64,000 bases of DNA, from contig JANQQK010000079.1 in assembly GCA_028289375.1 (NCBI GenBank), forward strand, positions 1 to 64,000, read 5' to 3'. The translations under genes and the position numbers were made by a program. The notes under the pieces were generated by a model. It saw only the letters and a program-made list of their open reading frames with translations. It ran no database searches and had not been told where the DNA came from. Origin of the DNA: Phycisphaerae bacterium. Lineage in GTDB: Bacteria; Planctomycetota; Phycisphaerae; UBA1845. Shown here piece by piece: positions 1 through 64,000 of the stretch; positions within the stretch are counted from its first letter, which is position 1; each line of letters starts with the position of its first letter.

Positions 1-1
1 G

Positions 2-373
2 GGTCTGATTGGCTACGAGTTTGGCGCGATGGCCAATACTGCCCATCGTGGTGCATTGGCTCTGGAGTCGGTAACGGTCGATACACAGCGTCGGGACTAT
101 GTCTTTGATGGTGCGTACGCGTTCCCGGCCATGGATGAAGAAAACCACCGCATTGGCGGTGCGTTAATGGGTAGCGGCGTTGATGTTGCTTCCGGCAAAC
201 GTGCGTACATCGGTACCTTCCTGTACCGTGTGTCCGACGATGCGTCCGGTGCGTTCAACATCTCCGCAGAGATGCAACATGCGGGTCTGTGGGTTGACGG
301 AAACCGTCAGGTAATGGTCAACCCGGTCAACGATGCGGTGGTGCTGGTCACGGCCCCCGCGGAGGGGAGGTGA
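2..373 (+). CDS. 3' end of a secreted/surface protein (partial)
   Basis: Open reading frame that enters from the window edge and ends at a TGA at 371-373; only the last 123 residues are visible. The visible part is rich in Gly, Val, Asp and Asn, has no transmembrane segment, and alternates short hydrophobic and polar stretches as in beta-sandwich exported proteins (for example IGTFLYRVSDDASGAFNI). The style resembles the extracellular N-terminal part of the next gene, 181 nt downstream in the same direction. No start, signal peptide or family motif can be seen, so function is not assigned. It probably belongs to a cohesin/dockerin-type surface protein, which is inference from the neighbour. 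Confidence 0.6.
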   Translation, partial: GLIGYEFGAMANTAHRGALALESVTVDTQRRDYVFDGAYAFPAMDEENHRIGGALMGSGVDVASGKRAYIGTFLYRVSDDASGAFNISAEMQHAGLWVDGNRQVMVNPVNDAVVLVTAPAEGR

Positions 374-554
374 CACGGGCGGTCGTTGATTCAAAGTGGG
401 TACGAACAGTGATCCTGCACCGGCCGGCAGGTGCGTTGGCCGGGCAGGGTGAAACAAGGTGAACATGAAGGAACGGATAGGGAAAGCGTTTTCGCTCGGG
501 AAAAGGGTAAGGACAGCTTTTTCTGGAGTCGTGGAAAGGAAGGAATACGAGGCT

Positions 555-3500
555 ATGAAGAGAAGTATTTTTGGTGCGTGTATTATGCTCGCCATGGCGA
601 GCGCAAGTTTCGGTCAGCAGACGCGTTTCTACCTGCAAGAGCAAGGCGGAGCGCCTGGCGCATTCGGAAACGACGCGGTCTCCTCGATAACCGTCGGTGG
701 TACCTCCGTGGTGGTTGAGGCGTACGTTGAGGCGGGCCCGCAAATTTCGACCGGTGCTGTCTCGACGGAATGGCCATGTTTCGTGTCGAGTGACATCGCT
801 GGCCGTCCGGACATTCAGTCTGTCCCGGTTTCTCTGGTTACTGATTCGCTCCGTGGCGACTGGGTATTTGCTGGCGAGGCAGCTGCTCCCGCTCCTGACC
901 TTGGTCAGTGCGATCCAGCCCTCGCTTGCACGAACGATGCTGATTGCTCCGCTAGTTCGATGTGCATCGATGCAGGTGGAACGCAATGCCAGGTTCTCAA
1001 CCCGCGTGGTGCTGCCGCTGCATTCTTCGGCGGTACGATCAGCGCCGGTGTGCCTGAGTACATCGCCGAAGTTGAGTACTCCATCCCGTGCGAGGCTGGA
1101 GGTAATTACACGCTTCGTTTCGTCGGTTGTGAAAACGACGTGAATTGCGACAACGTCCAGGGTGATGCAGGCACCATCAACACCAATATTTCGGATTCGC
1201 CTCCACCGACGGCGGGGCCCAACCCGATCGATCAATTCGACGGTTTGGCGTTCAGCATTCCTGTTGGTGATTGCTGCGTCGGCCAGGCTTGCACGCCTGA
1301 CGTTTCGGAGTGCGAGTGCAACATTCTTGGTGGTTCGTTCCGCGCCGGTGGCGACTGCTCGCAGGACTGCGAGTGCGCCAGCGATGGCGACTGCAACGAC
1401 GGCAATGCTTGCACGACCGACACCTGCATTGGTCAGGGCGCCCCGGGTGCCGATGGCCAGGGTTGCCTCTTTGAGGATACCCAGACGCAGATGGGGCAGT
1501 GCTGCGATACGTCGAACGGCGACCGTGCGTTCCCAGATGACGGCAATCCTTGTACTGCTGACAGCTGTGGTGGCGCGAACGGTGCTCCGCTGAATGATCC
1601 TCTTACCGGCGACTGCGATGCTCTGGTTGATCCGGCATGCAGTGACGGTGTTGGTTGTACGCTGGATCAGTGTGACGCTGGTGTTCTCCAGCACATTGAC
1701 CTGAATACGGCAGTGTGCACGCAGGATGCTGACTGCCCGGCTCCTTCGACCGGTTGTGATCTCGGTACGGGCCTTTGCGTTTGCGTCGAGAATCCGCCAA
1801 TCTGCCTGGACACGAACGCCGCTGCGAACAGCATCACCGGTCAGACTTGTGTCGCTCCTGGCGAGACGCTGACGGTTGATGTCAATGTTGGTCAGGCAAC
1901 CGAGCCTCTCTGCGGTGCTCAGTTGTTCCTGTCGTACGATCCAAGTGCACTCGAGTTTGTGAGCATCACGGCTGGTGCCGATGCTGACATGTCGGGCAAC
2001 AGCGATCAGTACAACACCGTTCTGTTCCTGTCGGTTGACGAAGGTGCTGGTACGATCGATTACGCCATTGGCGACGATCCGTTCAACGGTTGCGACGATG
2101 CCAACCAAGGCCCGTCGACGATCGCTCAGTTGACGTTCAACGTCATCGGTGAGTGCCTCTCCGAAATGCCACTGTGCTTCCGCGACAGCAACCCGCCGAC
2201 GTTCCTCGGTACGGCTGCCGGCGCCAAGCTGATTCCGACCGGTTGCGATGGCGATCCGAGCATCGTCGGTACCTGCATTGGTGACCTGAACGCGACGGTT
2301 GGTCCTGAGCTGACCTGCCCGTTCGATGGCGACCAGATCTTCACGTCGGACTGCCTGGCGAAGACCCTCACCCTCGAGTGGGGCGATGGCACGGGCATCG
2401 ACGGCATCAGCGTCAGCGACGACTGCGAAGCTGACCTGGCTGCCATGTGCACGCTGCAGTTCTTCCCGGCTTGCGAGAATGACGGCGACTGCTTCGGCGG
2501 TACGTGCGACATGGACGGTCACTGCACAACGGCTCTGCCGGGTGATCAGGAATGCAACAGCCAGGATCTGATCGCCGGCGGTGGTACGTTCTGCCACGGC
2601 AAGACGACGATCAGCTGCTCGGTTACCGACAAGTGCAAGTTTGATGACAGCTGCGAGTTCTCGATCATCAACACGGCTGAGAACCTCCTCACCGTTGATT
2701 TCGAGCTGTCGCCGTCGATGGATCCGGGCAATGCCTTCGATCCGCTGACACGCTGCATCACAGCTGAGCTGAGCAAGTGTGGCGATCTCGGTGGCGAGTA
2801 CTTCTGCACCGGTGGTCCGCTTGTTGGCTCCGCTTGCAACCCGAACAACAATGGCAATCCTTGCCCGGGTCAGTGCGAACTGACGAACCCGTCCACGTTT
2901 GAGGTCAAGACCAATGTCGTCATCGGTCAGCCTGACAACATCGCCGGTCACGGTCAGTTGCAGGCGAAGGTTCCGGTCGACAACTGGGACTGCCTGACCC
3001 TTCGTGATCAGTGGCACACGCTCCGCTCGAGCTGTGCAGTCGCCTGTGCGGCTGACGGCAGCGGCCTGATCGCCACGTTCAAGGGCTCGCCGCTCATCGC
3101 TGATGATCCTGCCAATGGTGACTGCCACTGGTTGATCAACGGTAACCTCAATGGTGACGAGCACATCGACATCATTGACTTCGTCGCCTACCTGTCGGCT
3201 GATCCGACTCCGGGTGCGAACCGTCTGTGCAACGAAGACGAGAAGCCAGACAACCAGGGTAACGGCGTGATCCACGCTGATATCAATGGTGACGGCGTTG
3301 TCGACATCTTCGACTTCTCGTTCATCGCGATCAACTTCTTCCTGGATGACAAGGAAGATGTTTGCCGCGTCGCCGTTTGTGGTGATGAGCCTGCTGCGTC
3401 GACTGCCATGGGCAGCGTTTCGGTTGCTGATCTTGTTGCCAGTGGCTTCACGCGTGCAGATGTACAGCGTGCAGACATCAATAATGACGGCGTCGTCAAC

Positions 3501-3644
3501 CTGGTCGACATGTCGCTGCACCTCAATGGCAGCAACACGGCTGGTGAGGACATCCAGATTGACCAGACTCGTCTGCAGGCTCCAGAAGCCGATGCGAGCC
3601 AGAGTCAGTCGTCGAGTCAGTTCGGCACGGGCTTCCGTCGCTAA
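555..3644 (+). CDS. Large secreted Cys-rich protein with cohesin-like domain and C-terminal dockerin-type EF-hands
   Basis: 1029 residues. ATG at 555 is chosen because GGAAAGGAAGGAA lies just upstream and the protein then begins with a signal peptide (MKRSIFGACIMLAMASASFG). Residues about 100-410 contain many Cys/Asp repeats of the CxxDxDC type. Residues about 417-525 look like a cohesin-type beta-sandwich (LSYDPSALEFVSI core). Residues about 863-990 carry three Ca2+-loop dockerin type I motifs (DINGDGVVDIFDF, DINNDGVVNLVDM and a NGDEHIDIIDF form). Cohesin and dockerin modules mediate protein-protein docking outside the cell; having both in one chain suggests self-assembly at the surface. A strong hairpin terminator follows at once. 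Codon choice (many GGT, GCT, GTT) differs from neighbours and suggests high expression. An antisense frame spans almost all of it, as expected at this base composition. Confidence 0.85.
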   Translation: MKRSIFGACIMLAMASASFGQQTRFYLQEQGGAPGAFGNDAVSSITVGGTSVVVEAYVEAGPQISTGAVSTEWPCFVSSDIAGRPDIQSVPVSLVTDSLRGDWVFAGEAAAPAPDLGQCDPALACTNDADCSASSMCIDAGGTQCQVLNPRGAAAAFFGGTISAGVPEYIAEVEYSIPCEAGGNYTLRFVGCENDVNCDNVQGDAGTINTNISDSPPPTAGPNPIDQFDGLAFSIPVGDCCVGQACTPDVSECECNILGGSFRAGGDCSQDCECASDGDCNDGNACTTDTCIGQGAPGADGQGCLFEDTQTQMGQCCDTSNGDRAFPDDGNPCTADSCGGANGAPLNDPLTGDCDALVDPACSDGVGCTLDQCDAGVLQHIDLNTAVCTQDADCPAPSTGCDLGTGLCVCVENPPICLDTNAAANSITGQTCVAPGETLTVDVNVGQATEPLCGAQLFLSYDPSALEFVSITAGADADMSGNSDQYNTVLFLSVDEGAGTIDYAIGDDPFNGCDDANQGPSTIAQLTFNVIGECLSEMPLCFRDSNPPTFLGTAAGAKLIPTGCDGDPSIVGTCIGDLNATVGPELTCPFDGDQIFTSDCLAKTLTLEWGDGTGIDGISVSDDCEADLAAMCTLQFFPACENDGDCFGGTCDMDGHCTTALPGDQECNSQDLIAGGGTFCHGKTTISCSVTDKCKFDDSCEFSIINTAENLLTVDFELSPSMDPGNAFDPLTRCITAELSKCGDLGGEYFCTGGPLVGSACNPNNNGNPCPGQCELTNPSTFEVKTNVVIGQPDNIAGHGQLQAKVPVDNWDCLTLRDQWHTLRSSCAVACAADGSGLIATFKGSPLIADDPANGDCHWLINGNLNGDEHIDIIDFVAYLSADPTPGANRLCNEDEKPDNQGNGVIHADINGDGVVDIFDFSFIAINFFLDDKEDVCRVAVCGDEPAASTAMGSVSVADLVASGFTRADVQRADINNDGVVNLVDMSLHLNGSNTAGEDIQIDQTRLQAPEADASQSQSSSQFGTGFRR

Positions 3645-3697
3645 TCGTCACTTGCGATCTGATCTGTAAGGATCGGTCGTAACTGATTCAAAACCAG

Positions 3698-3741
3698 CAG
3701 AGGCGTGTGATCCATTGGGTCACACGCCTCTGTCACTTTTT
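3698..3741 (+). terminator. Intrinsic terminator of the dockerin gene
   Basis: Perfect 13-bp inverted repeat CAGAGGCGTGTGA / TCACACGCCTCTG (arms 3698-3710 and 3720-3732) with a 9-nt loop, followed by TCACTTTTT. It lies 54 nt after the TAA at 3642-3644. Confidence 0.9.
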
Positions 3742-3814
3742 ATGGCCTGCTTCGAGCAGGCGATCCTTGGGATATGAATCGATTCACGACGCGGGTGATT
3801 CAGAAGTGTCCAAT

Positions 3815-3943
3815 GGTGTCCGAACAGCGGTGTCCGAACAGCAAAACGCTGTGAAGAAGGGCATGCTGGTATCAAGACGTGTGCCACAAGGCGAGCATGC
3901 GTCATCAATCGGGATGGACTGTCAAGCAGGATGGACTGTCAAG
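3815..3943. repeat. Two short perfect tandem duplications in a non-coding gap
   Basis: GGTGTCCGAACAGC occurs twice head to tail at 3815-3828 and 3829-3842. GGATGGACTGTCAAG occurs at 3912-3926 and 3929-3943 (17-bp period). They sit in the 384-bp gap 3742-4125 between a terminator and a convergent gene; I see no gene or RNA in the gap. Confidence 0.8.
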
Positions 3944-4125
3944 AATCATCGGTCGGGCGATGCCATCAACGCGACGTGAGGATGCCATAGCGTGTCGAGG
4001 GGTTTAGGTCAGCCTGACCCGTTATCAGTTGGCATCGCTCGCACCGTTAAGATGCGAAGTGTTGTCTGGCGTCAGCATGCACTGCCCATAGCCACGAAAG
4101 TCGTCACTGCCACCGATACTCAGGC

Positions 4126-5568
4126 CTACTCAGGCAATGTCGCCTCAATTGCCTCTTGAGGACGCGCCAGTCGCTGAGTCGTGTCCCGAACGAAGGAGCC
4201 GATGACCGAAGCCGCGACGGCGTGACCGTTCGGCGTCCAATGCTGGTCATACGTGTAGTATGTCTGTTGCCCGCTCTTCGTCGCCACCTGCAATTCACGA
4301 GTCAGGGACAGGAACGGGACACCGTGTTCGTGGCACCAATCTGCCAGCACTTCTTCTTTCGCCGAAAGACGGTCGAAAACCTGCGCAGCGAATCGCTCCG
4401 CCGTTGGCAACCCGTCATATCGCAAGGCTGCGAACGCCCGAATCTTCTCCGGGTCCAGCTCATCCTTCACGAGCGGCAGCACCACATGCGCCTTCGTCGG
4501 TGCCAACACGATCACCAGACGCGCACCGACCGTTCCGCACAGCTCCCGCATCGTGGACAGCAATTCAGCCGTCGTCCGCCATGGTTCATTCTGTCGAAAC
4601 GTGCTGGTTGTGTCCCTGTTCTGCAGAATCTGCTTTGGGGCGAATGCGTAGAATGGACCATCTTCTCCGGACGGCACCGCAAGCGGCAGCCACGAAATTG
4701 GCTTCGCGTTCGCCACAGGCCAATCACTGCCGATCGGCCCCAGCGTGCGAATCAGCAATTGGTCCAAGCCCTCGACCATCGGCGACTGCTTGACGTACTT
4801 TTGAAGTCGCCTGAGCATCGGCTCGCCTGTCGTGCTACGTTCGACCGCCGCCCGACGAAAATCGTTCCCCTCGTACAACATGCACACAACCACCTGCGGC
4901 TGATGGGCCAGACCGTATCGCCGGAGCGCTTCGAGATAGTGTCCCGGTCCATAGCCCGACATGCCCAGATTCCGAACGGTCAAGCCGGTCGCATCCGCCA
5001 TCCGCGTTACCCAGACGTGCTCATCAGACACCAGCGATCCTTCTGCGAACGAATCCCCCAACACCACGACATCAACGCGGTCCTCGGGCGAGACACCATC
5101 CACGCGTCGGTAGCCTTGCGCGTCGGCCTCATATTGACAACGAACATTCGCGTACCCACCTCGGGCATGGGGATACGTTCTGGCCGCACGTGGCTTGTCT
5201 TCATGCACCAGCTCAAATGAGAATCCAGCCGGCCTTGCGTACAGTCCGTCCGATTGCACGTAGTGAGTTCGCGTTTCGCTGCGCATCAGAACGTCGACGA
5301 CCGCCAACGTCGGAACCAGCAGCAGCAGCGTCGCAAGCACTTGAAACCAACGACGCTTGTACTGCTCGCGCGGTGCCCAATCGACATACAGCCCCACGAT
5401 CGTGAACACGGCAGCCGCGATGATCCAGGCAAACTGCTCGCGCGAATATCGCCCCAGCAGCACGTGGCGATCCCGCGCGATCAACGTCACAACATCGCTC
5501 GGGATTGCCCACAACAGGCCGTTCAACACGGCAACGAACAACAGAAACAATGTCTGACGCAGATTCAT
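4126..5568 (-). CDS. Membrane-anchored SGNH/GDSL hydrolase-fold protein
   Basis: 480 residues from the ATG at 5568; an upstream in-frame TTG at 5652 is possible but the ATG falls just before the first hydrophobic segment. The N-terminus has three hydrophobic helices within about the first 110 residues. The rest is an SGNH domain: block I GDSFAEG, block II NLGMSGYGPGHY, block III GND, and a C-terminal DQHWTPNGH that carries the Asp-His pair. The family (AlgJ/AlgX-like and GDSL esterases) removes or transfers acetyl groups on extracellular polysaccharide, with the active domain outside the membrane. The gene stands alone, convergent with the dockerin gene and divergent from a diguanylate cyclase. 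A polysaccharide O-acetylation role is inference; no MBOAT partner is nearby. Confidence 0.75.
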   Translation of the reverse strand: MNLRQTLFLLFVAVLNGLLWAIPSDVVTLIARDRHVLLGRYSREQFAWIIAAAVFTIVGLYVDWAPREQYKRRWFQVLATLLLLVPTLAVVDVLMRSETRTHYVQSDGLYARPAGFSFELVHEDKPRAARTYPHARGGYANVRCQYEADAQGYRRVDGVSPEDRVDVVVLGDSFAEGSLVSDEHVWVTRMADATGLTVRNLGMSGYGPGHYLEALRRYGLAHQPQVVVCMLYEGNDFRRAAVERSTTGEPMLRRLQKYVKQSPMVEGLDQLLIRTLGPIGSDWPVANAKPISWLPLAVPSGEDGPFYAFAPKQILQNRDTTSTFRQNEPWRTTAELLSTMRELCGTVGARLVIVLAPTKAHVVLPLVKDELDPEKIRAFAALRYDGLPTAERFAAQVFDRLSAKEEVLADWCHEHGVPFLSLTRELQVATKSGQQTYYTYDQHWTPNGHAVAASVIGSFVRDTTQRLARPQEAIEATLPE

Positions 5569-5807
5569 GCCCGATAAGACGTTACGCAACGCACACAAGA
5601 CAATCGCCCGAAAAAGGCGGTGCGTGGCCAACAGCGTCCCATAGAACCGCAACCGATGAAACCACAGACGGAGAGCGCCACAGTACGTGAATACCCAATT
5701 ACGATACGCCGATAGTCGCAGGGACGAGGCAGTTCGTGCGCGACGCTGGTGCGTCTTGTGGCGGCCTGTCCGTCCGGTCCGATGCGAATCATAATGGAGT
5801 CGTCGCC

Positions 5808-7178
5808 ATGTCCGCTACATCCAAGCCAAACGTTCTCATCTACGCGGAACCGCAGGTCAGCGCCCAGATCAGTGAGGCCATCGCGATGCCTCACAATATG
5901 GTGCCAGCACCAGCAGGACCACTCGCGCCTGAGTTCATTCGTGACAACGGACCGTTCCACGCGATCATCGCCGATGCCGCTGCCGCTGCCGTCACGATGT
6001 CACTCATTCAGAAAACCCTGCGGGTTTGTGGCCTATCCATTCCAACCATCCTGCACCGAAATGGCCGAGTTCTAAATCGAGATGTACTCATCGCCGCCAT
6101 CCGTCAAGCAAACCTCAACGCCCATGGGCATACTTCCACAGGCGGCTCACGACCAGCAACTTCTTCCGACGCAGACCAGCACCGACAGCAGCACACGGTC
6201 CTCGCCGTCGACGACGACCCGTTCGTCCTCAAGCTCATGGCCGAAGTTCTCGAACGCGACGGCTACAACGTTCTCACTGCCGCCAACGGCGTTGAGGCGC
6301 TCGATCTTGTACGACATCGCGGTGCGTCCATTGTCGTCACCGATGTCAAAATGCCCGAGATGGGCGGTATGGAGTTGTGCAGGGCCATTCGCTCCGATGA
6401 GACCTTCGGCGTTGTCTACTTCATCATGGTCACCGCTCACTCAGACAAGGACGTCCTACGCATGGCGTTCGAAACTGGGGCTGACGACTTCGTGCCCAAG
6501 CCGTTCGACAAACAGGAACTCATCCTTCGCGTCCGTGCCGGTATCCGCACCGTCAACCTCGAACGCGACCTCTTTCGACGCAAGATCGAACTGCAGAAAT
6601 GCAACGCCGAAATGGCTGTCCTCAACACCAGGCTCGAGCGCCTCGCAACCACGGACGAGCTGACCGGCTTGCTCAACCGCCGCCAGGCCCTTGTCAAGAC
6701 GCGCGAATTCGTTGACCTCGCCGCGCGATACAAGGTCCCGCTCTCCTGCCTCGTTTGCGATCTCGACCACTTCAAGCAGATCAACGACACGCACGGCCAC
6801 GCCGCCGGCGACCTCACGCTCGCACGTACAGCCCAAGCCATCACCCACGCCATCCGCAGCACCGACGTCGCCGCACGCATCGGGGGCGAGGAATTCCTCG
6901 TCGTCTGCCCCAACACCGACATCGAAGCCGCAAGGGCACTCGCCGAGCGCATCCGCGTCGCGGTCGAACAACTAGCGCAGAACGATCCACAGCACGGTGC
7001 GTGGGCCACGGTCAGCATCGGCGTTGCGCAAAATGGACCCCATGGCCAAGATCCCGACGTGATGATCAAGCATGCCGATGAAGCGCTCTACGCCGCAAAG
7101 GCAGCCGGCAGAAACTGCGTCTGCAGCGCAGAACCCGTGCTCACGACCGCCGTCACCGCCGACGCCGGCGGCAACTGA
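5808..7178 (+). CDS. Response regulator with GGDEF output (diguanylate cyclase)
   Basis: 456 residues. ATG at 5808 is preceded by GGAG with 8-nt spacing. Residues 1-125 form an extra N-terminal domain of unclear type, possibly a degenerate receiver. Residues about 129-250 are a receiver domain with acidic D135-D137, phospho-acceptor D179 (VVTDVKMPEMGG) and K231. A helical linker at about 250-280 leads to the GGDEF domain, with the GGEEF signature at 359-363 and the product-inhibition I-site RSTD at 350-353, exactly five residues before GGEEF. It should make c-di-GMP from 2 GTP when the receiver is phosphorylated. No histidine kinase is adjacent, so the signal is unknown. Confidence 0.9.
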   Translation: MSATSKPNVLIYAEPQVSAQISEAIAMPHNMVPAPAGPLAPEFIRDNGPFHAIIADAAAAAVTMSLIQKTLRVCGLSIPTILHRNGRVLNRDVLIAAIRQANLNAHGHTSTGGSRPATSSDADQHRQQHTVLAVDDDPFVLKLMAEVLERDGYNVLTAANGVEALDLVRHRGASIVVTDVKMPEMGGMELCRAIRSDETFGVVYFIMVTAHSDKDVLRMAFETGADDFVPKPFDKQELILRVRAGIRTVNLERDLFRRKIELQKCNAEMAVLNTRLERLATTDELTGLLNRRQALVKTREFVDLAARYKVPLSCLVCDLDHFKQINDTHGHAAGDLTLARTAQAITHAIRSTDVAARIGGEEFLVVCPNTDIEAARALAERIRVAVEQLAQNDPQHGAWATVSIGVAQNGPHGQDPDVMIKHADEALYAAKAAGRNCVCSAEPVLTTAVTADAGGN

Positions 7179-7284
7179 TCGGCCAAATGGCCATCCGGAT
7201 CAACCAGTTCTGGCGGAAGTTCGCCGGGTTCAACGGCACCGCCAGTGGCTGACGCTCCGCCGGGATTCACACGACACGATTTCG

Positions 7285-8463
7285 TCACTGGATGACGCGG
7301 AGTGAGACCGCCCGTTCAGCCTCCCCAACAAGTCGCAGATACAGCTTCGAGATAACGCTGTCGCCCAATTCCCGGCCAGACGTCGACAACCGCAGCGTCC
7401 CACCGCCTGTGATCACAAGAGCAAGCTGCTCAAGCTCTTCGATTGTGTCATGCAACACACCCGGAACGTTCACGTCGCATAACGTCGACACCTGATCCAG
7501 ATCGACCCCGGCATTCAGCCGCAACCCCGTCAGCAAGTACTCTGCCGCCCGATCCGCCCCCGTCACGCGCTCACTGTCGAGACTGGCGTCGCCACGCTCT
7601 GCGACACGCTTCTGATACAGCCCGATGTCGGCGACGTTCTTGTAGCGCAACCCATCGACCAAACCCGCCGCTGAAGGTCCAACCCCGATGTACGGCTCCT
7701 GTCGCCAGTAGATCAGGTTGTGCACGCTTTGCTGCCCCGGTTGAGCGAAGTTGCTGATCTCGTACTGCTCGTAACCCGCCTGCCCAAGCGTCGCGATCGC
7801 TTGGCGATACATCGCCAATTCCAAATCCTCGTCACACGCCGTCAAACGACCGGCTTGGTGCATCGCCGTCAGCCGAGTTCCCGGTTCGTACGTCAGCCCA
7901 TAGCAGGCAATGTGATCAACCCCGAGTTCCATCGTCCGTCGCAACGATGCGCCCCACGTCGCCTCCGACTGTCCAGGAATCCCAAAAATCAAGTCTAGAT
8001 TCATTCGATCAATCCCGGCTGATCGTGCGATCTCAACACTTGGCGCGATATCATTCGCCGAGTGCAGCCTCTCCAGCGTCGCCAACTCCTCTGCATGCCA
8101 CGATTGTGCCCCCATCGAGATCCGATCGACCCCCGCATCGACCATCACGGCCATTTTCTCAGCGTCGAGCGTGGCTGGGTTGGCTTCGACGGTGAATTCC
8201 TCCAGTCGCGATCCGCGCAGCACTTCCGCCATCGCGCTGAAGAATCGCCGAAAATCGTCGATATGCAGCACCGTGGGCGTCCCGCCGCCCACGAAAACGG
8301 TGCGGATTGTCCGGTCGGATGTCACGCGATGCCGCAACTCGGCGATGATGGACGACACAAGCGCTCCGGTTGGCCGATCCATCAGCGGCACTGAGTAAAA
8401 GTCGCAGTATCCGCACTTGGTCTCACAATAGGGGATGTGTACATACAGCCCATGCGCCGTCAT
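7285..8463 (-). CDS. hemW: HemW-type radical SAM protein (HemN-like)
   Basis: 392 residues starting at ATG 8463, preceded by GGGGAAACACC. The radical-SAM cluster motif CETKCGYC (CX3CX2C) lies near residue 13, followed by the FVGGGTPT motif and the C-terminal HemN-type domain. Length and lack of the longer N-terminus of true coproporphyrinogen III dehydrogenase (HemN) favour HemW, a heme-binding [4Fe-4S] protein thought to insert heme into respiratory enzymes. It is divergent from the FHA gene, and the shared gap holds a good promoter for that gene. The HemW/HemN split would need key-residue alignment to be certain. Confidence 0.85.
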   Translation of the reverse strand: MTAHGLYVHIPYCETKCGYCDFYSVPLMDRPTGALVSSIIAELRHRVTSDRTIRTVFVGGGTPTVLHIDDFRRFFSAMAEVLRGSRLEEFTVEANPATLDAEKMAVMVDAGVDRISMGAQSWHAEELATLERLHSANDIAPSVEIARSAGIDRMNLDLIFGIPGQSEATWGASLRRTMELGVDHIACYGLTYEPGTRLTAMHQAGRLTACDEDLELAMYRQAIATLGQAGYEQYEISNFAQPGQQSVHNLIYWRQEPYIGVGPSAAGLVDGLRYKNVADIGLYQKRVAERGDASLDSERVTGADRAAEYLLTGLRLNAGVDLDQVSTLCDVNVPGVLHDTIEELEQLALVITGGGTLRLSTSGRELGDSVISKLYLRLVGEAERAVSLRVIQ

Positions 8464-8568
8464 GGTGTTTCCCCATCGTGACGCAGCCGTATGCGGCATC
8501 CGGTCATAAACCTTTGTAAAACCATGTACTTGCACGCTCGCCCCACGACGGGGCCTCTCGGAGTTTTG

Positions 8569-8597
8569 TTGAACCGCCACTTGTCACGTGGTATATT
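8569..8597 (+). promoter_or_regulatory. Sigma70-type promoter for the FHA gene
   Basis: TTGAAC (8569-8574), 17-bp spacer, TATATT (8592-8597) with an upstream TGG as in extended -10 promoters. The expected start site is about 8604, some 68 nt before the ATG at 8672. Confidence 0.6.
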
Positions 8598-8671
8598 AAC
8601 GGAACAGGCGACGATGCGGTCGTTGGTGGCGGGAATTCCTTCTGCGGGTGCACGAGGCAAGAGGAAAGACG

Positions 8672-9154
8672 ATGCAAGTCAATCTGGTCATGTTCAGTGA
8701 ATCCGGATCCCGACGGGATTTTCCGGTCAACGTAGCCACCATCAGGATCGGCCGCAAAGACGATTGCGACATCCGCATCCCGCTGAGCGAAGTGTCGCGG
8801 CACCACGCCCAATTGGACGTTCGCGGCACCGAGCTGGCGCTCAAGGATCTTGGCAGCGCCAACGGCACCTTCGTCAACAACAAACGCATCAAACAGGTCG
8901 TGCTCCATCCGGGTGATCACGTCGTCATCGGCCCGGTTGTCTTCACGGTTCAGGTCGACGGCAAACCGGACGAAATCCGCGGCGTCCGCACCAAGCTTCG
9001 CCCCATGTCTGCTGTCGCGCAGGCGCAGGCGTCGGGTGACAGCGGCATCAAACGCGAAGACGAGATCGATCCCATCAGCGCTCTGGAAGCATTGGCCTCC
9101 AGTGCGGATCAGACGGCCATCGACGCCTTCGACGATGAGGACATTCTCTCCTGA
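8672..9154 (+). CDS. FHA-domain protein
   Basis: 160 residues; ATG 8672 follows AGAGGAAAGACG. Residues about 1-100 are a forkhead-associated domain with the standard phosphothreonine-binding landmarks: IRIGRKDDCDI (Gly-Arg), SRHHA (Ser-Arg-His) and LGSANGTFVN (Asn-Gly). The C-terminal 60 residues are acidic and low in complexity. FHA proteins recognise Thr-phosphorylated partners of Ser/Thr kinases; no kinase is encoded beside it. It has no signal peptide or membrane segment, so it is cytoplasmic. It may be followed by the small membrane protein gene 91 nt downstream, but co-transcription is not certain. Confidence 0.9.
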   Translation: MQVNLVMFSESGSRRDFPVNVATIRIGRKDDCDIRIPLSEVSRHHAQLDVRGTELALKDLGSANGTFVNNKRIKQVVLHPGDHVVIGPVVFTVQVDGKPDEIRGVRTKLRPMSAVAQAQASGDSGIKREDEIDPISALEALASSADQTAIDAFDDEDILS

Positions 9155-9245
9155 TCGCCGATCGTCGCGTGTTCGATTTGCAACAGAATCATTGACAAAC
9201 ATCATGAATTGCGATGCGCTTGGGGTTTGAGCCGATAAGGATCCT

Positions 9246-9758
9246 ATGAGCCTCGCCATGGACGGATCGTCGCAAACCACCGTGGAGCATCATCCGCACG
9301 TTCGCCCCAAAGCCGAACGCGTCCGGTCGCGCGTCGGTCGTCGGATCGTCAGCCTGTTGATCGGTGGTGTTCTGCTGTGTGTGTTGGTCGTCTATTTGCG
9401 TGACGCCGCAGCCATCAAGTCGGAGTGTCGCCACCTTGATCTGCTGATGACCCCGGTTCGCAAACACCTCGTCGAGTACGACCGATTGCCGCTCGCGTTC
9501 CCGGCCGACCTGGAAACCAACCCCACCGGTGAAGCCATCGCGTTTGTCGATCCGAAAGTCATTCGTTATGCACAAACCACCGATGAGCCAACGGTCATCG
9601 CCTATGCCAATGGTTATGGACTGATATTAAGGTCCAATGGTCACGCCGTTGCGATCTATCATAACAAATCCATAACAATTGAATGGATGTCCAAACAGGA
9701 CATCGGCCCCCGCCTCGACGCCCAGCGCAACAAAGTCGGCCTGCCACCGCGGGAATAA
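9246..9758 (+). CDS. Single-pass membrane protein of unknown function
   Basis: 170 residues; ATG 9246 has AAGG a few bases upstream. A cytoplasmic basic N-terminus (about 34 residues) is followed by one hydrophobic helix (VSLLIGGVLLCVLVVYL) and an external domain of about 115 residues. The layout (one helix, then a short alpha/beta domain with an HLDLLMTPVRKHLVEYDRLP stretch) resembles the small pilin-like proteins later in this window at 39212 and 40842, but no prepilin peptidase site is seen. I do not recognise a named family. Confidence 0.65.
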   Translation: MSLAMDGSSQTTVEHHPHVRPKAERVRSRVGRRIVSLLIGGVLLCVLVVYLRDAAAIKSECRHLDLLMTPVRKHLVEYDRLPLAFPADLETNPTGEAIAFVDPKVIRYAQTTDEPTVIAYANGYGLILRSNGHAVAIYHNKSITIEWMSKQDIGPRLDAQRNKVGLPPRE

Positions 9759-9869
9759 GCGTTCTCAGCGATCCTCTTGTCTTGACTTTCCAATATCGAT
9801 TCGGCTAACGTCGATCATCCGAGCAAGGCCGTCGTGTACTCTGGTTGGCCACTCAAGCAGGAGAAAACC

Positions 9870-12344
9870 ATGAAGCGCTTCCGGTTCGCTGCGTCATTTA
9901 CTTTCGTCATGGGTTGTACAGCATGTACGATGTCGTTTGCCGGCATCCCATTCGGACCAACATCACCATTGGCCAACGACGCCGCGACCGATTCTCTGCG
10001 TGATCGATTTGCGGATATTGCGTCCAACGATGCGGGCACGTTGGGGGTTGTTTGGAGTGGCGCGGAGACCGATGCATCAACCGGAGAAAAGATTCTTTTC
10101 GCACGTAGCGTCGACGGCGGCACGACATGGGAGGACGTTGTCGTCATTGCTGATGACGCTGGTCCCCCCCGAAGGAACGTTGGTCCCGCGCTTGCGGGCG
10201 GTCCGGATGGCGTCTGGGTCATCGTGTGGGTCGCGGTTGACCAGGGCGAGAGGTACTTCAGTCGCAGCACGGACGATGGACAGACATGGTCTGCACCGTC
10301 GATTCTCCCGGGCGGCATGGGGTCTGCGCTTCCTGGCGACTCATCGGAACTCGAGATTGCGACGGATGGAGTTGGTACTTTCGTCGTAATTGGCACTGAG
10401 GAAATTGATGATGATGATAAGGTCGCCATCGTGACGAGTTCGGACAACGGACTGACTTGGGCACGTGTCGCTGAGTTTCAGGGATCGAAACCGACGATCG
10501 CCACCGATGGAGCCGGAAATTGGGTCGTGGCATGGGCTGGGTTCGGAGGGCTGACAGCACGTTCGATCGATAACGGCCTGACATGGTCTTCGCCGATCGT
10601 CTTGCCAGGAGTGTCGCAGTTATTGAGCAATTTATCGTCCATGGCGACAGATGCTGACGGCACCTGGGTCCTCGTGTACGCGAGACAGGATGCTGCTCCG
10701 GGTGCACCCCCCGGTATCTTCGCTCACATAAGTGAAGACGCCGGAATTTCATGGAGTTTGCCTGAGTTAATCTCACCCCCGACTGTTCCATTTGGGCCGA
10801 GATCTTCCAATCCAGACGTCGCCGAGAATGCCGCCGGTGAGTTTCTCGTTGTGTACGTTCGTGACCGGGACATCTACAACGTCGTTCGCTCAAGCGGCGG
10901 TGCCTGGTCGCAAGAGACGATCGTGACCCCCGATGCGCCATTCACGCCAATTAGCACGCCGTCGGTACTCGCGGACGATTACTCGAACTGGCTGGTGGTC
11001 TGGGGCAGTTCGGATTCCCTCGGTGGTCTCATTAACGCCGACTCGGACATTCTGATCGCCCGTAGCCTGCTCGACTGTGGCAACGGTGTTTTGGATCCAG
11101 GCGAATCATGTGACGACGGAAACAACGACCACGGCGACGCGTGCGGTATTGACTGCGATGTCAATGTGTGTGGCGACGGCGTGGTCAATCAGGACAGCGA
11201 GGAATGTGACGACGGCAACACCGAGTCAGGAGATGGGTGTAGTGAGAACTGTGTCATTGAGGATGGTTCCCCGACCCGTGTTTTCATGGTGACACAAGGA
11301 ATGGACGTCGGGTCGTCAATTCCGGGTACGGACGCGATCGTTGAGGTCGCACCCGGTGCGACGCTCGTGGTGGACACCTTTATCTCGTCGCCGGTCGGCT
11401 TGGCCTCATATCAGCTTGTTTACGGATGTCAATACCCAAGCAGCGATTCCGCAGCACCGGATCTGATCTATGATCAGGAGCTTAATCCTGTCGACCCATC
11501 TGTTGTCGTGGAGAGTTCGATCCAAATTGACCAGTCCAGACCCGATTGGTTGTTCGCCAATAACGCCGGAGTCCTCGTCGGGCGTGATCAAGGATATTGC
11601 ACTTTCAACACGCCATGTACGATGTCATCCGATTGCCCATTCAACAGCCTGTGCGAGAACGGTGTTTGCATCCCGACGCCGCCGCGAATCACCGCTGTAA
11701 CTTCACTAAGTCTGTCACTGCCCGGACAGGTGCGATACCTTGGGGAGATTTCTTATCTCGTCCCGACGGATGCCAGCGGAACGTATCGTATTGTGTTTGA
11801 GTGCTGCAGCAACTCAGATGGTTGTCTGTTGGACGGTAATTGTGCACTCGAAGGGGGGTCCACGACCAACCTTATCGCTTCAGATTCCTTCTTCACCCAC
11901 GACGGTCTGCTCGTCGTGGTCGATCGCCTCGAAGCCTGCTGCCTGCCGGATGGTAGCTGCGAGGATGTCGAGCCGACGGACTGCGACATGATGGGCGGCA
12001 CGTCCGGTGGGCCGTTGACCGATTGCGGCGACGATGCCGACAACGACGGCGTCTGGCCACAGTGCGGCGACGAGTGCCCGAACAACCCAGCCAAGACCGA
12101 ACCGGGCATCTGCGGTTGCAATGCACCCGACAATGATACGGATGCCGACGGCGTCGTCGACTGCATCGACGGTTGCCCGTTCGACTCCGACAAAACCGCC
12201 CCCGGCCTATGCGGCTGCGGTCAGGAGGAATCCAACTGCGCCCCGGTCCCGGCCGTCTCCGGTTTCGGCATGCTCATACTGTCGCTTGCGTTCGCAATGG
12301 CGCTGATATGGAAGAGTCGGGATAGTAATTGGGGTTGTATGTAG
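9870..12344 (+). CDS. Secreted sialidase/BNR-repeat protein with DUF4215 Cys repeats and IPTL-CTERM-like tail
   Basis: 824 residues from ATG 9870 (GCAGGAG upstream). A signal peptide precedes a beta-propeller region (about residues 20-400) with repeated Asp-box/BNR signatures (SVDGGTTW, STDDGQTW, SSDNGLTW, SIDNGLTW). Next come two myxococcus-type Cys-rich repeats (CGNGVLDPGESCDDGN and CGDGVVNQDSEECDDGN), a beta-sandwich segment, and an Asp/Cys-rich thrombospondin type 3-like stretch. The C-terminus VPAVSGFGMLILSL plus a hydrophobic helix and a basic end matches an IPTL-CTERM-like sorting signal. Catalytic sialidase residues are not evident, so this may be a binding or structural surface protein. 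It forms a tandem pair with the next gene. Confidence 0.8.
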   Translation: MKRFRFAASFTFVMGCTACTMSFAGIPFGPTSPLANDAATDSLRDRFADIASNDAGTLGVVWSGAETDASTGEKILFARSVDGGTTWEDVVVIADDAGPPRRNVGPALAGGPDGVWVIVWVAVDQGERYFSRSTDDGQTWSAPSILPGGMGSALPGDSSELEIATDGVGTFVVIGTEEIDDDDKVAIVTSSDNGLTWARVAEFQGSKPTIATDGAGNWVVAWAGFGGLTARSIDNGLTWSSPIVLPGVSQLLSNLSSMATDADGTWVLVYARQDAAPGAPPGIFAHISEDAGISWSLPELISPPTVPFGPRSSNPDVAENAAGEFLVVYVRDRDIYNVVRSSGGAWSQETIVTPDAPFTPISTPSVLADDYSNWLVVWGSSDSLGGLINADSDILIARSLLDCGNGVLDPGESCDDGNNDHGDACGIDCDVNVCGDGVVNQDSEECDDGNTESGDGCSENCVIEDGSPTRVFMVTQGMDVGSSIPGTDAIVEVAPGATLVVDTFISSPVGLASYQLVYGCQYPSSDSAAPDLIYDQELNPVDPSVVVESSIQIDQSRPDWLFANNAGVLVGRDQGYCTFNTPCTMSSDCPFNSLCENGVCIPTPPRITAVTSLSLSLPGQVRYLGEISYLVPTDASGTYRIVFECCSNSDGCLLDGNCALEGGSTTNLIASDSFFTHDGLLVVVDRLEACCLPDGSCEDVEPTDCDMMGGTSGGPLTDCGDDADNDGVWPQCGDECPNNPAKTEPGICGCNAPDNDTDADGVVDCIDGCPFDSDKTAPGLCGCGQEESNCAPVPAVSGFGMLILSLAFAMALIWKSRDSNWGCM
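11889..12286 (+). repeat. 398-bp duplicated C-terminal module, copy 1
   Basis: Encodes the C-terminal Cys/Asp-rich module and sorting signal. Nearly identical, without indels, to 14585-14982 in the tandem paralogue, although the upstream halves of the two genes differ strongly. Confidence 0.9.
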
Positions 12345-12604
12345 AAATAGCTACGAGCGTCTCTTGGGCGAATCGGGCATTTTGAACGCTATTTCAATAA
12401 TGAGCAACAGGCGATGAGGCAGCACCTCGGCCTCCGTTGAGATTCCCACAGCGCCAAAGTCAGCCTGCCCCTGCGGGATTGAGCCTGGACTGCCATTGTA
12501 ACGATCTTGACTTTGGAATTGTGAATCTGATAACGTTGAGTTACGGCGTTCCACAACTGATTCCAAAATCGCAGTCGAGGTCAGACAGCCAAGGAGATGG
12601 CGAC

Positions 12605-15037
12605 ATGTTTTCCCGGTTCAGCACGCTTCCAACGGTACTGGTTCTTGCAGCGATTCCGAGTTGGGCCGCAGGGCAGACTTCGCTTCCTTTCGGGCAGTTG
12701 CGACCAGTCAACACAGATGCGTCAACGGACGTAAATTCCGATCTTAGCCCATCACTTCAAACCGATGGCCAAGGCACGTGGGTGTGTGCGTGGCAGAGAA
12801 ATTCGCCTGTGATGCCGGGAAGTGGACCGATCACGTCGGACGTGCTCGTAGCCAAGAGCACTGATGATGGGCAGACGTGGTCTACGCCGACGGTCGTCTC
12901 AGAGATCTTGCCTGATGGCGTAATGCGCCACGCAAGTCGCCCACGTGTTGTTTGGGCGGGCAGCGGGGTCTGGGGTGTAGCATGGGGGACACCGAACTTC
13001 GGTGACGACGTCCTCCTGGTCCGCAGCACAGATGATGCGGAGACTTTTTCCGATGCCGTTCGTGTGGCGACATCGGTCTCATTTCGTGATGCGAAGAGCG
13101 ACCGGAATGGTACCTGGGTGATTGTGGGTGCGAACTTCGGTGGGAATGTTTTTCGGAGTATGGATGACGGCGTGACGTGGTCTCCCGCACCTTCATTGGG
13201 GACGCCACTCGGTGGATTGGACGTTGATGCAGACGGCAATTGGTTGGCGATTTCGTTCTGTGCTGCCGCCGTGTTCGAGAGCGCAGATGGATTCCTCACC
13301 GCAACGTCGCGAAGCACAATGTTCAATGATGGCCGGAGTTTTGAAATTCGATCAGGCCCCAACGATACGTGGCTGTCGGCTGGTGCGATAGGGAGTGACT
13401 TTGTCACCCTGAGAAGCATCGACGATGGTGCGTCATGGACGTTACAAAACTCGACTCCGTTGAACCTCGGAGATCCAAGCAACGTCAGATCGGACATCGC
13501 GGTTAGTAGCCAGAGTGAATGGCTCGTTGTTTGGCATTCAGATCAGCCGCTCTCTGTCCTTTCGTCAGCGAGCCAGGACAACGGGGGCTCGTGGAGTCCG
13601 CCACGCCAGGTGCGGCCTGACTCTTTGTTCGATCCGGCTGCTGACGCAGGCCCAACGATTGCGACGGACGGTGCGGGCGTTTGGCTGGTTGGATTCAGAT
13701 CAAGTGCCTCATTGCCGAATGCCATCGGTTCAGATCCGGACATTCTGGTGACGACCGCACTCCCGACGTGTGGCGATGGTATGCTGGACGATGGAGAGCA
13801 ATGTGATGACGGAAACACCAATCATCGCGACGCGTGCGGAACCGACTGTGAGATCAACAGCTGCGGCGACAATTTTGTGAATACCTCGCTCGAGGAATGT
13901 GACGACGGCAATGTGCTAAGCGGGGACGGTTGCAGCGACACCTGTCTCTCCGAGTCGGACGACCCGACGCGAATCTTCCTCGTGGCACAAGGCCAGAATC
14001 CTGCAAATACGCTTCCAGGCATGGCTCAGGAAGTGGTTGTGGCTCCAGGCACCACAATTGACGTGGAAGCATACATCCAATCTCCAAGGGGGCTGAGTAC
14101 GTACGAACTCGCTTGGCCGTGTTCAATTGCAGGTGACCAGATTGGATCTGCCGATCTTGAGCATGTTCAGACCATTCAGATCGGTCCGCCCCACGAAATT
14201 GTCGACAGCTCTGCGTTGGTAGACGCCAATAGAAGTGATTGGGTATACGCGGGAGATGCTGGGGTGATACCATTGCGCGACCCCGGATTCTGCTCGCCGT
14301 CGGCATCGTGCTCAGATGGTACAGATTGCCCCAACAACAGCGCTTGCGACACGAATGCCGGTTCCTGCACGCTCGCGTCGCCGCGCATTGGTGCTATACC
14401 GCTCACGCCGAGTTCGCCTATTACTTTGCCAGGCCAGGTGCGGTATTTGGGAGAAATCGGCTACGCTGTTCCACAAGGTGCAGATGGAACCTACGCGCTC
14501 GTGTTTGAATGCTGCCAAAACAGTAGCGGTTGCACACAAAATTCTGGATGCACACCATGGACGGCTATTCTGGGGTCTGAGCCGTTCTTCACGCACGATG
14601 GCTTGCTTGTGGTGGTCGACCGTCTCGAAGCCTGCTGTCTGCCGGATGGTAGCTGCGAGGATGTCGAGCCGACGGACTGCGATCTGATGGGCGGCACGTC
14701 CGGTGGGCCGTTGACCGATTGCGGCGACGATGCCGACAACGACGGCGTCTGGCCACAATGCGGTGACGAATGCCCGAACAACCCGGCCAAGACCGAACCG
14801 GGCATCTGCGGTTGCAATGCACCCGACAATGATACGGACGCAGACGGCGTCGTCGACTGCGTCGACGGCTGCCCGTTCGACCCCGACAAAACCGCCCCCG
14901 GCCTCTGCGGCTGTGGCCAGGAAGAATCCAACTGCGCCCCGGTCCCGACCGTCTCCGGTTTCGGCATGCTCATCCTGTCGCTCGGTCTCGCCGGTGGGCT
15001 CGTCTGGCGGCAGCGCCGATCCGGCGCGACGGTCTAA
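12605..15037 (+). CDS. Second secreted sialidase/BNR-repeat protein, tandem paralogue
   Basis: 810 residues from ATG 12605, which follows AAGGAGATGGCGAC. Same architecture as the gene at 9870: signal peptide, BNR-type propeller (STDDGQTW, STDDAETF, SMDDGVTW), two DUF4215 Cys repeats (CGDGMLDDGEQCDDGN and a second), beta-sandwich, thrombospondin type 3-like Asp/Cys stretch, and VPTVSGFGMLILSL followed by a hydrophobic helix and Arg-rich end. The propeller halves of the paralogues are only distantly alike, while the last 130 residues are almost the same. The 260-bp gap before it holds no gene. Likely an exported, sorted surface protein; ligand unknown. Confidence 0.8.
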   Translation: MFSRFSTLPTVLVLAAIPSWAAGQTSLPFGQLRPVNTDASTDVNSDLSPSLQTDGQGTWVCAWQRNSPVMPGSGPITSDVLVAKSTDDGQTWSTPTVVSEILPDGVMRHASRPRVVWAGSGVWGVAWGTPNFGDDVLLVRSTDDAETFSDAVRVATSVSFRDAKSDRNGTWVIVGANFGGNVFRSMDDGVTWSPAPSLGTPLGGLDVDADGNWLAISFCAAAVFESADGFLTATSRSTMFNDGRSFEIRSGPNDTWLSAGAIGSDFVTLRSIDDGASWTLQNSTPLNLGDPSNVRSDIAVSSQSEWLVVWHSDQPLSVLSSASQDNGGSWSPPRQVRPDSLFDPAADAGPTIATDGAGVWLVGFRSSASLPNAIGSDPDILVTTALPTCGDGMLDDGEQCDDGNTNHRDACGTDCEINSCGDNFVNTSLEECDDGNVLSGDGCSDTCLSESDDPTRIFLVAQGQNPANTLPGMAQEVVVAPGTTIDVEAYIQSPRGLSTYELAWPCSIAGDQIGSADLEHVQTIQIGPPHEIVDSSALVDANRSDWVYAGDAGVIPLRDPGFCSPSASCSDGTDCPNNSACDTNAGSCTLASPRIGAIPLTPSSPITLPGQVRYLGEIGYAVPQGADGTYALVFECCQNSSGCTQNSGCTPWTAILGSEPFFTHDGLLVVVDRLEACCLPDGSCEDVEPTDCDLMGGTSGGPLTDCGDDADNDGVWPQCGDECPNNPAKTEPGICGCNAPDNDTDADGVVDCVDGCPFDPDKTAPGLCGCGQEESNCAPVPTVSGFGMLILSLGLAGGLVWRQRRSGATV
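14585..14982 (+). repeat. 398-bp duplicated C-terminal module, copy 2
   Basis: Same length as copy 1 at 11889-12286; differences are scattered single bases, mostly at third codon positions. Confidence 0.9.
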
Positions 15038-15134
15038 TTCGGCGAGAAGAAGAACCTTACCAGTCGGGTCGGAGCGTGGCCTGAATCGCCGATTTCGAGG
15101 CGATAGGGGCATTTCCAGCCCGGCAGAGGGGGTG

Positions 15135-15162
15135 TTGCATTCTCATCACCACCCGATAGAAT
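15135..15162 (+). promoter_or_regulatory. Sigma70-type promoter for rpmI-rplT
   Basis: TTGCAT (15135-15140), 16-bp spacer, TAGAAT (15157-15162). The start site would fall near 15169, about 28 nt before the rpmI ATG, too short for a long L20-binding leader. Confidence 0.55.
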
Positions 15163-15196
15163 GCGTGGCTCGGTTGAAACGCACAGGATGGACACC

Positions 15197-15391
15197 ATGC
15201 CCAAGCAAAAGACGCATAAGGGCTTGGCCAAGCGCGTGAAGGTCACCGCCAAGGGCAAGCTCAAGCACAGAACCAACTTCACAGGCCACCTCATGAGCGG
15301 CAAGAGCGGCAACCGCAAGCGCGCCCTCCGCAAGCCGTCCTACGTGTCGGAGTGCTTCGAAAAACGCATGAGGCGAATGCTCGGCGTCTAG
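15197..15391 (+). CDS. rpmI: Ribosomal protein bL35
   Basis: 64 residues, the normal length for bL35, starting MPKQKTHKG. Highly basic with the family features [13 protein letters not shown] and the [12 protein letters not shown] centre. The ATG at 15197 is taken because family members begin with MPK; an in-frame ATG nine bases earlier is an alternative. It is a structural component of the 50S subunit and is followed 33 nt later by rplT. In most bacteria infC lies directly upstream; here the upstream gene is a secreted sialidase-repeat protein instead. Confidence 0.97.
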
Positions 15392-15424
15392 CCACCACGA
15401 TCAGCCCCGCGAGGAGTTAACACC

Positions 15425-15796
15425 ATGCCAAGAGCAAAGTACGGCGCCGCACGACATCGCAAGAAAGTCCGGCTCTTCAAGGCCGCCAAAGGCTACCGTG
15501 GCGCCCGCAGCAAGCTGTGGCGCACCGCGAAGGAAGCGGTCATGCGTGGCCGCGCGAACGCCTATCGCGATCGCCGCCAGAAAAAGCGCAACTTCCGATC
15601 CCTGTGGGTGATGCGTCTCAACGCCGCCTGCCGCGAACGCGGAATCAACTACAGCTGCTTCATCGCCGGTCTGACACGGGCGTCCGTCATTGTGAACCGC
15701 AAGGTCATGTCGCAGATTGCGATCGAAGACCCCGCCGGGTTCGATGCTCTGGTTGAGGTTGCCAAGGCAAATCAGCCGGCCAAGTCTGCCGCGTAA
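15425..15796 (+). CDS. rplT: Ribosomal protein bL20
   Basis: 123 residues, close to the usual 115-120. ATG 15425 follows GAGGAGTTAACACC. Recognised by the basic N-terminus (MPRAKYGAARHRKKVRLFKAA), KGYRGARSKLWRTAKEAV and LWVMRLNAACRERGINYS. bL20 is an early 50S assembly protein that binds 23S rRNA and, in other bacteria, represses its own operon. The gene is followed by a convergent glycosyltransferase, so the usual pheS/pheT neighbours are absent as well. Confidence 0.97.
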   Translation: MPRAKYGAARHRKKVRLFKAAKGYRGARSKLWRTAKEAVMRGRANAYRDRRQKKRNFRSLWVMRLNAACRERGINYSCFIAGLTRASVIVNRKVMSQIAIEDPAGFDALVEVAKANQPAKSAA

Positions 15797-15888
15797 TCAG
15801 CGACGGAAGCATCCGAAAAATCGAATGTTAAAATGGGCTGCCCATGCGAAGCATCCGGCAGCCTCTTTCTTGCGCAATGTTCGCAAAA

Positions 15889-17040
15889 TCAGTCGGTTGT
15901 GAGCCGTTGGTACAGCCCGTCGAGCTGATGCACCATCGTCTCGGTGCTGAATGCCGCACGCGTGGCACTTCGACCGGCTGCGCCCAAACGTTGCCGCAGC
16001 TCGGCGTCTGTTGATATGGAGAGAAGGGAATCCGTTAATGCGGATATATGGTCTGGCGGAATGAGCTTCCCGGTCTTGTCCTCAACGATCACCTCCGGCG
16101 CGCCATCGAGATCGAACGCAATCCCCGGAACCTCCATCAGCAGGCCCTGCACGAGTGCCCGTGGCAGGCCTTCCCATTTCGACGCATGAACCAGCAGGTC
16201 GAATCCGGCGATGAGCTGCGGCACGCGGTCCGGCGGTACGAGCCCGGTCAGGTGGACGCGGTCTGCCAATCCCAGTGATCGCAGGCGGGCGAGGTAGTCG
16301 TCCCGGTCGGGGCCGTCGCCCACCCACACGAATTTCAGATTCGGATTGCCGGCGACGGCCGCAGGCATGGCTGCGATCAGTTCGTCGTAGCCCTTGTTGC
16401 GGAAGAGTCGGGCGATGGTCCCGACGACAATATCCGATTCGGCGAATCCCCAGGACCGGCGGACCTCGTCCCGGCCCGCCCGCGGCACGTATTTCGCGGT
16501 GTCCATGCCGGATCGGATGGTTGTGAATTTCGATTCAGGCCCCATTCCCGCCGCGACAGCCTGCCGGGTCATGGCATCTGCCACGCAAACAAACGCCGTC
16601 GTCATCGGCGCGACGAATCGCTCGAGCGCCCGATAGAACCAGCGGACCGGCGGTGACTGCGTTCGATTGAAACTCATCCCGTGAATCGTATGGATGACGA
16701 TCGGAACACCCGCCCGATGGGCTGCCCAGCGCCCGAGAATGCCGGCTTTGCTGCTGTGGGTATGGACGATGTCGAACCCGCCGTCGGTGAAAATGCGTCG
16801 CAGGTCACGCAGACAGCGAAACTCCTGAACCGGCGCCGGCTGACGCAATAGCGACGGCACACGGATGCACTGCACCGGCGACGCCTCCGCCTGCTCCCAA
16901 AGCGATCCCTCCGGACCGGTCTGCGGGCCGGCGATGAGCGTCACATCGTGACCCAATTCGGCCAACCCGATGCAGCTCAGCAGGGTGTTTTCCTGTGCGC
17001 CGCCGACGATCATGCGTGTGATGACGTGGGCGATCTTCAC
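15889..17040 (-). CDS. Glycosyltransferase family 4 (GT-B fold)
   Basis: 383 residues, starting with GTG at 17040; the GTGA overlaps the truA stop by 4 bases, indicating translational coupling. The N-terminal Rossmann-like domain has MKIAHVITRMIVGGAQENT, typical of GT4 enzymes that bind the acceptor with a Gly-rich loop. HTHSSKAGILGRWAA follows, and the C-terminal donor-binding domain has the EGLPRALVQGLLMEVP motif with the conserved Glu of the EX7E type. It should transfer a sugar from a nucleotide donor in envelope or exopolysaccharide synthesis. Pairing with truA is probably operon convenience rather than function. Confidence 0.9.
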   Translation of the reverse strand: MKIAHVITRMIVGGAQENTLLSCIGLAELGHDVTLIAGPQTGPEGSLWEQAEASPVQCIRVPSLLRQPAPVQEFRCLRDLRRIFTDGGFDIVHTHSSKAGILGRWAAHRAGVPIVIHTIHGMSFNRTQSPPVRWFYRALERFVAPMTTAFVCVADAMTRQAVAAGMGPESKFTTIRSGMDTAKYVPRAGRDEVRRSWGFAESDIVVGTIARLFRNKGYDELIAAMPAAVAGNPNLKFVWVGDGPDRDDYLARLRSLGLADRVHLTGLVPPDRVPQLIAGFDLLVHASKWEGLPRALVQGLLMEVPGIAFDLDGAPEVIVEDKTGKLIPPDHISALTDSLLSISTDAELRQRLGAAGRSATRAAFSTETMVHQLDGLYQRLTTD

Positions 17041-17849
17041 GACGGATCCACTTGTTCGGAGTCAGGCGATCGCGGGGCTGAAGATTCAGAATCGGGCACG
17101 AGCAGTTCCGCCGGGTATTTCACCCACTCAAGGCAGAGTCCTTTTCCGGAGATGGTTGGCCCGGCGTTGTTGCGGTCCTTGCTTTCGATGATGGCGGGTA
17201 TCTCGTCCGGGTCGCGCCGTTTCTTGGCGATGTCGACGAGCGTGCCGACCATGATGCGGACCATTTTGTGCAGGAACCCGGTCCCCTCGACGCGGATGTG
17301 GATTTCGCAGCCTCGCCGCTCCGCCTCGCATCGCAATACGGTCCGCACCATGGTCTCGCGCACGCATCCAGCCGTCGCAAAGGCCGTAAAGTCGTGCGAG
17401 CCGACGAACTTGGCCGCGCCCGCCTGGATACGCTCGAAGTCGAGCGTTTTCCAGATGTGCTGGACGTAGTTGCGACCGAAGATGGGCCGGGCGGACGAGT
17501 TGTGGATTCGGTAGCAGTATTCCTTGCTGGTGGCCGACATGGTGGCGTGAAATGCGTGCGAGACGTCGGTGGCTTCGAGCACGGTCACGTCTTCGGGCAG
17601 GCGCGAGTTGATCGCATGGGCCAGTCGCTGAGCTTCCATCGTCGCGTCGGTACGGACATTGGCGACCTGGCCGGCCGCGTGCACACCGGCGTCGGTCCTG
17701 CCGCTGGCGATGACATTGACCGGGTGTCGCAGCACCGTTTGCAGCGCTTCTTCGAGCGAACTTTGGACCGTTCGCAACCCGGGCTGCGTCTGCCAGCCGT
17801 GGAAGTCTGTCCCGTCATATGCAAGAAGGAGCCTGACGTTGCGTTGCAT
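17037..17849 (-). CDS. truA: tRNA pseudouridine(38-40) synthase
   Basis: 270 residues, normal length for TruA. ATG at 17849. The catalytic motif SGRTDAGVHA is near residue 50, with the Asp of GRTD as nucleophile; LLAYDGTDFHGWQTQ at the N-terminus and FLHKMVRIMVGTLVDI near the C-terminus are family landmarks. It converts U38-U40 in the anticodon arm of tRNAs to pseudouridine. It overlaps the downstream glycosyltransferase by 4 nt. No ribosome-binding site is obvious upstream. Confidence 0.96.
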   Translation of the reverse strand: MQRNVRLLLAYDGTDFHGWQTQPGLRTVQSSLEEALQTVLRHPVNVIASGRTDAGVHAAGQVANVRTDATMEAQRLAHAINSRLPEDVTVLEATDVSHAFHATMSATSKEYCYRIHNSSARPIFGRNYVQHIWKTLDFERIQAGAAKFVGSHDFTAFATAGCVRETMVRTVLRCEAERRGCEIHIRVEGTGFLHKMVRIMVGTLVDIAKKRRDPDEIPAIIESKDRNNAGPTISGKGLCLEWVKYPAELLVPDSESSAPRSPDSEQVDPS

Positions 17850-17978
17850 CGACGAGCATGGTACGCAACGATCAGGCTCTCTTCAACGAATACGCTCTCG
17901 GGGGGTCGTCCGTGACACGCGATCCGAAAGCAATCTGCACGACGGCAACAAGGGCCTCCATGCCCGATACCGCGGTGG

Positions 17979-18773
17979 TTAAGCGACCAGTTCCTCGCAA
18001 AGCGTGCGACCAAACCGCTGACGCAAGCGCTGCAAGATGTCCTTGTGGATCTGGCTGACGCGGGATTCGGAGAGTTTCAGCACCGAACCGATCTCCGACA
18101 TGGTCAGCTCTTCGTAGTAGTAAAGCACGAGGACGAGGCGTTCTTCGCGACTGAGGCCGCGGGTGATGTATTCGGTGAGCATTTCGCGGGAAACGCTGGC
18201 CGACGGATCGTCGGCTTCGTTGTCGCCGACGTCCCATGTGCGGGATGGGCCGCGACCGTTTGTGTCGTTCTGAGGCTCCATCGCGCTGAAGTGCACTTCC
18301 TTGCCGAGCTGCGACAGGCGGCAAAGGTGTTCGTAGCGCGAATTGGTCACGCCCATCCGGCTGGCCACCTCCTCCTGTGTCGGTGGGCGGCCATTCTGGG
18401 CATCGAGCATTTCGCGGGCCTGCAGCCGCTTCTTCTCGAAGGTGCGGACGGTACGACTCTGCGGGTCGAGACCGCGAAGCCAATCCATCACCGCGCCCGA
18501 GATACGCTGCTGGCAGAAGGTCTCGAATTTGGCCTTGTGCGTGGGGTCGTAGGCTTCGACGGCTTCGATGAGACCGTCGAATGCGGCAGAACAGATTTCG
18601 TCGTAGGAAATCTGGGCAGGTAACTTACGCGAGAGTCGAGCAGCGTGGGTGTGAACGAGGTGGCTGTAGTGAACGACGAGGTCGTTACGCTGCTGCACCT
18701 TGCGTTGCTTGATGTACTTTTTCCACTGCTGGTCAATTGCCTTGGGTTTTGCGCTCATCTGTCGTGCTCCCAT
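17979..18773 (-). CDS. FliA/WhiG-family RNA polymerase sigma factor (sigma-28 type)
   Basis: 264 residues from ATG 18773, which has GGAGG with ideal 7-nt spacing; a second ATG at 18758 would give 259 residues. Region 2 (LVVHYSHLVHTHAARLSRKLPAQISYDE... to FETFCQQRISGAVMDWLRGLD), region 3 (EKKRLQAREML to the PTQEEVASRMGV helix-turn-helix) and region 4 (LSREERLVLVLYYYEELTMSEIG followed by LKLSESRVSQIHKDIL) are all present. This is the pattern of flagellar/developmental sigma factors. No flagellar or anti-sigma gene lies next to it here. An acidic Asn/Asp insert precedes region 4. Confidence 0.9.
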   Translation of the reverse strand: MGARQMSAKPKAIDQQWKKYIKQRKVQQRNDLVVHYSHLVHTHAARLSRKLPAQISYDEICSAAFDGLIEAVEAYDPTHKAKFETFCQQRISGAVMDWLRGLDPQSRTVRTFEKKRLQAREMLDAQNGRPPTQEEVASRMGVTNSRYEHLCRLSQLGKEVHFSAMEPQNDTNGRGPSRTWDVGDNEADDPSASVSREMLTEYITRGLSREERLVLVLYYYEELTMSEIGSVLKLSESRVSQIHKDILQRLRQRFGRTLCEELVA

Positions 18774-19485
18774 TGTGCGTCCTCCGTGACACCTGTGAAC
18801 TTGGGTTGGGAAGCTAAAGGGGGTTAAAATGGTAAGCAAGTGAAAAACTGGGGAATTTACGGCGGAGGCAGTAAGCGAGGGCATCAATCTCGACGCAAAT
18901 TATCCAGATTAACGGTCGTGACGGATGGGGAAATCTGGCGGCGTTCCGTTCAGGCGCGCGGTAAGGTCATTCTTGACATGATTTTGCGGATTAAGCGGCT
19001 TGGGTGTTTTGGGGCGCGTGTAGGGAGACATGATTAGTGCGTGTGCACCAAGGCGGGGAGAGAAAAATGTTTGGGATGATTGGGTGATTTGGGGGTTTTG
19101 CCATTGACGGACCATTTCGGCCAACCGGTTTCCACGATTCGGCGGGCACGGTCGGCGTGTTCGAAGTGCGTGCCGACAGGCGGATGAAACGCGATGCGTT
19201 CGCCTGGCCAGCCCTGATTGAAACGGTTCGCCGCGCGCGATCTGCGTTTCGCGCCGGGTTTTGAAGTAGTTGGCGTCGTGCGTTTGGTCGCGGCCTCGTC
19301 GTTGAACCGCGTGGTCATTTGAGAAACGGGTCGCATTGGGTGGGGCGTCCTTGGTAGGATGGACGCAGGAGAGAGCAGCGTCACTTTCATCGTGCGGCTT
19401 CCAACCCCGATGAATCGACTCAGTGATTGTGCATGGCGGATGGATCCTCATCGAGCCGGAATGGCATGACTTGGGAGAGGGAATA
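18774..19485. other. 712-bp gap without a recognisable gene
   Basis: Divergent region between the FliA-type sigma gene and a PEP-CTERM gene. Short frames occur but are Arg/Pro-rich with no ribosome-binding site or family feature. No tRNA or terminator hairpin was seen. Confidence 0.5.
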
Positions 19486-20241
19486 GTGTCTGGAATGCAT
19501 TGGCGATCAGGGCTGCTGGTGTGTGTTCTTGTACTGACCGCGATGCCGGTGCAGGCGGATTCGATCTGGCAGTGGACGCATGAGGGGAGTGCGGCGGGGA
19601 TGGCCAATGTGTTCGACGGTGGGCCTGTGGATGTCGATTCCGACTCGACCAATGGACTGATGGATGACGACATCGGCTTGTTCACCAGTGATAGAACCGA
19701 TCAGTCGGGTGTATTAGGCGCTCAAGCGCTTGCAGTCGCAAACTCCACTATTTTTCCCGAACCTGATGTACTCGTGGTCAGCCAGAATTTCACGGTCGGG
19801 TACATCCCATCGAACAACATTGGCGGTGACAACCCAGGGGGCGAAGCCACCGGCCAGATGGACACCGTGGTGGAGTTTGTCCTGCCCTTTGACGACGCCC
19901 AGTGGTTCTCCCGCCTCGACATCGAGACCGATTTCAACAATGTCATGAACGGGGAAACACGTGTCTTTGTCGAAAACGTCACTCGGTCGTCCATGATCGA
20001 ACTGTTCAACAACGGCACATCGGCCCTGATCGAGTTTGATTTTGACACATCCGCTGGCGACGTGATCCGCCTGACCACCAGTTACACAGCGTCGGGGAAC
20101 ACAGGCGGGCCGAGCGGCCTCCGCGTGTATGACGTGAATCAGAGCCTGATCGTGAGAATCCCTGAACCGGGGACGTTGATGTTGCTGGCGGTTGGGGCGC
20201 TGGGCGTCTCGCGCCGACGTGGCCAAGTGGTGTTGCCATGA
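19486..20241 (+). CDS. PEP-CTERM exported protein of a WQW-family (member 1)
   Basis: 251 residues. GTG at 19486 is chosen because GGGAGAGG lies 6 nt upstream; ATG at 19495 is the alternative. A signal peptide ends at PVQA-D, and the mature protein begins SIWQWTHEGSAAG, a motif shared with the genes at 53413 and 58520. The middle is a beta-rich domain with GGDNPGGEA. The C-terminus has the PEP-CTERM signal: RIPEPGTLMLLAVGALG followed by RRR. PEP-CTERM proteins are cut by an exosortase and sorted to the surface or exopolysaccharide; no exosortase is in this window. The stop overlaps the start of a truncated copy by ATGA. Confidence 0.85.
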   Translation: MSGMHWRSGLLVCVLVLTAMPVQADSIWQWTHEGSAAGMANVFDGGPVDVDSDSTNGLMDDDIGLFTSDRTDQSGVLGAQALAVANSTIFPEPDVLVVSQNFTVGYIPSNNIGGDNPGGEATGQMDTVVEFVLPFDDAQWFSRLDIETDFNNVMNGETRVFVENVTRSSMIELFNNGTSALIEFDFDTSAGDVIRLTTSYTASGNTGGPSGLRVYDVNQSLIVRIPEPGTLMLLAVGALGVSRRRGQVVLP

Positions 20242-20405
20242 TGCAGAGTCTCGGGTTCGCGGCATTGTGCGTCACGCTGGTCGCCGCAACGGTGCAGGCG
20301 GATTCGATCTGGCAGTGGACGCATGAGGGGAGTGCGTCGGGGATGGCCAACGTGTTCGATGGCGGGCCAGTCAGTCATGGCTCGGATATGAGTTCGGGGC
20401 CATAG
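20238..20405 (+). pseudogene. Truncated second copy of the PEP-CTERM gene (5' fragment)
   Basis: ATG at 20238 overlaps the preceding stop (ATGA). The 55-residue frame has a signal peptide and then SIWQWTHEGSASGMANVFDG, almost identical to residues about 23-45 of the gene at 19486, then diverges after GGPV and stops at TAG 20403. DNA identity is clear from about 20291 to 20372. No PEP-CTERM tail or middle domain follows. It is either a broken duplicate or a very short secreted peptide; a broken duplicate is more likely. The tRNA-Ile gene lies about 200 bp downstream. Confidence 0.8.
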
Positions 20406-20536
20406 GACTTTCGGGTGGACGCTCGTGCGTTCGCGAGAACGTCGCCCCGATCCCTCTTTTTGCTGGCGGTTGGGGGGTCGTCTTGCGTGGCGTCGCGGAT
20501 TGAAAGTGGCGGTGGGCTGCGGGGTGACCGGGGTTG

Positions 20537-20564
20537 TTGACAGAGGGGCGGGTGGGTGTAAGGT
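20537..20564 (+). promoter_or_regulatory. Promoter for tRNA-Ile
   Basis: Perfect -35 TTGACA (20537-20542), 16-bp spacer, weak -10 TAAGGT (20559-20564), about 45 bp before the tRNA 5' end. Confidence 0.5.
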
Positions 20565-20610
20565 GTGTCGCTCGGCGTCGATGGATAGGAGGACCGTCGG
20601 CGTGCGTACC

Positions 20611-20684
20611 GGGCTCATAGCTCAGTTGGCTAGAGCGCGTCGCTGATAACGACGAGGTCCCAGGTTCGAGTCCTGGTGGGCCCA
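20611..20684 (+). tRNA. tRNA-Ile (GAU)
   Basis: Full cloverleaf by hand. Acceptor GGGCTCA pairs with TGGGCCC (one G-U). The anticodon stem CGTCG/CGACG encloses the loop CTGATAA, with GAT at 20645-20647. The T arm has a canonical GTTCGAGTC-type loop. Discriminator A at 20684; CCA is not encoded. Confidence 0.95.
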
Positions 20685-20775
20685 TTCATTTCTTTCCGAT
20701 TTGCTCCGACTTGTTTTGGTTTTCGTTTCGATTGTTGTCGCTGCGCGGGCGCCGTTGGTTGTCCCGTCACACACG

Positions 20776-20841
20776 AGGGGTGACGCTACAGGAATGCAGG
20801 GGTGACGCTACAGGAGGTGCAGGGGTGACGCTACAGAATGG
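20776..20841 (+). repeat. Three tandem copies of a 22-23-bp unit
   Basis: Units starting AGGGGTGACGCTACAG at 20776, 20798 and 20821, differing only in the last few bases. They lie about 90 bp after tRNA-Ile and before the 3' end of rtcR. Direct tandem units with no spacers, so not a CRISPR. Confidence 0.85.
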
Positions 20842-20905
20842 TGGTGTGGCGGTTGCGACGGCATTGGGTGTGACGGAGCGTCCAAAAATCGTCGCGACTG
20901 CACGG

Positions 20906-22516
20906 CTACGACGCTTGCTCCTGAATCTTCTGCCAGGTCAGGTTGAATTTGGCGAGGTACTTGCGGAGGCGGTCGGCGTCGTTGGCGGTCTTGCGGCGTT
21001 GGCGTGAGGCGGCGAAGAGGCGTCGGCCTGCGTCGGAGAGCGATCGCGACGTTGCACAGACGTTGACGACGTGGGCGAGCTGCACGCGGTCGAAGTCGTC
21101 GATCCCGGCTGATTCATCGCTGAGCAACGTGTCCAACAATGCGGTGGTGACGCCGTTTTCCGTTTCACATTCCAGCATCGACCAACCCTGTTTCAGTCGG
21201 CGGATTTCATCTTCCACGACGTCGCGCGTGATGCGGCCTGACGGCGCCATGGTGGCCATGCGCGCGATGGCGGCGTTGAGGTCGCGGAAGTTGCCTCGCC
21301 AGTGGGCGTCGGGTGATTCGGCGAAGGCGGTGAAGGCGGTGAGGGCTTCCTTGTTGAATCGGAACATGCGGCCTGTGGTGGCGGTGATCTGTGCGAGTTC
21401 GTATTCGATGTTGGGTGCGATGTCTTCGCGGCGGTCGCGGAGACTTGGCATGGTGAAGGTCCAGAGGTTGATACGGGCGAGGAGGTCGTCGCGGAATCGG
21501 TTTTGGCGGACGGCGTCGCCGAGGTCGCGGTTGGTTCCGCAGATGAGTTGAAAGTCGCTGGCAACGTCTTTGTCACTACCGATCGGCAGGAAGCGCTTCT
21601 CTTCGATGGCGCGGAGCAGCATGGCCTGTTCGTCGATGCCGAGTTCGCCGACTTCGTCGAGGAAGAGGACGCCGCGGTCGGCTTCGCGGAGGAGTCCGGT
21701 GCGATCGGTGTTGGCGCCGGTGAAGGCGCCGCGTTTGTGGCCGAAGAGGGCGGACATGGCTGTGTCGCCTCGGAGGGTGGCGCAGTTGATCTCGACGAAT
21801 CGGCCGGCGAGGTTCTGACGGCTTCGTTTGAGGTCGTGGATGCGGCGGGCGAGGCTCGACTTGCCAACGCCGGTGGGGCCTGTGATCAGGATGGGGGCGG
21901 TGGCGTGGATGGCGACGTGTTCGATCTGGTCGATCATGCGGTTGAAGGCGCGGTTGCGGGTTTGGATGCCGGCCTTGAGGAAGTCGGACGCTTGGCGTTT
22001 TTCGTCGGCGAAGCGTTGGGCGATGCGGTCGTAGCGTGAGAGGTTGAGGTCGATGATGGCGTATCGGCCGGGGCTGTTGTGGTGGCGGCGATGGGGCGGG
22101 GCGGACTGAATGAGTTGGCCTGGGATGTGGCGTGATTCGGTGAGCAGGAAGAGGCAGATCTGGGCGACGTGGGTGCCGGTGGTGACATGGACGAGGTAGT
22201 CCTCGGATTCGGTGTCGAACGTGTAGCTTCGGGCGAAGTTGTGCAGGGCGGCGTAGACGTTTTCGAAATCCCACGGGTCGCGGAAGGGGACGTTGTGGAG
22301 ACGAACTTCGGTTTCGGGGGAGACCGTGTGGATGTCTTCGGCGACGTTTTGGGCCAGCGCGCGTGATCGCTTGTCGCAGAGCAATTCGAGTCGGGCGATG
22401 AGAAGGTCCTCGTGCTGGCAGAGGGAGACGGTGGGTCGCCACTGGTTCCAGCGTGACGGTCCTTCGCCGCGGTCGAGGGTGGTGCCGAGGAGTCCGATGG
22501 CGACCGTCTGGGGCAT
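20906..22516 (-). CDS. rtcR: RtcR, sigma54-dependent activator of RNA-repair genes
   Basis: 536 residues. The N-terminal domain (about 1-180) is the CARF-like RtcR sensor, including VHVTTGTHVAQICLFLL around 109-125. The AAA+ domain follows, with Walker A GPTGVGKS (213-220), the sigma54-contact loop GAFTGA (263-268), Walker B LFLDEVGEL and the sensor region. The C-terminus has a helix-turn-helix-like region (TSRSLSDAGRRLF). In E. coli RtcR activates rtcBA when its CARF domain senses RNA-damage products. Here it is divergent from rtcB, whose promoter has a good sigma54 element. The ATG at 22516 has no Shine-Dalgarno and sits 8 nt from a TATAAT, so its mRNA is probably leaderless. Confidence 0.95.
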   Translation of the reverse strand: MPQTVAIGLLGTTLDRGEGPSRWNQWRPTVSLCQHEDLLIARLELLCDKRSRALAQNVAEDIHTVSPETEVRLHNVPFRDPWDFENVYAALHNFARSYTFDTESEDYLVHVTTGTHVAQICLFLLTESRHIPGQLIQSAPPHRRHHNSPGRYAIIDLNLSRYDRIAQRFADEKRQASDFLKAGIQTRNRAFNRMIDQIEHVAIHATAPILITGPTGVGKSSLARRIHDLKRSRQNLAGRFVEINCATLRGDTAMSALFGHKRGAFTGANTDRTGLLREADRGVLFLDEVGELGIDEQAMLLRAIEEKRFLPIGSDKDVASDFQLICGTNRDLGDAVRQNRFRDDLLARINLWTFTMPSLRDRREDIAPNIEYELAQITATTGRMFRFNKEALTAFTAFAESPDAHWRGNFRDLNAAIARMATMAPSGRITRDVVEDEIRRLKQGWSMLECETENGVTTALLDTLLSDESAGIDDFDRVQLAHVVNVCATSRSLSDAGRRLFAASRQRRKTANDADRLRKYLAKFNLTWQKIQEQAS

Positions 22517-22524
22517 AGTGAAAA

Positions 22525-22552
22525 TTATAAGTCACTAGCATAATAGATCAAT
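22525..22552 (-). promoter_or_regulatory. Leaderless sigma70-type promoter of rtcR
   Basis: On the minus strand: TTGATC (22552-22547), 16-bp spacer, perfect TATAAT (22530-22525), then 8 nt to the rtcR ATG. Transcription should start at or next to the start codon. Confidence 0.65.
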
Positions 22553-22660
22553 CCTCTCCATTCCAACGTAGGTGGTTGAGTGGGGCTATTGTCGCGGATT
22601 GGCGCATAAATGTATTTAAAACAACGGCTTAACGTTTATCTTGACGGTTGTGAAGTCCAC

Positions 22661-22676
22661 TGGCACCGCGTGTGCT
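22661..22676 (+). promoter_or_regulatory. Sigma54 (-24/-12) promoter of the rtcB operon
   Basis: TGGCACCGCGTGTGCT: GG at -24 and GC at -12 with the exact sigma54 spacing and only small departures from TGGCACG-N4-TTGCW. The start site is expected near 22688, 38 nt before the rtcB ATG. A small palindrome AACGGCTTAACGTT lies upstream at 22623-22636. Confidence 0.8.
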
Positions 22677-22725
22677 TCATTCATCTTGGCAAGACTGAAG
22701 CGAATTGGAAATGGAGGCCAGGACG

Positions 22726-24237
22726 ATGACAACGACCACGACGCAAACGATGCAGAACGCACTGATCGAGACGGGCGACGCCACTGCGATGTTGCCGGTG
22801 GCGAATGGGACCATGAAGCCAGTGACGGTGATCGGGACGCCGGCGATCCGCGAGACGTTTGATGATGCGACGCTGCGGCAAACGATGAATGCGCGGATGG
22901 CGCCGGGTGTGGACAACGTCGTGCTGAACCCGGATGCGCACATTGGGTATGGCGCGCCGATCGGATGCGTCATGACATCGCGGTCGCACATCTATCCGGG
23001 GCCGGTGGGCGTGGACATCAAGTGTTCGATGAGCCTGTTGCAGTTGGACTTGCCGGCCGACGCGGTGGCTGACCGTCGGACGCGTCGGGCGGTGATCGAT
23101 GCAATCTGTGCACGGACGCCGACGGGTGCGGGACGTGGTCAGCGCAGTGTGCCGAAGTCGCGACCGGTATCACAGCCGTTGGGGCGTCGGGTTGTGGTGG
23201 AAGGTGCGTCGCGATCTGTTTGTGAGGCGTTGGGGATTCCGGCGCGTTGGGCGGACCGGTGCGAGGATGCGTTTCATGTTGGCCATGATGACACGCGTGA
23301 TGCGTTGGCGGCGCGGCTGGATTGGCTGCAGCACGGTGGTGCGATGAAGGAGTTCAAGGACAAGATCGCGCAGCTGGGTTCGTATGGCGGTGGCAATCAC
23401 TTCGGCGAGTGCGAGGTGGTGCGGGTGGCGGACAATGGCCGTGCGAAGCACTGTGCGGATGTGTTTGGATTGCGTGACGGGCATGTGGCGTTCTTGTCGC
23501 ACTGCGGTTCGCGTGGGTTTGGGCACAACTTGGCCGTCGGTCAGTTTCGGGCGTTGCAGGGCAAGTTCGAGCAGTGGGGGATTGGATACCCCGGTGATGA
23601 TCGGCACTTGTGCTACGCGCCGCTGGGAACGCGGGAAGCCAACGACTATCTGGACGACATGGCGCTGGGTGCGAACTTTGCGACGGTGAACCACCTGCTG
23701 ATCAACGCGCTGGTGCTGGAGGCGTTCGAGGAGGTCTTTCCGGGTGTGCATGGCGAGTTGGTTTACTTCATCAGCCACAACATCGCGCGGAAGGAGATCG
23801 TTGATGAGAAGCCGGCGTGGGTAATGCGGAAGGGCGCGACGCGTGCGTTTCCGGGCGGTCACCATGCGTTGAAGGGAACGCCGTTCGCCGTGACGGGCCA
23901 TCCGATTCTGCTGCCGGGCGATCCGCAGCGTGGGTCGGCGGTCATGGTGGCTGACAAGGGCGCCGAGCAGAGTTGCTACAGCGTGAACCATGGTGCGGGA
24001 CGTGTGCTGGGTCGCAAGCAGGCGATTCGGACGCTGGATCAGAAGTCGATCGACACGTCGTTTGAAGAGCGTGACATTCTGACGAATTGTCGCAAGTATC
24101 CGCGCGACGAAGCGCCGGCGGCGTACAAGGATTTTGACGAGGTGCTGCGTTCGGTGAAGACGGCTGGTCTGGCGTCGGAGGTGGCGCGTTTGCAGGCGAC
24201 GTTTGTTATAAAGGACGCTTCGAAAGCAGATGACTGA
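22726..24237 (+). CDS. rtcB: RNA-splicing ligase RtcB
   Basis: 503 residues from ATG 22726 (GGAGG 8 nt upstream). RtcB landmarks: GPVGVDIKCSM with the Mn2+ ligands D97 and C100, LGSYGGGNHFGE, HCGSRGFGHN, SHNIARKE, and SVNHGAGR whose His accepts GMP. It joins RNA 2',3'-cyclic phosphate or 3'-phosphate ends to 5'-OH ends using GTP. It differs from the E. coli form (VGVDIGCGM there, VGVDIKCSM here) and is about 95 residues longer. First gene of a three-gene operon: the next gene starts 8 nt after its stop. Regulated by RtcR through the sigma54 promoter at 22661. Confidence 0.95.
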   Translation: MTTTTTQTMQNALIETGDATAMLPVANGTMKPVTVIGTPAIRETFDDATLRQTMNARMAPGVDNVVLNPDAHIGYGAPIGCVMTSRSHIYPGPVGVDIKCSMSLLQLDLPADAVADRRTRRAVIDAICARTPTGAGRGQRSVPKSRPVSQPLGRRVVVEGASRSVCEALGIPARWADRCEDAFHVGHDDTRDALAARLDWLQHGGAMKEFKDKIAQLGSYGGGNHFGECEVVRVADNGRAKHCADVFGLRDGHVAFLSHCGSRGFGHNLAVGQFRALQGKFEQWGIGYPGDDRHLCYAPLGTREANDYLDDMALGANFATVNHLLINALVLEAFEEVFPGVHGELVYFISHNIARKEIVDEKPAWVMRKGATRAFPGGHHALKGTPFAVTGHPILLPGDPQRGSAVMVADKGAEQSCYSVNHGAGRVLGRKQAIRTLDQKSIDTSFEERDILTNCRKYPRDEAPAAYKDFDEVLRSVKTAGLASEVARLQATFVIKDASKADD

Positions 24238-24245
24238 GGTGTGAC

Positions 24246-25505
24246 GTGGTTGTTGATTGGGTTCTGACAGATCAGAAGTGGAAATACGAGGCCGTTCAGG
24301 TTGACTGCGGTGATGGAACCTACAGGGGGCCGGGACTCGGCCAGTGGAATCCGGAAAAGGGATATTGTCTCGACATGTTCGCGACACTGGTTCGCGGCAA
24401 CGCTCCAAAGTCGATTAGCATGGATCGAAGCACTCTGATTCTCCAAGAACGAGCATCGTCAATACGCCTGCGAGAAGCTGGACCTTCGCGCGGAGTTCTA
24501 TTTGTACGAGAGCAGGTCCGGCCGAGTCTTGGTTTGGTTGCGAACGGGCACCTGGAACTGCGAACTAATTCAGTGACTCATTGGACGCGAAACGGAATAC
24601 GGTTGTCGCATCCATCTGGGACGATTCTATTTCGCGGTCAGCAGCCTGCACTGCTTCCGCAGGGCGCTAAGACTGTGACATGCATCGACGAACGTCAAGT
24701 CTACGAGCGAACAAGCGGTGGGCTAGACTACGACAAGGACGGAGTTTCGTTCTGTATCCGCTCGATTCGGGACAATACTTATCAGATTGACTGGGGATTG
24801 CCGGAGAGAACTTCCCATGGTCCATCCGCGGGAGTGTGGGCAAGTGGGGTCATTCAGGCTTGGCAGTTTTTGCTCAGTGCAAGTGTCTTCCCCATAGGTT
24901 CAGAGTTCCAGAGGGATGATCGAAGAGTGACTGTCTACGCTGCACCTGATAAGCCAGTGGCTCTCAGAAGGATCGCTCTCTTGGATCAGGCGCGCCAAAT
25001 TTCAGGCAACGAACTGTACTTACTGTCAAGGTTGTTTGCAGGCCGATCTGTCGAGTCCATCATTGCTCAGAAGCTCCTTGCGCAGTGTTTCGATGCTGTG
25101 CGGAACACCAATTGGCAAGCCGTGATGTTCCTTATCGGTACTGCTCTGGAAGCTGTACTGCGGACGAAGTACGCTATCCCGTATGATCCGAAGAGGCATC
25201 GGACAGTGCGTATTCGAGAGTGCATTCAGTCGGTCTGCGTGGAGTACGTCATCCCGAGAATTTCTGAGGTATCGAATAAGGTCTGGCGTGCGTACAAGCG
25301 TGTTCGGCACCGTTCCGCGCATCCCGATTGGGTTAGTAGTTTTGGGGGTGCTGTTTGTTCAGCGAGAGAATTGGAGGCCCTTCATGATGTTTGTACTCTA
25401 ACGAGATTCTATGGATGTCTTATTTTAGCAATGGCAGGGATCAGTGAACTGGATGAAGAAGTGGCGATTCTTGTCGACGGTCTGAGGGGTCCCGGCGATG
25501 CGTAG
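24246..25505 (+). CDS. Putative HEPN-domain protein embedded in the rtc operon
   Basis: 419 residues; GTG 24246 directly after AGGTGA, 8 nt from the rtcB stop. Residues 1-230 form a beta-rich domain I cannot name. Residues about 245-400 are helical and contain RHRSAH (354-359), a fit to the HEPN RNase signature R-[N/H/K]-X3-H, preceded by FLIGTALEAVLRTKY. This organisation (beta-rich N-terminus, HEPN C-terminus) is like that of ApeA-type proteins, but homology is not shown. The last 8 nt overlap rtcA. Base composition is lower than both neighbours (31 of 60 G+C in 24901-24960 against 40 of 60 in 26041-26100), suggesting later insertion. It may be an RNase that makes or trims RNA ends handled by RtcB/RtcA, or an RNA-binding sensor. 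Confidence 0.7.
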   Translation: MVVDWVLTDQKWKYEAVQVDCGDGTYRGPGLGQWNPEKGYCLDMFATLVRGNAPKSISMDRSTLILQERASSIRLREAGPSRGVLFVREQVRPSLGLVANGHLELRTNSVTHWTRNGIRLSHPSGTILFRGQQPALLPQGAKTVTCIDERQVYERTSGGLDYDKDGVSFCIRSIRDNTYQIDWGLPERTSHGPSAGVWASGVIQAWQFLLSASVFPIGSEFQRDDRRVTVYAAPDKPVALRRIALLDQARQISGNELYLLSRLFAGRSVESIIAQKLLAQCFDAVRNTNWQAVMFLIGTALEAVLRTKYAIPYDPKRHRTVRIRECIQSVCVEYVIPRISEVSNKVWRAYKRVRHRSAHPDWVSSFGGAVCSARELEALHDVCTLTRFYGCLILAMAGISELDEEVAILVDGLRGPGDA

Positions 25506-26547
25506 TGTCCATCGAGAGTATGCAAGTGCCCTGCACATCGACGGATCACACGGCGAGGGTGGCGGGCAAATACTGCGGTCGTCGTTGGCGCTGGCGATCA
25601 TGACGGGCAAGCCTTTTCGCATCGACAACATTCGGGCGAAGCGGAAGAAGTCGGGATTGATGCGGCAGCACCTGACAGCCGTGCAGGCGGCGACACAGAT
25701 CAGTGGCGCGGAAACGCTCGGGGCGGCCATCGGGTCGTCGCGCGTCGATTTCACCCCTGGGGCAGTGGCCGGTGGCGAATACACGTTCAGCATCGGGACA
25801 GCCGGCAGCACGACGCTCGTGTTGCAGACGGTGCTGCTGCCGTTGGCGTTGGCGGATCGGCCAAGTCGCGTCGTGCTCGAAGGCGGGACGCACAATCCGT
25901 TTGCGCCGCCGTTTGATTTTCTCGACCGCGTGTACATCCCGCTGTTGAACCGCATGGGGGCGCGCGTGTCGGCCACGCTGGAGCGACCGGGTTTCTACCC
26001 GGCTGGTGGCGGGCGGATCGTGGTGGAGATCACGCCGGCGAAGGCGTTGTCGCCGTTGGAGTTGGGTGAGCGTGGGGCGTTGAAGCGTCGCCATGCGCGG
26101 GCGGTGGTGTCGAATCTGCCGCGTGACATCGCCGAGCGCGAATTGGACGTGGTGCGTCGCAAGCTGGAGATGAAGCCGGACGAGATGGAGGTCGTGGAGG
26201 TCGAAAGGCCCGTTGGTCCGGGCAACATTGTGACGATCGAGGTCGAGCACGAGCATGCGCGCGAGCTGTTCACCGGGTTTGGCGAGGTGGGTCGGTCGGC
26301 CAATAGGGTGGCGGGGCATGCGGTGCAGCAGTGTCAGCGGTATCTGCATAGCGAGGCGGTGGCGGGTGAGTATCTGACCGATCAGCTGATGCTGCCACTG
26401 GCGATGGCGGGCGGCGGGCTGTTTCGGTCGGTGGGCATGTCGCGACACGCGGAGACGCACGCGGAGCTGATCGGGATGTTCACGAATGTGCGTGTCGACG
26501 TGGAGCCGTGCGAGGGAGGTGGCGTGCTGGTGCGGCTGGCGACGTGA
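25498..26547 (+). CDS. rtcA: RNA 3'-terminal phosphate cyclase RtcA
   Basis: 349 residues, normal for the family. ATG 25498 overlaps the preceding gene by 8 bases. Landmarks: DGSHGEGGGQILRSSLALA near the N-terminus, THNPFAPPFDFL, ERPGFYPAGGGRI, and C-terminal MSRHAETHAELI, whose H317 (HxxT context) is the likely AMP-accepting His. RtcA converts RNA 3'-phosphates to 2',3'-cyclic phosphates, which RtcB can ligate. It is the third gene of the RtcR-controlled operon. The tRNA-Ala gene follows about 110 bp later with its own promoter. Confidence 0.95.
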   Translation: MRSVHREYASALHIDGSHGEGGGQILRSSLALAIMTGKPFRIDNIRAKRKKSGLMRQHLTAVQAATQISGAETLGAAIGSSRVDFTPGAVAGGEYTFSIGTAGSTTLVLQTVLLPLALADRPSRVVLEGGTHNPFAPPFDFLDRVYIPLLNRMGARVSATLERPGFYPAGGGRIVVEITPAKALSPLELGERGALKRRHARAVVSNLPRDIAERELDVVRRKLEMKPDEMEVVEVERPVGPGNIVTIEVEHEHARELFTGFGEVGRSANRVAGHAVQQCQRYLHSEAVAGEYLTDQLMLPLAMAGGGLFRSVGMSRHAETHAELIGMFTNVRVDVEPCEGGGVLVRLAT

Positions 26548-26616
26548 CGGCTGGTAAGTGTGGGGGCGTCGGCGATGGTTGCGATAACGTCGCGGGAATC
26601 GGCATCTCGGCGGTGA

Positions 26617-26645
26617 TTGCAACGGAGTGGTCAGGGTGCTATGAT
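26617..26645 (+). promoter_or_regulatory. Promoter for tRNA-Ala
   Basis: TTGCAA (26617-26622), 17-bp spacer, TATGAT (26640-26645). The start site is predicted near 26652, just before the tRNA at 26661. Confidence 0.7.
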
Positions 26646-26660
26646 TTCGCGAACCCTGAA

Positions 26661-26733
26661 GGGGCCGTAGCTCAATTGGGAGAGCGCCTGGTTTGCAACC
26701 AGGAGGTTGCCGGATCGTCCCCGGTCGGCTCCA
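26661..26733 (+). tRNA. tRNA-Ala (UGC) with unusual T-loop
   Basis: Acceptor GGGGCCG pairs with CGGCTCC; D arm GCTC/GAGC; anticodon stem CCTGG/CCAGG with loop TTTGCAA, anticodon TGC at 26694-26696. The T stem GCCGG/CCGGT encloses ATCGTCC. Position 54 is A and position 58 is T, the reverse of the nearly universal T54-A58 pair. Discriminator A; CCA not encoded. A strong promoter lies upstream, which argues that it is expressed. Confidence 0.88.
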
Positions 26734-27125
26734 GTTTTCCATTTCGTGGCGAGCTGACTTGCAGTTCCTCGGCGATCATCCGTTGCGTTGATTCATCTCT
26801 GGTTAACACAGTATTTACTCGTTGCTCATCGACTTTTCATCGCGACGGTGAATTCTGCGCAGATAGCGGGATTTTGGGACGTCGGCCACCTTGAATTGCC
26901 CTCGGGCGATCCGCTACCCTCGAATCTCCGCAGTGTCGCGACTGATGCAGGCCGGCGCGACACGACGGCTGGAAGACCCTCCATCCGAAAGTTGTCGCGT
27001 TCATGGGGATGAGCACGTCGCGCCGGCCTACTTTTCATTGATCGGTTCACATCCACACTTCGTCTGCCCTGCGTTTGTGGTCTCGCGCACACCTTTGGTG
27101 CAGGGGCGCCGATTGGATGGCGTGG
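26734..27125. other. 392-bp gap after tRNA-Ala, no gene seen
   Basis: Lower-GC stretch containing TTAACACAGTATTTACTCG and no supported reading frame. It separates tRNA-Ala from the zinc-ribbon array. Confidence 0.5.
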
Positions 27126-27620
27126 TTACTTGTGCCGGAGTGTGCTTCTGGCTATCGATTGGCCGCACTCCGGACATCGCCCCGTCGTGTTGGCGGTCAG
27201 GTCGTAGCCGCAGCCGGGGCAGTGGCCGGGCGGATGTCGCCTGTCGCGACGGAAGAGCCATGCCGTCGCCAATGCGGTGGGAAGCAAGAGGCACCAGAGG
27301 GGGACTATCATCAACGAGAAACCTTGGCCGAGGAAGTCGCCGGATTCGTAACGCGGAGACCAATTCCAACTCTGCGCGGGCGATGTATTCCAGGAAACCG
27401 AATAGCGGTTCGATGCCCCAGATTGCTGCACATCTTCGTTCATTCCAAAAACGATTGCACTCCCTCCTTCGATGAACCAATCGTGGCGTGTTCCCCGGAG
27501 GAAGTAGCTGAAGGCGAAGCGGCCAAGTATTGTCGCAATTATCGCCGCAACAAGCGCGATGCTCGCAACAAGGAATACCCACTTCAGCTTGGAACGACGG
27601 TGTTTTAGAAGCGTTTCCAT
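27126..27620 (-). CDS. Two-TM zinc-ribbon protein, array unit 1
   Basis: 164 residues. ATG at 27620 has no Shine-Dalgarno; TATACT lies exactly 7 nt upstream. Layout shared by the whole array: basic start (HRRSKLKWVF), TM helix at about 13-35, an external segment of about 60 residues with Trp/Arg-rich WNWSPRYESG, a second TM helix (VPLWCLLLPTALATAWLF), the basic motif RRDRRHPP and a zinc ribbon GHCPGCGYDL...GRCPECGQ (CX2C-X11-CX2C). Both ends should be cytoplasmic. Function unknown; similar short zinc-ribbon membrane proteins are frequent as hypotheticals in planctomycetes (recollection, not searched). Confidence 0.8.
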   Translation of the reverse strand: METLLKHRRSKLKWVFLVASIALVAAIIATILGRFAFSYFLRGTRHDWFIEGGSAIVFGMNEDVQQSGASNRYSVSWNTSPAQSWNWSPRYESGDFLGQGFSLMIVPLWCLLLPTALATAWLFRRDRRHPPGHCPGCGYDLTANTTGRCPECGQSIARSTLRHK

Positions 27621-27627
27621 GGCTCGG

Positions 27628-27633
27628 AGTATA
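27628..27633 (-). promoter_or_regulatory. -10 hexamer TATACT of array unit 1
   Basis: Minus-strand TGGTATACT (extended -10 form) ending 7 nt before the ATG at 27620, implying a leaderless mRNA. About 50 bp around it are nearly identical to the region before the gene starting at 30007. Confidence 0.6.
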
Positions 27634-27656
27634 CCACTTAATCGAAGATGCGATTG

Positions 27657-27728
27657 CTACGCCGCCTGCCCGCATTCCGGACATCGTCCGGTTGTATTCG
27701 CGGTCAGGTCGTAGCCGCGCTTGTGGTA
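27657..27728 (-). pseudogene. In-frame zinc-ribbon remnant after a premature stop
   Basis: Directly after the TAA that ends the gene at 27729, the same frame continues for 23 residues, reading YHKRGYDLTANTTGRCPEC then GQAA and a TAG at 27657. Aligned with intact units, the TAA replaces the His of PGHC, and the first two zinc Cys are Tyr and Arg, with no length change. This is a decayed half zinc ribbon. Confidence 0.85.
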
Positions 27729-28568
27729 TTAACCGGGCGTACGTCGCCTGTCGCGATAGAATAGCAACGCCGTGCACACCCCTAACGGGAGCAATAGACA
27801 CCAAAGGGGCAACACGAATTCATTGTGGCCGCTGCTCTTTTGCCTGAATCCTGGCAACCACCGCCATGGCCACGGATTGGGGTTTAGGGTCAATATTACG
27901 CGTGCACGCGGATTTTCTTCTGTGCGTGCCACCGCGAATTCGCCGCCACTGATGTGCCCTGCATTCGCGATGCGCTCGTACGGAATATACCAAACAAAGC
28001 TGCCAAACATGGATAGGCCAATTACAACAGCAAGCATCATGGACACGCCAAGCAACACCCACTTCAGTTTGTATGGGCGTTTTCTGAAAAGCCCTCTCAT
28101 GAGTTCGAGCCGCCCGCGTGGCTTGACAATCGGTTGCACGGTCGCCTGCCCGCACTCGGGGCACGTGCCAGTCGTGTTCGCGGTCAGGTTGTAGCCGCAG
28201 TTGCGACAGTGGCCAGGAGGACGTTGTCTGTCGCGGTAGAACAGCCAGCCCGTCACCAGTATGAGGGGTACGAGGAGGCACCACAGCGGCAGATACCAAT
28301 ACTGGGCTGCACTGCTCCCTCCCGGCAACCAATGCCAACCCTCGTGCGCTTTCCCAAACACGAGATGCGCTGTACCGCGTATCATCCACGGATCCGGGGT
28401 CAGAGTGATGCATCCGCGGACAATCGCCAAAGTGAACTGGCGCTTATAGTTGATGTGCAACCACAGACTGCCGAACAACGTGCCTGCCATCGCCATTGCA
28501 ACCGCGATGCTTGCGACGAGGAACAACCACTTCAGTCTGGACGGACGGTGTCTTGGAAGCGCCTTCAT
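27729..28568 (-). CDS. Fused double zinc-ribbon membrane protein, array units 2 and 3
   Basis: 279 residues from ATG 28568, 7 nt after TATACT. Residues 1-150 are a complete unit: HRPSRLKWLFLVAS TM helix, W-rich loop, second TM, and a zinc ribbon GHCRNCGYNL...GTCPECGQ. A short linker (VQPIVKPRGRLELMRGLF) leads directly into a second unit (RKRPYKLKWVLLGVS and a second TM pair) that ends at RDRRRTPG, just before its zinc ribbon would begin. Two formerly separate genes have been joined and the second has lost its ribbon to a stop codon; the remnant is readable at 27657-27728. The fusion should have four TM helices. Confidence 0.8.
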   Translation of the reverse strand: MKALPRHRPSRLKWLFLVASIAVAMAMAGTLFGSLWLHINYKRQFTLAIVRGCITLTPDPWMIRGTAHLVFGKAHEGWHWLPGGSSAAQYWYLPLWCLLVPLILVTGWLFYRDRQRPPGHCRNCGYNLTANTTGTCPECGQATVQPIVKPRGRLELMRGLFRKRPYKLKWVLLGVSMMLAVVIGLSMFGSFVWYIPYERIANAGHISGGEFAVARTEENPRARVILTLNPNPWPWRWLPGFRQKSSGHNEFVLPLWCLLLPLGVCTALLFYRDRRRTPG

Positions 28569-28575
28569 AAAGCAC

Positions 28576-28581
28576 AGTATA
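28576..28581 (-). promoter_or_regulatory. -10 hexamer TATACT of array unit 2
   Basis: Minus-strand TGGTATACT, extended -10 type, ending 7 nt before the ATG at 28568; no Shine-Dalgarno in between. Confidence 0.6.
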
Positions 28582-28604
28582 CCAAATGATTGTTGGAATG
28601 ACCG

Positions 28605-29051
28605 TTACGCAACCTGCCCGCACTCCGGACATCGTCCGGTTGTATTCGCGGTCAGGTCGTAGCCGCAGCCGTGGCAGTGACCGAGCGAATGTCGCCTGTC
28701 GCGACGGAACAGCCACAGCGTTGTCAATACCGAGAGAAGCAAGGGGCACCACAGGGGTATCGCGCATCCCATCCAGGCACCACGGCGACCAGGTGAGTAG
28801 TACGGCAACCATTCCCACCGCATGGCCTGAGATGTGATGTGCCAAGAAGCGTCGAGGCGCGGGTGATTCGGAGGGCGAACTGCCATGATACGTCCGCCTT
28901 GGACGAACCCCAAATGCCTGAAGCCCCCGCGCGGGACTCCCCACGAGAGAGAGCCCAACAGCGTCCCGATCATCGCCGCACTTATCGCGATACTGGCGAC
29001 AAGGAACACCCATTTCAGCTTGGATCGTCTGTGTTTCAGAGTGGCAGCCAT
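28605..29051 (-). CDS. Two-TM zinc-ribbon protein, array unit 4
   Basis: 148 residues from ATG 29051. N-terminus LKHRRSKLKWVFLVASIAI is almost the same as in unit 1. The loop contains MRWEWLPYYSPGRRGAW, the second TM is IPLWCPLLLSVLTTLWLF, and the end is RRDRRHSLGHCHGCGYDL...GRCPECGQVA. All four zinc Cys are intact. The external loop differs in sequence from the other units while the two ends are conserved, so the loop is the variable part of the family. The gene has its own -10 hexamer at 29059. Confidence 0.8.
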   Translation of the reverse strand: MAATLKHRRSKLKWVFLVASIAISAAMIGTLLGSLSWGVPRGGFRHLGFVQGGRIMAVRPPNHPRLDASWHITSQAMRWEWLPYYSPGRRGAWMGCAIPLWCPLLLSVLTTLWLFRRDRRHSLGHCHGCGYDLTANTTGRCPECGQVA

Positions 29052-29058
29052 GGTTCGG

Positions 29059-29064
29059 AGTATA
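29059..29064 (-). promoter_or_regulatory. -10 hexamer TATACT of array unit 4
   Basis: Ends 7 nt before the ATG at 29051. The preceding bases are CGG rather than TGG, so no extended -10 here. Confidence 0.55.
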
Positions 29065-29072
29065 CCGCTTGT

Positions 29073-29519
29073 CTATTGAGAGGTATCCTGCGCAGATACG
29101 CCACATTCTGGGCAGGTGCCCGATGTGTTGCCTGCAAGGTTGTACCCGCAGAGATCGCAATGGCCCTCAGGGGGTCGCCGGTCGCGTCGGAATAGGATGA
29201 TGGTGACAAGGGTCCACGGAACAAGAATATAGATCAGGGGAACGCCGAAGTAAGTCACGCGATGGTCGGACCAGAACCACGGACGCCACCTCCATTCAAC
29301 GGCGCCAAAAACAACCCACGGGCGTTCGTCCGGGTCAGAGGGGTAGGTGCTAAAGACGACGCATCCGCCCCATGCACCGAGGTAAAACGGCGGGTTTGCG
29401 CCTCGCGAGACGCCTATTCCACCAAACAGCATCGCGACGAGGGCGACTACGATCAGCATGCACACTGCGAAGGCAATCCACTTGAGGCGGGAGCGGCGAC
29501 GTGGGGAATGATCTGCCAT
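29073..29519 (-). CDS. Two-TM zinc-ribbon protein, array unit 5 (divergent)
   Basis: 148 residues from the ATG at 29519. The open frame runs far upstream, but that extension is an out-of-phase reading of units 6 and 7. ATG 29519 is supported by a TATAGT ending exactly 7 nt upstream, as in the other units; an ATG at 29525 is too close to it. N-terminus RRRSRLKWIAFAVCMLIVV, W-rich loop (VEWRWRPWFWSDHR), second TM, RRDRRPPEGHCDLCGYNL...GTCPECG. More divergent than units 1, 4 and 6. Confidence 0.78.
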   Translation of the reverse strand: MADHSPRRRSRLKWIAFAVCMLIVVALVAMLFGGIGVSRGANPPFYLGAWGGCVVFSTYPSDPDERPWVVFGAVEWRWRPWFWSDHRVTYFGVPLIYILVPWTLVTIILFRRDRRPPEGHCDLCGYNLAGNTSGTCPECGVSAQDTSQ

Positions 29520-29526
29520 GTTCATG

Positions 29527-29532
29527 ACTATA
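29527..29532 (-). promoter_or_regulatory. -10 hexamer TATAGT of array unit 5
   Basis: Ends 7 nt before the ATG at 29519 and overlaps the stop codon of the upstream unit (29528-29530). Confidence 0.5.
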
Positions 29533-30007
29533 TCGTGTGCGTCGTTGAATTCACTGCACCGCACTCCGGACATCGGCCGGTCGTGTTGCCGGTCAGGTCG
29601 TAGCCGCAGCCGTGGCAGTGACCGGGCGGATGTCGCCTGTCGCGACGGAACAGCCACACCGTCACCAATGCGGTGGGAAGCAAGGGGCACCAGAGGGGGA
29701 CTGCCAATGAAAACCATCCGATACCGGAGATGTTGCCGGATCGGTATCGCGGGCGCCAGATCCATTCTCGCGCGGGCATCATACCCCAAGAAGCCGTATA
29801 TGGGTTTGAAAACTCGGCTTGCTTCGGACCGGTAGTCCCAATCATGACGATCCTCCCACCTCCGAGCACCGTGTGTGGGCCCTCTTGGCTGTAACTGAAC
29901 TTGAAGGTGACAAAGAGTGTAGCAACCATCACTACTGCAATTGTGATGCTCACGACAAGGAACACCCATTTCAGCTTGAATCGATGGCGTTTCGGAGGTG
30001 CTGCCAT
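29528..30007 (-). CDS. Two-TM zinc-ribbon protein, array unit 6
   Basis: 159 residues from ATG 30007. N-terminus RHRFKLKWVFLVVSITIAV, a loop ending REWIWRPRYRSGNISG, second TM VPLWCPLLPTALVTVWLF, then RRDRRHPPGHCHGCGYDL...GRCPECG and a short tail NSTTHTI that differs from the other units. All zinc Cys are present. The DNA for the C-terminal half is very close to that of unit 1 (27167-27260) and unit 4 (28621-28710), and the promoter region matches that of unit 1, pointing to recent duplication. Confidence 0.8.
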   Translation of the reverse strand: MAAPPKRHRFKLKWVFLVVSITIAVVMVATLFVTFKFSYSQEGPHTVLGGGRIVMIGTTGPKQAEFSNPYTASWGMMPAREWIWRPRYRSGNISGIGWFSLAVPLWCPLLPTALVTVWLFRRDRRHPPGHCHGCGYDLTGNTTGRCPECGAVNSTTHTI

Positions 30008-30014
30008 GGCTCGG

Positions 30015-30020
30015 AGTATA
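30015..30020 (-). promoter_or_regulatory. -10 hexamer TATACT of array unit 6
   Basis: TGGTATACT ending 7 nt before the ATG at 30007; the surrounding 50 bp match the promoter region of unit 1. Confidence 0.6.
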
Positions 30021-30043
30021 CCACTTAATCGACGATGCGATTG

Positions 30044-30508
30044 CTACGCAACCTGCCCGCACTCGGGACATCGCCCGGTCGTGTTGCCGGTCAGGTTGTA
30101 GTCGCACTGCGCGCAACGATCGGGTCGGCTGCGTTTGTCCGGGATGGTCCAGGCGAACACGACAAGCCCCAGCACGCCACTGATGAGGGACAGCAAGCCA
30201 AGGTCGACGGCGATGTGGCTCATGCCCGATGAGAAGCAGGGCGGGTACGGCGGCATTTTCGGTAGCGGTTTCGGCTGTGTCTTGTTGGTGTGGCAGTTGA
30301 TGCCGCTGCCGAGGTACAGCTTTCCGCCGGCGATGAAGACGCACGTTTCGTGTTTATTGACTTGCCAGAGAAGCCAATGTCGCGATTCCGCAAATGATCG
30401 CATCACCAGTGTCATGAGGAAAACAGCCACGACAAGCAACACGCCCGAGACACAAAGGCCCCTCAGTTTCGTCCTAGATTTTGATTGCTGTTTGCGTGTC
30501 TCGCTCAT
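30044..30508 (-). CDS. Two-TM zinc-ribbon protein, array unit 7
   Basis: 154 residues from ATG 30508. First TM at about 16-36 (LCVSGVLLVVAVFLMTLVM), a longer Pro-rich external loop (KTQPKPLPKMPPYPP), second TM (LLSLISGVLGLVVFAWTI), then DRCAQCDYNLTGNTTGRCPECGQVA. The zinc ribbon is clearly homologous to the other units, but the TM parts are only similar in layout. It is the one member with no -10 hexamer at the 7-nt position; instead its start overlaps the end of unit 8 by 35 nt, so it is probably translated from the same mRNA. Confidence 0.75.
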   Translation of the reverse strand: MSETRKQQSKSRTKLRGLCVSGVLLVVAVFLMTLVMRSFAESRHWLLWQVNKHETCVFIAGGKLYLGSGINCHTNKTQPKPLPKMPPYPPCFSSGMSHIAVDLGLLSLISGVLGLVVFAWTIPDKRSRPDRCAQCDYNLTGNTTGRCPECGQVA

Positions 30509-30962
30509 CTTCGACTAGCCCATTTGTCAAACAGTGCCCGCACTCCGGACATCGCCCGGAAGTGTTGGCTGTCAGATCGTATCCGCATCTTCGGCACCGT
30601 CCGATGGCTGATCTGCGATCACGTCGAAACGACCAATTCGAAACGGGACCCAGCATGATCGATGGATAGAGCAATGGAACCATGACGACGAAAGTGCGGG
30701 CGTCGGACCGGTAGTATGGCAGCCAAACGATCCTCTTGATTCGAAAAGACCCAACGAACCACCCCTGAGCAAGATCGGCTGGAATGCGGCGCACACAGAG
30801 TGCCCCACTTCGGAGGTAGATGAGTGTGCCTTCGCCTTGGTGGTTCGCCTGATAGCTGACTTGCCAGATCAGCGAGCAGGCGTAGCCAACTGAGAGCGAC
30901 ATGAAGGCCACCGTTAGAATCCAAGTGCGTAAGGATGATCTGGATTTCGGAGTCGCCTTCAT
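30474..30962 (-). CDS. Two-TM zinc-ribbon protein, array unit 8
   Basis: 162 residues from the ATG at 30962, chosen because TAAAAT ends exactly 7 nt upstream, as in the rest of the array; the frame itself extends further upstream to an ATG at 30971. N-terminal TM (WILTVAFMSLSVGYACSLIW), external loop with KRIVWLPYYRSDAR, second TM, then FRRDRRSAIGRCRRCGYDL...GRCPECGHCL. An acidic tail (VEDERDTQ) continues past the ribbon and overlaps unit 7. First transcribed member of the array. Confidence 0.78.
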   Translation of the reverse strand: MKATPKSRSSLRTWILTVAFMSLSVGYACSLIWQVSYQANHQGEGTLIYLRSGALCVRRIPADLAQGWFVGSFRIKRIVWLPYYRSDARTFVVMVPLLYPSIMLGPVSNWSFRRDRRSAIGRCRRCGYDLTANTSGRCPECGHCLTNGLVEDERDTQTAIKI

Positions 30963-30969
30963 CCGGTTC

Positions 30970-30975
30970 ATTTTA
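30970..30975 (-). promoter_or_regulatory. -10 hexamer TAAAAT of array unit 8
   Basis: Ends 7 nt before the chosen ATG at 30962. Confidence 0.5.
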
Positions 30976-31259
30976 CCCGCCGGCGACCGCCACGTGACCA
31001 AAACCGCTGAGCACAGGCGTCGATTGCGGTACGTCTAAACGATTGTTGAACAACGGGTTATCGACAGTATCAAGTGTTCGCTGACAGTTCCTTACGGCGG
31101 GAGACGTTGTTTGGGGTTAAGGTCGATACTAAGAAATACGAAAAGAATATCGCGTTTTTGATGGCGTGTATTCGGGCGGTCCGGGGGCCTCGGCGGGTGT
31201 GTCCGCCATTGGCGTCGGGCGGCTGGTGTGAGGGTCTCGATGGAAAGGGTGGTGACTTG

Positions 31260-32312
31260 ATGAATGGCGTGGCCAACGCGATGGATCTTGATCTGCTGCG
31301 TGCGAAGGTGCGTGAGTTGTCGGTGCTGTCGGTGACGGACGAGCCGGTGATCAGCTGCTACCTTGACCTCGACCGCGATCGACGCCTGGCGATCAACGTG
31401 TTTCGCCAACGCGCCGAGATGATCGGTCGCGGTCTGCAGTCATCGCTCAAACCCGCCTTCGAAGAAGCCGCCGGACAGATCGAACGTCGGTTGGCCGAGT
31501 CGTTCAAACCCGAAACCAAGAGCGCGGCCATCTTCGCCCGGGCTGGAGACGAGCCGTACTTCCTTGCGATGGAGTTCACGGTCGGCATGAACGACTGGGT
31601 GGGCATCGGATCCACGCCGAACATCTATCAGCTCGTTGAACTGAAGGACACGTATCATCGCTACATCGTGACGACCTGCAGCGAGAAGAAAGTCGGCATC
31701 GTCGAGGTGAACCTCGGTGCAGCCACGGAGCAGGTGTGGCGTGAGCGACCGGAGACAAGAGCACGCGTGGGTCGCGAGTGGACGCGCCGACACTACCAAA
31801 ACCACACGCGCGAGCTGACGGACCGGATGATCCGCGAAGCCGTCGAAGTGCTCGAGGAACGCATGCGGTGCGGTGGGTACAAACACCTTGTGGTCGTGGG
31901 CCATGATCGCGTACGCGGGCGGTTGATGGAGGCGTTGCCCAAGCCGTTGGCCGAGTCGGTCATCGCGACGTTGCCATCATCGCGGACGGCGTCTGCGGAT
32001 GAGGTGGTCGAAGCCACGCTGGGCTCGTTCATCGAGGCGGAGCAGGACGAGTCGACCGACCTGGCTGAACGCTTCCTCGGTGAGTTCTTCCGTGACGGTT
32101 TGGCTGTCGCGGGCGAGGAACGAGTGACTCAGGCAATCCAGATGGGGCAGGTGGATGTGTTGCTTGTTGCGAAGGAGGCGGACGAATCGACGCGTGAGCG
32201 AATGGTTCGTGTTGGCGAAGCTCATGGATGTCCGATAGAACTGGTGGGCGGATGCGATCCGCTGACGGAATTGGGTGGCGTGGGTTGCCTGATGCGTTAT
32301 CGCGCGTACTGA
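31260..32312 (+). CDS. baeRF-family (bacterial eRF1-like) protein
   Basis: 350 residues from ATG 31260, with GGTGGTGA upstream; the frame is open further upstream but that part is Arg/Cys-rich and unlike the family. Architecture as in bacterial archaeo-eukaryotic release factor-like proteins: N-terminal domain with VISCYLDLDRDRRLAI, a middle eRF1-domain-2-like segment (RYIVTTCSEKKVGIVEV to HLVVVGHDRVRGRLMEALP), and a C-terminal L7Ae-like domain (GQVDVLLVAKEADESTRERM). These proteins are thought to act on stalled or stressed ribosomes. The classical GGQ loop of true release factors is absent. Next gene, 26 nt later, is a K+/H+ antiporter. Confidence 0.7.
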   Translation: MNGVANAMDLDLLRAKVRELSVLSVTDEPVISCYLDLDRDRRLAINVFRQRAEMIGRGLQSSLKPAFEEAAGQIERRLAESFKPETKSAAIFARAGDEPYFLAMEFTVGMNDWVGIGSTPNIYQLVELKDTYHRYIVTTCSEKKVGIVEVNLGAATEQVWRERPETRARVGREWTRRHYQNHTRELTDRMIREAVEVLEERMRCGGYKHLVVVGHDRVRGRLMEALPKPLAESVIATLPSSRTASADEVVEATLGSFIEAEQDESTDLAERFLGEFFRDGLAVAGEERVTQAIQMGQVDVLLVAKEADESTRERMVRVGEAHGCPIELVGGCDPLTELGGVGCLMRYRAY

Positions 32313-32338
32313 CGTTGATCATGGGATAAACGAAATCT

Positions 32339-33970
32339 GTGGATGCGTGGACGACGATCGCCGGCGTCGCGGCCCTGCTGACCGGAGCACTGTTGTGCGG
32401 GGTGCTGTTCGAGCGACTCGGCCAGAGTGCGCTTGTCGGGTACCTTGTTTCCGGCTTGATTCTGGGGCCTGGATGTCTGGCGGTCGTGGACGATGCGACG
32501 GTCGTTCGCGGCATGGCCGAGTTGGGCGTGGCGTTTCTGCTGTTCAGTATCGGTCTTGAGTTTTCCTGGAAGCACATTCGCAGCATGGGGCGCGTCGCGT
32601 TTGGCGGTGGGGCGGTGCAACTGCTGCTGACGGCTGCGGTCGTGGCAGGGATCGGTCGTGCGCTGGGACTGCCGTGGGCGGCGGCGGTGGCGGTTGGGCT
32701 GATTGTCGCACCGAGCAGCACGGCTTGCGTGTTTCGGTTGCTCGAGCAGCGGACGGAACTGGATTCACATCACGGGCGGGCATCTGCCGGGGTATTGCTT
32801 TTTCAGGATCTGGCGTTGGTGCCGCTGCTCTTGGCGATCCGCATGCTTGGGTCGCGTGGTGGTGAGGGAGCGGCTGGGGAGATTCTGCGCAGCTTTCTGT
32901 CGCTGGCGATGTTTGCAGCTGGGGCGTACGTGGTTTTTCGCTTTGTGTTGCCGATGCTGCTCAACGCGGCGGTGGTGACGCGGAATCGCGAACTGCCGCT
33001 GATTCTCGCGGTGGCGACGTGTCTTGGGGCGGCGTGGACGTCGCACGCGTTGGGCTTGTCGCCGGTGCTGGGTGCATTCGCCGCCGGGATCCTGTTGGCT
33101 GAGTCGCCCTTTGCAACGTGGGTTCGTGCCGACGTGCAGGGCTTGCGGACGATCTGCCTGACCTTGTTCTTTTCGTCGCTGGCGATGATCGACGGGTTGG
33201 ATTGGGTCTTCAAACACTGGTACTGGATCGTTGCTGCAGTGCCGACGGTGTTGTTCGGCAAGTGGCTACTCACGACGGTCGCGGTACGGCTTGTCGGTTT
33301 GCCGATGCGTGCGGCGATGGCGGCTGGACTGTGCATCGCGCAGACGGGCGAGTTTTCGTTTGTGTTGGCCGAGGTAGCGCAGGGAACGGGTCTGATCGGC
33401 GAGGAGGTCTTCAAGCTGATCGTGATCACGACGCTGTTGACCCTTTTGGCGACGCCGTATCTCGTCTCTTGGGCGCGACGCGTGAGCGCAGGCGGGGATG
33501 TGGCGGGGGGACATGGGCACGGCGGTCATGGCCATTCACTCGACCTCACCGACCACGCTGTGATTATTGGCTTTGGTCCGTCGGGACGTGCGGTGTTCGA
33601 TGCGATCGCGACAGAAACGGCGGTGGCGATCGTTGATTTTCACCCGCGTGTTGATTACTCGCCTGACTACGTCGGGGCATTTCCCGTGGTCGGCGATGCG
33701 ACACAGACCGACGTGCTTGAGCAGGCCTGCGTTTCGAAGGCGGCGATCGTGATCATCACGATTCCGGATCAGGCGATGTCGTTGCGGGCGTCGCAGTTGA
33801 TCCGTGAACTGTCGCCCAAGGTGCCGATCATCGTTCGATCGCGATATGCCCGGTTCGTGGACGAATTGGCCGAGTGGGCCGACGTCGTCGTGGACGAAGA
33901 AAAGTCCATGGGCGAGCGCTTGGCGGATCATGCGCGAAAGCGCTGGGCCGCCGGTCAATCCGCGAGCTGA
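32339..33970 (+). CDS. CPA2-family monovalent cation/H+ antiporter with RCK (TrkA-N) domain
   Basis: 543 residues starting at GTG 32339. The N-terminal 380 residues form about a dozen TM helices typical of KefB/YbaL-type CPA2 carriers, including SALVGYLVSGLILGPG and GAFAAGILLAESPF. A His-rich linker GHGHGGHGHSL leads into a C-terminal NAD-binding RCK domain (HAVIIGFGPSGRAVFDAI, VVGDATQTDVLEQACV). It should exchange K+ or Na+ for H+ at the inner membrane, gated through the RCK domain. The family is KefB-like by architecture, but no KefG/KefF ancillary gene is near. The His-rich linker might bind metal. Confidence 0.9.
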   Translation: MDAWTTIAGVAALLTGALLCGVLFERLGQSALVGYLVSGLILGPGCLAVVDDATVVRGMAELGVAFLLFSIGLEFSWKHIRSMGRVAFGGGAVQLLLTAAVVAGIGRALGLPWAAAVAVGLIVAPSSTACVFRLLEQRTELDSHHGRASAGVLLFQDLALVPLLLAIRMLGSRGGEGAAGEILRSFLSLAMFAAGAYVVFRFVLPMLLNAAVVTRNRELPLILAVATCLGAAWTSHALGLSPVLGAFAAGILLAESPFATWVRADVQGLRTICLTLFFSSLAMIDGLDWVFKHWYWIVAAVPTVLFGKWLLTTVAVRLVGLPMRAAMAAGLCIAQTGEFSFVLAEVAQGTGLIGEEVFKLIVITTLLTLLATPYLVSWARRVSAGGDVAGGHGHGGHGHSLDLTDHAVIIGFGPSGRAVFDAIATETAVAIVDFHPRVDYSPDYVGAFPVVGDATQTDVLEQACVSKAAIVIITIPDQAMSLRASQLIRELSPKVPIIVRSRYARFVDELAEWADVVVDEEKSMGERLADHARKRWAAGQSAS

Positions 33971-34032
33971 AGACCAATTGCAGGACCCACGGCTCGATGG
34001 CGACTCGCGCGCGATGAGACGACGAATCCCTG

Positions 34033-35136
34033 CTAATCCCCCATGCTCACGCCCAGGGCACGCGCAGCCATCACAAGGCGATGATGGGTGGGGACGGTGC
34101 GCTGCTGATCGGCCACCTCCTCGAGCGGGCAGTCGTCGATGACGCCGTTTTTGTACGTCACCAGCCGATTGAACTTGCCCTTGCGCAACATGCGGTCGGC
34201 GGCCAAACCGAATTCGGTCGCCAACACGCGATCCGCCGCGACGGGCGTCCCACCGCGCTGAACGTGTCCGAGGATGGTGGCCCGACATTCCAGCCGCGTG
34301 CGCTTGGCAATCTCTTCGCTGAGCACCTCGCTGACGCCGCCGAGTCGAACAGGGTCGGGGCTGTCATGGACCACGCGGTCAACGACCTGTTCGCCGCCGA
34401 TCGGCTTGGCCCCTTCGCTGACGGCGATGATCGTGAACTTCTTACCGCGTTTGGTGCGGTTCATGCACGCTTCGCACACCTTGTCGATGTCGAACGGAAT
34501 CTCGGGGATGAGGATCACGTCGGCACCGCTGGCCATCCCCGCATGCAGCGTCAGCCAACCGGCATTTCGCCCCATCATTTCCACAAGCATCACGCGGTGG
34601 TGACTCGATGCCGTCGTGTGGATGCGATCCAGCGCGTCGGTTGCCGTCTGCACCGCCGTGGCAAATCCAAAGGTCATCTCCGTCTGCATCAGGTCGTTGT
34701 CGATCGTCTTGGGAATGCCGACGAATCGCAGGCCATACTCGATGAGCGACGCCGCACAGCTCATGGTTCCGTCGCCACCGATGACGACCACCGCGTCCAG
34801 TCCACGCTCCTTCACGTGTTCGACGACGCGCGAGGTGACATCCTCAAAAACCGGCGTCCCGTCCTCCTCGTAGCGGACGGCGAATCGCTTCGGGTTGGCC
34901 TTGTTGCTCGTGCCGAGAATGGTGCCGCCAAGGGTGAGGATGTTGCTGACGTCTTCCATCTCGAGCTTGCGCATGCGGTTGCGGATCAGCCCGAGGAAAC
35001 CATCCTCGATCCCATACACCTCCCAGCCCTCGTCGGTGATCGCCGTTTTGGTGACGGCCCGAATAACCGCGTTCAACCCCGGACAGTCCCCGCCGCCGGT
35101 CAGAATGCCGATCCGCTTGATGTCGCTGCCTGCCAT
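34033..35136 (-). CDS. pfkA: 6-phosphofructokinase
   Basis: 367 residues, ATG 35136. PFK-A landmarks: RIGILTGGGDCPGLNAVIR, VVIGGDGTMSCA, PKTIDNDL (catalytic Asp in TIDND), EMMGRNAGWL, and LGHVQRGGTPVAADR. It phosphorylates fructose 6-phosphate. Substrate clues are mixed: the Gly after GGD (position 104 in E. coli numbering) is the ATP type, while Lys before TIDND (position 124) is found in PPi enzymes and in a mixed ATP group. ATP use is slightly favoured. It is divergent from the PLP-enzyme gene and convergent with the antiporter; pyruvate kinase is encoded 22 kb away. Confidence 0.93.
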   Translation of the reverse strand: MAGSDIKRIGILTGGGDCPGLNAVIRAVTKTAITDEGWEVYGIEDGFLGLIRNRMRKLEMEDVSNILTLGGTILGTSNKANPKRFAVRYEEDGTPVFEDVTSRVVEHVKERGLDAVVVIGGDGTMSCAASLIEYGLRFVGIPKTIDNDLMQTEMTFGFATAVQTATDALDRIHTTASSHHRVMLVEMMGRNAGWLTLHAGMASGADVILIPEIPFDIDKVCEACMNRTKRGKKFTIIAVSEGAKPIGGEQVVDRVVHDSPDPVRLGGVSEVLSEEIAKRTRLECRATILGHVQRGGTPVAADRVLATEFGLAADRMLRKGKFNRLVTYKNGVIDDCPLEEVADQQRTVPTHHRLVMAARALGVSMGD

Positions 35137-35290
35137 GTCGCACCTCGCTGCTCTGGAGCCTCAGGTCCGCGTGATTCTCTCCGTATATCATCCCATCGAA
35201 TCGGCCAATCCGCCACCATGGACACGATGGCCGTCGCCCGGCACAATCGCACCAGATTCGAGGGATTCAGAAGAAGGACCACAACGCATC

Positions 35291-36472
35291 ATGGCCAGCA
35301 CCGTCAACGATCACGCGACCGAGAAGAGCATCATGAAATTCGCCACCCGCGCCATCCACGTCGGGCAGGCACCCGATCCCGCCACCGGCGCCACCATTCC
35401 GCCGATCCATGTGACCACGACCTACACGCAGGAAGCTCCCGGCGAGAACAAGGGCTATGACTACTCGCGGTCGATCAACCCGACGCGTGAGAACCTGCAA
35501 GCCGTTTTGGCGTCGCTCGAAAACGGTGCGGCCGCTGCGTCGTTCGCGTCCGGATTGGCGGCCACCACGGCCATCCTGCACAACCTTCGCCCCGGCGACA
35601 ACGTCGTGGCGTATGCCGATCTGTACGGCGGCACCTACCGTTTGATGGAAAACGTCTTCCGCGATTGGGGCCTCGACGCCCGCTACACCGATGACAACGA
35701 TCCGGCCGCGTTCAAGGAGCTGATCGACGAGAATACCAAACTCATCTGGCTCGAAACGCCGACCAACCCGCTGCTGCGCCTTCTCGACATTCAGGCCATC
35801 GCCGACATCGCCCACAATGCCGGCGCGAAGCTCGCCGTGGACAACACGTTTGCCACGCCCGCAGTTCAGCAGCCGATCAACCACGGCGCCGACTACGTCA
35901 TCCACAGCACGACCAAGTACATCGGCGGACACTCCGACGTCGTCGGCGGTGCGGTCATCTGCAAAGACGCCGCCGACCACGAACCGATCGCCTACTACCA
36001 GAATGCCGCCGGCGCGGTCAGCTCGCCGTTCGACTGCTACATCACGCACCGCGGCATCAAGACGCTGTCGCTGCGGCTCGAACGTCACTGCCACAACGCC
36101 ATGCGCATCGCCGAGCATTTCGAGCACCACCCCAAGCTCGAATCGCTTTCTTATCCGGGGCTCGAATGTCATCCCGATCACGCCCTCGCCAAAAAGCAGA
36201 TGTCCGGTTACGGCGGGATCGTCACGGTCGTGGTCAAGGGCGGCCAGGACGGCGCGTTCAAGATGGGTCAGCGGACGAAGCTGTTTTCGTTGGCCGAGTC
36301 GCTCGGCGGCGTCGAGTCACTCGTGAATCACCCAGCCATCATGACGCACGCGTCGATTCCGCGTGAGATCCGCGAAGCCCGCGGCGTGACCGACGGCCTG
36401 TTGCGTTTGAGCGTCGGCATCGAAGACGCCGACGACCTCATCGCCGACCTTGAACAGGCGTTGGATTTCTAG
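35291..36472 (+). CDS. Cys/Met metabolism PLP-dependent enzyme (cystathionine gamma-synthase/lyase type)
   Basis: 393 residues from ATG 35291; AGAAGGA lies 13 nt upstream and an ATG at 35333 (379 residues, MKFATRAIH) is an alternative start. Fold-type I PLP features: YSRSINPTRENLQ, FASGLAATTAIL, LIWLETPTNPLL, AVDNTFATP, and the PLP Lys in HSTTKYIGGHSD. The C-terminal SLAESLGGVESLVNHPAIMTH is diagnostic of the MetB/MetC/MccB family. It could catalyse cystathionine gamma-synthesis or gamma-elimination; the gene context does not decide which. Confidence 0.9.
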   Translation: MASTVNDHATEKSIMKFATRAIHVGQAPDPATGATIPPIHVTTTYTQEAPGENKGYDYSRSINPTRENLQAVLASLENGAAAASFASGLAATTAILHNLRPGDNVVAYADLYGGTYRLMENVFRDWGLDARYTDDNDPAAFKELIDENTKLIWLETPTNPLLRLLDIQAIADIAHNAGAKLAVDNTFATPAVQQPINHGADYVIHSTTKYIGGHSDVVGGAVICKDAADHEPIAYYQNAAGAVSSPFDCYITHRGIKTLSLRLERHCHNAMRIAEHFEHHPKLESLSYPGLECHPDHALAKKQMSGYGGIVTVVVKGGQDGAFKMGQRTKLFSLAESLGGVESLVNHPAIMTHASIPREIREARGVTDGLLRLSVGIEDADDLIADLEQALDF

Positions 36473-36557
36473 GTTTGGGTGGCCCACTGCTTTAGCGGTT
36501 TGGGAGTCGAATCAGGCAGGCTCTTGGCGTTTGTGCGTCAACGTGCGTCGGTCGCGA

Positions 36558-36992
36558 TTACTCTGTTACAAGCTCCGACACCGGCCTTCGCCCTGCAAAC
36601 CCCGCCTCGACCTCGTGCCAGAAGCCGATCTGCTCCTCGCCGCTCTTCCAGCAGAGCAGCACATCGCGGCCCTCATGCTTGGCCCAGAAGTCAATCAGCC
36701 CCGACTGCGGGTCCTTCAGTTCGCAACCGACGGCGTGCAACTCGTCGATCAGTTTGTCGAGACGCATGGCCGCCACCTCGACCTGATTCTCGATCACGAA
36801 GGCTTCGTCCTCGGTGACCTTTCCCCGCGACTCGTTGAGCAGGATTTGCGTGTGCAGATACTCGGCGTAGGCATCGGCGATGTCCGAGACGATCCGCCGC
36901 ACCAGCGGTAGGGACCGATTGGCGTCGTGCAGGGTGAAGTATTTCCGCTCGCGATCAACCGGAGCGAACATCGGCAATTCTGACTTGTTCAT
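36558..36992 (-). CDS. DUF2203 family protein
   Basis: 144 residues, ATG 36992. Recognised by FTLHDANRSLPLVRRIVSDI near the N-terminus, ELHAVGCELKDPQSGLIDF in the middle and the conserved C-terminal CWKSGEEQIGFWHEVEAGF followed by GRRPV. Helical, cytoplasmic, function unknown. A TATGAT with upstream TGC (extended -10) ends 6 nt before the ATG, overlapping a possible GGAAG ribosome site, so this mRNA may also be leaderless or nearly so. Confidence 0.88.
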   Translation of the reverse strand: MNKSELPMFAPVDRERKYFTLHDANRSLPLVRRIVSDIADAYAEYLHTQILLNESRGKVTEDEAFVIENQVEVAAMRLDKLIDELHAVGCELKDPQSGLIDFWAKHEGRDVLLCWKSGEEQIGFWHEVEAGFAGRRPVSELVTE

Positions 36993-37109
36993 GCTTCCAT
37001 CATAGCAGATTGGCGGAAGGGCGTCAGGATGCGGCAGGATCGGCCACGCGTTCGGAGCGGCCCCTGAGCACGCAGATGGTGCCCGAATCGGTCCCGCAAG
37101 CTCCTGATT

Positions 37110-38528
37110 CTAGCTGCGCACGCGCCAAGGACCGTGAATCGCGACGGTCAGCCCCGTCGATTGCATGTTCACAAACAAGCGTGACCCATCCGGCGAAAAG
37201 ACCGAACCGGCAAACTCCGACCTGTCGACGGCGTTGCTCGCCAAGTGATACAACCGCCCGTCAGGACGAACGCCGACCAGTCGATTCACCCCTGGGCCAT
37301 CTTCGCACACCACCAGATCACCCCATGGCGAGACGGTCAGATTGTCGGCGTTTTCCAGCACGGTCCGATCGTTCGGCTCGATGAACAGCGTCAGCGTGCC
37401 CGGCTGATCCTGCTCGCGATCGGTTCCCTCGAACGGACTGGGTGTGTATTTCCAGATCTGCCCCGTCTTCGATCGGCCACCTTCGGTCGACGCGATGAAC
37501 GCGCACTTGCGGCCCCACCAGATCCCCTCGTTTCGACCGAACATGGCTGCTCCGGCAGCGAACCCGCGATGCCGCAGATCGTCCTCCGGCGAATCGAGGT
37601 CGTCCATGTCGATCCATCGCACGGCCATCGCTTCGCCAACGGTCACGCGCGATGCATCGAACCAATTCCGCGTATCGAGCGACTTGCGGTCCCGCACGCA
37701 AAGCGCCTGCACTTTCCCGCCGGCCAACAACCGACCCGGCTCGTTCGGCACGTAGCGATAGAAAATTCCGTCACGCATGTCTTCGGTCTGATACACAATG
37801 CCGGTGGCAGGATCGACCGCGATGGCTTCGCGACGAAACCGTCCCATCGCCTTGATCGGCACGGCCTTTGTCAACGCTCCGTCCCCGGTGGCTGGCACTT
37901 CAAACGGATAGCCATGATCCTGCTCAAACGTGCCGTCGGCCCGCTGCGTATCTTCCTCGCAGGTGACCCAGGTATTCCACGGCGTGATTCCGCCTGCACA
38001 GTTGTACTGCGTGCCGGCCAGGCTCATGTACTGACGCTCGACTTTCCCTGACGCATTGTCGACGACCAGCGTCGAGGTTCCGCCGAGGCACGGACGCCTG
38101 CCGCTGCCACTGTCGTAGGCAAGTCCCGATGCGACGCGTTCGAACAATTCGTTGTTCAGCCCATACGCGCCCTTGTGCGTATCGCCGGCGATGATCTCAT
38201 GGTTGCGGATCAGAATCGTTTTGCCCGGCTTGCCCGAGAACGCCCCCATCCCGTCCGGCTGACCCGGCACGCGCAGCCCGTCGTCCATGTTGTCACCGAC
38301 CCGCGAGATGACGTCGTATGAAAAACCCTTTGGCAGATCGAGAATGCCCTTCGGGTCCTTCACGAGAGGCCCGAATCCAACGCGATTCGGATCGTCACTT
38401 GAAAGATGGTCGACGATGCCGTTGTCGCGCGAAGTCGCCCCGTCATCGGCCAACAGCGTCTTCAGCCCGCGAAACCCAAGCGTCACGGCCAACGTCGAAT
38501 GCAGAAAATCCCGCCGCGTGTGAAACAT
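37110..38528 (-). CDS. Tat-exported PhoX-family (DUF839) protein
   Basis: 472 residues from ATG 38528 (GGAG 9 nt upstream). The N-terminus HTRRDFLHSTLAVTLGF is a twin-arginine signal, expected because PhoX proteins fold with metal in the cytoplasm. The rest follows PF05787: NHEIIAGDTHKGAYGL, GGTSTLVVD, CAGGITPWNTWVTCEED, DPATGIVYQTEDMRDG, and ENADNLTVSPWGDLVVCEDG. PhoX alkaline phosphatases hydrolyse phosphomonoesters in the periplasm with Ca2+ and Fe3+. The C-terminal part ends with a FSPDGSRLFVNMQSTG repeat. Whether it is phosphatase or a sister enzyme is not certain. Confidence 0.85.
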   Translation of the reverse strand: MFHTRRDFLHSTLAVTLGFRGLKTLLADDGATSRDNGIVDHLSSDDPNRVGFGPLVKDPKGILDLPKGFSYDVISRVGDNMDDGLRVPGQPDGMGAFSGKPGKTILIRNHEIIAGDTHKGAYGLNNELFERVASGLAYDSGSGRRPCLGGTSTLVVDNASGKVERQYMSLAGTQYNCAGGITPWNTWVTCEEDTQRADGTFEQDHGYPFEVPATGDGALTKAVPIKAMGRFRREAIAVDPATGIVYQTEDMRDGIFYRYVPNEPGRLLAGGKVQALCVRDRKSLDTRNWFDASRVTVGEAMAVRWIDMDDLDSPEDDLRHRGFAAGAAMFGRNEGIWWGRKCAFIASTEGGRSKTGQIWKYTPSPFEGTDREQDQPGTLTLFIEPNDRTVLENADNLTVSPWGDLVVCEDGPGVNRLVGVRPDGRLYHLASNAVDRSEFAGSVFSPDGSRLFVNMQSTGLTVAIHGPWRVRS

Positions 38529-38664
38529 CACCAAACGCTCCAATCTCCAATTCATGGCCGACAAAACGTCGACCTCAACGCCAATGCTACCGACTCCATG
38601 TTAGCCGATGATGAAGGTGCTTGGCGAACTAGACTCTCGTCCAATAGATGACCAGCATTCGTAG

Positions 38665-38681
38665 GGTGGGCACCGCCCACC
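38665..38681. repeat. Palindromic repeat type A, copy 1
   Basis: GGTGGGC-ACC-GCCCACC, perfect 7-bp stem, in the gap upstream of the PhoX gene. Preceded by GTAG and followed by AATTCGG. Confidence 0.85.
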
Positions 38682-38787
38682 AATTCGGCTTGCCGCTCAT
38701 GTACATCCGGCGTACACTCAACGCCGGATCGGCAGCATAGATAATCGACGCAACATTCGCCCCGTTTTGCCCGCCGCTACAACCGCA

Positions 38788-39114
38788 ATGCCCCCCGACC
38801 AGTTCTTCGATGTACGATTAGTTGATTCCTATCACCCAACCCCGGAAGACATGCAGCGCCTGCGAGCCTTACCACGAGACGCGTGCCCGCGACGTCATTG
38901 CTGGTGGTGGCGCTCCGATTCATTTGATTGGTACATCACCGTTCAGCAAGGGTGCCGATACCTTGAGGCCGACAAGCCGCCGACGTTTCGTGATCAGGAC
39001 GTACCGTGCCGAAGGTGCGATCCGTCGTCGACCGTTGACCACTACGAATCCTCATGTCCCGAGGAAGACGGATTCGACGAAGACTACTGGCGCGATCCCA
39101 ACGGAACCGACTGA
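38788..39114 (+). CDS. Hypothetical Cys/Trp-rich small protein
   Basis: 108 residues if started at ATG 38788. Contains CPRRHCWWWRSDSFDWY and CRRCDPSSTVDHYESSCPEED with five Cys after residue 30, and ends in an acidic stretch (EDGFDEDYWRDPNGTD). No signal peptide, TM segment or clear ribosome-binding site. Composition (acidic, with Trp) looks more protein-like than the competing frames in the same stretch, but I recognise no family. A coding call is uncertain; the region also sits beside palindromic repeats. Confidence 0.4.
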   Translation: MPPDQFFDVRLVDSYHPTPEDMQRLRALPRDACPRRHCWWWRSDSFDWYITVQQGCRYLEADKPPTFRDQDVPCRRCDPSSTVDHYESSCPEEDGFDEDYWRDPNGTD

Positions 39115-39211
39115 ATCCACAAGAACCGCATTGCAGGTCCGAGCACCTTCCCCAGTCTGCTCCAAAGTCCCCAACCTCCGGTCATGTCATGGTCGCGCAG
39201 TGAACGCAGAC

Positions 39212-39655
39212 CTATTCATCGTCGAGAGGTTTCAGTTCGATCACATGATCCTGATTCGCCCAGTCGCCGCCGGGCTGACCATCCGCACAGTAGCAACGCA
39301 GCGTCGGCGTGTGCACACCGTCATTCTCGTAAATCCACTCCCGACCCCACGGATCAGTTGTGGGCACCGTCGAATCAAGATAAGGACCGTGACCAGACTC
39401 GCCCCCCCAGATCAACTTCCGAAAACGCCGTTCCGGCGGATAGTCTCCAAAATCTGCGTGATACGCGTCAAGCGCAAACCGAATCGCAACGAGATGTCCC
39501 GAAGCGTGTTCCCACGTCCTCAATGCCCGGGGCGAACGCGGCCCACGAAATGGCTTGGTCAAGACAAACAGCGACACCACGACAAGCGCCGCCAACGCCA
39601 CCATCGCCGGCACCGCCAACCAATTTCGCTCCCCACGCCCGGATGATCCCTGCAT
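39212..39655 (-). CDS. Membrane-anchored protein with GspG-like (pseudopilin) C-terminal domain
   Basis: 147 residues from ATG 39655. A short basic start, one TM helix (LAVPAMVALAALVVVSLFVL) and an external domain with FALDAYHADFGDYPPE, PYLDSTVPTTDPWGREW and IYENDG, which are the features of the type II secretion major pseudopilin GspG C-terminal domain. There is no prepilin peptidase site (no Gly-Phe-Thr-x-x-Glu), so it would stay as a membrane protein rather than be processed. Similar uncleaved GspG-like proteins are common in planctomycetes (recollection). No secretion system genes are adjacent. Confidence 0.7.
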   Translation of the reverse strand: MQGSSGRGERNWLAVPAMVALAALVVVSLFVLTKPFRGPRSPRALRTWEHASGHLVAIRFALDAYHADFGDYPPERRFRKLIWGGESGHGPYLDSTVPTTDPWGREWIYENDGVHTPTLRCYCADGQPGGDWANQDHVIELKPLDDE

Positions 39656-39737
39656 CGCAATATACCCCTGTTCCACCAATTCCAGGAACGCACATACGTT
39701 CTTACAAGGGCAAAACAATTGCGCCGCAGAATTCCAG

Positions 39738-39754
39738 GGTGGGCACCGCACACG
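39738..39754. repeat. Palindromic repeat type A, copy 2 (imperfect)
   Basis: GGTGGGCACCGCACACG, with the right arm degraded; followed by GTTTC as in copy 4. Confidence 0.65.
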
Positions 39755-39827
39755 GTTTCAAACGGCGCCTCAAAGAGGATACGACCGCTGACTTCGTTCT
39801 CAACAATCAGGAATTGCAGAGTTGTCG

Positions 39828-39844
39828 GGTGGGTGCCGCCCACC
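39828..39844. repeat. Palindromic repeat type A, copy 3
   Basis: GGTGGGT-GCC-GCCCACC with one G-T mismatch in the stem, followed by AATGGAAACTTC. It lies beyond the 3' end of the PEP-CTERM gene at 39877. Confidence 0.75.
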
Positions 39845-39876
39845 AATGGAAACTTCAGTTTGACCGAACGCCGCAA

Positions 39877-40599
39877 TCATCGTTCACGCGACCGCATTCC
39901 CAACCCCATCGTGCCGGCGACCATGAGGAGGAAGGTCGATGGCTCAGGTATGACTAGGGCAAGGCTCACCGCATCGAATCGTGTAGCCGACGGAGGGTCC
40001 ACGATGGCATCATCCGGCAGGTCTAGTGTGCCGATCGACGTTCGATCATTTTTCCACACCCCGCCCAGTCTTATCTCAATGAAAGCGATCGACTCACGAT
40101 AGTTGTCCCATTGTGCGTCGATCGCTTCACTCATGACCGCAGTTCCATCGACCCACGTGGTCGCGCCGCGGTTGAAACTGAACCAAGCGGCTGCGCCGAG
40201 TGACTCCATGTTCTGATCGAAGAACCACAGTCCGCGCTTTGAGCGGTATGTCCAGCTCTCAATTCCGTCATCGGTGACATGGGTCGCTGTCCCCGTGTCA
40301 GCCGCAACGGACGTAGAGAACTCGACACGTTCGATGAGCCCCTCATATTTCCGCACATCGACAATTTGAGTCAATCCGCGTTCAAGATAGAACACATCTT
40401 CGTGTAGGGTAGTCTCGAAATACCAAAGGCCTTCACGAGCCGGTATGGCGTTGCCCGCTGAAAAGGTATCTGCGTGCATCCAGCCGGAAGTGTCTCCATT
40501 CTCCGCACCCGGGTTCTCGGGCAACACTTGTATCGACTCCGCACAAGCGCCGGATACCATGACTGTCGCAAACAAACCAAGGCCACGCATGACATGCAT
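39877..40599 (-). CDS. PEP-CTERM exported protein
   Basis: 240 residues from ATG 40599, which follows a strong GAGGAGAGAAG site. The signal peptide ends near SGACA-ES. The middle is a beta-sandwich of the type seen in carbohydrate-binding or LamG-like PEP-CTERM proteins, with GLWYFETTLHEDVFYLERGL and WKNDRTSIGTLDL. The C-terminus ALVIPEPSTFLLMVAGTMGL followed by MRSRER is a PEP-CTERM sorting signal. It does not carry the WQW start motif of the other PEP-CTERM proteins in the window, so it is a separate family. Ligand unknown. Confidence 0.85.
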   Translation of the reverse strand: MHVMRGLGLFATVMVSGACAESIQVLPENPGAENGDTSGWMHADTFSAGNAIPAREGLWYFETTLHEDVFYLERGLTQIVDVRKYEGLIERVEFSTSVAADTGTATHVTDDGIESWTYRSKRGLWFFDQNMESLGAAAWFSFNRGATTWVDGTAVMSEAIDAQWDNYRESIAFIEIRLGGVWKNDRTSIGTLDLPDDAIVDPPSATRFDAVSLALVIPEPSTFLLMVAGTMGLGMRSRER

Positions 40600-40720
40600 C
40601 TTCTCTCTCCTCAGAATTCGCTCTCCCGACTGTCCCGCGTATACGATAGCAAAAATCGGGAACCGATCGCAAGGAATCACCAGGCGGCCACGGCGTCAGC
40701 ATTGCAGGGCAGCCCAGTAG

Positions 40721-40737
40721 GGTGGGCACCGCTCACC
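40721..40737. repeat. Palindromic repeat type A, copy 4
   Basis: GGTGGGC-ACC-GCTCACC preceded by GTAG and followed by GTTTCCACC; one mismatch in the stem. It lies upstream of the PEP-CTERM gene starting at 40599. Confidence 0.75.
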
Positions 40738-40841
40738 GTTTCCACCAGCCGCATTCAATATGACCGAGCAGTCGAAGGTCAAGTCAATCCCGGCGCGCCG
40801 GCAGGACCTGACGAGCACGCGACAGAAAGGTCAACCAACCC

Positions 40842-41354
40842 CTACCGTTCCCCGCATGCCAAATCATACCTCCCGACAACCGCACAATACCGATCCCGTG
40901 GCAGATGCTCGGCATGTCCGCCCGCAAACAGAATCCCCCCAGCCGCTTCGCAATCACCCACGTCCCGCCCCAGCCACCGATCCACCAGCGAACAGGCCAA
41001 CCCCGAAATCAAAATGGGCCGATCGACATCAACCGCCGTCTCCAACCCCGCCCGCGCACCGCCAGCCTCCGGCACAACCCGCCACTGTTTCCCCGACCAC
41101 GGATCGATCCCGGCGCGCCGGGACTGCTCCGCCGTCAGCACCCCCATCGCCTCCAACGCGGCCAACGGATCATCCGCCTCCGCCACCGCCGCCCAATGCG
41201 GCTGCACCAAATCCCCCAAGGCCTTGAGATGCCGCATACTCTCCGTCCGCAACGCCACATCCCGCAATCGCAACGTCGCCATCCCCACCACCACCGCAAC
41301 CCCCAACACCGCCAGCGGCACCAAGCCAATCAACATGCGTCGTCGTAGATTCAT
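40842..41354 (-). CDS. Small membrane-anchored protein, pilin-like layout
   Basis: 170 residues from ATG 41354. Basic start MNLRRRM followed by a TM helix (LIGLVPLAVLGVAVVVGMATL) and an alpha-helical segment, then a compact external domain with IDPWSGKQWRV and GGILFAGGHAEHL. The layout and the DPWSG/FAGGH elements resemble minor pseudopilin-type proteins that display processing data in planctomycetes, but I cannot place it in a family. A GGCGCGCC-centred palindrome falls inside it near 41110. The start has no Shine-Dalgarno. Confidence 0.65.
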   Translation of the reverse strand: MNLRRRMLIGLVPLAVLGVAVVVGMATLRLRDVALRTESMRHLKALGDLVQPHWAAVAEADDPLAALEAMGVLTAEQSRRAGIDPWSGKQWRVVPEAGGARAGLETAVDVDRPILISGLACSLVDRWLGRDVGDCEAAGGILFAGGHAEHLPRDRYCAVVGRYDLACGER

Positions 41355-41409
41355 AAATTGTTGTTACGCTTGCGCTGCTATTGAAGTTCAAAGGTCGAAG
41401 CAATAAGCG

Positions 41410-42612
41410 TTACTCCCCCGACTCTTCGCGCTCGCGAGGCCAGTAGGCATACAACGTGGGCGGACTCTCTTTTGTATGCAGCTTAGCGTTGGTCGACACG
41501 AACAACACTCGCTCCGTGGACTCCGGCCGAGCACCCAGCGCGGCGACAGCGAAACGAGCCTGCTCGAACAACTCGACATACGCCGGCGTACCATCGAGCG
41601 TCAAGACGCACAACAGATCACGTCGCCATCCCCAAACCGACCCCGACTTGGTCACAACATACCACGGTCCCCCATCGCGAAACTGAACCATATCCGCCAC
41701 CAAGTTGTACCCGGCCATGCCCAGCTTCTTGGGGAACGGATATGTCCACATGATATCCCCATGGTCGTCGAGGCAAACGATCGACGTTCGCGTCCTCCCC
41801 ACGATGCCAAATGTCGAGTCGTCCGTTGGCCATGGCAGTAGATACCACCAGAAATCAAGATCGCTTTGGACATTGAATTTTCTCACGAGTTTGCCGTCCG
41901 GTCGTCGAATCTCAAATCGAGAATACCCATAGCTCGTGCGGACCATCGATACGATCACTCCTTCAGAACCGCCCCAATCAGACGCGGCAAGCGTCCGCAC
42001 GCGTCGGAATGGTCCTTCTCCCACCTGCCAGACGGTAGATCCGTCAAACTCCTTCCGCATCAAGCCCTGCTTCGTTCCCACATAGAACTCCTGGATCCCA
42101 TCCCCATCGAGATCACCCACGGTTACGCAGTGTGCACTATCTTCTCTCCTGGCCGCACTCGGCATTCGCCAGAGGACGCGCCCGAATGCGTCCGCCACCC
42201 ATACAGCGCTGTTGCCACCCACGGTCCCACCGATTGATTCATAATTCCCGTCGCCATCCACATCAATGTACCTGCCACCTGTCGATCGGCGGTCGAGTGA
42301 GAATTCAAGCGTATCGAGATCGAGTTTCCAGAGGTTTGCCCTTTCGCCGTACGTTCGGTAGTCGGATTCAGAGACCGCCAATGCCCGACTGTCGTCGTAA
42401 TGTGGAGAAATCCAAAACAGCGACATCGGCCCGACGTCATACTCGCCAGCCCGCAGCACTGCCTCCTTGTGAAACTCCTTCTCGCCATGCACCACGCGAA
42501 GCTTCCAAAGGCCCAATGGACGCCCCGTCCAAAACCCCGAGTCATGGCATCCGGCAACGGCCATGACCAAAAACAAGGTCGCAAGATCTGCCAATTGCCA
42601 AAGTTTGCACAT
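41410..42612 (-). CDS. Lipoprotein with FG-GAP/PQQ-like beta-propeller repeats
   Basis: 400 residues from ATG 42612 with AAAGGACG upstream. The N-terminal hydrophobic stretch ends in the lipobox VMAVAGC, so Cys is lipidated and the protein is membrane-tethered. The body has repeated Ca2+-binding loops YIDVDGDGNYESIGG and VGDLDGDGIQEFYVG, and propeller-blade motifs (VWVADAFGRVLWRM, CLDDHGDIMWTYPFP). This resembles FG-GAP/VCBS or PQQ-type seven-bladed propellers used for binding. No catalytic residues can be assigned. It stands alone with palindromic repeats upstream. Confidence 0.75.
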   Translation of the reverse strand: MCKLWQLADLATLFLVMAVAGCHDSGFWTGRPLGLWKLRVVHGEKEFHKEAVLRAGEYDVGPMSLFWISPHYDDSRALAVSESDYRTYGERANLWKLDLDTLEFSLDRRSTGGRYIDVDGDGNYESIGGTVGGNSAVWVADAFGRVLWRMPSAARREDSAHCVTVGDLDGDGIQEFYVGTKQGLMRKEFDGSTVWQVGEGPFRRVRTLAASDWGGSEGVIVSMVRTSYGYSRFEIRRPDGKLVRKFNVQSDLDFWWYLLPWPTDDSTFGIVGRTRTSIVCLDDHGDIMWTYPFPKKLGMAGYNLVADMVQFRDGGPWYVVTKSGSVWGWRRDLLCVLTLDGTPAYVELFEQARFAVAALGARPESTERVLFVSTNAKLHTKESPPTLYAYWPREREESGE

Positions 42613-42783
42613 TGCATTCGTCCTTTGAATAGTCTAGAACGTCAAACGGCAGAAGTTTCTTTGCTAATTTTGTTGTGCAGGTCGAGGCCTGCCGATTATG
42701 AAACAAGCCCAATTCAAAATTGAGCATACGGGCTCTCGACGTCAGCAAGTCTAATCGTGACGGCAAGCAACAGCCACTGGTAG

Positions 42784-42803
42784 GGCAGGTGCTCGCACCT
42801 GCC
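42784..42803. repeat. Palindromic repeat type B, copy 1
   Basis: GGCAGGTGC-TC-GCACCTGCC, perfect 9-bp stem with a 2-nt loop. It lies in the 359-bp gap 42613-42971, which has no gene. Confidence 0.9.
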
Positions 42804-42922
42804 GTCACCATCAATCTTCCCGGCCACGACGATTGTCAGTCACGAAATGAACTCGACTGTGACTGTGGTCCAGTATCGCATGCAAACGATTAGACTCATG
42901 ATCGCGCCAAATCCATAGTTGC

Positions 42923-42942
42923 GGCAGGTGCAAGCACCTGAC
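42923..42942. repeat. Palindromic repeat type B, copy 2
   Basis: GGCAGGTGC-AA-GCACCTGAC, one mismatch near the stem base, 120 bp after copy 1 in the same non-coding gap. Confidence 0.85.
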
Positions 42943-42971
42943 CCAGGCGACTTCACTCTTGCAGAGATCTG

Positions 42972-43277
42972 CTAGTAGAGTTCTTCCAACTTATCTGTAG
43001 TGCGTTGAGCACATATACACTCAATTCGAATGAAGCCATTGTCGCACGATTCGACAACAACGACAACGTCTTCATGGTGAATCAAGAATGGCTCAGCCAT
43101 GTCCTTCAATCGCTGCACCAGATCTTCCATTGGCAACGCACTCGTGAAGGCGTTGTTGCAGAGCTGGTGGAAAGTTGGGCGTTTTCGCATGGCATCCGCG
43201 ATTGCGCGGATACGCGCGGGCCTGTCGTCACTTTCGAAGAGCTCAACAAAAATGACCCTCTCGCGAAACGGACGCAT
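42972..43277 (-). CDS. Hypothetical small cytoplasmic protein
   Basis: 101 residues if started at ATG 43277 (MRPFRERVIFVELFESDDRP). In-frame ATGs at 43295 and further upstream exist, but a perfect minus-strand TATAAT at 43294-43299 would place the transcription start near 43287, leaving 43277 as the first usable ATG after a leader of about 10 nt. The protein has a short alpha/beta pattern with FHQLCNNAFTSALPMEDLVQRL and VVVVVESCDNGFIRIEC. No family recognised. Base composition is lower than the neighbours, which may indicate transfer. Confidence 0.5.
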   Translation of the reverse strand: MRPFRERVIFVELFESDDRPARIRAIADAMRKRPTFHQLCNNAFTSALPMEDLVQRLKDMAEPFLIHHEDVVVVVESCDNGFIRIECICAQRTTDKLEELY

Positions 43278-43385
43278 TTTGAAGTGATCGATCATTATAA
43301 TGTTTGTGCTGCATTTCGTATTGACGTCATTGTCCTGCCAGTACTGACACCCCAATGACGAGGAACGCTACTACGCCATTCGCGA

Positions 43386-44276
43386 TCACATGATAACCCG
43401 CTCCGCCGCTTCGCGGTACTTCGCGAGCGTATTAGTCACAACCTCATCCGGCAGTGTCGGCCCTGGCGGGGTCTTGTCCCACTTGCCAGCCGCCACGAGT
43501 GTTTCCAGGTAGTTCCGCACGTACTGCTTGTCGAAGCTCTGCTGATCCCGGCCCGGCTCGTAATCATCCGCCGGCCAAAACCGTGACGAATCCGGCGTCA
43601 GCACTTCGTCGATCAACAGAAACCCATCCCCATACCGACCCCACTCGAACTTCGTGTCGGCGATGATGATCCCGCGCTCCAACGCATATCTGGCAGCCCG
43701 CTTGTAGATATGAACGCTCGACTCCGCCAACGCCGCCATCGTGTCATCGCCGACGATGTCGCAGGCCTGATCGAACGTAATGTTCTCATCGTGCCCGACC
43801 GCAGCCTTGGTGGCCGGCGTGAAGATCGGCTCGGGCAGTTTTGCACACTGCTCCAATCCATCCGGCAACGGCACCCCGCACACCGACCCCGTCCGCTGAT
43901 AATCCTTCCACCCCGAACCAGCCAGATACCCGCGCACGACAAACTCGATCGGCACCACCTCGGTCCGCCGGCACCGCATCGTCCGCCCCGTCAGTTGCGA
44001 TTCATACCCACGCAGCTCCGCCGGCAGATCATCCCCCAGCACCTCGATCAGATGATGATCCACCTCATCAGCCAACCACCCGAACCAGAAGGCCGCGATG
44101 TCGGTCAGGAGCTTGCCCTTCCCCGGAATGGGCGTCGGCAGCACGACGTCAAACGCGCTGATCCGATCGGTGGCCACCAACAGCAAGTCATCGCCGAATT
44201 CATACACATCGCGCACCTTGCCACGCTTGACGCTCAGCCCCGGCAGCGACGTTTCGATTACAGTATTTTTCGGCAT
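43386..44276 (-). CDS. purC: Phosphoribosylaminoimidazole-succinocarboxamide synthase
   Basis: 296 residues from ATG 44276 (GGGGATTGG upstream); the frame is open for another 250 residues upstream but that part is antisense to the GH10-like gene. SAICAR synthetase landmarks: GKVRDVYEFGDDLLLVATDRISAFDV, RRTEVVPIEFVVRGYLAGSGW, the HDENITFDQA loop, IIIADTKFEWG and LIDEVLTPDSSRFW. It joins CAIR and Asp with ATP in purine synthesis. No other pur gene is near, which is common for purC. Length fits the longer bacterial/eukaryotic-like form. Confidence 0.95.
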   Translation of the reverse strand: MPKNTVIETSLPGLSVKRGKVRDVYEFGDDLLLVATDRISAFDVVLPTPIPGKGKLLTDIAAFWFGWLADEVDHHLIEVLGDDLPAELRGYESQLTGRTMRCRRTEVVPIEFVVRGYLAGSGWKDYQRTGSVCGVPLPDGLEQCAKLPEPIFTPATKAAVGHDENITFDQACDIVGDDTMAALAESSVHIYKRAARYALERGIIIADTKFEWGRYGDGFLLIDEVLTPDSSRFWPADDYEPGRDQQSFDKQYVRNYLETLVAAGKWDKTPPGPTLPDEVVTNTLAKYREAAERVIM

Positions 44277-44490
44277 TTCAAACCAATCCCCAGGTTTTGT
44301 CGTCAGCATCCCCGCCAGCCGATCCATCAAAACCGAACCCGCCGCGACCGGCAAGCCTCGACGGTCGCCCCCTGATTCGCCATAATGACCAACAGGACGC
44401 GTCGCCGCGGTCTGATCACGACCTGCCCCGGTGCTGATGGGGTATATGGCGGCGCAGCAAACAAACGCGTACGAATAACAAAGGCGATCC

Positions 44491-45966
44491 GTGCTCCGCT
44501 TTCGACTGCCAGATCCCAACAACAGGCCCGACGACACCGGCCAAGCCAGCGCGTTCATGTTCGGCAGCGACGGCGTGCCGATCCGCGCCGACTTCCGCTG
44601 GGAGGACGATCTGCTGATCTGCAGCAAACGCGTCGCAGGACCGGCGGGTCTGGCCATCTTGTGGGACGTCCCCGGCGTCGGGCGATTCCTGCTCGAAACG
44701 ACGCGCCTGCTCGAACGCGATGAGCCGTACATCCTGCCGGTCGAGCTCGCCCGTGGCCATCTGATGCGCGTCCAGCACAAGCGCGAGGAATGGGGCATGT
44801 TCGACATCGCCGAGATAGACCATCTCAACAGCGACATTGAGTCGGCCGCCAATACGCTTGTGAAAGCACTGCAAGCCGGCACCGACAAAGACGCCGCCCG
44901 CATCGGCACCGAAGCACTCGCAAAGGCCGTCCTCGTCGGCGAGAACTTCAGCCGATTCCATGCCGACGTCCTGCTCGACCGCCGCATCCAGACAGCCGGC
45001 TTCAGTCCGCACGTCGTCGGTTGCCAGATCAACCTCGCCAGCAACCCGCAAACCTGCGGACCACCCGTGGCTGACGCCTTCGACTACGCAGCCGTTCCGA
45101 TGCGGTGGAAGGACATCGAACCGACCGAGGGCAAGTTCAACTGGAAGCCGATCGACGCATGGATCGAATGGCTTTCCAAGAAACAGGTGCCGCTCAAGGG
45201 ATCGCAGGTGCTCTGTTTCCAGGAACATGGTTTCCCCGACTGGCTGAAAATCTGGGAACATGATTTTGAGACCGTGCGGACCCTCGCAGCCGATCACGTT
45301 CGCCGCGTCGTCAAGCGCTATGCCAAGATCATCAACGTCTGGGACGTGGCCGCCGGATTGCACGCTCCGGTCGATTTCGGTTTCAGTTTCGAACAGTTGA
45401 TGGAATTGACGCGCATCGCCACGAACATCACACGGCAGGTTGTGCCGCGCAGCGTCGTGACCATCGAAATCATCATGCCGTGGGGTGAATACTACGCCCG
45501 CAACCAGCGGTCCATCCCGCCGATGCTCTACGCCGACATGGCGATCCAAAGCGGCATCAACGTTGACGGCATCGGGTTGCAGCTCCGCTTCGGTCCGAAC
45601 ATGGATGGGCTGTTCGTGCGCGATCTCTTCCAGGTGTCGGCCATGATCGAACGCTTCGGCAACCTCGGCAAACCGCTGCACATCACGGCTGTTCAGGTGC
45701 CGTCCAAGGTGGACAACGGCAACGCTGCCGGTGGGCAATGGCGCGACGCGTGGTCGGAGAGTTGTCAATCCGAATGGGTCGACCGCTTCTACCGCCTCGC
45801 CCTGAGCAAACCCTTTGTCGACACCGTCACTTGGCATGATCTCACCGATGCGACCGCCACGACCATCCCGCACGGCGGACTGCTCAAAGCCGACCTCACC
45901 CCTAAACCCGCCTATCAGAAAATCGTGAATCTGCGTCGCGAAATCCGCAGCGATGCAACAGCCTGA
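44491..45966 (+). CDS. GH10-like protein lacking both catalytic Glu (likely pseudoenzyme)
   Basis: 491 residues, GTG 44491 after AAAGGCGATCC. Residues 1-170 form an unassigned domain. Residues about 175-480 follow glycoside hydrolase family 10: FDYAAVPMRWKDIEPTEGKF, LKGSQVLCFQEHGFPDWL, INVWDVAAG, KPLHITAVQVPS, VTWHDLTDA. In active GH10 xylanases the acid/base Glu ends WDVVNE and the nucleophile Glu is in ITE; here these are G289 and A400. The fold is kept but the catalytic pair is gone. No signal peptide, so probably cytoplasmic, also unlike secreted xylanases. The next gene overlaps by 14 nt. It may bind a carbohydrate or act by another mechanism. Confidence 0.8.
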   Translation: MLRFRLPDPNNRPDDTGQASAFMFGSDGVPIRADFRWEDDLLICSKRVAGPAGLAILWDVPGVGRFLLETTRLLERDEPYILPVELARGHLMRVQHKREEWGMFDIAEIDHLNSDIESAANTLVKALQAGTDKDAARIGTEALAKAVLVGENFSRFHADVLLDRRIQTAGFSPHVVGCQINLASNPQTCGPPVADAFDYAAVPMRWKDIEPTEGKFNWKPIDAWIEWLSKKQVPLKGSQVLCFQEHGFPDWLKIWEHDFETVRTLAADHVRRVVKRYAKIINVWDVAAGLHAPVDFGFSFEQLMELTRIATNITRQVVPRSVVTIEIIMPWGEYYARNQRSIPPMLYADMAIQSGINVDGIGLQLRFGPNMDGLFVRDLFQVSAMIERFGNLGKPLHITAVQVPSKVDNGNAAGGQWRDAWSESCQSEWVDRFYRLALSKPFVDTVTWHDLTDATATTIPHGGLLKADLTPKPAYQKIVNLRREIRSDATA

Positions 45967-46360
45967 ATCCCGGTCGAATTCGCAACGTCGGCGCGATGTG
46001 CTGCTCGTGACGCTCCTGGTCTCCGGTATTGTCGCGGTCCTGTTAATGCGGCTGGACATGATGAAGTGGCCTGATGAGCAGGTCGCGCGGGCGCGGCGTG
46101 CGTCGCTGATCAACACGCTCGATCCGAACGTCGCCACCGCCGAGGCGATGACCATCATCTCAGGGATCGGTCCTGCCAAGGCCAAGGCGATCGTCGACCA
46201 TCGCGATGCGGTGCGCGAAGTGCATGGTGACGGTGTTGTGGTCTTCAAACGCGCAGAGGACTTGCAGGCGGTCCATGGAATCGGCCCACGTACGGTCGAG
46301 AAGCTGCGGCGATGGTTTCACTTTGCGGCGTCCCCGTCGTCCGATGCGACCAGCAACTGA
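45953..46360 (+). CDS. ComEA-like helix-hairpin-helix membrane protein
   Basis: 135 residues, ATG 45953, overlapping the GH10-like gene by 14 nt. A basic start is followed by one TM helix (VLLVTLLVSGIVAVLLMRL) and an external domain with two helix-hairpin-helix motifs: ISGIGPAKAKAIVDHR and VHGIGPRTVEKLRRWF. HhH pairs of this type bind DNA non-specifically, as in ComEA competence receptors. The INTLDPNVATAEAM segment replaces the usual N-A-A-x-x-x-x-L motif before the first HhH. No other competence gene is adjacent. The 3' end overlaps the convergent sigma-like gene by 43 nt. Confidence 0.82.
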   Translation: MQQPESRSNSQRRRDVLLVTLLVSGIVAVLLMRLDMMKWPDEQVARARRASLINTLDPNVATAEAMTIISGIGPAKAKAIVDHRDAVREVHGDGVVVFKRAEDLQAVHGIGPRTVEKLRRWFHFAASPSSDATSN

Positions 46361-47289
46361 CGCTGCTGATCGGTCGGCAACGACGTGAAGGTCATCGTGG
46401 CCCATGCCTTGACGTCTGCGCATTTCGCTTCGATGAGTCGCGTTACGAGCCAAGCCCGCTGCCGCTCGGATGCGTCGTCCCAAACGGCGTCGAACGTGTC
46501 AGATTGATTCATGTTCACCGTTCGCTGCCTGACGACGGTTTCCCATCCGTCCGGTTGCGTGCGTGCGTCGTGACGCAAGCGCGCAAGGGTCACATCGCAC
46601 TTCAGTTGCGTTCGCACGCGTTGCAGCAATCGCTTTTCGACGTACGCAAGGGACGCGTAGGACCGTGATGCCTCGCGCGAGATGCGGCGCAGCGGCGTCC
46701 GACACTCCTCGCGCGGAACGCGCAAGCGCTCCTCGACCAATCGGCGCACCACGCGCTCGGATGGCGCTCGGCCTTTGACGTCATGCGCTTCGGCACGTGC
46801 GGCTTGGTCAACCGCTTCATCGATCGTGTGTCGCAGCCGTTCGCCAAGTGTGACCTGGTCCGGCTTGACATGGGGGTGACGTGGTGCGTGGCGGTCCGGC
46901 AGGCGGTCCTCCTTGTCGAGTGAAACGATCCGCCGACGCGGAGCGGCGTCCTGCTCATTGCGACCCGGCGCTTCCGGCGTGCGTACCGTTTCAAACGCGC
47001 GACGCAGTCCGCGATGGATGGCCTGTTGAATCCGCAGCCGCGCATAGGCCGGGAATGCAATCCCGGATGCCGGATCGAACGACCGGGCTGCCTGCATCAG
47101 CCCGAGGCAGCCTTCCTGAAACAGGTCGTCCCATTCGCGCTCGCGTGACGGATGCTTCAATCCGCGAACATGGCGACGCAGATGGTGTCCGATGAGACCG
47201 AGGTTGTCGGCCACCAGTTTGCGCTGTCGCGCATCAAGTCCAGGTTGATCATCTGGTCGCTGCACCGGATATGGCGTCCCCTGCTTCAT
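46318..47289 (-). CDS. Sigma70 region 2-like protein without recognisable region 4
   Basis: 323 residues from ATG 47289. Residues about 20-105 are a sigma region 2: LVADNLGLIGHHLRRHVRG, WDDLFQEGCLGLMQAARSFDP (core-binding 2.2) and FPAYARLRIQQAIHRGLRRA (2.3/2.4). After this the protein is very rich in Arg, His and Asp, with no helix-turn-helix region 4 that I can find, so -35 recognition is doubtful. It may be an accessory or degenerate sigma factor. Likely promoter at 47311-47339. It overlaps the convergent ComEA-like gene at its 3' end. Confidence 0.7.
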   Translation of the reverse strand: MKQGTPYPVQRPDDQPGLDARQRKLVADNLGLIGHHLRRHVRGLKHPSREREWDDLFQEGCLGLMQAARSFDPASGIAFPAYARLRIQQAIHRGLRRAFETVRTPEAPGRNEQDAAPRRRIVSLDKEDRLPDRHAPRHPHVKPDQVTLGERLRHTIDEAVDQAARAEAHDVKGRAPSERVVRRLVEERLRVPREECRTPLRRISREASRSYASLAYVEKRLLQRVRTQLKCDVTLARLRHDARTQPDGWETVVRQRTVNMNQSDTFDAVWDDASERQRAWLVTRLIEAKCADVKAWATMTFTSLPTDQQRQLLVASDDGDAAK

Positions 47290-47310
47290 GGCCCCCCGAC
47301 CACGCAAGGA

Positions 47311-47339
47311 AACCTAACATATACCAAACGCAAAGTCAA
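47311..47339 (-). promoter_or_regulatory. Possible promoter of the sigma-like gene
   Basis: Minus strand TTGACT (47339-47334), 17-bp spacer, TAGGTT (47316-47311). Good -35, weak -10. Confidence 0.45.
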
Positions 47340-47395
47340 GCATTGGATTGTCCGACAATTTGGTGGTTCATCGCAAACACAATTCCGGCCACCGC

Positions 47396-48190
47396 TTAGG
47401 CCGACAGATTCTTGGCAAGGGTATCGAGGGATTCGACAAAACCCGCGGGCACAATATCTTGGGCGACGCGCATCGACGGCTCAAACGGGGTCAGGACGAT
47501 CGAGCCACTGAACACACCGTCCACGTCATGGTCAGCCGTCCGCGCCCGCGATTCCCAGAACCCGGCGTATTGATAGCTGGTCTGACCATCGACGCCTTCG
47601 GTCAAGTCGTATCGAAGCGGAATCTGATCGAACGACGGCGGGAGCATGCGGGCGCCGACTGGGGCTTGTCCCGATTCGACGCGTGGCAGATTGACGTTCC
47701 ACAGTCGCACCGGTGGCGCGTCGTCAGCCAACAGTTCTTGGAGGATGGCGCGTGCGCGAAGGGTGGTCGCGTTCCAATCGTTGGGTTGGTTGAAATAGAA
47801 GAACTGCGATATCGCGATGGCGGGGACGCCGGTGAAGACGGCATCGCGTGCAGCCGCGAACGTGCCGGAAGTCGCCAGATCCACCCAGCCGACGTTGGCG
47901 CCGAAGTTGACGCCGCTGATCACGCGGTCGACGGGTTCGGTGATCAGCGTGGTGAGTGCCAAGCGCACGCAGTCAACGGGTGTCCCCTCGACGGCGTAGC
48001 AGGAGCCGAACTGTTCGTGTTGCCGACGGTGCACGCGGATGGGGCGGTCATAGCTGGCGGTGTGCCCGGTACGTGATTGTTCGGACGCTGGCGCGACGAC
48101 CGATAGCGTGTGTTCGCCGCGCAATGATTCGTGCAGGGCCGCTAATCCCGCCGCGTCGATGCCGTCATCGTTGGTGAGCAATAGGTGCAT
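47396..48190 (-). CDS. surE: 5'/3'-nucleotidase SurE
   Basis: 264 residues from ATG 48190 (GGGGCTGATA upstream). SurE landmarks: LLLTNDDGIDAAGL (metal-binding Asp pair at residues about 8-9), VVAPASEQSRTGHT, RVISGVNFGANVG with the Ser/Asn metal ligands, and YSGTFAAARDAV-like SGTFAAARDAVFTGVPAIA. It dephosphorylates nucleoside 5'- or 3'-monophosphates and is linked to stationary-phase survival. Its gene is divergent from a small hypothetical gene and not close to pcm or rpoS, its usual partners in proteobacteria. Confidence 0.95.
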   Translation of the reverse strand: MHLLLTNDDGIDAAGLAALHESLRGEHTLSVVAPASEQSRTGHTASYDRPIRVHRRQHEQFGSCYAVEGTPVDCVRLALTTLITEPVDRVISGVNFGANVGWVDLATSGTFAAARDAVFTGVPAIAISQFFYFNQPNDWNATTLRARAILQELLADDAPPVRLWNVNLPRVESGQAPVGARMLPPSFDQIPLRYDLTEGVDGQTSYQYAGFWESRARTADHDVDGVFSGSIVLTPFEPSMRVAQDIVPAGFVESLDTLAKNLSA

Positions 48191-48319
48191 TATCAGCCCC
48201 GTTGAATGGACCTTGCGGCGATCATGTTGCCGCGTTCCCGACCCGATGAGCGGATGGTACGGTGTCGCCATGTTCGGTCAAAGGGGTCGGCGACATGGAT
48301 TCACGTGGGCCTTGGGGAC

Positions 48320-48559
48320 ATGGCAATGATGGTGTGCGACGAGCGGGTCACAGAACAGCTTGCATCACTCGGTTCGCAGGCAGATGACATCCACCAGTGG
48401 GCCATTCGACTGAACGCCGAATCCCTCGATCAGGAGCGCCGCCATGAGACACGCAGTCGACTGCTGGCCGAACTTGTCCGCAATCTGCAGACCTCCGTCG
48501 ACGAAGCCATCGCGCTCACGAATGCCCCTGCACCCGCAACGCGTGATTGTATGGATTAA
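48320..48559 (+). CDS. Small helical hypothetical protein
   Basis: 79 residues if started at ATG 48320, which has TTGGGGAC upstream. Nearly all predicted helix with a heptad-like pattern (VTEQLASLGSQADDIHQWAIRLN, then LLAELVRNLQTSVDEAIAL), so perhaps a small coiled-coil protein. No TM or signal. The 3' end overlaps the convergent FabZ-like gene by 4 bases. I recognise no family, and the frame could be open further upstream to 48206. Confidence 0.5.
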   Translation: MAMMVCDERVTEQLASLGSQADDIHQWAIRLNAESLDQERRHETRSRLLAELVRNLQTSVDEAIALTNAPAPATRDCMD

Positions 48560-49035
48560 GCAATCAGAAGACCGGTGACGGTGGCCTCAAACACGAGCGT
48601 CCCGTCGACCACGCCCTGGCAGCGACAGATGATCCGCCGGGCACGGGCCTCAAGTCGGTTAGCAAGAATCCAAAACCGGCACGTCGGTTCAACCGTCCGG
48701 CGGAACTTGCAGTCGTCCACCCCACCGTAGCCAACAAACCCCTTGAACGATGGGTCGTGGTAACGCTCCATAAATGCAGCCAACTGCGCGGCGGATTCGA
48801 GCATGAGTACGCCGGGGTAGATCGGTTTGCCGGGGATGTGGCCTCTGCACCACCATTGATCCGGCGCGATGTCGCGATAGGCGATCGCCTGACCCGCATC
48901 ATGATCCAGATGGGTGATGGCGTCGATGAGTCGGAATTCGTGCTGTTGGGGCAGGCGGCTGTAGACCGCCTCATGATCGTGGACAATGCGCTCGTCGGTG
49001 AGCAGGTCTTCCGGGAATAGCAGGTTGCTGGGCAT
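48556..49035 (-). CDS. FabZ/FabA-type hotdog 3-hydroxyacyl-[ACP] dehydratase
   Basis: 159 residues from ATG 49035. Single hotdog domain with the FabZ active-site pattern GHIPGKPIYPGVLMLESAAQLAAF: catalytic His in GHIPGKP and Glu in LESAAQ. The N-terminal RLPQQHEFRLIDAITHLD corresponds to the usual LPHRYPFLLVDRV segment. It dehydrates 3-hydroxyacyl-ACP in fatty acid or a related lipid synthesis. As no fabD/fabG/acpP gene is near, it may serve a special lipid rather than the main pathway. Spelling of active-site loops is closer to FabZ than FabA. Confidence 0.85.
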   Translation of the reverse strand: MPSNLLFPEDLLTDERIVHDHEAVYSRLPQQHEFRLIDAITHLDHDAGQAIAYRDIAPDQWWCRGHIPGKPIYPGVLMLESAAQLAAFMERYHDPSFKGFVGYGGVDDCKFRRTVEPTCRFWILANRLEARARRIICRCQGVVDGTLVFEATVTGLLIA

Positions 49036-49223
49036 CTTGGGGGTTATCCTGGATGTCGTGATCTCATCGGAGCATGCACGCTTGGCCAATGTCTTCGGGA
49101 AACTGCGGTCTCAGGCCTGGGATGCGGGCGGAATCGCAGGGGGGAGAGGGGCGTGGGGCGACAGAACCCCCGTGCCTCGGCCATCGAGGATACCGTGATC
49201 TCAAGCCGGCTTTCAGGCGGCGA

Positions 49224-49409
49224 TCAGAGCTGTGACGGCTCGGACCGCACCTCAAGAACGCGCTTCCGCAATTCCTGAGCGGAGGCTTTGATGTCCTGCA
49301 TCGCCTTGCGGACGCGCGTGCCTGCGGCTTTGTTGCCTCCGGCGGCTTTGGCGACGTCCTCAGCGGCGGACTCAACGAGTTGTTTGAGACGATCGTATTC
49401 TTCCATCAT
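49224..49409 (-). CDS. Small histone H1/Hc1-like protein
   Basis: 61 residues. ATG 49409 has GGGAGG with 7-nt spacing. The sequence YDRLKQLVESAAEDVAKAA then GGNKAAGTRVRKAMQDIKA and LRKRVLEVRSE closely follows the N-terminal domain of Chlamydia Hc1, where EKGNKAAAQRVR is conserved. Hc1-like proteins bind and compact DNA. The Lys-rich tail of chlamydial Hc1 is missing, so this is the globular helical part alone, as in several planctomycete relatives. Likely a nucleoid-associated protein. Confidence 0.8.
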   Translation of the reverse strand: MMEEYDRLKQLVESAAEDVAKAAGGNKAAGTRVRKAMQDIKASAQELRKRVLEVRSEPSQL

Positions 49410-49714
49410 TCGAATGCCTCCCGGGCATGTGTCGTCGTGGTCATCACTCCCAGCCGGAGTCTATCACTGCTTTTATCGGTCGGCAAAGCAAAATCGCCAC
49501 GCAAAACAAAATTTGAAGCTATGCTGGATCGGCGATTTTGGTATCCATACGCCCTTAAAGCGTGGCCGTATGCAATCTAAGTCTATGAATAAGAGATGTT
49601 TACATCGCCTTGGTCCGTACTGTGGCGTCTGTCGCCCAAGTATCGTCAAGGGGCTTCGCGGCCACGTCCGATATTTTCGTGTTGCTTGAATTCTGCACGA
49701 AAGTCGAGGCTGCC
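49410..49714. other. 305-bp divergent gap with a possible hairpin
   Basis: Contains an inverted repeat AAAATCGCC (49490-49498) / GGCGATTTT (49531-49539) and a second small one CATACG (49546-49551) / CGTATG (49567-49572). AT-richer than its surroundings. No gene seen. Could be a regulatory region of the Hc1-like gene or of the TPR gene. Confidence 0.4.
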
Positions 49715-50950
49715 ATGTCACCGATCCGCCCCACGCGTTGTTTGTCCCACGTCATTGTGACCCTTATCCTTGGCGTCTTTGCGTCCGTCGCTGTCTCGCA
49801 GGAGACGGAAACGCTGGCCGTTCGGTCGTTTGAGATCGGGTTTGATGTGGTCGACGCTCGCGCGGACGACACGGTCACCCTTTGGTACACCCATGACGAC
49901 GGTAACACCTGGGCGAAATGGAAAACCGTGGCAGCCGAGGCTGGCGGCATCAGTTTTGACGCCGCGCATGATGGATCATACGGATTCCGGCTCGCCATCA
50001 ACGGCTCGAACGGCGTGGAACCTCTCGAGACCTTCTGGACGTGGGTGGATGGTGAGCCGCCGGTACTCCAACTGCATCCGTTGAATCTGGAGCATGGCGC
50101 GGGGATTCAGCCGGTGGTGCTCGTGCGTTGGACCGCGGTGGATGCGGGCTTGGCGCGACGACCGGTGTCGCTGGCGTATCGTGTCGGCGTCAAAGGACAA
50201 TGGCATGGTATTGAGGATGGCGTGGCCAACACCGGTTCCTATGACTGGCGGTTGCCCGAGGGCGTCTCCGGGGATGTTGCGATCCGGGTTCGGTGCGTCG
50301 ATCGGGCGGGTCATGCTGCGTCTGCGGTGGGGACGTCTTCGGTGCCGAGTCGCAACGTTGAGGATATCGAGTCATTCGGTTCGCTGCCGCGGAATGTCAA
50401 GGCGTTTGTAGGTCAGGATCTGCCTCAGGAACGCGGCGTGCGGGAGGCTGACCGCGAGCGGGCAGACAAGTTGTTCGACAAGGCTCAGCAGCATGTTGCA
50501 CGAACGGAGTATCGTTTGGCGGCGTCACGTTTGCGGGATGTGTTGGCGATTGATCCGCAGCGGGTGGATGCGCTTGTGACGCTTGGTGGGGTTCTGTACG
50601 CTCAGGGGCTGAAGGACGAGGCGCTGGAGTCGTATGGATTGGCGCTGAGTCAACGTCCAAACTCTTACGAGGCGCTGGAAGGGTCGGCGTTGGTGCACCT
50701 GGGTGAGAAACGGTTCGGTGCAGCCGTGCAGCAACTATCGCAGATTGTGCGGAACGATCCGAACCATGCACAGACGTGGCTGCATCTGGGAGACGTGGCC
50801 ATCTATCAGGGGGATGAGATTCTGGCGCGGGAACATTACAAGCGCGTTCTCGGGATTCCGACGGCGTCGTCGGAGTTGACGACGCAGGCACGATCGCGGC
50901 TTCAGAATCTGAGGCGATTGGCGACGGATTTTCGACAAACGGATCGGTGA
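49715..50950 (+). CDS. Secreted protein with beta-sandwich domains and C-terminal TPRs
   Basis: 411 residues from ATG 49715 (GAGG upstream). Signal peptide with VIVTLILGVFASVAVSQ. Residues about 25-215 hold two immunoglobulin-like beta-sandwich domains (TVTLWYTHDDGNTWAKWKT; VSLAYRVGVKGQW). Residues about 245-405 form tetratricopeptide repeats (KLFDKAQQHVARTEYRLAASRL; GLKDEALESYGLALSQRPNS; AQTWLHLGDVAIYQGDEI). TPRs mediate protein-protein contacts; the export signal puts it in the periplasm or at the surface. Its stop overlaps the GTG preceding holA, so the two genes are coupled. Confidence 0.8.
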   Translation: MSPIRPTRCLSHVIVTLILGVFASVAVSQETETLAVRSFEIGFDVVDARADDTVTLWYTHDDGNTWAKWKTVAAEAGGISFDAAHDGSYGFRLAINGSNGVEPLETFWTWVDGEPPVLQLHPLNLEHGAGIQPVVLVRWTAVDAGLARRPVSLAYRVGVKGQWHGIEDGVANTGSYDWRLPEGVSGDVAIRVRCVDRAGHAASAVGTSSVPSRNVEDIESFGSLPRNVKAFVGQDLPQERGVREADRERADKLFDKAQQHVARTEYRLAASRLRDVLAIDPQRVDALVTLGGVLYAQGLKDEALESYGLALSQRPNSYEALEGSALVHLGEKRFGAAVQQLSQIVRNDPNHAQTWLHLGDVAIYQGDEILAREHYKRVLGIPTASSELTTQARSRLQNLRRLATDFRQTDR

Positions 50951-50952
50951 TC

Positions 50953-51930
50953 ATGGCGGGGCAGGCGAAGCTGCAGTTCATTTCGGTCATTCACGGCAAG
51001 AATGCGTACGCCCGTCGGATCGCGCTGGAACGCGTCATTGAGCGCGAACTCGATGGTGGTGACCGCTCGCTGAATCTGGTGCAGATCGACGGTGCACAAG
51101 CGGAAGCAGCCAAGGTGCTCGACGATGTGCGAACGTATTCACTGCTTGGGGATCGGCGGGTCGTGGTCGTGCGCGATGGCGACAAGTTTCTCGGCAAGCA
51201 GGCCAATCGCGACACGATGGCAAAGTTTCTGGAGAGTGGATGCGAGAGCGGTTGCCTGATTCTTGTGTGTGATGCGCTCGACAAGCGGACCAAGTTTGCC
51301 AAGTCGATTGGTGCTGCCGGGGAAGTGATTGAGTGCAAGGAATTGAGCGGCAAGGCGCTGACGAGCTGGGTGTGTGAGGCTGCTCGGTCGAGCTACGGCA
51401 AGCGGATGGACTACCCGGCGGCGTTGCGGCTGGTGGATCATGCGGGAACGGGTCAGGAAGGACTCGATTCGGAACTGGCGAAGCTGTCGTTGTTCGTCGG
51501 CGATCGCGAAGAGATCGCGGTGGACGACGTGGACACGCTCGTCGGTTCCTATCGCGAGGAGAACGTCTTTGCGGTGATGGATGCCATCGCCGAGGGGAAT
51601 GCGCCGCTCGCACTTGCGCAGTGGCAACAAGTATTGATGACGGATCGTGCGGCGCCGGGTCGTGCGGTTGGTGGATTGGCGTTCGGCGTTCGGAAGCTGA
51701 TGAATGCACGACACGCATACGATGAGGGTGGCAGTCCGGCTGCGTTGGCGCGGCAGTTCTGGATGCGGCCTGATGAGTTTGAACGGCGGATGCAGCGTTT
51801 TTCGACGCAGCGATTGGGAGAACTGTTGTGTGACCTCTTGAGTGCGGACGTGCGCACGAAGACGGGTCTGGGCAACACGGGACGGGAAATCGAGCGCTTT
51901 ATTGTGAAGCATTGCGCGAACGTCGCGTAA
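50953..51930 (+). CDS. holA: DNA polymerase III delta subunit (clamp loader)
   Basis: 325 residues from ATG 50953; a GTG at 50947 overlapping the previous stop is the other possible start. HolA features: FISVIHGKNAYARRIALERVI at the N-terminus, VRTYSLLGDRRVVVVRDGDKF, the central GQEGLDSELAKLSLFVGDREEIAVDDVDTLVG, and the C-terminal helical collar domain with VRKLMNARHAYDEGGSPAALARQF. HolA opens the beta clamp during loading. The delta family is poorly conserved, but the order and spacing of these segments are typical. Confidence 0.88.
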   Translation: MAGQAKLQFISVIHGKNAYARRIALERVIERELDGGDRSLNLVQIDGAQAEAAKVLDDVRTYSLLGDRRVVVVRDGDKFLGKQANRDTMAKFLESGCESGCLILVCDALDKRTKFAKSIGAAGEVIECKELSGKALTSWVCEAARSSYGKRMDYPAALRLVDHAGTGQEGLDSELAKLSLFVGDREEIAVDDVDTLVGSYREENVFAVMDAIAEGNAPLALAQWQQVLMTDRAAPGRAVGGLAFGVRKLMNARHAYDEGGSPAALARQFWMRPDEFERRMQRFSTQRLGELLCDLLSADVRTKTGLGNTGREIERFIVKHCANVA

Positions 51931-51969
51931 GGCGAAGAACACATTCAGACTGCGAAGGATCGCACGGTC

Positions 51970-53343
51970 ATGACGAATGGATTCGTTGGACACATCTCGT
52001 GGATTTTCATCCTGACGCTACCGCTCACCGGTGGATGCATCGAGGAAATACGCACGCAAGGACCGCACAGCGGAATGGCTGTGCAGAAGCCCGGACGTGA
52101 AGCACCATTGGCGCAGGCCCATGCGCCCAAGGCGGCTACGGTTGAGGTTGTGCATGATGACGCGGAAGTGGACAAGGTGCGGGAACAGGTGCGGGCCTTC
52201 GTGGAGCGGTTGGACAACAAACAGTCCGGCACGGAGGCTGAGGATCACGCGTCGCGATCATCAAAGGCAATACGCTACGACGGGCGGAAGATGTACCCGC
52301 TTGAAGACCGGACGCGAAAGACTTATCCGCTGAAGCCCAAGGCGTTCACCGGCGTGGATGAGCGTCAGCCAACCACCGCACGCGACGATGTCGTCATCGA
52401 AGTTGATGGCGAGGTGGTGGACCCATCTCAACCAGGTGCGTCATCGGTCGCACCGAATGTGGCGTTGTCGGTCAACGACAGTGCGGAACCGTCGCGCAAG
52501 CAGCCGCGGATCATGAACGTCAGCTTCCGCGTGCCGGATCGTGTTCAACCACCGACACCAACGGGTGATGCCCCAACGACCAATCGCAGTGTGGCGAAGG
52601 TGACGTTGGAAGTGAACGCCAGCGTGGCTGACTACATCGAGGAACTCGTTCGGCTGACGAACGCGGAACCGACGAACGTGGCAGACCGGTGGCGGTTGGC
52701 GCTGATGTACATGGTGACCGGTGAAGATGAGAGGGCCGTGAGCGTGTTCGAATCGCTGCCGGAAGAGACGGCGATGATGATGACGCGCGGGATGGATCTG
52801 ATGTCGGCGCTGAAGACGGCGGCGATGGATCCGGCCCGCGGCGTGGATGGTGCGTTTGCGGCGGCGGATCGGTTGCAACAAATGCTGGCGAACAAGGCGT
52901 CGCTGGAGATACCGGCTGTCAAACTTTGTTCGCGTGTTCAGGCGTTTGCGGTTTATGAAGAATTGCCGACGGGTGTGTTTCGGCCTGGCGTATCGAATCA
53001 GGCCATTCTCTACTATGAAGTTGAGAATTTCGCGACGAAGACGGAGTCGGATGGACAGTTTCGTTCGATGCTGAGCAGTCAGGTGGAGATCATGTCGCCG
53101 CAGGGGGACGTGTTGTGGCGGAAGGATGAGCCGCGGATCGAGGATGTGTCGCGGCGACCGAGGCGTGACTTCTTTGTGGCGCAGCGGATTGTGATCCCCG
53201 CCACGCTCGGCGACGGTGAGTATGTGCTGAAGCTGACGGTGGAGGACAAGTTGGCCGGCAAGCGGACGCAGGCGGTGGAGCGCTTCGCCGTGGGGACGGC
53301 GATGGGGGAAGGCACGGCGGGACGGCGGCACGGAGGCACGTAG
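51970..53343 (+). CDS. Lipoprotein of unknown function
   Basis: 457 residues, ATG 51970, 39 nt after holA. The N-terminal WIFILTLPLTGGC ends in a lipobox (LTGGC) and should be lipid-anchored. A long Pro/Asp-rich disordered stretch (about 30-200) is followed by a helical region (SVADYIEELVRLTNAEP to NKASLEIPAVKLC) and a C-terminal beta-sandwich with NQAILYYEVENFATK and LGDGEYVLKLTVEDKLAGKRTQ. This C-terminal pattern recurs in planctomycete lipoproteins (recollection) but has no name I can give. Probably in one transcription unit with the two upstream genes. Confidence 0.75.
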   Translation: MTNGFVGHISWIFILTLPLTGGCIEEIRTQGPHSGMAVQKPGREAPLAQAHAPKAATVEVVHDDAEVDKVREQVRAFVERLDNKQSGTEAEDHASRSSKAIRYDGRKMYPLEDRTRKTYPLKPKAFTGVDERQPTTARDDVVIEVDGEVVDPSQPGASSVAPNVALSVNDSAEPSRKQPRIMNVSFRVPDRVQPPTPTGDAPTTNRSVAKVTLEVNASVADYIEELVRLTNAEPTNVADRWRLALMYMVTGEDERAVSVFESLPEETAMMMTRGMDLMSALKTAAMDPARGVDGAFAAADRLQQMLANKASLEIPAVKLCSRVQAFAVYEELPTGVFRPGVSNQAILYYEVENFATKTESDGQFRSMLSSQVEIMSPQGDVLWRKDEPRIEDVSRRPRRDFFVAQRIVIPATLGDGEYVLKLTVEDKLAGKRTQAVERFAVGTAMGEGTAGRRHGGT

Positions 53344-53412
53344 GGAGACGGTTGCAATTGGGGGGACTTGTTTGTTATTCTGAACTCCTGGGGATGGAGA
53401 GAGGAGTTCAGA

Positions 53413-54159
53413 ATGGTGGCTTCCATTCGGCGACTTGTGGTATTGGTTTGGGTGGGTGTTGGATCTCAGGCGGCGCCGACGGTGCGCGCGGAGGGCATCT
53501 GGCAGTGGTCGCAGGAGGCGACGGGCAGCGCGTTCGCGCAAGTGGTGGGCGGAGATGGGGATTCGGACACCTTTGTGCTTGAGGATCCCGTGGACCCATC
53601 GTTCAACTTCGGGGCTTTTGACCAAACACAGCCGGGAAGCTTCGGAGCGGGGGCAACTGGCTCGGGCAGTGTTTCCTTTCGATTCCCGCGTGCGGATAAC
53701 TTATTGATTAGTGTCGATGCGGCCGCATCTTATCTCCCGACGGCTTTTCCTGGCGGCGACAATCCCGGCGGCGAGGCGGACGTGGCGCTGTTCTCGGTGA
53801 TCGATCTGGTCGTTCCCGATGATGCGACGATGTTTGGTCACAATCTCAGGATCAACCAGGACGCCACAGATGTGTTCACAGGCTCCGCGTTGTTCACGAT
53901 CGAGAACATGACGCAGTCAACGCTGATTCAGGAGTATTCGACATCGGGCGTGAGCGGTGGCTTCTCCCCGCTCGGCGCCAACGCCGGGGACATCATCCGC
54001 ATCACATCCAGCATCGAGGCTGACGGCGATACTGGCGGACCCGACGGCGCGCGCTTCTACATCGTTGATATGGGTATTGAATTTCGCGTGCCCGAACCGT
54101 CGACCGTGCTGTTTCTTGCTGTTGGCAGCCTGTTGCTGCTGCGGCGCGTCAATGCGTGA
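53413..54159 (+). CDS. PEP-CTERM exported protein of the WQW-family (member 2)
   Basis: 248 residues from ATG 53413, which follows GAGGAGTTCAGA. Signal peptide ends near TVRA-EG; the mature start GIWQWSQEATGSAF matches SIWQWTHEGSAAG of the gene at 19486. The middle domain has PGGDNPGGEADV and LVVPDDATMFGHNLRI, again parallel to member 1 (GGDNPGGEATGQ and LPFDDAQWFSRLDI), and NMTQSTLIQEY parallels NVTRSSMIELF. The end VPEPSTVLFLAVGSLLLL followed by RR is a PEP-CTERM signal. Overall similarity to member 1 is moderate but collinear, so they are true paralogues 34 kb apart. Confidence 0.85.
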   Translation: MVASIRRLVVLVWVGVGSQAAPTVRAEGIWQWSQEATGSAFAQVVGGDGDSDTFVLEDPVDPSFNFGAFDQTQPGSFGAGATGSGSVSFRFPRADNLLISVDAAASYLPTAFPGGDNPGGEADVALFSVIDLVVPDDATMFGHNLRINQDATDVFTGSALFTIENMTQSTLIQEYSTSGVSGGFSPLGANAGDIIRITSSIEADGDTGGPDGARFYIVDMGIEFRVPEPSTVLFLAVGSLLLLRRVNA

Positions 54160-54163
54160 GGGG

Positions 54164-54559
54164 CTATTGAAACAAGTCGCCGGTGCAGGTGAAGCCACTG
54201 CCGGTGAAGGTGATGGTGCCGCCTTGCAGGGCGACTTCGTCGGCGAAGGTGCAGGTGCCCTGAACGTTGAGCCCCAGGCTGTTCTCGGCGCGCAGTTGAA
54301 GTGCTCCGCCAGCGGTTGCGCGGATCGTGGCATTGCGTCCGGCGCCGGGGAGCACGCGGTTCTCCGGGCCTCTTGCTTCACCGGGGACCAGAAGATGGGC
54401 GGTCATGTCGGAATCGTTGAACAGGGAAACGTCCCGCTGACCGGAAGTGGGAAACAGGCCGTCAATGTCTTCGAAGATGTTCTCTGCGCATCCGATCATG
54501 GTCGATGAGGCGGTGACGGCGATCGACGTGCAGATTGCGGGGAGGGATTTTCTGAGCAT
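54164..54559 (-). CDS. Small putative lipoprotein
   Basis: 131 residues from ATG 54559, after GAGGAACCGCC. N-terminal LPAICTSIAVTASSTMIGC is a lipoprotein-type signal with Cys at the end of the hydrophobic stretch. The rest is Gly/Thr/Asn-rich beta-type, with GALQLRAENSLGLNVQGTCTF and GTITFTGSGFTCTGDLF containing two Cys near the end that could form a disulfide. No family recognised. Convergent with the PEP-CTERM gene at 53413, with only 4 nt between stops. Confidence 0.7.
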   Translation of the reverse strand: MLRKSLPAICTSIAVTASSTMIGCAENIFEDIDGLFPTSGQRDVSLFNDSDMTAHLLVPGEARGPENRVLPGAGRNATIRATAGGALQLRAENSLGLNVQGTCTFADEVALQGGTITFTGSGFTCTGDLFQ

Positions 54560-54709
54560 GGCGGTTCCTCGGGCGGTCAGGCTTGCGACGGAAATCAACC
54601 GGATGATTCCGTTCGCAGTCGGACATCCAGTCTAGGTACGGTCTTGGCGGTGGTGCAAGGGAATTCCTCTTCGGTGCGGCGTGTTGGGTAGGGGTGTGCC
54701 GGTTGTTCA

Positions 54710-55327
54710 ATGGGTGGGGAGGCTGTTACCATCGGACGCATGGGTGGTGAGACGGAAGGTGGATCGCGGGTGTCGGCGGGGGTGGATCCTGCGGTGTGGG
54801 TCGAGGCGCATGGGGATGCGCTGTTTCGGTTCGCGATGATGCGTGTTCGGGATCGGGAGGTGGCTGAGGACCTGGTGCAGGAGTGCTTCGTGGCGGCGCT
54901 GGGTGCGAAGGAGCGATTTGCGAATCGGTCGAGCGAGCGGACGTGGCTGGTGGGGATTCTGAAGCGGAAGGTGGTGGACCACTTTCGGCGGAAGTCGCGT
55001 GACCCCGGCTGGGGCGAGGGGATGGATGCTGTGGAGCAGGGGGCGTTCACCGAGAAGGGCTTGTGGCGTGAGATGCCGGGCAAGTGGGGATCGGGTGCGG
55101 AAGTGCCAGAGGGTGACCCTGCGTTCTGGCGTGTGTTTGGGGAGTGTTTGCGGGCGATGCCGTCGGGATTGGCGGAGGTGTTCGTTTTGTACGAAATGGA
55201 TGGCATGTCTGGGCAAGAAGTGTGTGAGGTTTTGGGCCTGACGCCGACGAACCTGTGGGCGCGGCTGCATCGATCCCGATTGTGGCTGCGTCAACGGCTG
55301 GATGCAACGTGGTTCCGGGCGAGTTGA
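54710..55327 (+). CDS. ECF-type RNA polymerase sigma factor
   Basis: 205 residues from ATG 54710; ATG 54740 is an alternative start because no good ribosome site is seen for either. Region 2: ALFRFAMMRVRDREVAEDLVQECFVAAL with TWLVGILKRKVVDHFRRK (2.4). A long loop (SRDPGWGEGMDAVEQGAFTE to DPAFWRVFGECL) separates it from region 4: RAMPSGLAEVFVLYEMDGMSGQEVCEVLGLTPTNLWARLHRSR. The long linker is typical of planctomycete ECF factors that are paired with small zinc anti-sigmas. The next gene 7 nt downstream is such a protein. Confidence 0.9.
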   Translation: MGGEAVTIGRMGGETEGGSRVSAGVDPAVWVEAHGDALFRFAMMRVRDREVAEDLVQECFVAALGAKERFANRSSERTWLVGILKRKVVDHFRRKSRDPGWGEGMDAVEQGAFTEKGLWREMPGKWGSGAEVPEGDPAFWRVFGECLRAMPSGLAEVFVLYEMDGMSGQEVCEVLGLTPTNLWARLHRSRLWLRQRLDATWFRAS

Positions 55328-55334
55328 AAGGACG

Positions 55335-55628
55335 ATGATGTCGTTACGCAACCTATGGCGACTATTGAACTTACCGTGCGATGGGATCACGGAGTTGATG
55401 TCGCGTGAGATGGAAGAAGGGCTGTCCGGCGCGGAGTGGTGGGCGGTGAAGACGCATGCGTTGTATTGCCGGGCGTGCCGGCGTTATCGGACGCAGATCG
55501 TTGAGTTGAAGGCGGCGGTTCGGCGATTCGGGGCTGAAGATGTCGGTGACATGGTGGCGGAGGAAGGTCTTGGGGATGGGGCACGGGCGCGGATGACGCA
55601 GTCGCTGCGCGAGGGGATGCGGGACTGA
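55335..55628 (+). CDS. zf-HC2-type anti-sigma factor candidate
   Basis: 97 residues from ATG 55335 (GAAAGGACG upstream), 7 nt after the ECF sigma stop, so co-transcribed. The zinc-binding anti-sigma motif is THALYCRACRRY (H-X3-C-X2-C) at residues about 40-52, after an LMSREMEEGLSGAEWW helix typical of ZAS/HC2 domains. No TM segment follows, so the anti-sigma is soluble, as in RsrA. The pairing means the sigma factor is probably held inactive until a redox or envelope signal releases it. Confidence 0.87.
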   Translation: MMSLRNLWRLLNLPCDGITELMSREMEEGLSGAEWWAVKTHALYCRACRRYRTQIVELKAAVRRFGAEDVGDMVAEEGLGDGARARMTQSLREGMRD

Positions 55629-55650
55629 GGGGAGGCTGCGTCGGGTCGGT

Positions 55651-56517
55651 TCAGTCGCCGGTGAAGGCGCGCTGGAACGTTGCGAAGTCGGCGAAGTCGA
55701 TGTCGCCGTCATCGTCGAGGTCGACGCAGGTGCAATCGGGGTTGGTTGAGGTCATGTCTGGGCCTGTGACGCAGGCCAGGTTTTCGTTGAAATCCTGAAT
55801 GTCGACGTCGCCGTCGTTGTCGCAATCGCCGGGGACGATGTTGACGGAGTAGGTGATGAAAAGCTCGGGGGCGACCTCCTGCACGTTGATGTTGCGGGAG
55901 GCGAAGGCGCGGGCGGTGCGGATGCCGGATTCATCGCCGCGGACGAGCCAGCCGAAGTTCGTGGATGGATCGGCGACCCAAGCCTGTACGTCGGCGGTCA
56001 TCTGATCGGTCGGGCCCCAGGTGTATTCACCGGAGTTCGGGCAGACTTGTGAGGCGGAGACGGTGTCGGTGAAGTCGCCGCCCGGGGTGCTCCAGAACTG
56101 GTCGGGGAAGAAGGTGTGGTCCCAGGTGGCGTCGCCGGGTTCGGCGGAGTCGCCGTCGCCGCCGAAGGAGTCAGACTCGCCTTCGCCCCAATCGGACAGC
56201 AGTCGGTGAAGGGAGACAACGCCATCGGATGTGCCGGCGCCGACGCTGAAGAGGTTCAAATCGAGGGTGACGGATTCGATGGTGGCGTTTGTGGGGATCT
56301 CGGTCAGATCGAAGGCGATGCAGCCGCGACGGACGGTCTGTCCGCCGTTGGGGCCGACGCGACCGGCGTAGAAGAAGTTGCCCATTCCGTTGCTGAGAGT
56401 CGGTGCATCCTCGATGAGGGTGTTGTCCTTGCTGGGACGGAGCGCGATTTCCTCGGCAAGAGCGATTGATCCGACAAGCGCGAAGATGACGGTGCAGGTG
56501 CAAATTCGTGACGACAT
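55651..56517 (-). CDS. Secreted DNRLRE-domain protein with dockerin-like Ca2+ motifs
   Basis: 288 residues from ATG 56517 with AAGGGGAC upstream. Signal peptide ends near IALA-EE. Residues about 25-215 are a DNRLRE (carbohydrate-binding CBM96-like) domain: LRPSKDNTLIEDAPTLSNG, RRGCIAFDLTEIPTNATIES, LNLFSVGAG, WGEGESDSFGGDGDSAEPGDATW. The C-terminus has two Ca2+ loops of dockerin type: GDCDNDGDVDIQDFNENLAC and CVDLDDDGDIDFADFATFQRAF. A DNRLRE plus dockerin end is a frequent design for exported planctomycete proteins. It might dock to cohesin-like proteins such as the one at 555. Confidence 0.85.
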   Translation of the reverse strand: MSSRICTCTVIFALVGSIALAEEIALRPSKDNTLIEDAPTLSNGMGNFFYAGRVGPNGGQTVRRGCIAFDLTEIPTNATIESVTLDLNLFSVGAGTSDGVVSLHRLLSDWGEGESDSFGGDGDSAEPGDATWDHTFFPDQFWSTPGGDFTDTVSASQVCPNSGEYTWGPTDQMTADVQAWVADPSTNFGWLVRGDESGIRTARAFASRNINVQEVAPELFITYSVNIVPGDCDNDGDVDIQDFNENLACVTGPDMTSTNPDCTCVDLDDDGDIDFADFATFQRAFTGD

Positions 56518-56704
56518 AAGAGTCCCCTTCTGTTAGCGGTTGCTGCGATGGTAGTTGTTTGGGGGTGTTGAATTCAATGGTCCGAGGGCTGTAGTGTGAA
56601 TTCTGTCGCGGGTGTCGACTCGGACTTTATGGCGGTCAGGGTTGCTTGGAAAAAGGGCGGATTCGGGTCGCGGGTGAGGGTGGCGGCGCTTAGAATTCGC
56701 GGCC

Positions 56705-58189
56705 ATGTCAAAGACAAAAATCATTGCGACGGTGGGGCCGGCGAGTCAGTCGGCAGAGGTTCTGGAGCGGTTTGTCGAGGAAGGTGTCGACGTCGTGCGG
56801 TTCAACATGTCGCACGGGACGCTCGAGCAGCATACCGAGACCTTGGCGACTGTGCGCGCGGTTGCGGAGCGAAAGGGTGCGCATGTTGCGATTCTTGCGG
56901 ACCTTTGCGGGCCTAAGGTGCGGACGGGGGAGATGGATCCGGAGCGGTCGACGATCGCGGTCGGTGAAGATTGCGTGATTGCGCGGTCGCTCGATGAAGG
57001 TCAGACGGGGACGGCGGCGCGACTTGTTACGAATACGGCGCATCTGGTGGATGATCTGCAAGTTGGGCATGCGGTGTTGATCGATGATGGGGCGATTGCG
57101 CTGCGGGTGACGGAGACACGGGACGATGAAGTGACGTGTCGGTGTGGGGCTGGTGGGACGATCGGCAGTCGCAAGGGAATCAATGTGCCGGACACGGATC
57201 TGGGCGTGGATTCGATTACGAAGAAGGATGTGGCGGATCTGAAGTGGGCGGTGGACTCGAAGGTCGACTTTGTGGCGATGTCGTTTGTGCGGCGTGTGGC
57301 GGACATCGAGGCGATCAAGAAGACGCTGCTGGATCTGGAGGCGGATATTCCGGTGGTGGCGAAGATCGAGACGCCGCAGGCTGTGGAGGTGATTGATGAG
57401 ATCATCGGTGTGACGGATGCGATTCTGGTGGCGCGGGGTGATCTTGGGGTTGAGATGGACGTGACGAAGCTGCCGATGCTGCAGAAGTCGATCGTGCTCA
57501 AGTGTCATGAGATGGGTCGGCCAGTGATCGTGGCGACGCAGATGCTGCACAGCATGGTGGAGAACGCGGTGCCGACGCGGGCAGAAGTGAGCGATGTGGC
57601 CAATGCGGTGCTGGATGGTGCGGATGCGGTGATGCTTTCTGCGGAGAGTGCGGCTGGTGCGTTTCCGGTGCCGAGCGTGCGGATGATGCGTCGTATTGCC
57701 GAGCAGGTGCATGAGGCGAAGGCGGAGATGGGGGATCGGTGGAGCGATTCGTTGGCCCATCGGATGCGGGTGGGGTATTTGCGGGATGCGACGACGTCGG
57801 CGGTGGCGCGGAGTGCTGCGTTGGTGGCGCATGATCTTGGGGCGAAGATGATCGCGGTGTGGTGTCGGCGTGGGACGACGGCGCGGTGGATCAGCAAGTA
57901 TCGGGTGTCGCAGATGGTGGTGGGGATGTCGTCTGATGCTGCGACGTGTCGACGGCTGGGGCTGTCGTACGGGATCAGCCCGATGCTGGTGGATGATGTG
58001 TTTGCGGAGGGTGATCGGAGTTGGGTGGAGTTGGAGGAGCTGATTCTGAAGGAGTTTCCAATGAACCCGGAGGACATCATCGTGCTGGTGGGGGATCCGG
58101 TGGCGTTGGAGCGGGAGCCTCGGTTGACGATTCATGTTGTGGGAGAGCGGCGGAGCCGTTCTGCAGGGACGAAGGGACGAAGGGACTGA
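56705..58189 (+). CDS. pyk: Pyruvate kinase
   Basis: 494 residues, ATG 56705. Landmarks: KTKIIATVGPASQSAEVL, VVRFNMSHGT, ILADLCGPKVRTGE, VVAKIETPQAVEVIDEI with catalytic Lys, ILVARGDLGVEM, GRPVIVATQMLHSMVENAVPT and ADAVMLSAESAAGAFPV. It makes pyruvate and ATP from phosphoenolpyruvate and ADP. The C-terminal allosteric domain is present. There is no Shine-Dalgarno; TAGAAT lies 8 nt before the ATG, so this may be another leaderless mRNA. Together with pfkA it marks glycolytic capacity. Confidence 0.96.
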   Translation: MSKTKIIATVGPASQSAEVLERFVEEGVDVVRFNMSHGTLEQHTETLATVRAVAERKGAHVAILADLCGPKVRTGEMDPERSTIAVGEDCVIARSLDEGQTGTAARLVTNTAHLVDDLQVGHAVLIDDGAIALRVTETRDDEVTCRCGAGGTIGSRKGINVPDTDLGVDSITKKDVADLKWAVDSKVDFVAMSFVRRVADIEAIKKTLLDLEADIPVVAKIETPQAVEVIDEIIGVTDAILVARGDLGVEMDVTKLPMLQKSIVLKCHEMGRPVIVATQMLHSMVENAVPTRAEVSDVANAVLDGADAVMLSAESAAGAFPVPSVRMMRRIAEQVHEAKAEMGDRWSDSLAHRMRVGYLRDATTSAVARSAALVAHDLGAKMIAVWCRRGTTARWISKYRVSQMVVGMSSDAATCRRLGLSYGISPMLVDDVFAEGDRSWVELEELILKEFPMNPEDIIVLVGDPVALEREPRLTIHVVGERRSRSAGTKGRRD

Positions 58190-58519
58190 GGGACAAAGGG
58201 GAATTTTTGACGGGGGTTGGTGGGTTGGAGCGTCTTATGGGTGTTGGTATTGGGGTGGGGACAGGTTGGACTTGCGGCATGTCTGCTGTGCGTTTGTTTT
58301 TGGGATTATCCCCGAAGTCGTGACGGCGCTGGCGGGCGTGCCGCGCTGCGCGATGTGCACATCCTGCGGCTCATGACAACTGGCAACTCCGCCAGCATTG
58401 CGAGTGTTCCTGTTTCATCTCGATCTCATGGCGACCATTGATGTGCATGATTCGATTATGTACAGTCGATGAGTGCGAGTGATTGAATAGAACGAGTAGA
58501 ACTTATCGGAGCGAAAAAA
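58190..58519. other. 330-bp gap without a recognised gene
   Basis: Between pyk and a PEP-CTERM gene. Becomes AT-richer after 58440 (TTCGATTATGTACAGTCG), consistent with a promoter region for the downstream gene. No RNA gene or hairpin terminator stood out. Confidence 0.45.
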
Positions 58520-59272
58520 GTGTCATGTGGTCTTTCGAAACAGTGGTGTGTATTGATCGCGATCGGGTTGATTCAGCCTCAGGCCCGGTGTGAAGGGCTT
58601 TGGCAGTGGTCGCATGAGGCAGCCGTAAGCGGAACAGCTCATGTTTTTGACGGTGGCGATGCCGTAGTGGATTCTGCCTCTACGATCCTGCCTCAACAAG
58701 AACTTATTGAGTTTGACGCGATGGATATAGCTCCAGATGGAACTCAAGCGAGAGCACATGGCTCTTCTCTGGTTTTCGCGTCTGCTGCCGGGCTGTTCGT
58801 CGGAACTGAGTTGACGAGTTATGTCTTGCCAATGGGGGGTGATCTTGGAGGGATAGCGAGCAGCAGTATCGAATCTGTCGTCGAGTTCACGATGCCATTC
58901 GATGCACCGCTTTGGGAGTTTTCCATGCACTACCACTTTGATTCACCAGACGGATTTGGCCATGCATCAAATGTTATTCTTGAGAACCTGTCAACATCGA
59001 CGTCATTCGTTATACCTATAGTTGCCAAGTCGAACTGGCAATTATTCAATTTTGATTCAAGCAACGGCGATCGAATTCGAGTGACAGCCCTTGTCTCCGC
59101 GGGCGGAGAAGTTGGGTTGGGTCAGTCCGGATTTCATGTCACGGATTTTCGATTTCGCACGCGGATTCCCGAGCCGTCGTCAGTGATGATGCTCGCGGCG
59201 GTGATGGGATGTTTGATGCGGCGTCGCACGTGCATGCTGCATCGTCAGATTCTCCCGGCGCGCCGGGATTGA
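58520..59272 (+). CDS. PEP-CTERM exported protein of the WQW-family (member 3)
   Basis: 250 residues. GTG 58520 is preceded by GGAG with 8-nt spacing. Signal peptide ends near QARC-EG; the mature start GLWQWSHEAAVSGTAHVFDG matches member 1 (SIWQWTHEGSAAGMANVFDG). The middle has VVEFTMPFDAPLWEFSMHY, again parallel to member 1 (VVEFVLPFDDAQWFSRLDI). The end RIPEPSSVMMLAAVMG plus RRRT is the PEP-CTERM signal, but the protein continues with HRQILPARRD. That tail lies in a dispersed GGCGCGCC-centred repeat and was probably added by it. Lower GC than neighbouring pyk. Confidence 0.83.
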   Translation: MSCGLSKQWCVLIAIGLIQPQARCEGLWQWSHEAAVSGTAHVFDGGDAVVDSASTILPQQELIEFDAMDIAPDGTQARAHGSSLVFASAAGLFVGTELTSYVLPMGGDLGGIASSSIESVVEFTMPFDAPLWEFSMHYHFDSPDGFGHASNVILENLSTSTSFVIPIVAKSNWQLFNFDSSNGDRIRVTALVSAGGEVGLGQSGFHVTDFRFRTRIPEPSSVMMLAAVMGCLMRRRTCMLHRQILPARRD

Positions 59273-59280
59273 CCTGACTT

Positions 59281-59300
59281 ACGTGGAAGTACTTCTACGT
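59281..59300. terminator. Palindrome between convergent genes, possible two-way terminator
   Basis: ACGTGGAAGT-ACTTCTACGT, a 20-bp palindrome with one G-U mismatch, placed between the stop of the PEP-CTERM gene (59272) and the convergent YihY gene (ends 59302). No T tract. Confidence 0.4.
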
Positions 59301-59301
59301 G

Positions 59302-60690
59302 TTAGGCGGTGGCGGGGGTGGGTTGGGTGATAGTGGCGGGGGTCTTTTCGATATCGGGTTCGGGGATCGTGTTGAGGAGGTCGGTGAGGGTTTGGGATTG
59401 GGTGGTGGTGCGGGTGTCGGACATGGCGGTGGTGATGGCGGTGTGGATGGGGGAGTCGTTGGTGGTGGGGGCGGCGTTGGGGTCGGCGAGGTCTGTGATC
59501 TGTTGAACCGTGATCAGGTGCGGGGGTTTGGCGAGGGCGAACTTTGGCTGCGTGTCGTCGGTGGTGGTGATGAGGTCGGCTGACGCGAGGCGGCGGACGA
59601 TGGGTTCGAGTCGGTCGGCGGGGAGGTCGATCTGTTCGGCGATGCGGTCGAGTGGGACGGGGCCTTCACCGCGGGCGAAGGAACGTGCGACAGCGAGGGC
59701 GACGGCGAGCCAGTCGGTGGGTCCTATGACGATGTCTTCGGCGTTGATGGCGCGGCGGACGTTGGCGAGTGATCCGGCGGTGTGGGCGAATTCGGCGCCG
59801 AAGAGGAAGATCGTCCAGGAGATGTTGAGCCAGAGCAGGAACAGCGGCACGAGGCCCAGAACGCCGTAGAGATTTCCTTGGGTGACGAAGCTTTCGACGT
59901 AGTAGAAGAATGCCCACCGCGCGAGCATCCATGTTGGGACGGCGATGGCAGCTCCGATGATGGCGCCGCTGCTGCGAACGCCGGTGTTGGGGATGAAGCG
60001 GTATCCGGCGGCGGTCACGAGGATGCCGGTGAGGATGGGGGCGAGCCAGCCGAGAAGATTGGCGAGGATGGAAAGGCCTGGGAGGTCTTGGCAGGTTTCG
60101 ATGGCGGCTCTGCCGACGTAGGTGGCGGCGATCATGAGGATGGGGCCTAGGGTGACCGCGCACCAGAAGATCATGATGCGTCTTCCCATGGCGCGGCTTT
60201 TGGGGGCTTCGAAGATGCGGTTGAGGCTTGCTTCGAGTGTGGTGAGGAGGGTGAGTGCGGTCCAGATGAAGAGGACGGCGCCGATGGGGCCTACACGTTC
60301 GTAGGTCAGTTTGCCTTCGACGTCTTCGACGAGGGATTCGATGTAGTTGGCGACGCTGAGGGTTTCGGGCTCTGCTGGCTTCGGGGCGTCTGGGTTGATG
60401 GGGCCTTCGAAGAGCATCATCGTGGGGTCGTCTTGGTCTTTGACGGCTGTGAGTTCGTAGAGGCCTGATGCCTGGAGGAAGTTTCGGAGGGCGAGTTTGC
60501 CATCGTCGACGACGCCGACGGATCTCGCGACGAGGAATGCGAGCACGAGCAGTGGGATGAGGGCGAAGATGGTGCGGAAGGAGAGGGCCGCCGACATGGC
60601 GGTGACGTTGTGTGCGTGGAGGCGTTTGGCGCAGAATTTGGCGAGTGTGTAGTGGTCGCGGAGGTTGTGTTGGTCGTTTTCTCCGGGCAT
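59302..60690 (-). CDS. YihY/BrkB-family inner membrane protein
   Basis: 462 residues from ATG 60690. N-terminal soluble start, then HNVTAMSAALSFRTIFALIPLLVLAF (the conserved first TM of the family), followed by about six TM helices and the conserved LNRIFEAPKSR, GWLAPILTGILVTAAGYRFIPNTGV and LYGVLGLVPLFLLWLNISWTIFLFGAEF. The last 130 residues are cytoplasmic, with a winged-helix-like GPVPLDRIAEQIDLPADRLEPIVRRL and a Thr/Pro-rich tail. BrkB/YihY proteins are broadly conserved with no settled function. The winged-helix addition is also present in some other members. Confidence 0.88.
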   Translation of the reverse strand: MPGENDQHNLRDHYTLAKFCAKRLHAHNVTAMSAALSFRTIFALIPLLVLAFLVARSVGVVDDGKLALRNFLQASGLYELTAVKDQDDPTMMLFEGPINPDAPKPAEPETLSVANYIESLVEDVEGKLTYERVGPIGAVLFIWTALTLLTTLEASLNRIFEAPKSRAMGRRIMIFWCAVTLGPILMIAATYVGRAAIETCQDLPGLSILANLLGWLAPILTGILVTAAGYRFIPNTGVRSSGAIIGAAIAVPTWMLARWAFFYYVESFVTQGNLYGVLGLVPLFLLWLNISWTIFLFGAEFAHTAGSLANVRRAINAEDIVIGPTDWLAVALAVARSFARGEGPVPLDRIAEQIDLPADRLEPIVRRLASADLITTTDDTQPKFALAKPPHLITVQQITDLADPNAAPTTNDSPIHTAITTAMSDTRTTTQSQTLTDLLNTIPEPDIEKTPATITQPTPATA

Positions 60691-60741
60691 GGTGTCACCC
60701 GACGACAGTTTCGCGGGTTTTTCGTGTCGGCGTCAAGGCGG

Positions 60742-61359
60742 TTACCGGAGGAGGTGTTCGATGAAGAGGACGCCTCGGTTGGCGGAGACGGGTGAGGTCT
60801 GGTGGTTGAAGGCGTATGTGCATTCGTTGTGGGGGAGGAGATCGCCGATGTACTCGAGGCTGCAATCGTTGCCGGCGTAGGAATCGAATCCGAAGTTTCG
60901 TCCTGGGACTTTGAAATCGTGGATCATGATGAGTTTGGGTTGTTTGATGGCGAGTAGGATGGCGAGTTCTTCGCGGAGAGGCCAATCTTCGTGCCAGTGA
61001 GCGTCGAGGAATGCGAAGAGGGGAAAGGAGAGTTGGTTGAGGATGGTGGTGAGTTGTTCGGGTGATCGGCCTAGGCGTTGTGTGATGTTGGGGTATTTGT
61101 TGAGTCTTGGTGTGACGGCGTGGAAGAATCGTTCGTTGATTTCGATGGTGTAGACCTGTGGGAAGAGTTTGGCGAGGCCGACGGTGGTGTTTCCTTCAAA
61201 GGTGCCGGTTTCGACGGCGCAGCGGAAATTGAATCGGCGATGGTAGTCGACGACCTTGTCGACGAGGAACTGGTCGACGTTGAACATGGCTTTGTGATCG
61301 TCGGGCGGTGGCGGCGTGCTCTGGATGATGATGGTGGTTTGTGCGGTCGCGGTGGACAT
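60742..61359 (-). CDS. Class I SAM-dependent methyltransferase-like protein
   Basis: 205 residues from ATG 61359, with AAAGGAGA ideally placed. Motif I of Rossmann-type methyltransferases is CAVETGTFEGNTTVGLAKL and motif II is VYTIEINERFF; FLDAHWHEDW and KLIMIHDFKVPGRNFGFD follow. This pattern (ETGTFEGNTT, DAH, HDF) is typical of a methyltransferase-like family often near sugar or polysaccharide genes. The usual SAM-binding Asp/Glu in motif II is present. Substrate unknown. It is divergent from the BMC operon; the gap holds the BMC promoter. Confidence 0.75.
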   Translation of the reverse strand: MSTATAQTTIIIQSTPPPPDDHKAMFNVDQFLVDKVVDYHRRFNFRCAVETGTFEGNTTVGLAKLFPQVYTIEINERFFHAVTPRLNKYPNITQRLGRSPEQLTTILNQLSFPLFAFLDAHWHEDWPLREELAILLAIKQPKLIMIHDFKVPGRNFGFDSYAGNDCSLEYIGDLLPHNECTYAFNHQTSPVSANRGVLFIEHLLR

Positions 61360-61446
61360 GACGGGTCTCCTTTCTGGATGAAGATGGTCGCAGGGGGGAT
61401 ATCGGCGGGGTGTTTGTGAGACTTGACGCCGATTGGGTGGTAATTC

Positions 61447-61475
61447 TTGACATGTGTGGGGGTTGTCCGTTCAAT
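61447..61475 (+). promoter_or_regulatory. Promoter of the BMC operon
   Basis: Perfect -35 TTGACA (61447-61452), 17-bp spacer, -10 TTCAAT (61470-61475). The start site is near 61482, leaving a leader of about 35 nt before the ATG at 61517. Confidence 0.6.
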
Positions 61476-61516
61476 GGTCCGCTTCGACACGACGCGGGCT
61501 TTGGTCTGAGCAATTC

Positions 61517-62938
61517 ATGCCTGATACGACAACGATACGGCGGATCGCCATTGGCGCGGATCATGGTGGTTATCCGCTCAAGGAAACGATTAAGAGCGAT
61601 TTGAAGCAGCGTGGATTCGCTGTGGAGGACGTTGGGACGCACAGCACGGATGCTGTGGACTACCCGGTGTTTGCGCGGGCGGTTGCGGATCGCGTGGCCA
61701 GTGGGAACTGCGACGTCGGGATCGTGATCGACAAGGCTGGTATCGGATCGTCGATGGCGGCGAACAAGGTGCCGGGGGTTCGGGCTGGTTTGTGTCATGA
61801 TCTGGCAGCGGCGCGGAATAGCCGTGAGCACAACAATGCGAATGTGCTCTCGCTGGGGTCGGGGGTGATCAGTCCGGAGTTGGCGTTGGAGATCGTGGGG
61901 GTTTGGTTGAAGACGCGGTGCACGGAGGATCGGCATCTGCGTCGGGCGAGGATGATTGAGGGCGGCGTGGTGGCGGGTGCTGGATCTTCGGTTGGTCCTG
62001 CGGTGGTTGAATCGCGAGCGGTGGAGATGATGCCGGCGATGGAACAGTTGAGCGAAGAGGATATTCAGCGGATTGCGCAGCGGATGGCAGAGTTGTCGGG
62101 CGGGGGTTCGTCGGCGGCGTTTTCGAGTTTGGCGTGTTCGTGTTTTCAGGCGTGTGCGGAAACGAATCCGGAGTTCGTGCGGCAGTTGGTGGGGATGGGG
62201 GCGGACCGCGTCGGGCATGAGCCTGGTGCGGGGACGGTGCCGGGTGAGTTGGCGAAGTACATCGATCACACGTTGCTGAAACCGGACGCGACGCTGGAGC
62301 AGATTGAGCATCTGTGTCAGGAGGCGGCGGAGTTTGGGTTTGCGAGTGTGTGCGTGAATCCGCCCTATGTGCGGGCGTGTGCGGAATGGTTGAAGGGGAC
62401 GGGTGTTAAGGTTTGCACGGTGGTTGGTTTTCCGCTGGGGACGCATGTGCCGGAGATCAAGGCGTTGGAGGCGCGGCGGGCGATTCGGGATGGTGCGCGT
62501 GAGATCGATATGGTGATCAACATCGGGGCGCTGAAGGGTCATGATGAGTCGTTGTCGTACCGCGACATCAGGGCGGTGACGGACGTGTGCATGGAGAGTC
62601 GCGTGGTCTGCAAGGTGATTTTGGAGACGGCGCTGCTGTCGGATGATGAGAAGGTGCGGGCGTGTCGTGCGGCGAAGAAGGCGCGGGCGGATTTCGTGAA
62701 GACGTCGACCGGGTTTGGGGGTGGTGGTGCGACGGCGCATGATGTGGCGTTGATGGCTGATGCGGTGAGCGGGACGCGGATGGGTGTGAAGGCGTCGGGT
62801 GGGATTCGGTCGTATGAGGATGCGCAGAAGATGATCGCGGCGGGGGCGACGCGGTTGGGGGCGAGTGCGGGTGTGAAGATATTGAGTGAGTCGCGTGGGT
62901 TGACGGTTTCGGGAGACGGAGCCGGTGAAAGGTATTGA
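61517..62938 (+). CDS. RpiB-DeoC fusion, probable BMC cargo enzyme
   Basis: 473 residues from ATG 61517. Residues 6-148 are an RpiB/LacAB-type sugar-phosphate isomerase domain (IAIGADHGGYPLKETI; REHNNANVLSLGSG). The usual catalytic Cys motif CGTGIG reads DKAGIG here, with Asp at 72. Residues about 150-240 are a Gly/Ser/Ala-rich linker that contains an amphipathic helix (LSEEDIQRIAQRMAEL, 178-193) of the type that targets cargo into BMCs. Residues 244-458 are DeoC: YIDHTLLKPDAT, K366 in CKVILETALL, the Schiff-base Lys 395 in FVKTSTGF, and KASGGIR. DeoC cleaves 2-deoxyribose 5-phosphate to acetaldehyde and glyceraldehyde 3-phosphate. It leads two BMC shell genes. Confidence 0.92.
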   Translation: MPDTTTIRRIAIGADHGGYPLKETIKSDLKQRGFAVEDVGTHSTDAVDYPVFARAVADRVASGNCDVGIVIDKAGIGSSMAANKVPGVRAGLCHDLAAARNSREHNNANVLSLGSGVISPELALEIVGVWLKTRCTEDRHLRRARMIEGGVVAGAGSSVGPAVVESRAVEMMPAMEQLSEEDIQRIAQRMAELSGGGSSAAFSSLACSCFQACAETNPEFVRQLVGMGADRVGHEPGAGTVPGELAKYIDHTLLKPDATLEQIEHLCQEAAEFGFASVCVNPPYVRACAEWLKGTGVKVCTVVGFPLGTHVPEIKALEARRAIRDGAREIDMVINIGALKGHDESLSYRDIRAVTDVCMESRVVCKVILETALLSDDEKVRACRAAKKARADFVKTSTGFGGGGATAHDVALMADAVSGTRMGVKASGGIRSYEDAQKMIAAGATRLGASAGVKILSESRGLTVSGDGAGERY

Positions 62939-62941
62939 CGC

Positions 62942-63574
62942 ATGAATCACGTGGACCTTCGGGCGTATGCGTTTCTGGATAATCTGCAGCCGCAATTCGC
63001 AGCGTTTCTGGCGACGGTGGCGCAGGGGTATCTGCCGACGGCGCATCAGGCTGCTTTGTTCGTGGAGATTTCGCCGGGCATTGAGATCAACCGGGTGACG
63101 GACATCGCGCTGAAGAGCACGCATGTGACGCCTGGTATGCAGATCGTTGAGCGGTTGTATGGGATGCTCGAGATTCACTCCGATTCGCAGGCGGACATTC
63201 GTCAGGCTGGGGCGGACATTCTGAAGGCGTTGGACCTGAAGGAGGGGGAGCGTCGCAAGCCGAAGGTGGTGTCGAGCCAGGTGATTCGTCATGTGGATGA
63301 CTACCAGACGCAGCTGATCAACCGGATGCGTCATGGGAACATGATTCTGGCGGGGCAGACGCTGTACATTTTGGAGTGTGAGCCGGCGGCGTATGCGGCG
63401 CTTGCTGCGAATGAGGCGGAGAAGGCTGCGAATATCAATATTCTGGAGGCGCGGACGTTCGGGAGTTTTGGGCGACTGTTTCTGGGGGGCGAGGAAGAGG
63501 ATATTGATGTTGGGTATCGTGCGGCGGTGGCTGCGATTGAGGGTGTGAGCGGTCGGGAGCCGGCGAAGAAATAA
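62942..63574 (+). CDS. BMC-T-type microcompartment shell protein
   Basis: 210 residues, ATG 62942, only 3 nt after the fusion gene. Two BMC-like halves: residues about 5-95 ([44 protein letters not shown]) and about 110-200 ([61 protein letters not shown]). Tandem BMC proteins of this length form trimers that occupy hexagonal sites in the shell and often make gated pores. The sequence resembles shell proteins of sugar-phosphate-utilising (SPU) BMC loci that contain deoC and rpiB (recollection of the published classification). The ADILKAL and KVVSS regions mark the inter-domain linker. Confidence 0.85.
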
Positions 63575-63650
63575 CAGAGAATGTCATGTTGTGCGTTGGC
63601 GCGTTGTGGCGCGTGGCGACGCGAGTTGAAGTATCGAAGGTCATGATCAC

Positions 63651-63670
63651 GGCAGGTGCGAGCACCTGCC
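63651..63670. repeat. Palindromic repeat type B, copy 3, inside the BMC operon
   Basis: GGCAGGTGC-GA-GCACCTGCC, perfect 9-bp stem, between the BMC-T and BMC-H genes. The same element occurs at 42784-42803 and 42923-42942. Confidence 0.9.
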
Positions 63671-63698
63671 CTACAGAAGATATTGAGGATGGATGACG

Positions 63699-63998
63699 AT
63701 GGCTGATGCGTTGGGCATGATTGAGACGCGCGGGTTTGCGGCGATGGTGGAAGCCAGTGATGCGATGGTGAAGGCCGCCAAGGTTGAGCTGGTGAGCTAT
63801 GAGAAGATCGGCGGTGGGTATGTGACGGCTGTCGTGCGTGGTGACGTGGCGGCGGTGAAGGCTGCCTGCGAGGCGGGTCAGGCTGCCGCTGCGCGCGTGG
63901 GTGAGTTGGTAACCGTGCATGTCATTGCGCGTCCGCATGCGAATGTGGATACGACGTTGCCGCTTGGTCGCGGTGAGGATGGGGCGAAGAAGAAGTAG
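63699..63998 (+). CDS. BMC-H microcompartment shell protein
   Basis: 99 residues from ATG 63699 (GAGG 10 nt upstream); ATG 63693 is an alternative that adds two residues. Standard single BMC domain: [52 protein letters not shown] and [14 protein letters not shown]. It assembles into hexamers that tile the shell facets. The short Lys-rich end (GAKKK) is typical. The locus should continue past the window with BMC-P pentamers, an aldehyde dehydrogenase and PduL, which cannot be checked here. Confidence 0.95.
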
Positions 63999-64000
63999 AG

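What the first reader, a model, noticed from the sequence alone, without database searches (positions are those of the whole stretch)
27126..30962. Tandem array of two-TM zinc-ribbon proteins: eight units in under 4 kb
Seen: seven reading frames, all minus strand, each with a basic start, TM helix, W-rich external loop, second TM and a C-terminal CX2C-X11-CX2C ribbon with a conserved ...CPECG end. The ends are conserved and the loop is variable. The array follows directly after tRNA-Ala. Inference: loop variability with fixed cytoplasmic ribbon suggests a family of membrane sensors or binding proteins under diversifying duplication. I know of no described function for it.
Basis: partly seen in the sequence, partly recalled or inferred. 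Interest (0 to 1): 0.75.

Follow-up and report, generated by a model that had tools for sequence, protein, structure and literature searches.

The report
Tandem membrane zinc-ribbon gene family array
A run of eight related genes for small membrane proteins is one local cluster of a large, unnamed planctomycete protein family; the clusters grow by copying, recombination keeps swapping and evening out their shared ends while the outward-facing middle drifts apart, and what the proteins do is still untested.

Summary
In detail: seven minus-strand ORFs hold eight units at 27126-30962. Six units carry basic N-terminus, TM1, Trp-rich loop, TM2 and an intact CX2C-X11-CX2C ribbon; U6 is divergent; U2b has lost its ribbon to a stop and two Cys changes. 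The array is one outpost of an undescribed family: about 120 ribbon matches in this genome, related arrays in many Phycisphaerae genomes, no zinc-ribbon model of Pfam or NCBIfam matched above cut-off. AlphaFold gives a confident two-TM protein with a six-strand outer domain and no convincing known fold. The 'diversifying loops' reading is only partly supported. Between array units the ribbon DNA is nearly identical even at silent sites while loops are saturated, so recombination/gene conversion homogenises the ends; in the one syntenic single-copy orthologue the loop looks purified and the ribbon is silent-site saturated. Most units carry a -10-like hexamer exactly 7 nt before ATG: the exact motif occurs seven times in the genome, always before a ribbon gene. 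No conserved partner, toxin, phage or defence gene accompanies the arrays. Likeliest: membrane-anchored binding domains sharing a cytoplasmic zinc docking module, duplicated through shared end blocks; function unproven.

The parts
27126..27620 (-). U1, 164 aa, TM1-loop-TM2-zinc ribbon
28119..28568 (-). U2a, first half of a fused 279-aa ORF (27729-28568); complete unit with intact ribbon
27660..28100 (-). U2b, second half of the fused ORF; ribbon broken by a TAA stop at 27729-27731 and loss of both Cys of the first CX2C; 3' half of the ribbon DNA has a 43-bp exact match to U3
28605..29051 (-). U3, 148 aa; AlphaFold model mean pLDDT 85.9
29073..29519 (-). U4, 148 aa; diverged ribbon DNA (control for homogenisation)
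29528..30007 (-). U5, 159 aa
30044..30508 (-). U6, 154 aa, divergent member (unusual loop and TM2, ribbon intact); start overlaps the end of U7
30474..30962 (-). U7, 162 aa, first unit in transcription order
27618..27636 (-). promoter-like TGGTATACT-N7-ATG of U1
28566..28584 (-). promoter-like TGGTATACT-N7-ATG of U2a
29049..29065 (-). promoter-like GTATACT-N7-ATG of U3
30005..30023 (-). promoter-like TGGTATACT-N7-ATG of U5
29517..29532 (-). weaker -10-like TATAGT-N7-ATG of U4 (read by eye)
30960..30975 (-). weaker -10-like TAAAAT-N7-ATG of U7 (read by eye)

Best explanation
A lineage-specific tandem expansion of an undescribed Phycisphaerae family of two-TM zinc-ribbon proteins. Shown: each unit has two TM helices around a roughly 60-70-residue beta-rich domain (prediction) and, except U2b, an invariant four-Cys ribbon; the ribbon, intergenic and N-terminal DNA is shared between units and homogenised by recombination, and the middle is divergent; most units carry their own -10-like element 7 nt before ATG. 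Inferred: (1) N-in, loop-out, ribbon-in topology, with zinc bound by the four Cys; (2) transcription from each element gives leaderless mRNA, so each unit is a self-contained cassette that keeps working when copied; (3) unequal crossing-over and gene conversion through the shared end blocks expand, shrink and re-pair ends with middles; (4) the outer domains bind different extracytoplasmic ligands or partner proteins, and the constant ribbon docks all of them to one cytoplasmic or membrane partner. Steps 1-3 are likely (about 0.75); step 4 is a weak inference (about 0.35).
For: Anatomy: (net positive charge before TM1 and after TM2; four ribbon Cys invariant in 37 members; loop keeps a G/GW/W/PLW frame). 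Family spread: about 120 profile matches in own genome; 36 of 40 relatives match at E<=1e-10, many matches covering TM2 and ribbon only; other arrays; 13 of 28 same-class genomes against 1 of 266 others of the phylum. Homogenised ends: ribbon pS 0.06-0.35 against loop pS 0.5-0.8 in the core units; identical codons at shared residues U5-V1 27/28 in ribbon against 23/46 elsewhere, p=1.4e-5, U3-V1 p=3e-4, and p=0.0015-0.024 in a second genome's array; nearly every longest exact match lies in the TM2-end/ribbon stretch, up to 43-44 bp; PHI test p=0.001 and 0.002 at windows 5 and 10; nearest relative changes with region, e.g. U1 nearest U3 (N+TM1), U5 (loop), V2 (ribbon). Promoter: 7 of 7 genome-wide TGNTATAMT-N7-ATG hits precede ribbon genes, 0 in the reversed control; TATAAT-like hexamer at 6-7 nt before the start in 29/219 ribbon genes against 10/429 others, p=1.6e-7. 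Purifying selection on a single-copy loop: dN 0.34, dS about 2.4.
Against: No functional evidence of any kind. No fixed non-ribbon neighbour that could be the docking partner. PHI is not significant at window 20 (p=0.085), the codon tests are uncorrected for many non-independent pairs, and several pairs show no difference. Loop alignments between paralogues are weak, so loop pS values are rough. The second AlphaFold model of a distant relative was poorer (pLDDT 76.5; loop 50-76). The loop is also net positive (+2.5), so topology is not settled by charge. Leaderless transcription is inferred from sequence only.
Confidence: 0.55

Rival explanations
1. Near-neutral expansion: the shared ends are good recombination substrates and the copies carry a portable promoter, so the genes multiply and decay (birth and death) with little selected function in most copies.
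For: One of eight units is broken; copy number varies widely between relatives, from 0 to 33 matches at E<=1e-10; no conserved neighbours; arrays are lineage-specific.
Against: Seven of eight units keep intact frames; the four Cys are invariant and the loop keeps a conserved frame of G, W and P across the class; the single-copy orthologue looks purified in the loop.
Confidence: 0.25
2. A repertoire of membrane immunity or decoy proteins against toxins or phages delivered by neighbours, like the recombining tandem immunity genes esaG and tipC.
For: Same evolutionary pattern as reported for tipC and esaG: variable middle, homologous blocks at gene ends and intergenic DNA, tandem paralogues with broken copies (PMC9484751; here).
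Against: No toxin or secretion gene recurs next to the arrays; none in the flanks here, which are RtcR/RtcB/RtcA, baeRF10 and an Na/H-exchanger-type transporter; no PADLOC match of weight.
Confidence: 0.12
3. One reading: sensors whose loops are driven apart by positive selection.
For: Loop is by far the least conserved region in the family (mean top-residue frequency 0.29 against 0.84 in the ribbon).
Against: Silent sites in the loops are saturated too; the single-copy orthologue shows no excess of replacement changes; the contrast is increased by homogenised ends.
Confidence: 0.08
4. Cargo of a mobile element or phage integrated at tRNA-Ala.
For: The 3' end of tRNA-Ala faces the array.
Against: No repeat of the tRNA 3' end beyond the array, no base-composition shift, no plasmid relative, no phage family or viral fold match of weight.
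Confidence: 0.03

Closest known systems
Recombining tandem immunity genes of type VII secretion (esaG, tipC; Garrett et al. 2022, PMC9484751)
   Same: Tandem paralogues of variable copy number, conserved DNA blocks at gene ends and in intergenic DNA, variable middle, discordant relationships by region, occasional broken copies.
   Different: No toxin neighbour, no secretion system link, two TM helices plus zinc ribbon, own promoter-like element per unit; no immunity tested.
Small zinc-ribbon domains of Pfam (DZR PF12773, Zn_ribbon_15 PF17032, DUF7129 PF23455)
   Same: Two CX2C knuckles with CPECG-like second knuckle; weak partial matches.
   Different: No zinc-ribbon family reaches its curated cut-off in the seven window ORFs; none of the matches covers TM helices plus loop.
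Rubrerythrin-like ribbon domain NF033497
   Same: Weak match over about 20-25 ribbon residues (E 1.5e-4 at best).
   Different: Below cut-off (21.4 of 32 bits); at E<=0.01 only 5 of 37 members match.
Paralogue-rich planctomycete families (PMC8567305 and work cited there)
   Same: Paralogue expansion as a trend in the phylum.
   Different: That paper studies Tuwongella, another lineage, and the passages read do not describe this family.

Membership tests
T7SS-type tandem immunity genes (esaG/tipC-like) | Tandem paralogues recombining through conserved end blocks | tested here: met
T7SS-type tandem immunity genes (esaG/tipC-like) | Sequence family of EsaG, TipC or TsaI, or a cognate toxin gene nearby | tested here: not met
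   No such Pfam/NCBIfam family among the matches of the units; no recurring non-ribbon neighbour; housekeeping flanks
T7SS-type tandem immunity genes (esaG/tipC-like) | Protects the producer from a toxin | not testable with these tools
   needs experiment
Double zinc ribbon (Pfam DZR PF12773) | Reaches the curated gathering score | tested here: not met
   best 17.2 bits against 27.3
Two-TM zinc-ribbon family defined here | Four-Cys CX2C-X11-CX2C ribbon at the C-terminus | tested here: met
   all units except U2b
Two-TM zinc-ribbon family defined here | Two TM helices around a beta-rich loop domain | tested here: met
   AlphaFold of U3, pLDDT 85.9; distant member shows a similar order of elements at lower confidence
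Two-TM zinc-ribbon family defined here | Ribbon binds zinc in the cytoplasm | not tested
   inferred from four invariant Cys and flanking positive charge
tRNA-integrated genomic island | Direct repeat of the tRNA 3' end at the far border | tested here: not met
Known anti-phage defence proteins (PADLOC) | Convincing profile match | tested here: not met
   two stray single-member hits at E about 0.007-0.01

The most novel reading that the evidence does not exclude
Phycisphaerae keep a recombination-driven repertoire of surface-facing recognition proteins built as portable cassettes: own leaderless promoter, constant membrane/zinc frame, exchangeable outer beta domain, used for kin or phage recognition.
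Probability: 0.1. Interest if true: 0.75.

Novelty: new variant of a known kind. Interest (0 to 1): 0.45.

Why it matters
This is a very large dark gene family (about 120 ribbon matches in one 5-Mb genome) with no curated model matched, no solved relative and no paper found here. It gives a clean natural case of concerted evolution at gene ends with a diverging middle, and a class of bacteria in which leaderless, single-gene promoters may travel with the copied gene. Both are directly testable with RNA ends and strain genomes. If the outer domains recognise rivals or phages, it would be a new repertoire system.

Tried and rejected
Mobile island at tRNA-Ala: no 3'-end repeat. Plasmid relatives: none. 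Phage or defence origin: nothing of weight in PHROGs, PADLOC or viral structures. Fold: Foldseek against PDB gave nothing at E<=0.001; VIA best Z 5.2 to a CcmF stretch, within the noise range stated by the tool; the loop domain alone was not searched. PDB sequence hits are mainly designed zinc fingers sharing a short CPECG-like stretch, taken as chance. A Pfam hit above cut-off in the U2 ORF (DUF2627, 22 residues over TM2) is taken as a chance membrane match: no other array unit has it. Flank synteny in relatives: RtcA and baeRF10 are missing from the same-genus genome, so presence or absence of the array at this exact site could not be dated. Conserved neighbour genes: none beyond more ribbon genes. 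Papers: full-text searches found none describing the family.
Full report
Observation. The seven minus-strand frames and eight units are present at the stated coordinates. Transcription order is U7, U6, U5, U4, U3, U2a, U2b, U1. U2a and U2b share one 279-codon frame. U2b's ribbon is broken: where other units read GHCxxCGY it reads G-stop-YHKRGY, so the stop and both lost Cys sit within a few codons, which makes a single sequencing error unlikely. U6 keeps the ribbon but has an unusual loop and TM2. The tRNA-Ala gene ends 392 bp from the array, on the other strand.

Family. Profile search finds 120 matches at E<=0.01 in the 4.99-Mb genome; about 15 are full-length two-TM units, and many of the rest carry the ribbon on other membrane or larger proteins. 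A second array of three units (V1-V3, contig C92) is closest, with U3 58% identical to V2. Among 40 genomes searched as relatives (own included), 36 have matches at E<=1e-10, and many have their own arrays: loci L101, L102, L103, L099, L170 and L172 hold roughly seven to eleven ribbon ORFs each. In 294 Planctomycetota genomes the profile hits 13 of 28 in the same class and 1 of 266 others. Only 13 candidates per genome were scored there, so absence elsewhere is not proven. Named hits are nearly all Phycisphaerae or Planctomycetota MAGs; the two labelled Alphaproteobacteria and Dehalococcoidia may be mis-binned, which I did not test. No Pfam or NCBIfam zinc-ribbon model reaches its cut-off in the window units.

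Structure. AlphaFold on U3 with 36 relatives gives pLDDT 85.9, pTM 0.68: helix 11-32, six strands 34-99, helix 101-119, ribbon after it. Across 37 members the loop is 58-89 residues with 4.4 Trp on average and keeps a sparse frame (positions 33, 53, 69-70, 81 and 99-101 of U3, mostly W, G, GW, W, PLW), while the four ribbon Cys never vary. Net charge is +3.9 before TM1 and +2.6 after TM2, which fits both ends inside, although the loop is also +2.5, so the topology is only inferred. No solved or viral relative of weight was found.

How the array evolves. Among U1, U3, U5, U2b and V1-V3 the ribbon has pS 0.06-0.35 in most pairs, while loops have pS 0.5-0.8 and pN 0.4-0.7. Using only codons for the same residue in both copies, U5-V1 has 27/28 identical in the ribbon and 23/46 elsewhere (p=1.4e-5), and U3-V1 24/27 against 19/41 (p=3e-4); an array in another genome shows the same (p=0.0015-0.024), but several pairs do not. 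These p-values are uncorrected and the pairs are not independent. U4 and U7 show no such effect, and in the syntenic single-copy pair of this genome (C31) and its same-genus relative (G001 C116) the ribbon is saturated at silent sites (pS 0.80), so the ribbon DNA is not intrinsically frozen. The longest exact matches between copies lie in the TM2-end and ribbon stretch, up to 43-44 bp. PHI gives p=0.001, 0.002 and 0.085 at three window sizes. Nearest relatives differ by region. I read this as recombination or gene conversion through the shared ends, with old, diverged middles. In the single-copy pair the loop is 59% identical against 70-77% for the rest, with dN 0.34 and dS about 2.4: purifying, with a caution for saturation. 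The tree places array units, C92 units and C25 units together with one gene of the same-genus genome (SH-aLRT 97; core units 95), i.e. a lineage-specific expansion, though many forks are unresolved.

Promoter-like element. TGGTATACT-N5-8-ATG occurs six times in the genome, always before units of the C18 and C92 arrays. The wider TGNTATAMT-N7-ATG occurs seven times, the seventh before the first gene of a third ribbon array on C13, and never in the reversed control. U3 has CGGTATACT-N7-ATG; by eye U4 and U7 have TATAGT and TAAAAT at the same distance. Across the loci a TATAAT-like hexamer sits 6 or 7 nt before a start in 29 of 219 ribbon genes and 10 of 429 other genes (p=1.6e-7), against a background near 0.5% at most other distances; a minor peak at 23 nt is unexplained. 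A sigma-70 -10 box at this distance would start transcription at or beside the ATG (established knowledge), so these should be leaderless genes; this is not measured.

Context. Upstream are RtcR, RtcB, an unknown 419-aa gene and RtcA; downstream a baeRF10 protein and an Na/H-exchanger/TrkA-N transporter. Around some 95 loci, no non-ribbon family recurs next to ribbon genes in more than four loci. So no toxin, secretion or signalling partner is indicated.

Verdict. The array is real and belongs to a large unnamed family. The pattern works like recombining tandem immunity genes (PMC9484751) but it fails the membership features that could be tested (no family match, no toxin). The most likely function is a membrane-anchored outer binding domain with a shared cytoplasmic zinc ribbon, and that last step is a weak inference. 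Positive selection on loops is not shown.

Noticed in passing
window 20611-26733: An RNA-repair cluster (RtcR, RtcB, an unknown 419-aa gene at 24246-25505, RtcA) lies between tRNA-Ile(GAT) and tRNA-Ala(TGC), the two tRNAs usually found inside rRNA operons; Rfam finds no rRNA in the window.
   Followed up: partly
window 24246-25505: Unknown 419-aa protein between RtcB and RtcA with no Pfam match, overlapping the start of RtcA; possible new part of the repair operon.
   Followed up: no
L109 1252-2828, L107 2205-2942, L105 556-1275, L103 6558-7283, L101 16047-16778: A second ribbon family (N-terminal ribbon, RPWPL..RF.LS..AFE motif, C-terminal VGLY stretch) recurs beside the two-TM genes in several genomes; no Pfam match above cut-off in those tested.
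   Followed up: partly
all ribbon loci: Besides the 6-7 nt peak, a TATAAT-like hexamer also peaks 23 nt before candidate starts of ribbon genes (11 of 219 against 3 of 429); may reflect second in-frame starts.
   Followed up: no
L093 1346-3448: A different four-gene ribbon array (multi-TM type) whose first gene has the only other exact extended -10/N7/ATG element in the genome.
   Followed up: partly
L119, L160: Family hits in MAGs labelled Alphaproteobacteria and Dehalococcoidia; mis-binning or transfer not resolved.
   Followed up: no
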